Source: Dysgonamonadaceae bacterium (GTDB taxonomy: Bacteria > Bacteroidota > Bacteroidia > Bacteroidales > Azobacteroidaceae). Taken from it: a DNA stretch of 11,606 bases. The notes under the pieces are model-generated. The model worked only from the letters and a program-made list of their open reading frames with translations, was not told where the DNA came from and searched no databases. Below, in pieces: positions 1 to 11,606 of this stretch; position 1 is the first letter of the stretch; every line of letters starts with the position of its first letter. Made by a program: the position numbers and the translations under genes. The stretch lies in assembly GCA_031256015.1 (NCBI GenBank), contig JAIRRK010000073.1, positions 1 to 11,606 of the forward strand, in the 5' to 3' direction.

Positions 1-1295
1 AATTAAACATTACGAAGTATCGGCTGTTGCCGGTGATTTTCTGTCTGCTGTTAACCGGCTATTCCCGCGCACAGGTAACGATAGGTGCGAACATCGACCC
101 GAACGAAGGTTCGTTGCTCGACCTGAAAACAAGCGATGAAAGTGTCAATTCCACCAAGGGGATGATGTTGCCTCGCGTGCAGCTGACCGATTTTAACAAG
201 CTTTACCCGATGCTTAACGACGACTACGACCCGGCTGAAAATGCCAAGCATGTCGGGCTGACGGTGTACCCCATAGATGTGCATGGATGCAACGCATGGC
301 TTCCGGGAGGGATTTATGTATGGGACGGTGCGAAATGGGAGGGACTCTATCCTGTCGATGACGTAACGAAATATGTTGACATCGAGGTAGACGAAGACGG
401 TGCCGGTCCTTTGGTCGGAAAAACCACCTTGCGCTTTCTGACTTACAACCTCGGTGCCAATCCCGGTCTTACTCCCAAACAGCAGATGGCTTACGATACT
501 CAAGGCGATGCGAGTGACATAACCGTATTCGGGGGCTTGTACCAGTGGGGCCGTAAGGATGCGGAACATTCGTTGCGGTGCGCCATGGCCGGTCATTCCG
601 GCAGTTTCACGCCCGACCAATACGATACCGCTGCCGATGCTGCTGCCGGCGGCCAATTTGTCTATGGCAGCAGTAATGATGATTGGCTTTCGGATCAAAC
701 CGACTATTTGTGGGGCAACGGCGGCGGTTTAGCTACTCAAACCAACACAACTTATAGCGACCCTCAAAATGTCAATAATCCTTGTCCTTCCGGTTATCGC
801 GTACCTACTCAGTATGAATGGGCATTGCTTGGTCATAAGGAGAATGGGCCCGATAACCCATGGTCTGATTACTTTGATGCCTATGGTAGTAATAGTACAT
901 CTTCCGGTTTAGGACTTATTCCCGACGGAAATCCGGGTATAGTGTGGGTACCTGTTTCCGAGGGTACGGCATCGACCTCTTGGAGTGGCGGTAAGACTTG
1001 CGGTTACGCGTTGTACACCTTCGGTGAATGGGACGGTGCCGCTCTCGGTTACAAGACCGGTAACGATCCTCTTATCGATGCCGGTGCTCCTGAGCCGTTA
1101 CTTTTCTTGCCTGCCGGCGGTATCCGGAGCTACAGCGACGGTATCGTGGGCTATACGGGTAGCTACGGCTACTATTGGAGTAGTGTAGTGGATGGTACCT
1201 ACTCGTACTACATGACCTTCGGCAGTAGCAACGTGTACGCGGGCGACAGCTACTACCGTGCGAACGGCCAGAGTGTTAGGTGTATTGCGGAGTGA
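1..1295 (+). CDS. Secreted FISUMP-domain (C-type-lectin-like) surface protein, 5' partial; candidate DGR target
   Basis: The protein is predicted to be exported and displayed outside the cell or on the envelope. The reading frame is open to the left edge, and the first in-frame start-like codon is a TTG at 27 inside the signal peptide. The true start is therefore probably just upstream of the window. The visible N-terminus is basic, then hydrophobic (about 18-62), ending in a likely cleavage site before QVTIGA. The next part (VTIGANIDPNEGSLLDLK, GLTVYP, GIYVWDGAKWEGL) is a common N-terminal module of Bacteroidales surface proteins. The C-terminal half carries FISUMP hallmarks: GGLYQWG, CPSGYRVPTQYEW near 783, FLPAGG, YYWSS and a terminal SVRC. 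The last ~60 codons have the codon pattern of a DGR variable region. GC content is clearly higher than in the neighbours. FISUMP assignment is confident; the ligand is unknown and DGR targeting is inferred. Confidence 0.85.
   Translation, partial: LNITKYRLLPVIFCLLLTGYSRAQVTIGANIDPNEGSLLDLKTSDESVNSTKGMMLPRVQLTDFNKLYPMLNDDYDPAENAKHVGLTVYPIDVHGCNAWLPGGIYVWDGAKWEGLYPVDDVTKYVDIEVDEDGAGPLVGKTTLRFLTYNLGANPGLTPKQQMAYDTQGDASDITVFGGLYQWGRKDAEHSLRCAMAGHSGSFTPDQYDTAADAAAGGQFVYGSSNDDWLSDQTDYLWGNGGGLATQTNTTYSDPQNVNNPCPSGYRVPTQYEWALLGHKENGPDNPWSDYFDAYGSNSTSSGLGLIPDGNPGIVWVPVSEGTASTSWSGGKTCGYALYTFGEWDGAALGYKTGNDPLIDAGAPEPLLFLPAGGIRSYSDGIVGYTGSYGYYWSSVVDGTYSYYMTFGSSNVYAGDSYYRANGQSVRCIAE
1122..1292 (+). other. 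Candidate DGR variable region (VR) with 3' invariant segment
   Basis: From 1122 to 1268, 28 of 49 codons end in C: TAC x9, AGC x5, GGC x5, and GAC, ATC, ACC, AAC x2 each, plus TTC x1. These are products expected if AAC codons of a template were changed at their adenines. Codons between them (CGG, TGG, AGT, GTG, GCG, CGT) look fixed. The final codons, 1269-1292 (CAG AGT GTT AGG TGT ATT GCG GAG), contain no AAC and would correspond to the initiation-of-mutagenic-homing end. The encoded fold, a C-terminal C-type-lectin-like domain ending in YYWSS...SVRC, is the usual DGR target fold. No reverse transcriptase or template repeat is present here, so any such retroelement would act in trans. Confidence 0.5.
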
Positions 1296-1329
1296 GTGAA
1301 GAACTAAGAGTGAAGAGTTAAGAACTAAG
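1295..1329 (+). repeat. Short interleaved direct repeats after the surface-protein stop
   Basis: AGTGAAGA occurs at 1295-1302 and 1309-1316, and AAGAACTAAG at 1299-1308 and 1320-1329. The spacing is regular and the units interleave, giving a purine-rich tract between the stop codon and the terminator hairpin. Function is unknown. Confidence 0.5.
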
Positions 1330-1357
1330 GGATGCGGGTAACTGCATCTCTTTTTTT
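1329..1357 (+). terminator. Rho-independent terminator of the FISUMP gene
   Basis: A 7-bp stem (GGGATGC with GCATCTC, one G-T pair) closes an 8-nt loop at 1336-1343 and is followed at once by seven T residues (1351-1357). It lies 33 nt past the stop codon. On the other strand no T tract follows the hairpin, so it mainly serves the plus-strand gene. Confidence 0.8.
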
Positions 1358-1372
1358 GCTTTGCGCCGTTGC

Positions 1373-2950
1373 TTAAAACTCGGAACTGAAATGAAACCGG
1401 ATATCCGGAAAATCCTGTTGAGCCATCTGTAATACATAGTTCGAATCGGCAAGAAAAACATCTCTATCTTGTTTGTCTTTTGCAATGTATTGATATTTTC
1501 GTTTTTTAAAATTATCCAGAGCTTCCGGCGAATCACTTTCAATCCAGCAGGCTTTATATAAACCGATTGGCTCCCATTTACATTGTGCTCCGTATTCGTG
1601 CAATAAACGATACTGAATAACTTCAAATTGAAGCTGCCCGACGGTTCCGATAATTTTCCTGCCGTTGTATTGATTGATGAATAACTGAGCAACGCCTTCG
1701 TCCATTAATTGGTCGATGCCTTTGTTCAATTGTTTGGCTTTCATCGGGTCGGCATTCTCGATGTATTTGAACATTTCGGGAGAAAAACTCGGAAGTCCTT
1801 TGAAATGCAATTCTTCTCCGGAGGTTAACGTATCGCCGATTTTGAAATTTCCGGTATCCGGTAAACCTACAATATCTCCGGCAAAAGCTTCATCAACCGT
1901 TTCCTTTTTCTGAGCCATAAATGCCGTTGTGGAAGAGAATTTCATCATCTTATTGAAACGAACGTGTTTATAATTCGTGTTTCGCTCGAATTTGCCGGAA
2001 CATATCTTCAGGAAAGCGATGCAACTTCTGTGATTGGGATCCATGTTGGCGTGAATCTTAAAAATAAAACCGGCAAAAGCGTCTTCGGGATTGACTTCCC
2101 GCTCTTCCGCCGTTACCGGCCGGGGCGAAGGCGCGATATGTACAAAACAGTCAAGCAGTTCTTTCACTCCGAAATTGTTCAGAGCGGAACCGAAAAAAAC
2201 AGGAGCCGCATCCCCTTTCAGATAAGTATTTACATCAAATTCGGGATAAACTCCTTCAATCAATTCCAGGTCGGCTCGCAATTGTCCGGCCAAATCGGTT
2301 CCGATATATTTTTCCAATTCCGGATTGCTTACATCCTTAAACGCTATCGATTCGGTTATTTTCTGCTTGCTTGGCGTATATAAGTCTAATTTTTTTTCAT
2401 AAATATTATATACTCCTTTGAATTTGACACCCCTGTCGATGGGCCAACTCAAAGGGCGCACACTGATTTGCAGTTCCTGTTCCAATTCATCCAGCAAATC
2501 GAAAGGGTCTTTCCCTTCGCGGTCCATTTTATTGACAAAAATCATCACCGGCGTTTTCCTCATTCGACAAACTTCCATCAATTTGCGTGTTTGAGCTTCC
2601 ACGCCTTTGGCGGTATCGACAACAATAATGACGCTATCGACGGCCGTTAATGTTCTGTAAGTATCTTCCGCAAAATCGCGGTGACCGGGAGTGTCCAGAA
2701 TATTGATTTTGTATCCGTCGTACTCGAATCCCATCACGGAAGTGGCAACGGAAATTCCCCGTTGTTTTTCGATTTCCATCCAATCGGAAGTTGCCGTCTT
2801 CTTTATTTTATTCGATTTTACGGCTCCCGCAACATGGATGGCACCACCGAAAAGCAACAGTTTTTCGGTGAGGGTTGTTTTTCCCGCATCCGGATGGCTG
2901 ACAATGGCAAAAGTTCTCCTTCTCCGTATTTCGTCGGTTAATTCGCTCAT
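1373..2950 (-). CDS. prfC: Peptide chain release factor 3 (RF3), translational GTPase
   Basis: RF3 is a cytoplasmic GTPase that recycles RF1/RF2 from the ribosome after peptide release. The 525-residue length is normal for the family. The G domain shows the P-loop SHPDAGKTT (about residues 18-26), the switch I region around [10 protein letters not shown] (64-73), DTPGH (86-90) and NKMD (140-143). The segment [13 protein letters not shown] is characteristic of RF3 and separates it from EF-G and TypA. The C-terminal part includes the RF3-type [13 protein letters not shown] segment. The gene lies 6 nt downstream of rfbD and is probably co-transcribed with it. The ATG at 2950 gives the canonical [21 protein letters not shown] start. 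The bases before it are A-rich, with no clear Shine-Dalgarno, as is common in Bacteroidota. Confidence 0.97.
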
Positions 2951-2956
2951 ATTTTT

Positions 2957-3841
2957 TTAATTTGTTTTTATCGATTTATCGATACATTTCTTTAGACTAT
3001 CTTCCCAATTTGCAATATCGATACGAAAGGTTTGCTTTATTTTTGTTTTATCCAGAACGCTGTACATCGGTCGGGAGGCTTTTGTCGGATATTGTGCCGT
3101 TGCAATGGGATTTATTCGGCAATTTATTCCGGTTAAACGGAAGATTTCCTTTGCGAAACCATACCAAGTTGTTTCTCCTTCATTGCTGTAATGATAAATT
3201 CCGGCCGGGAATGTTTTGTTTTCTTCGGCATGAACGATTATATCCAGAATCGCTTTTGCCAAATCGGCAGCACAAGTCGGAGTTCCTTTTTGGTCAGCAA
3301 CAACATTCAATTCGGTTTTTTCGTTTCCCAGACGAATCATGGTTCTAACGAAATTATTTCCGAAGGAAGAATACAGCCAAGCCGTGCGAATAACAATACT
3401 TTCGGGATGGATGGAAAACAATATTTCTTCTCCCTCTTTTTTACTCTTGCCGTAAACGGATGGAGGATTTGTTTGGTCGGTCTCTTTGTAAGGAATCGTA
3501 TTCGTTCCGTCGAACACATAATCCGTCGAGATATGAATGATTTTAGCCTTTCCGCGAGCTGCTTCGGCCAAATAAGCCACCGCGTCTTTATTGATTTCAT
3601 AACAGCGTTCCGGTTCATCTTCCGCTTTATCTACCGCCGTATATGCGGCACAATTAACGATATAGTCGATTCGATTCTTTGCGACGAACGCTTTTGTTTT
3701 TGTTTGGTCGGTCAGATCCAAAACATCGACATCTGCGGGGAAGAACTCAAACCCGGGATAATGGTCAAATAGCAATTGCAGTTCATTTCCCAATTGTCCG
3801 TTTGCACCTGCAACCAAGATATTTTTTCTAACGACAGTCAT
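2957..3841 (-). CDS. rfbD: dTDP-4-dehydrorhamnose reductase
   Basis: RmlD/RfbD catalyses the last step of dTDP-L-rhamnose synthesis, the NAD(P)H-dependent reduction of dTDP-4-keto-L-rhamnose, supplying rhamnose for surface polysaccharide. Numbered from the ATG at 3841 (294 aa), the Rossmann motif GANGQLG is at 12-18, the conserved NCAAYTAVDKAE at about 63-74, STDYVFDG at 105-112, and the catalytic Tyr130-x3-Lys134 in VYGKSK. The frame extends back to a TTG at 3847, but the ATG at 3841 places the methionine directly before the beta strand leading into the glycine-rich loop and is preferred. The other rml genes (A, B, C) are not in this window. It is followed after 6 nt by prfC and preceded by a minus-strand -7 box about 85 nt upstream. 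Confidence 0.95.
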   Translation of the reverse strand: MTVVRKNILVAGANGQLGNELQLLFDHYPGFEFFPADVDVLDLTDQTKTKAFVAKNRIDYIVNCAAYTAVDKAEDEPERCYEINKDAVAYLAEAARGKAKIIHISTDYVFDGTNTIPYKETDQTNPPSVYGKSKKEGEEILFSIHPESIVIRTAWLYSSFGNNFVRTMIRLGNEKTELNVVADQKGTPTCAADLAKAILDIIVHAEENKTFPAGIYHYSNEGETTWYGFAKEIFRLTGINCRINPIATAQYPTKASRPMYSVLDKTKIKQTFRIDIANWEDSLKKCIDKSIKTN

Positions 3842-3915
3842 AAACAATTAATTATATTTAACAGCAAGGCCATCAATATTCAGTTGAAACAGCCGAAATA
3901 GCGTGAAGAATTTTC

Positions 3916-3923
3916 TATTTTTG
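3916..3923 (+). promoter_or_regulatory. Bacteroides-type -7 box for the MBL-fold hydrolase gene
   Basis: TATTTTTG matches TAnnTTTG exactly. Transcription would start near 3929, leaving a leader of about 13 nt before the ATG at 3942. No convincing -33 TTTG is seen at the expected distance. The box lies between the upstream in-frame GTG (3903) and the ATG, supporting the ATG as the real start. Confidence 0.55.
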
Positions 3924-3925
3924 CG

Positions 3926-3933
3926 CAAAAGTA
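3926..3933 (-). promoter_or_regulatory. Opposed -7 box for the rfbD-prfC operon
   Basis: CAAAAGTA on the plus strand reads TACTTTTG on the minus strand, an exact TAnnTTTG match. It sits 2 nt from the plus-strand box, so the two form a near-symmetric 18-bp element whose core TTTTGCGCAAAA (3919-3930) is a perfect palindrome. The predicted rfbD leader would be about 80 nt. No good -33 element was found. Confidence 0.45.
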
Positions 3934-3941
3934 CAAAAAAT

Positions 3942-4724
3942 ATGTGGCAATATCGAATATTGGAAACAGGCTTTTTCCATGCTGACGGAGGAGCTATGTT
4001 TGGTGCAGTCCCCAAACGGGCATGGAAGCGAAAATATCCTTCCGGTGATGATAATTGCTGCATTTTGGCGATGAATTGCGTTTTACTTTGGAGCAATGAA
4101 AAAGTGATTCTTTTCGATACCGGAGTCGGGACAAAAGACTTGGGCAAGTGGGCGTATTATCGGTTTCATGATACGAAAGACATTGTCGACTTGGTAAAAG
4201 GTCAGGGATTTCATCCTGATGACATTACGGATGTTATTCTCTCGCATCTTCATTTCGACCACTGCGGAGGATGCACATACAGAGATAAAAACAATCAGTT
4301 GCAAATTACGTTTCCGAATGCAAAGCATTATGTCGGGGAAGCGCAATGGGATAATTATTTAAACCCGAATTTATTGGAGAAACATTCTTTCGGAAAAGAC
4401 GATATGATGCCCGTGAAGCAAGCCGATTTATTAACGCTTATCGACGAAGATATTGAATTGTATCCGAATTTATTTCTTTCCATTTACCCCGGCCACACAA
4501 TCGGCCAAATTCTTCTTTCTTTTCTCTCGGAGGAAGGATGGATTGTCTGTCCAAGCGATATTATTCCGACAAAAGCCCATCTGCCCGACGATTGGATTTC
4601 TGCTTACGATGTTCAGCCTTTGGAATCGTTAAATGCAAAAATATCCTTGAAAGAAAAAATAAAAAACACGTCGGCAAGCTTTATTTTCTACCACGATGCT
4701 TACAAAAAAGTTTCAAAAAGATAG
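3942..4724 (+). CDS. MBL-fold metallo-hydrolase (lactonase-like)
   Basis: This is a 260-residue soluble metallo-beta-lactamase-fold hydrolase with all expected zinc ligands: His102, His104, Asp106 and His107 in SHLHFDHCGG, His185 in YPGHTIGQ, Asp206 in PSD and His251 in FYHDAY. The HxHxDH pattern followed by GG and the layout after it resemble the subgroup that includes N-acyl-homoserine lactonases and related hydrolases. The true substrate cannot be inferred from this. There is no signal peptide, so it is probably cytoplasmic. The frame could extend to a GTG at 3903, but the likely promoter lies between GTG and ATG, and MWQYRILETGFF is a natural N-terminus. The gene is monocistronic, divergent from rfbD and convergent with the LpxH-type gene. 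Confidence 0.88.
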   Translation: MWQYRILETGFFHADGGAMFGAVPKRAWKRKYPSGDDNCCILAMNCVLLWSNEKVILFDTGVGTKDLGKWAYYRFHDTKDIVDLVKGQGFHPDDITDVILSHLHFDHCGGCTYRDKNNQLQITFPNAKHYVGEAQWDNYLNPNLLEKHSFGKDDMMPVKQADLLTLIDEDIELYPNLFLSIYPGHTIGQILLSFLSEEGWIVCPSDIIPTKAHLPDDWISAYDVQPLESLNAKISLKEKIKNTSASFIFYHDAYKKVSKR

Positions 4725-4776
4725 AATCTTAAAACAAAATCCGGTTTTCTTTTTGTCTTTACCAAGTCAATTCGGT

Positions 4777-5526
4777 TCAATATTGTTCAAGAAGTAAGTT
4801 TTTTCCGTCGAAGACCGCATACGAAAAGTAAGTCATCCAATCACCGATAATCATCATCCGGTTTTTTTTACTGAGCATTAAATCAAGCAGTATATGCCGA
4901 TGTCCAAAGATAAGATAATCGATATCGGGATGTTCTTTAATTATTTGTTTGGAAAAAAGAACCAAATGTTCTTTATCTTCGCCAAGATACGAAATAGGAT
5001 TTTTGATTTTTTGCTTGCGATTGTGTTTGGCCCACCAACTTCCGAATTGCAGTCCCCAAGCCGAAGGAATAAATCGAGCAAAAAGAAACTGACAAAATGG
5101 ATTATGAAAAATCGAACGTAATAATTTAAATGATTGCGAATCATCTCCTAATCCGTCACCGTGCGATAAGAAGAATTTTTTTCCGTATAATTCGGTAACG
5201 AGAGGTTCCTTATGTACGATGGCTCCTATTTCTTTCGGTAAATAATCAAAAAACCATATATCATGATTTCCGATAAAAAAATGGATTTCAGTTCCATTAT
5301 CGTTCATTTCCGCCAATTTTCCAAGAAAACGGGTAAACCCCTTAGGAACGACTCTTTTATATTCAAACCAAAAATCAAAAACATCGCCCAATAAATAGAG
5401 GGCTTTCGTTTCGTCTTTGATTGAATCGAGCCAACGGACAAATCGTTTCTCCGAGATAAGAGGCTCTTCATAAGTATCTGACCCCAAATGCAAATCCGAT
5501 GCAAAATAAATTTTATCTTTTGCCAT
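4777..5526 (-). CDS. lpxH: UDP-2,3-diacylglucosamine diphosphatase-like metallophosphoesterase (LpxH family)
   Basis: LpxH hydrolyses UDP-2,3-diacylglucosamine to 2,3-diacylglucosamine 1-phosphate (lipid X) in lipid A synthesis, at the inner face of the cytoplasmic membrane. The 249-residue protein has the calcineurin-like signature: D11 and H13 in SDLHLG, D48 in GDVFDFW, N87 in GNHD, H122 in SHGDG, and H209/H211 in FGHRH. The segment FCQFLFARFIPSAWGLQFGSWWA fits the helical cap over the lipid site in LpxH relatives. Bacteroidota proteins of this type are usually annotated as LpxH, although some belong to a broader subfamily, so the exact substrate is a family-level inference. The start ATG lies 2 nt after the stop of the DUF59 gene, indicating co-transcription and probably translational coupling. 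Confidence 0.87.
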   Translation of the reverse strand: MAKDKIYFASDLHLGSDTYEEPLISEKRFVRWLDSIKDETKALYLLGDVFDFWFEYKRVVPKGFTRFLGKLAEMNDNGTEIHFFIGNHDIWFFDYLPKEIGAIVHKEPLVTELYGKKFFLSHGDGLGDDSQSFKLLRSIFHNPFCQFLFARFIPSAWGLQFGSWWAKHNRKQKIKNPISYLGEDKEHLVLFSKQIIKEHPDIDYLIFGHRHILLDLMLSKKNRMMIIGDWMTYFSYAVFDGKNLLLEQY

Positions 5527-5528
5527 AG

Positions 5529-5846
5529 TTACAAAAATCCCAATTCCAATTTAGCCTCTTCACTCATCATATCTTTGTCCCACATCGGTTCGAAAACCAA
5601 TTCGATTTCAACATTTTTTATTTCGGGAATCGACTCCACTTTCATTTTCACGTCTTCAATAATGAAATCAGCCGCAGGACAAGCCGGAGCAGTCAAAGTC
5701 ATGGTTATTTTGACTTTTTTGTCTTCATCGATATCTACTCCGTAAATCAATCCAAGGTCATATATATTCACCGGGATTTCAGGGTCGTAAACTGTTTTCA
5801 GCATTTTTACAATTTCTTCTTCTGTGGCGAGCAAATTATTTTCCAT
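5529..5846 (-). CDS. SufT / MIP18-like (DUF59) Fe-S cluster assembly factor
   Basis: This 105-residue single-domain DUF59 (MIP18 family) protein is predicted to help mature or deliver Fe-S clusters in the cytoplasm, as SufT does. Visible hallmarks are YDPEIPVNIYDLGLIY (about 20-35), the conserved cysteine C56 in TLTAPACP, and the C-terminal EPMWDKDMMSEEAKLELG, close to the usual PxWxxDxMSEEA ending. The frame opens upstream to 5924, but ATG 5846 (MENNLLATEEE) is chosen. The -7 box at 5868-5875 would lie inside a longer ORF, and the extra residues (hydrophobic, FFM at the join) do not resemble the family. No other suf genes are in the window. The gene heads a two-gene unit with the LpxH-type gene. 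Confidence 0.9.
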   Translation of the reverse strand: MENNLLATEEEIVKMLKTVYDPEIPVNIYDLGLIYGVDIDEDKKVKITMTLTAPACPAADFIIEDVKMKVESIPEIKNVEIELVFEPMWDKDMMSEEAKLELGFL

Positions 5847-5867
5847 AAAAAATCGATTTTGAAAATG

Positions 5868-5900
5868 CAAAGTTATAATAAGAAACCGAAAAATCGCAAA
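5868..5900 (-). promoter_or_regulatory. Bacteroides-type promoter of the DUF59-lpxH unit
   Basis: Read on the minus strand, TTTG (5900-5897) is followed after 21 nt by TAACTTTG (5875-5868), an exact TAnnTTTG. This is the standard -33/-7 arrangement. Transcription would start near 5862, about 16 nt before ATG 5846. This is the best-formed promoter in the window. Confidence 0.7.
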
Positions 5901-5953
5901 GCAAACATTGTAATTTGTTTTCACTTTACCTCGTAAAAAGAAAAAAAGCCCCT

Positions 5954-5961
5954 TAAATTTG
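5954..5961 (+). promoter_or_regulatory. Possible -7 box upstream of the 4Fe-4S/CDGSH gene
   Basis: TAAATTTG matches TAnnTTTG but has no TTTG at the usual -33 spacing and would leave a leader of about 145 nt. An alternative is TACCTTTC at 6034-6041 (7 of 8), with TATG 22 nt before it at 6008-6011 and a leader of about 65 nt. I cannot decide between them. The rest of the 5847-6114 gap is A/T tracts with no obvious structure. Confidence 0.3.
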
Positions 5962-6114
5962 TCGAAACAGCGATATTGTAATCGTGTAGAAAAATTTATT
6001 TAATTTTTATGTTAAAAATCGAATCTTTTTTATTACCTTTCCGCAGATTTTTTAATTGCTCGGGAATTAATTTATTCATTAATCAGCTACAGTTTATCTA
6101 AAGAGTAAAAAATA

Positions 6115-6573
6115 ATGGAGATGGAAGAAGACAAAAGAAGGGAAATCGTAAAGGAATATTCCAATAAAGACATAACAATTGTTTGGAAACCGGGAATTTG
6201 TATTCATGCCACATTTTGTTGGCGAGAGCTATTGGAAGTATTTGACCCTGAAAAGCGGCCATGGGTCAACCCGGCAGGTGCTTCCACAGAAAGAATGATT
6301 ATGCAAATAGATCGGTGTCCGAGTAAAGCTTTAACTTATTATTACAACAGTAAAAAAGAGACAGTTATGGAAGAGGAATCAACAAAAAAAGAAGAAATTT
6401 TAGTCGAAATGGCTCCCGACGGCCCTTTGATGGTGACAGGAAATATTCCGGTCAAAGGAAAAGACGGTAAAATCGAATTAAAATATGGAACAACCGCTTT
6501 TTGCAGATGCGGAGGAACGAAAAATCCGCCGTACTGCGATGGGACACACATCGTAAATCACTTTAAAGGATAA
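6115..6573 (+). CDS. Divergent 4Fe-4S ferredoxin-like domain fused to a CDGSH iron-sulfur domain
   Basis: A 152-residue cytoplasmic protein with two predicted Fe-S sites. Residues ~18-80 match the divergent mono-cluster domain of E. coli YjdI (Fer4_19): C29-x-H31-x3-C35, RPWVNP (48-53) and IDRCPSKAL with C68. H31 is conserved in YjdI and could be a fourth ligand. A charged linker (about 80-95) leads to a CDGSH domain: C130-R-C132-x8-C141-D-G-T-H145, the 3Cys-1His 2Fe-2S site of mitoNEET-type proteins, with Thr in place of Ser. The YjdI-like part and the GNAT gene 5 nt downstream reproduce the E. coli yjdI-yjdJ pair. A role in redox or cluster transfer is inference. A second ATG two codons in is possible. 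Confidence 0.92.
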   Translation: MEMEEDKRREIVKEYSNKDITIVWKPGICIHATFCWRELLEVFDPEKRPWVNPAGASTERMIMQIDRCPSKALTYYYNSKKETVMEEESTKKEEILVEMAPDGPLMVTGNIPVKGKDGKIELKYGTTAFCRCGGTKNPPYCDGTHIVNHFKG

Positions 6574-6578
6574 AAATC

Positions 6579-6863
6579 ATGGATGTAATCAGAAAAGATA
6601 ACGGTAAACAAGGTGTGTTTCTTGCCATTGAAGACGGTATTGAATTGGGAGAAATGACTTACGTTTGGGGCGGCGACGATAAAATTATTATCGATCATAC
6701 AGGAGTCAGACCCGAATATGAAGGACAAGGCGTAGGCCAAAGTTTGTTTCATTCTGCGGTTAATTTTGCCCGCGAAGAAAAAATTAAGATTGTTCCGGTT
6801 TGTGCATTTGCAATCGCCATGTTTCGGCGCGCTCCGGAAAATAAAGATGTTTTAGTAAATTAG
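6579..6863 (+). CDS. Small GNAT-family N-acetyltransferase (YjdJ-like)
   Basis: At 94 residues this is a minimal GNAT fold of the YjdJ / GCN5-like type. The acetyl-CoA binding motif A is visible as HTGVRPEYEGQGVGQSLF (about 45-62), with the Q/RxxGxG/A-type segment EGQGVG. It is followed by a helix, a strand with KIVPVCAFA, and FRR near the end, which corresponds to the PLCPFAKHEF region of E. coli YjdJ. The gene starts 5 nt after the 4Fe-4S/CDGSH fusion gene, so the two are surely co-transcribed and probably act together. Its substrate is unknown for the whole subfamily. Transcription ends at the hairpin at 6899-6940. Confidence 0.88.
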   Translation: MDVIRKDNGKQGVFLAIEDGIELGEMTYVWGGDDKIIIDHTGVRPEYEGQGVGQSLFHSAVNFAREEKIKIVPVCAFAIAMFRRAPENKDVLVN

Positions 6864-6898
6864 TTTTAATTTTCGAACTTTCATGAGTCTTTGTTTAT

Positions 6899-6940
6899 TC
6901 CTTGGATTGTGTAAGCGATTTACCGGTCCAAGGATTTTTT
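6899..6940 (+). terminator. Rho-independent terminator after the YjdI/CDGSH-YjdJ operon
   Basis: A perfect 8-bp stem, TCCTTGGA (6899-6906) with TCCAAGGA (6927-6934), extendable by two G-T pairs and one G-C pair, is followed directly by six T residues and an AT-rich tail. It points in the plus direction. It faces the end of the 66-aa minus-strand gene, for which no separate terminator was seen. Confidence 0.85.
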
Positions 6941-6952
6941 ATTTGGAAGAAA

Positions 6953-7153
6953 TCAAGTTTTTCCTGTTAAACAAGCGATAAATCCTCCGAATAAGGATCC
7001 ATAAACACAATTTACCCAACATTCGGAAGAAAGCGGATAAGTTCCCCATCGGATTCCGAAGTATTTCCAATAAAAATAGGCGAGAATCGTTCCGAGAACC
7101 ATTCCTGCTAAAGTTCTTTTATTTGTCCGAATGAATCTAAGTAGCGATTTCAT
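6953..7153 (-). CDS. Small DUF6132-like two-helix membrane protein
   Basis: This 66-residue protein has a basic N-terminus, a first membrane segment (about 15-34, with the glycine-rich LAGMVLGTILAYFYW), a short loop GIRWGTYPLSSE and a second segment (about 47-62). The arrangement recalls DUF6132 proteins of Bacteroidota, which from memory carry a GCxxGxCPITS-type loop before a WGAxxGxL helix. Here both loop cysteines would be replaced (Ile34, Tyr39), so this is a divergent member. The start codon overlaps the stop of the upstream thioredoxin-like gene as ATGA (7153-7150), which fixes the ATG and implies translational coupling. The frame is open further upstream (to 7234), but that stretch lies inside the upstream gene. 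Function unknown; the context suggests it works with the thioredoxin-fold protein. Confidence 0.7.
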   Translation of the reverse strand: MKSLLRFIRTNKRTLAGMVLGTILAYFYWKYFGIRWGTYPLSSECWVNCVYGSLFGGFIACLTGKT

Positions 7154-7587
7154 ATTTTCAGATATTTTTTTGCAAGTGACGTATAAATGGTTTTCAGATT
7201 TTCCAACGAAATAAGTCCCATCAATCTCATACATTCCCGGCCGTCATTAAAAACCAAGATATTAGGTAATCCGGAAACATTGTATTGATCCAAAAAATCG
7301 GTATTTTGATTGGCATCCACTTCAAAAAAATCGGCATCATCGCAACTTTCGGAAGCCAAAGATTCCATGTTGTTTTTCATTTTGTTGCAAATAGAGGATT
7401 CGTCATGTACCAATACGAAGCTCAACCTGTTTGATTGAATTTCTTCCATCGGTTTTAAGATGTAATTTTCTTGCGTAATTACTTCTTCTTTGTTCAGCAA
7501 TTCATACATGACATTCGTTAAAAAGTAGAATGTGATGATTGCTGTCACAAAATGCCAAGGTGAAATTCTAACAATTTTTTTCTTCAT
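7150..7587 (-). CDS. Membrane-anchored thioredoxin-fold protein lacking the CXXC nucleophile
   Basis: A 145-residue protein with a basic N-terminus (MKKK), one membrane helix (about 11-30) and a C-terminal thioredoxin-like domain predicted to face the periplasm. The fold shows a strand FVLVH (57-61), the active-site helix, strand FFEVDANQN (88-95), the cis-proline motif GLP (P108), strand NILVFNDG and the closing helix LENLKTIYTSLAKKYL. Where CXXC is expected the sequence is S64-S65-I66-C67: only the second, resolving cysteine position is kept. C82 and C119 lie elsewhere. Ordinary dithiol exchange is therefore unlikely. A chaperone-like, single-thiol or binding role is possible. It lies between a TetR gene and the coupled DUF6132-like gene, with a TetR-type palindrome 25 nt before its start codon. 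Confidence 0.82.
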   Translation of the reverse strand: MKKKIVRISPWHFVTAIITFYFLTNVMYELLNKEEVITQENYILKPMEEIQSNRLSFVLVHDESSICNKMKNNMESLASESCDDADFFEVDANQNTDFLDQYNVSGLPNILVFNDGRECMRLMGLISLENLKTIYTSLAKKYLKI

Positions 7588-7612
7588 AAATAATTATCAT
7601 AAACAGTTATCG

Positions 7613-7630
7613 GATGAACAATCGTTCATC
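7613..7630. promoter_or_regulatory. Palindromic operator candidate upstream of the thioredoxin-like gene
   Basis: GATGAAC and GTTCATC form 7-bp arms around AATC. The 14-bp core TGAACAATCGTTCA (7615-7628) differs at only two inner positions from the palindrome before tetR (8289-8302). No T tract follows it on either strand, so it does not look like a terminator. It lies in the 60-nt gap between tetR and the thioredoxin-like gene, where TetR binding could control the two downstream genes. The promoter itself is not clear; TAAATTTT (7650-7643, minus) is the best -7 candidate. Confidence 0.6.
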
Positions 7631-7647
7631 TTATCGACAAAAAAAAT

Positions 7648-8259
7648 TTATACTTTAATCAGCGAGTAGATGTAATTAATCATCTTTTTCCCTGATTTAA
7701 TTCCTTTAATAAAAAATTGAGAGCCATCTTCCGAATCTTCAAAAAAGTTATTTCCTTTTGAAAAGAATTTGGCTAAAAGCTCAATATCGACATCCGGTTT
7801 AATTTCTCCGGCGTTGACGGCTTTCAGTAACGTTTTTCCCCAACTCTCACAAGATTTTCCGCGATAGGTTCTCCATTTTTCGATAAAATCGGGATATATT
7901 TTTGCAGCCTGAATAGTTAAAGCCGTGTAATTAAGAAATCGGTCTTCTATATCTTCAATACCATTGAATAATTTCGCTGTTTTTTGAATTTGGCTATACG
8001 ACAGTTCGATTCGCTTTGCTACGGTTAATTGCTCTGTTTCTTCATTCGGTTGAAACTTATCCAACATTTCAAAAATATACTTATCTACAACCGCAATAAA
8101 CAAATCGTCTTTACTCGGAAAATACCGATACATTGCCCCTCTCGATATATTCAATTCTCGGTGAAGAATGGTCATCGATGCGCTTTCATATCCTTTGGAA
8201 AGAAAAACTTCAAAAGCTTTTTTGATAATAAATTCTTTTTTATCCGATTTATCCTGCAT
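7648..8259 (-). CDS. TetR/AcrR-family transcriptional regulator
   Basis: A one-component DNA-binding repressor of 203 residues from the chosen start. The N-terminal helix-turn-helix is classical: IIKKAFEVFLSKGYESASMTIL-type helix 1, then HRELNISRGAMYRYFPSKDDLF (about 33-54) with the YRYFPSKDDL recognition-helix end. The rest is a helical ligand or dimer domain that I cannot assign to a ligand class. The frame extends to 8307, but ATG 8259 (MQDKSDKKEF) gives the usual spacing before helix 1. It also leaves the palindrome at 8289-8302 and the promoter outside the coding region. It probably represses itself and the thioredoxin-like/DUF6132-like pair downstream, because near-identical palindromes precede both. 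Confidence 0.9.
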   Translation of the reverse strand: MQDKSDKKEFIIKKAFEVFLSKGYESASMTILHRELNISRGAMYRYFPSKDDLFIAVVDKYIFEMLDKFQPNEETEQLTVAKRIELSYSQIQKTAKLFNGIEDIEDRFLNYTALTIQAAKIYPDFIEKWRTYRGKSCESWGKTLLKAVNAGEIKPDVDIELLAKFFSKGNNFFEDSEDGSQFFIKGIKSGKKMINYIYSLIKV

Positions 8260-8288
8260 TCTTTTCAGCTTAGAGTTGGAAGCGATAA

Positions 8289-8302
8289 TGAACATTTGTT
8301 CA
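8289..8302. promoter_or_regulatory. TetR operator candidate at the tetR start site
   Basis: TGAACATTTGTTCA has 6-bp inverted arms around a TT centre. It starts 3 nt downstream of the predicted minus-strand -7 box and so covers the predicted transcription start, a typical place for autorepression. Its sister site is at 7615-7628. Confidence 0.65.
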
Positions 8303-8304
8303 CG

Positions 8305-8336
8305 CAAAGGTGCTTGGTTTTTCGGAGTTCTACAAA
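8305..8336 (-). promoter_or_regulatory. Bacteroides-type promoter of tetR
   Basis: On the minus strand TTTG (8336-8333) is followed after 20 nt by CACCTTTG (8312-8305), 7 of 8 to TAnnTTTG. It lies just beyond the mnmA terminator, and the start site would fall near 8300, inside the palindrome. This gives a leader of about 40 nt to ATG 8259. Confidence 0.55.
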
Positions 8337-8347
8337 TATTCCGCGTT

Positions 8348-8384
8348 AAAAAAATGAAAGGTCGGATGTCGATGATGTTCCGAC
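8348..8384 (-). terminator. Probable terminator of mnmA
   Basis: On the minus strand GTCGGA (8384-8379) pairs perfectly with TCCGAC (8366-8361). A six-base spacer CTTTCA and seven T residues (8354-8348) follow. The 12-nt loop and the gap before the T run make it less than ideal, but it is placed just after the mnmA stop and before the tetR promoter. Confidence 0.6.
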
Positions 8385-8390
8385 AAGGAA

Positions 8391-9470
8391 TTACGATTCG
8401 TCGATAATCATTCCGCTTCCCAAGCAGATTTTGCGATTTTTATCATAAATAACGCCAAACTGCCCGGCGGCAATTCCCTGTATTTTATCCTGTGATTCTA
8501 TTCGATAAATATCTCCGATTTTTTTTATTGTTCCCGAAGTAAATTCGGGCGTATGCCGGATTTTAAACGTAATTTCTTTTTCTCCTTCCCAATTTCCCCA
8601 AGCATCTTCGGTAATAAAGTGGAATCCTTGTAAGTTAATTGTTTTTCCGTATTGTGTTTCAGGGTCATAGCCATTTGACACATAAATAAGATTTCTTTTA
8701 ATATCTTTTTTGATAACAAACCAGGGGCCTCCGCTTAAATACAATCCTTTTCGCTGTCCGATGGTATGAAACCAATATCCCTTGTGTTTTCCCAACACTT
8801 TCCCTGTTTCCAATTCGATTATTTTGCCCGGACGTTCCCCCAAGTATCTCCTTATAAAATCGTTGTAATTGATTTTTCCCAAGAAGCATATTCCTTGACT
8901 GTCTTTTCTTTTTGCGCTGGGTAAAGCTTGTTTCAGCGCGATTTGTCGAACTTCGCTCTTTAATAAATGCCCGATAGGAAACATTAATTTCGAGATTTGC
9001 AAATAATCGACTTGACCTAAAAAATACGTCTGGTCTTTCACTTTATCCGCTGCTGCGGAAAGGTATATTTTATGGTTGATTTCGGTTGTTGTCGCATAAT
9101 GTCCGGTTGCGATTTTATCAAATTCATGCCCCCATTTTTGTTCGAAAGTTCCGAATTTAATCAGTTTATTGCACATCATATCCGGATTGGGAGTCAAACC
9201 TCTTTTCACGGCGTCGATGGTATAGCTGACAACATTTTCCCAATACTCTTCATGCAAAGAGACCACTTCCATTTTGCAGCCGTATTTTTTAGCTATATAA
9301 CTTGTTATTTCGATATCCTCTTCAAAAGGGCAATCGATATAGCCGGTTTTATCTTCCATTCCTATTTTAATGTAAAAGATAGTCGGATCGTAGCCGGCTT
9401 CTTTCAGTTGATGAACAATAACCGAACTATCTACTCCTCCCGATACCAATGCTGCAATTTTCATTCCCAT
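8391..9470 (-). CDS. mnmA: tRNA-specific 2-thiouridylase MnmA
   Basis: MnmA adds sulfur to C2 of the wobble uridine (U34) in tRNA for Lys, Glu and Gln in the cytoplasm, using ATP and a persulfide relay. The 359-residue length is typical. The N-terminal PP-loop SGGVDSS is at 10-16. The first catalytic cysteine is C100 in [12 protein letters not shown], followed by GHYA (123-126), DQTYFL (146-151) and the persulfide cysteine C195 in [23 protein letters not shown] (231-243) and a C-terminal beta-barrel complete the protein. Two close starts are possible, ATG 9470 ([12 protein letters not shown]) or ATG 9464; neither has a clear ribosome binding site. It is preceded by a good -7 box and seems monocistronic. 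Confidence 0.97.
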
Positions 9471-9491
9471 TAAAATACATTAAAGAATAGG

Positions 9492-9522
9492 CAAAATTAC
9501 TATTTTATCTTTCATGTTCGAA
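9492..9522 (-). promoter_or_regulatory. Promoter of mnmA
   Basis: The minus strand reads TAATTTTG (9499-9492), an exact TAnnTTTG. TTCG (9522-9519) stands in for the -33 TTTG, 19 nt away. The start would be near 9486, about 16-22 nt before either candidate ATG. Confidence 0.55.
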
Positions 9523-9549
9523 ATATTCAGGAAATCTTATTTACCTTTG
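9517..9549 (+). promoter_or_regulatory. Promoter of the small membrane protein gene
   Basis: TACCTTTG (9542-9549) matches TAnnTTTG exactly. TTCG (9517-9520), 21 nt before it, may act as a weak -33 box. It shares the TTCGAA palindrome (9517-9522) with the divergent mnmA promoter. The leader to ATG 9578 would be about 22 nt. Confidence 0.55.
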
Positions 9550-9577
9550 ACCAAAGAAAATTTTAATAATCAGTTCA

Positions 9578-9784
9578 ATGAAGAAGCATATTTTAGTCCC
9601 GATTGCGCTGTTGATTTACTTAGGAGTCATGGCTTACTTTTTTTATCCGGGCAAAACCGATGGAAGTGTAAGTTTCACTCAATACTACATCACGATAGGG
9701 ATAACGGCCGTGATTATTGTTGCCTTATCGTTCTTTCTAAAAAAGAAAGCGGAAAATAACGAGAAATACAAGAAGGATAAATAA
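9578..9784 (+). CDS. Small two-helix membrane protein, unknown function
   Basis: A 68-residue protein I do not recognise as a named family. It has a short basic start (MKKH), a first membrane helix (about 5-23), a polar loop with YPGKTDGSVSF, a second helix (about 36-54) and a lysine-rich cytoplasmic tail (KKKAENNEKYKKDK). An N-in/C-in topology is predicted. It is likely real: it has its own exact -7 box at 9542-9549, a sensible hydropathy pattern and a start at ATG 9578. It is divergent from mnmA and convergent with uvrA, with 31 nt and no strong terminator between its stop and the uvrA stop. Nothing in the sequence points to a specific role. Confidence 0.72.
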   Translation: MKKHILVPIALLIYLGVMAYFFYPGKTDGSVSFTQYYITIGITAVIIVALSFFLKKKAENNEKYKKDK

Positions 9785-9815
9785 CCGACATCCCCCATAA
9801 ATCTAACTTGAAAAA

Positions 9816-11606
9816 TTATGGAAGCTTCTCTTTCAGGGACATTCCGGTGAAAGAGTTTGGGTTTTCAGCGATTTCCTCCGGTGTTCCGACCGCAACCAAA
9901 TAACCCCCTTTTTCTCCGCCTTCGGGGCCTAAGTCGATTACGTAATCGGCCATTTTGATTACATCCATGTTATGTTCGATAATCACGATGGTATGTCCGC
10001 GAGCAATCAGAGCTTCAAAAGCATTCATCAATGTTTTTATATCGTGAAAATGCAATCCGGTTGTAGGTTCATCGAAAATGAATAAAGTCGGTTGAGCTTT
10101 CTCCTCGCTCAAGTGAAAAGCTAATTTTACCCGTTGATTTTCTCCGCCGGAAAGAGTGAAAGAACTTTGTCCCATCTTCACGTATCCGAGTCCGACTTCT
10201 TGCAGGGAAAGTAATTTTTTTACAATTTTCTTTTCTTGGACTCCTTCCGATTCTCTGAAAAAAGCAATCGCTTCATCAATTGTCATTTCCAGAATATCGT
10301 AAATGTTTTTCCCCCGGTATTCCACGTTCAGCACATCCTTTCGAAAACGTTTTCCGTGACAGGCTTCACATTCCAAAACGACATCGGCCATGAATTGCAT
10401 CTCGACCGTGATGGTTCCTTCGCCTTTACATTCTTCGCAACGCCCGCCTTCCATGTTAAATGAAAAATAGGCCGGAGTGAAGTGCATTTGTTTGGCAAAG
10501 GGTTGTTCTGAAAAGAGTTTCCTGATTTCATCATAAACTTTGATATAAGTAACCGGGTTGGAACGGGATGAACGTCCGATTGGATTTTGGTCAACAAATT
10601 CAATGTTTTTAATTAAATCCACATCTCCGGAAATACTTGAAACCTGTATCGACAAGTTTTTTACACTTTCGTAATGTCGTTTCAAACCGATAAAGAATAC
10701 GTCTCTGACTAAAGAAGATTTGCCCGAGCCGCTAACTCCGGTCACAACCGTTATGACATTCAGTGGAAAGCGAACGGTTATGTTTTTCAGATTATTTTCT
10801 CGCGCTCCTTTGACTTCAATATAATTATTCCATTTCCTCCGTTTTAGGGGGACTTCAATCCGTTCTTTTCCTGTAAGGTAATTTGCCGTGTAGCCGTCGC
10901 CGTTTTTATACAAATCCGATAGTTTTCCTTGAAAAACAACCTCGCCTCCCCATTGCCCGGCATCAGGTCCGATGTCTATAATATAATCGGCTGCCCGAAT
11001 AATTTTTTCGTCATGGTCGACCACTACAACCGTATTTCCCAGTGCTTGCAATTGTCGCAATACTTTTATCAACAAATCGGTATCTTTCGAATGTAAACCG
11101 ATGCCGGGTTCATCCAGTATATAAAGCGAACCGACCAAACAACTTCCTAATGAAGTCGCCAAATTGATTCGTTGACTCTCCCCTCCGGAAAGCGAAGAAG
11201 AAAGGCGATTGAGAGTCAAGTAACTCAATCCGACGTCCGATAAGAACTGTAATCGGGTATTGATTTCCACCAGCAAACGTTTCCCTATTTTAGCATCCGA
11301 TTCATCCAAGACCAGTTCATTGAAAAAAGTTTTTACTTTACTTATGGGCATTTTCACCATATCGACAATGCTTTTATCTTGTATTTTCACGTAGGAAGCT
11401 TGAGGTTTCAATCGTCCTCCTTTACATGCCGGACAAACTGTTTTCCCTCGGTAACGGGAAAGCATTACACGGTATTGAATTTTATGTAAATTGGCATCGA
11501 CATACTTGAAAAAGGTTTCTATTCCCGGCAGATTATCTTTACCGAACCATAATAAATCCTTTTCTTCCTGACTTAAATCACCGTAAGGCCGATGGATAGG
11601 AAACCC
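9816..11606 (-). CDS. uvrA: Excinuclease ABC subunit A (UvrA), 5' partial
   Basis: UvrA is the damage-sensing ABC ATPase of nucleotide excision repair and loads UvrB. The window holds the C-terminal 596 residues of a protein usually about 930-950 long. The frame is open to the right edge (visible start GFPIHRPYGDLSQEE), so the ATG at 11465 is internal. In order are seen LSRYRGKTVCPACKGGRL; the first ABC signature LSGGESQR with ILDEPGIGLH and VVDHDE; the second Walker A GVSGSGKSSL (near 10740-10710); the zinc module CEEC-x19-CEAC; the second signature LSGGENQR; FDEPTTGLH and IIEHN. Minor deviations from the usual text are Gly for Ser in DEPSIGLH and Asp for Glu in VEHDE; both look tolerable. 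It is convergent with the small membrane protein gene. Confidence 0.96.
   Translation of the reverse strand, partial: GFPIHRPYGDLSQEEKDLLWFGKDNLPGIETFFKYVDANLHKIQYRVMLSRYRGKTVCPACKGGRLKPQASYVKIQDKSIVDMVKMPISKVKTFFNELVLDESDAKIGKRLLVEINTRLQFLSDVGLSYLTLNRLSSSLSGGESQRINLATSLGSCLVGSLYILDEPGIGLHSKDTDLLIKVLRQLQALGNTVVVVDHDEKIIRAADYIIDIGPDAGQWGGEVVFQGKLSDLYKNGDGYTANYLTGKERIEVPLKRRKWNNYIEVKGARENNLKNITVRFPLNVITVVTGVSGSGKSSLVRDVFFIGLKRHYESVKNLSIQVSSISGDVDLIKNIEFVDQNPIGRSSRSNPVTYIKVYDEIRKLFSEQPFAKQMHFTPAYFSFNMEGGRCEECKGEGTITVEMQFMADVVLECEACHGKRFRKDVLNVEYRGKNIYDILEMTIDEAIAFFRESEGVQEKKIVKKLLSLQEVGLGYVKMGQSSFTLSGGENQRVKLAFHLSEEKAQPTLFIFDEPTTGLHFHDIKTLMNAFEALIARGHTIVIIEHNMDVIKMADYVIDLGPEGGEKGGYLVAVGTPEEIAENPNSFTGMSLKEKLP

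Follow-up and report, generated by a model that had tools for sequence, protein, structure and literature searches.

The 3′ end of a single gene raises the question addressed here: has it been rewritten by a retroelement of the DGR type, and if so, from where? In such systems, a reverse transcriptase (RT) copies a template repeat (TR) with adenine-specific errors and the resulting cDNA replaces the end of a target gene. The window analysed is an entire contig (C201; 11,606 bases) of a 1.64-Mb metagenome-assembled genome (MAG) comprising 225 contigs, which is 81.6% complete and 1.5% contaminated. As set out below, the pattern of variation among related gene ends leads us to the view, with a probability of about 0.9, that the 3′ end of the window gene is a DGR variable region and one of many dispersed remote targets.

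A divergent FISUMP gene with a variable 3′ end

The gene lies at positions 3–1295 of the forward strand, its 5′ end being truncated by the contig start. Its product has a secreted-type N-terminus, as judged by eye, and by sequence is a divergent FISUMP (Fib_succ_major) relative which does not reach the curated cut-offs: it scores 21.0 bits (E 4e-4) against PF09603, with a cut-off of 33.9, and 31.7 bits (E 2e-7) against TIGR02145, with a cut-off of 41.65. A homolog that is 60% identical to the window protein (P0002) clears the Pfam cut-off with 36.1 bits. Among the 120 listed of 177 matches, the nearest proteins are metagenomic, several of the named ones are annotated as FISUMP or fibrobacter succinogenes major paralogous domain protein, and the best non-self homologs are 60–65% identical; near-identical alleles were not seen amongst them. 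Named relatives, among 80 of 200 loci, include Candidatus Symbiothrix and Dysgonamonadaceae MAGs, which we take to be of termite-gut origin. A PDB sequence search with the window protein gave nothing under E 0.15, and none of 21 pattern matches of the window profile to viral contigs was confirmed.

The variable repeat (VR; approximately 1098–1283 on the forward strand, with boundaries set by eye) lies at the 3′ terminus of the gene and is homogenised between the closest paralogs save at NN positions; from 1122 to 1271, the paralog alignment reveals hypervariable NNC, NNT and NNG codons alternating with frozen ones. These codons are followed by a conserved 3′ block, SVRC[IV]AE plus the stop codon (1272–1295; SVRCIAE in the window copy), which is located where an initiation-of-homing site would be expected and may serve as one. 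The preliminary description had given this block as QSVRCIAE; it is indeed fixed from the AGT at 1272 onwards, but the first codon of that version (CAG, 1269–1271) varies between copies as CAG, CTG, ATG and TCG.

The first hint of a DGR was an excess of C-ending codons. The 28 of 49 counted earlier in 1122–1268 are reproduced here, compared with 113 of 371 in 3–1115 (Fisher p 3e-4, which is optimistic since the region was picked by eye), and 28 is the highest number in any 49-codon stretch of the gene, first attained with a start at 1110. By itself, in a single sequence, this signal is modest and suggestive; it becomes strong only in combination with the paralogs and the congener templates.

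Variation among paralogs in the same genome

A search of the MAG with positions 1081–1295 of the window revealed 15 places at E ≤ 6.1e-10, the window itself included, and one 20-base chance match. A sixteenth copy of this family (family 1; L190 on C35), whose VR is interrupted by the start of its contig, surfaced in a search for the downstream hairpin described below; of the statistics, it enters only the number of copies, the comparison of flanks and the tally of contig ends. The codon alignment of the family has frozen codons interleaved with codons of the NNC form.

In the eight closest copies, a core chosen after the data had been seen by dropping seven of the 15 (L007, L008, L010 and L012–L015), 106 alignment columns are invariant and 59 are variable. 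Thirty-four columns contain at least three letters; A is present in all 34, and they are distributed over codon positions 1, 2 and 3 as 18, 15 and 1, respectively. The lone third-position column belongs to an alanine codon (1260–1262, forward strand) which is GCG, GCA, GCT or GCC across the eight copies, with adjacent synonymous sites constant (the nearby CGT and GGC are invariant in 8/8). All four third bases are what a template adenine would give at this codon, and an A occupies the position in three of five congener templates. Exceptions inside the core comprise TTA (twice), GAA, GTA, TTT and codon indels; the seven dropped copies differ also at non-A sites, some with a change of length through codon insertions.

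The six copies L001–L006 permit a comparison of the VR with what lies upstream of it. In the VR, the three codon positions show 0.27, 0.27 and 0.044 differences per codon, respectively, as against 0.28, 0.30 and 0.36 upstream. Upstream, 139 of 530 comparisons at four-fold sites reveal a difference, but in the VR only 18 of 293 do so, and 13 of these 18 lie in the GCN codon, so that outside this codon the proportion is 5/278. The amino acid is constant at 17 four-fold columns: 15 of these do not vary at all, one carries one substitution, and the last, in the GCN codon, shows all four bases. Such low four-fold divergence places the last rewriting of the VRs recently, relative to the gene duplications. 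The preliminary description had held that free synonymous change among paralogs would count against a DGR; here synonymous sites prove to be frozen unless a template adenine is implied. The pattern as a whole, with positions 1 and 2 varying and the third frozen, points to one template copied with adenine errors, rather than to amino-acid selection or ordinary gene conversion.

Comparison with templates of congeners

RVT_1 matches are present in 30 of the 58 genomes searched (our MAG was included, and is negative), many of them to non-DGR RTs. Amongst RT-bearing stretches of the same genus, 10 of 18 contain TR/VR-like pairs with mismatches on adenines; eight of these pairs, each cut back until 8 bases match at either end, have 123 adenine mismatches and one non-adenine mismatch, the pairs at L094 and L103 being untrimmed and uncounted.

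Congener cassettes were located at G026:C92, G023:C415, G008:C60, G006:C72 (BNYG01000072.1) and G006:C21. Their targets resemble the window gene in having a FISUMP-type end with the scaffold [LF]PA[AG]G.R ... YWS ... RC and a VR at the 3′ end, and their TR and VR differ, after trimming, only at adenines. Related FISUMP genes in congeners adjoin DGR genes: target, MutS_I-like ORF, Avd, TR and RT lie near each other, in varying order, whereas the window gene stands alone. The G023 cassette has its RT frame in two parts, and the target at G006:C21 is truncated by the contig end. The G026 proteins and the MutS_I-like ORF of G002 were compared with protein-family models; the proteins of the remaining cassettes were assigned by alignment. 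The G026 RT exceeds the RVT_1 cut-off with 54.4 bits; its Avd exceeds that of bAvd (PF22296) with 56 bits, scores 63.2 against the NCBIfam Avd model, under the cut-off of 80, and matches the PHROG family Avd of DGR. The G026 MutS_I-like ORF reaches 20.7 bits against a cut-off of 20.6, and that of G002 is under the cut-off.

We used as a template reference the TRs of the five same-genus DGRs whose targets align with the window VR, and defined an A column as one with A in at least four of the five; the reference is thus made up of congener templates and is independent of our MAG. In the eight closest family-1 copies, 32 of 42 A columns are variable, compared with 14 of 90 columns without A (p 1.7e-11); with a threshold of at least three letters, the counts are 25/42 and 3/90 (p 9e-13). 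For all 15 copies, the corresponding figures are 39/42 against 60/90 (p 1e-3) and 34/42 against 29/90 (p 2e-7). The contrast is weaker in the full set because its seven additional copies are more diverged at non-A sites, some of them in length; alignment columns are not independent trials, so all of these p values are approximate. The reading of the gene end as a DGR variable region thereby gains strong support, since variation among the paralogs tracks the adenines of independent congener templates, and on this sequence evidence the end of the window gene almost certainly owes its present form to a DGR.

Homologs from metagenomes bear on the same point. A VR of equal length occurs in 21 of the 120 listed homologs, six of which are at least 50% identical to the window protein, a cut set after seeing the data. 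In these six proteins, residues which an NNC codon cannot encode (K, Q, E, M and W) occupy 5 of 120 hypervariable sites, compared with 327 of 2063 upstream sites (p 1.3e-4); this family has NNG at the final codon, where two of the five, both M, are located. Across all 21 length-matched proteins, the same residues occupy 21 of 420 hypervariable sites.

A second family and the scale of the repertoire

The hairpin search also led to gene ends of the form FSVRCKKD (family 2), and a search with one such end returned 18 places (L232–L249, on contigs C95, C13, C124, C202, C104, C89, C21, C23, C68, C6, C25, C15, C78, C148, C184, C135 and C9), three of them fragments of merely 29–52 bases. The family resembles the target and template of the cassette in congener G002. 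Compared with the G002 template, 16 aligned copies are hypervariable in 39 of 54 A columns and in 19 of 123 others (p 3e-13), the alignment leaving out L238 and L249, whose FPVRC was missed by the motif. Third-position divergence is 0.176 in the VR and 0.328 upstream (nine long copies); being about half as divergent there, rather than nearly frozen, family 2 is presumably older or in decay, or else draws on more than one template.

The VRs of two family-2 copies, L233 (C13) and L242 (C6), differ over their shared stretch at a single base, which lies in a variable codon; this suggests that a VR was recently duplicated or exchanged. At L203 (C146), a gene end reading HGFARVTLLN precedes the same repeat and hairpin (175–195) and recalls a TR/VR pair of congener G005 (L103); this type is possibly a third VR family.

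Taken together, the two families comprise 34 related gene ends (16 and 18) on 33 of the 225 contigs. No two of the downstream flanks of 32 copies are alike, so the copies are distinct loci rather than alleles. Frames are open to the end of the available sequence in 14 of 15 family-1 and 15 of 18 family-2 copies. For ten contigs the terminus falls within a VR or the 3′ block belonging to it, compared with 1.7 expected, in a test conceived after the ends had been seen. Repeats or live hypervariation could cause these breaks, and in either case loss of a cassette from the assembly becomes likelier; more generally, gene ends of the VR type can fragment assemblies.

Hairpins downstream of the variable regions

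Between the stop codon of the window gene and a hairpin there is a tract of heptad-type repeats (AACTAAG/AGTTAAG; 1296–1329, forward strand). The hairpin itself (1330–1357, forward strand, the conserved structure being at 1330–1350) has a 4-base loop and a T run; it resembles a terminator, and is also a candidate for the target hairpin of a DGR. The MAG contains 30 such hairpins, 21 of which lie within 230 bases behind a VR-type gene end (11 in family 1, 9 in family 2, and one behind a diverged relative on C16), with the remaining nine elsewhere, including behind ordinary genes. This distribution speaks against a genome-wide terminator unconnected to VRs. The loop is GNRA in 28 of the 30, the search pattern itself having imposed the G and the A at the loop ends.

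The conserved hairpin follows 11 of 16 family-1 copies and 9 of 17 located family-2 copies, and another stem of at least 8 bp follows the other five family-1 copies and family-2 copy L238. A stem of at least 8 bp is thus found within 260 bases of 16/16 family-1 and 10/17 family-2 copies (one copy being unlocated and two having short flanks); these stems may equally be terminators. In congeners, an inverted repeat of at least 8 bp follows all eight VRs and one of eight TRs, with a 7-bp stem behind one further TR.

Efficient homing in phage BPP-1 requires a hairpin downstream of the VR (PMC3240598, in excerpt), and by analogy the hairpin here may be a homing signal; given the T run and the hairpins behind ordinary genes, a plain terminator family is also possible. 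The structure resembles the BPP-1 target hairpin, as it appears in the same excerpt, in being an inverted repeat with a 4-base loop, located 3′ of the VR and missing behind the template. The BPP-1 examples described there have 7–10 bp stems, a GRNA loop and a distance of 4–34 bp from the VR, whereas the hairpin here has an 11 bp stem, a loop that is mostly GNRA and a more distant position, and occurs behind ordinary genes as well.

The search for the retroelement

That no retroelement lies nearby, as noted at the outset of this work, extends beyond the window: RVT_1 (PF00078) has no match in it or anywhere in the 81.6% complete MAG, in a search for which 3 of 14 control genomes were positive. 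Nothing was found in the MAG with a profile of seven congener RT sequences or with an Avd profile, both run without a positive control, nor with a MutS_I-like profile that was positive in 4/4 congeners. The own-genome VR search for a template gave 15 coding copies and the 20-base chance match, and no TR. A DGR RT is near none of the 46 FISUMP loci of the MAG, and near two of the 80 named loci (L137 and L140). The preliminary description had inferred a remote target of a DGR encoded elsewhere in the genome; the DGR origin is strongly supported, whilst the RT, Avd, MutS-like gene and template were not found in the MAG. As the MAG is incomplete and in 225 contigs, the missing genes do not refute a DGR elsewhere in the genome.

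Remote-type targets may also occur in a congener. Queried in four genomes, the G026 template identifies only the cis target in G026 itself; in G006, which has DGR cassettes, VR-type FISUMP ends were found also at L217 (C58) and L226 (C11), on contigs with no RVT_1 match, and these are candidate remote-type targets. These two contigs speak against the notion that congeners have no remote targets.

Two neighbours of congener DGR genes deserve mention. A MutS domain I-like ORF of 146–178 aa stands beside Avd in seven same-genus DGR loci (L088:2237–2749, L090:1681–2178, L095:1139–1579 and four more). The DGR genes of three congeners have as a neighbour a thioredoxin-fold protein that was identified as TlpA-like by eye (L088:4740–5963, L089:1281–2588 and L090:4072–5304). 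The latter was considered as a marker of the cassette site in our MAG, where it has one match of 45% identity over residues 307–405 of 410 and weaker ones; no cassette site was located by these partial matches.

Proposed mechanism and alternative explanations

We propose that the RT of a DGR would copy an AAC-rich, non-coding template repeat, making errors specifically at adenines, and that the mutagenised cDNA would replace the end of the target gene, the window gene being one of many putative remote targets scattered in an uncultured Bacteroidales genome. A DGR with matching templates probably acted in trans here until recently, and most likely still does so from a locus missing in the assembly. 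By analogy with other DGR targets, the protein probably displays a diversified binding surface outside the cell.

The best-surviving alternative is a sub-case of DGR origin, with odds that overlap those of the main explanation: RT and template were lost recently, and the gene ends are remnants. The cassette parts sought in the MAG (RT, Avd and the MutS-like gene) were not found, Treponema denticola isolate al-2 keeps six targets with the core DGR absent (PMC4891356, in excerpt), and non-adenine change has affected a number of family-1 copies and a large part of family 2. Nonetheless, we regard such a loss as less likely than not, as the near absence of four-fold differences in VRs outside the GCN codon, compared with upstream, indicates rewriting that was recent relative to the duplications, and the assembly is both incomplete and often broken within these very genes.

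Much less probable is gene conversion among paralogs or from silent cassettes, comparable with pilin antigenic variation. There are numerous partial copies, and the VR shared by L233 and L242 is a sign of some exchange or duplication. Conversion would, though, homogenise codon positions 1 and 2 too, whereas only non-adenine sites are homogenised here, and the partial copies, with their mostly open frames, look assembly-cut and not silent. Diversifying selection on a ligand loop, coupled with a preference for C-ending codons and involving no DGR, would account for variation at positions 1 and 2 and for the 28 of 49 C-ending codons, but is most improbable, since 15 of 17 fixed-residue four-fold columns are invariant while 26% of upstream four-fold comparisons differ, and since the variation tracks the adenines of independent congener templates.

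Returning to DGR origin, a wider picture can be drawn tentatively, at somewhat less than even odds: one or two DGRs would act in trans on some 34 secreted FISUMP-type genes of a small Bacteroidales symbiont, two template families rewriting its whole surface repertoire, with the shared hairpin as the homing signal. If the ends are served in trans, the repertoire per genome is above the counts met in the literature, itself surveyed in part. The closest named relatives include Candidatus Symbiothrix, and variable surface proteins could in such organisms aid attachment to the host cell or escape from phage.

Relation to known systems

DGRs, remote targets and Fib_succ_major targets are already published; it is the scale here that is unusual. 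Literature searches returned no paper joining DGR with Symbiothrix, and none joining the full FISUMP name with termite. The comparisons that follow draw on excerpts of the papers cited. A global survey concedes that RT-centred searching has limits (PMC8144416), and the present case shows what such surveys miss. In cyanobacteria, 76 remote targets are reported over 21 genomes with known DGRs (PMC7517822), and in Trichodesmium an excerpt gives 18 loci with TR/VR homology. The gene ends described here are like the remote targets of cyanobacteria (PMC7517822) and T. denticola (PMC4891356) in being dispersed paralogs with 3′ VRs that are far from an RT or, in some isolates, without one; they are unlike the cyanobacterial targets, as excerpted, in that 34 related ends occur in one partial MAG in which no RT was found. 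Fib_succ_major has been recorded as a DGR target in human microbiomes (9 proteins, Table 2 of PMC4159848); these belong to the same domain family, but were detected via templates in human samples. The 7.95-Mb genome of Thiohalocapsa PB-PSB1 has nine loci, of which four are complete, with 15 targets and 21 VRs between them (PMC10907252). As here, there are many targets per genome, some put down to trans action, and variable positions are nearly all at codon positions 1 and 2; its targets are ascribed, in the excerpt, to conflict systems, whereas those of the present MAG are FISUMP proteins.
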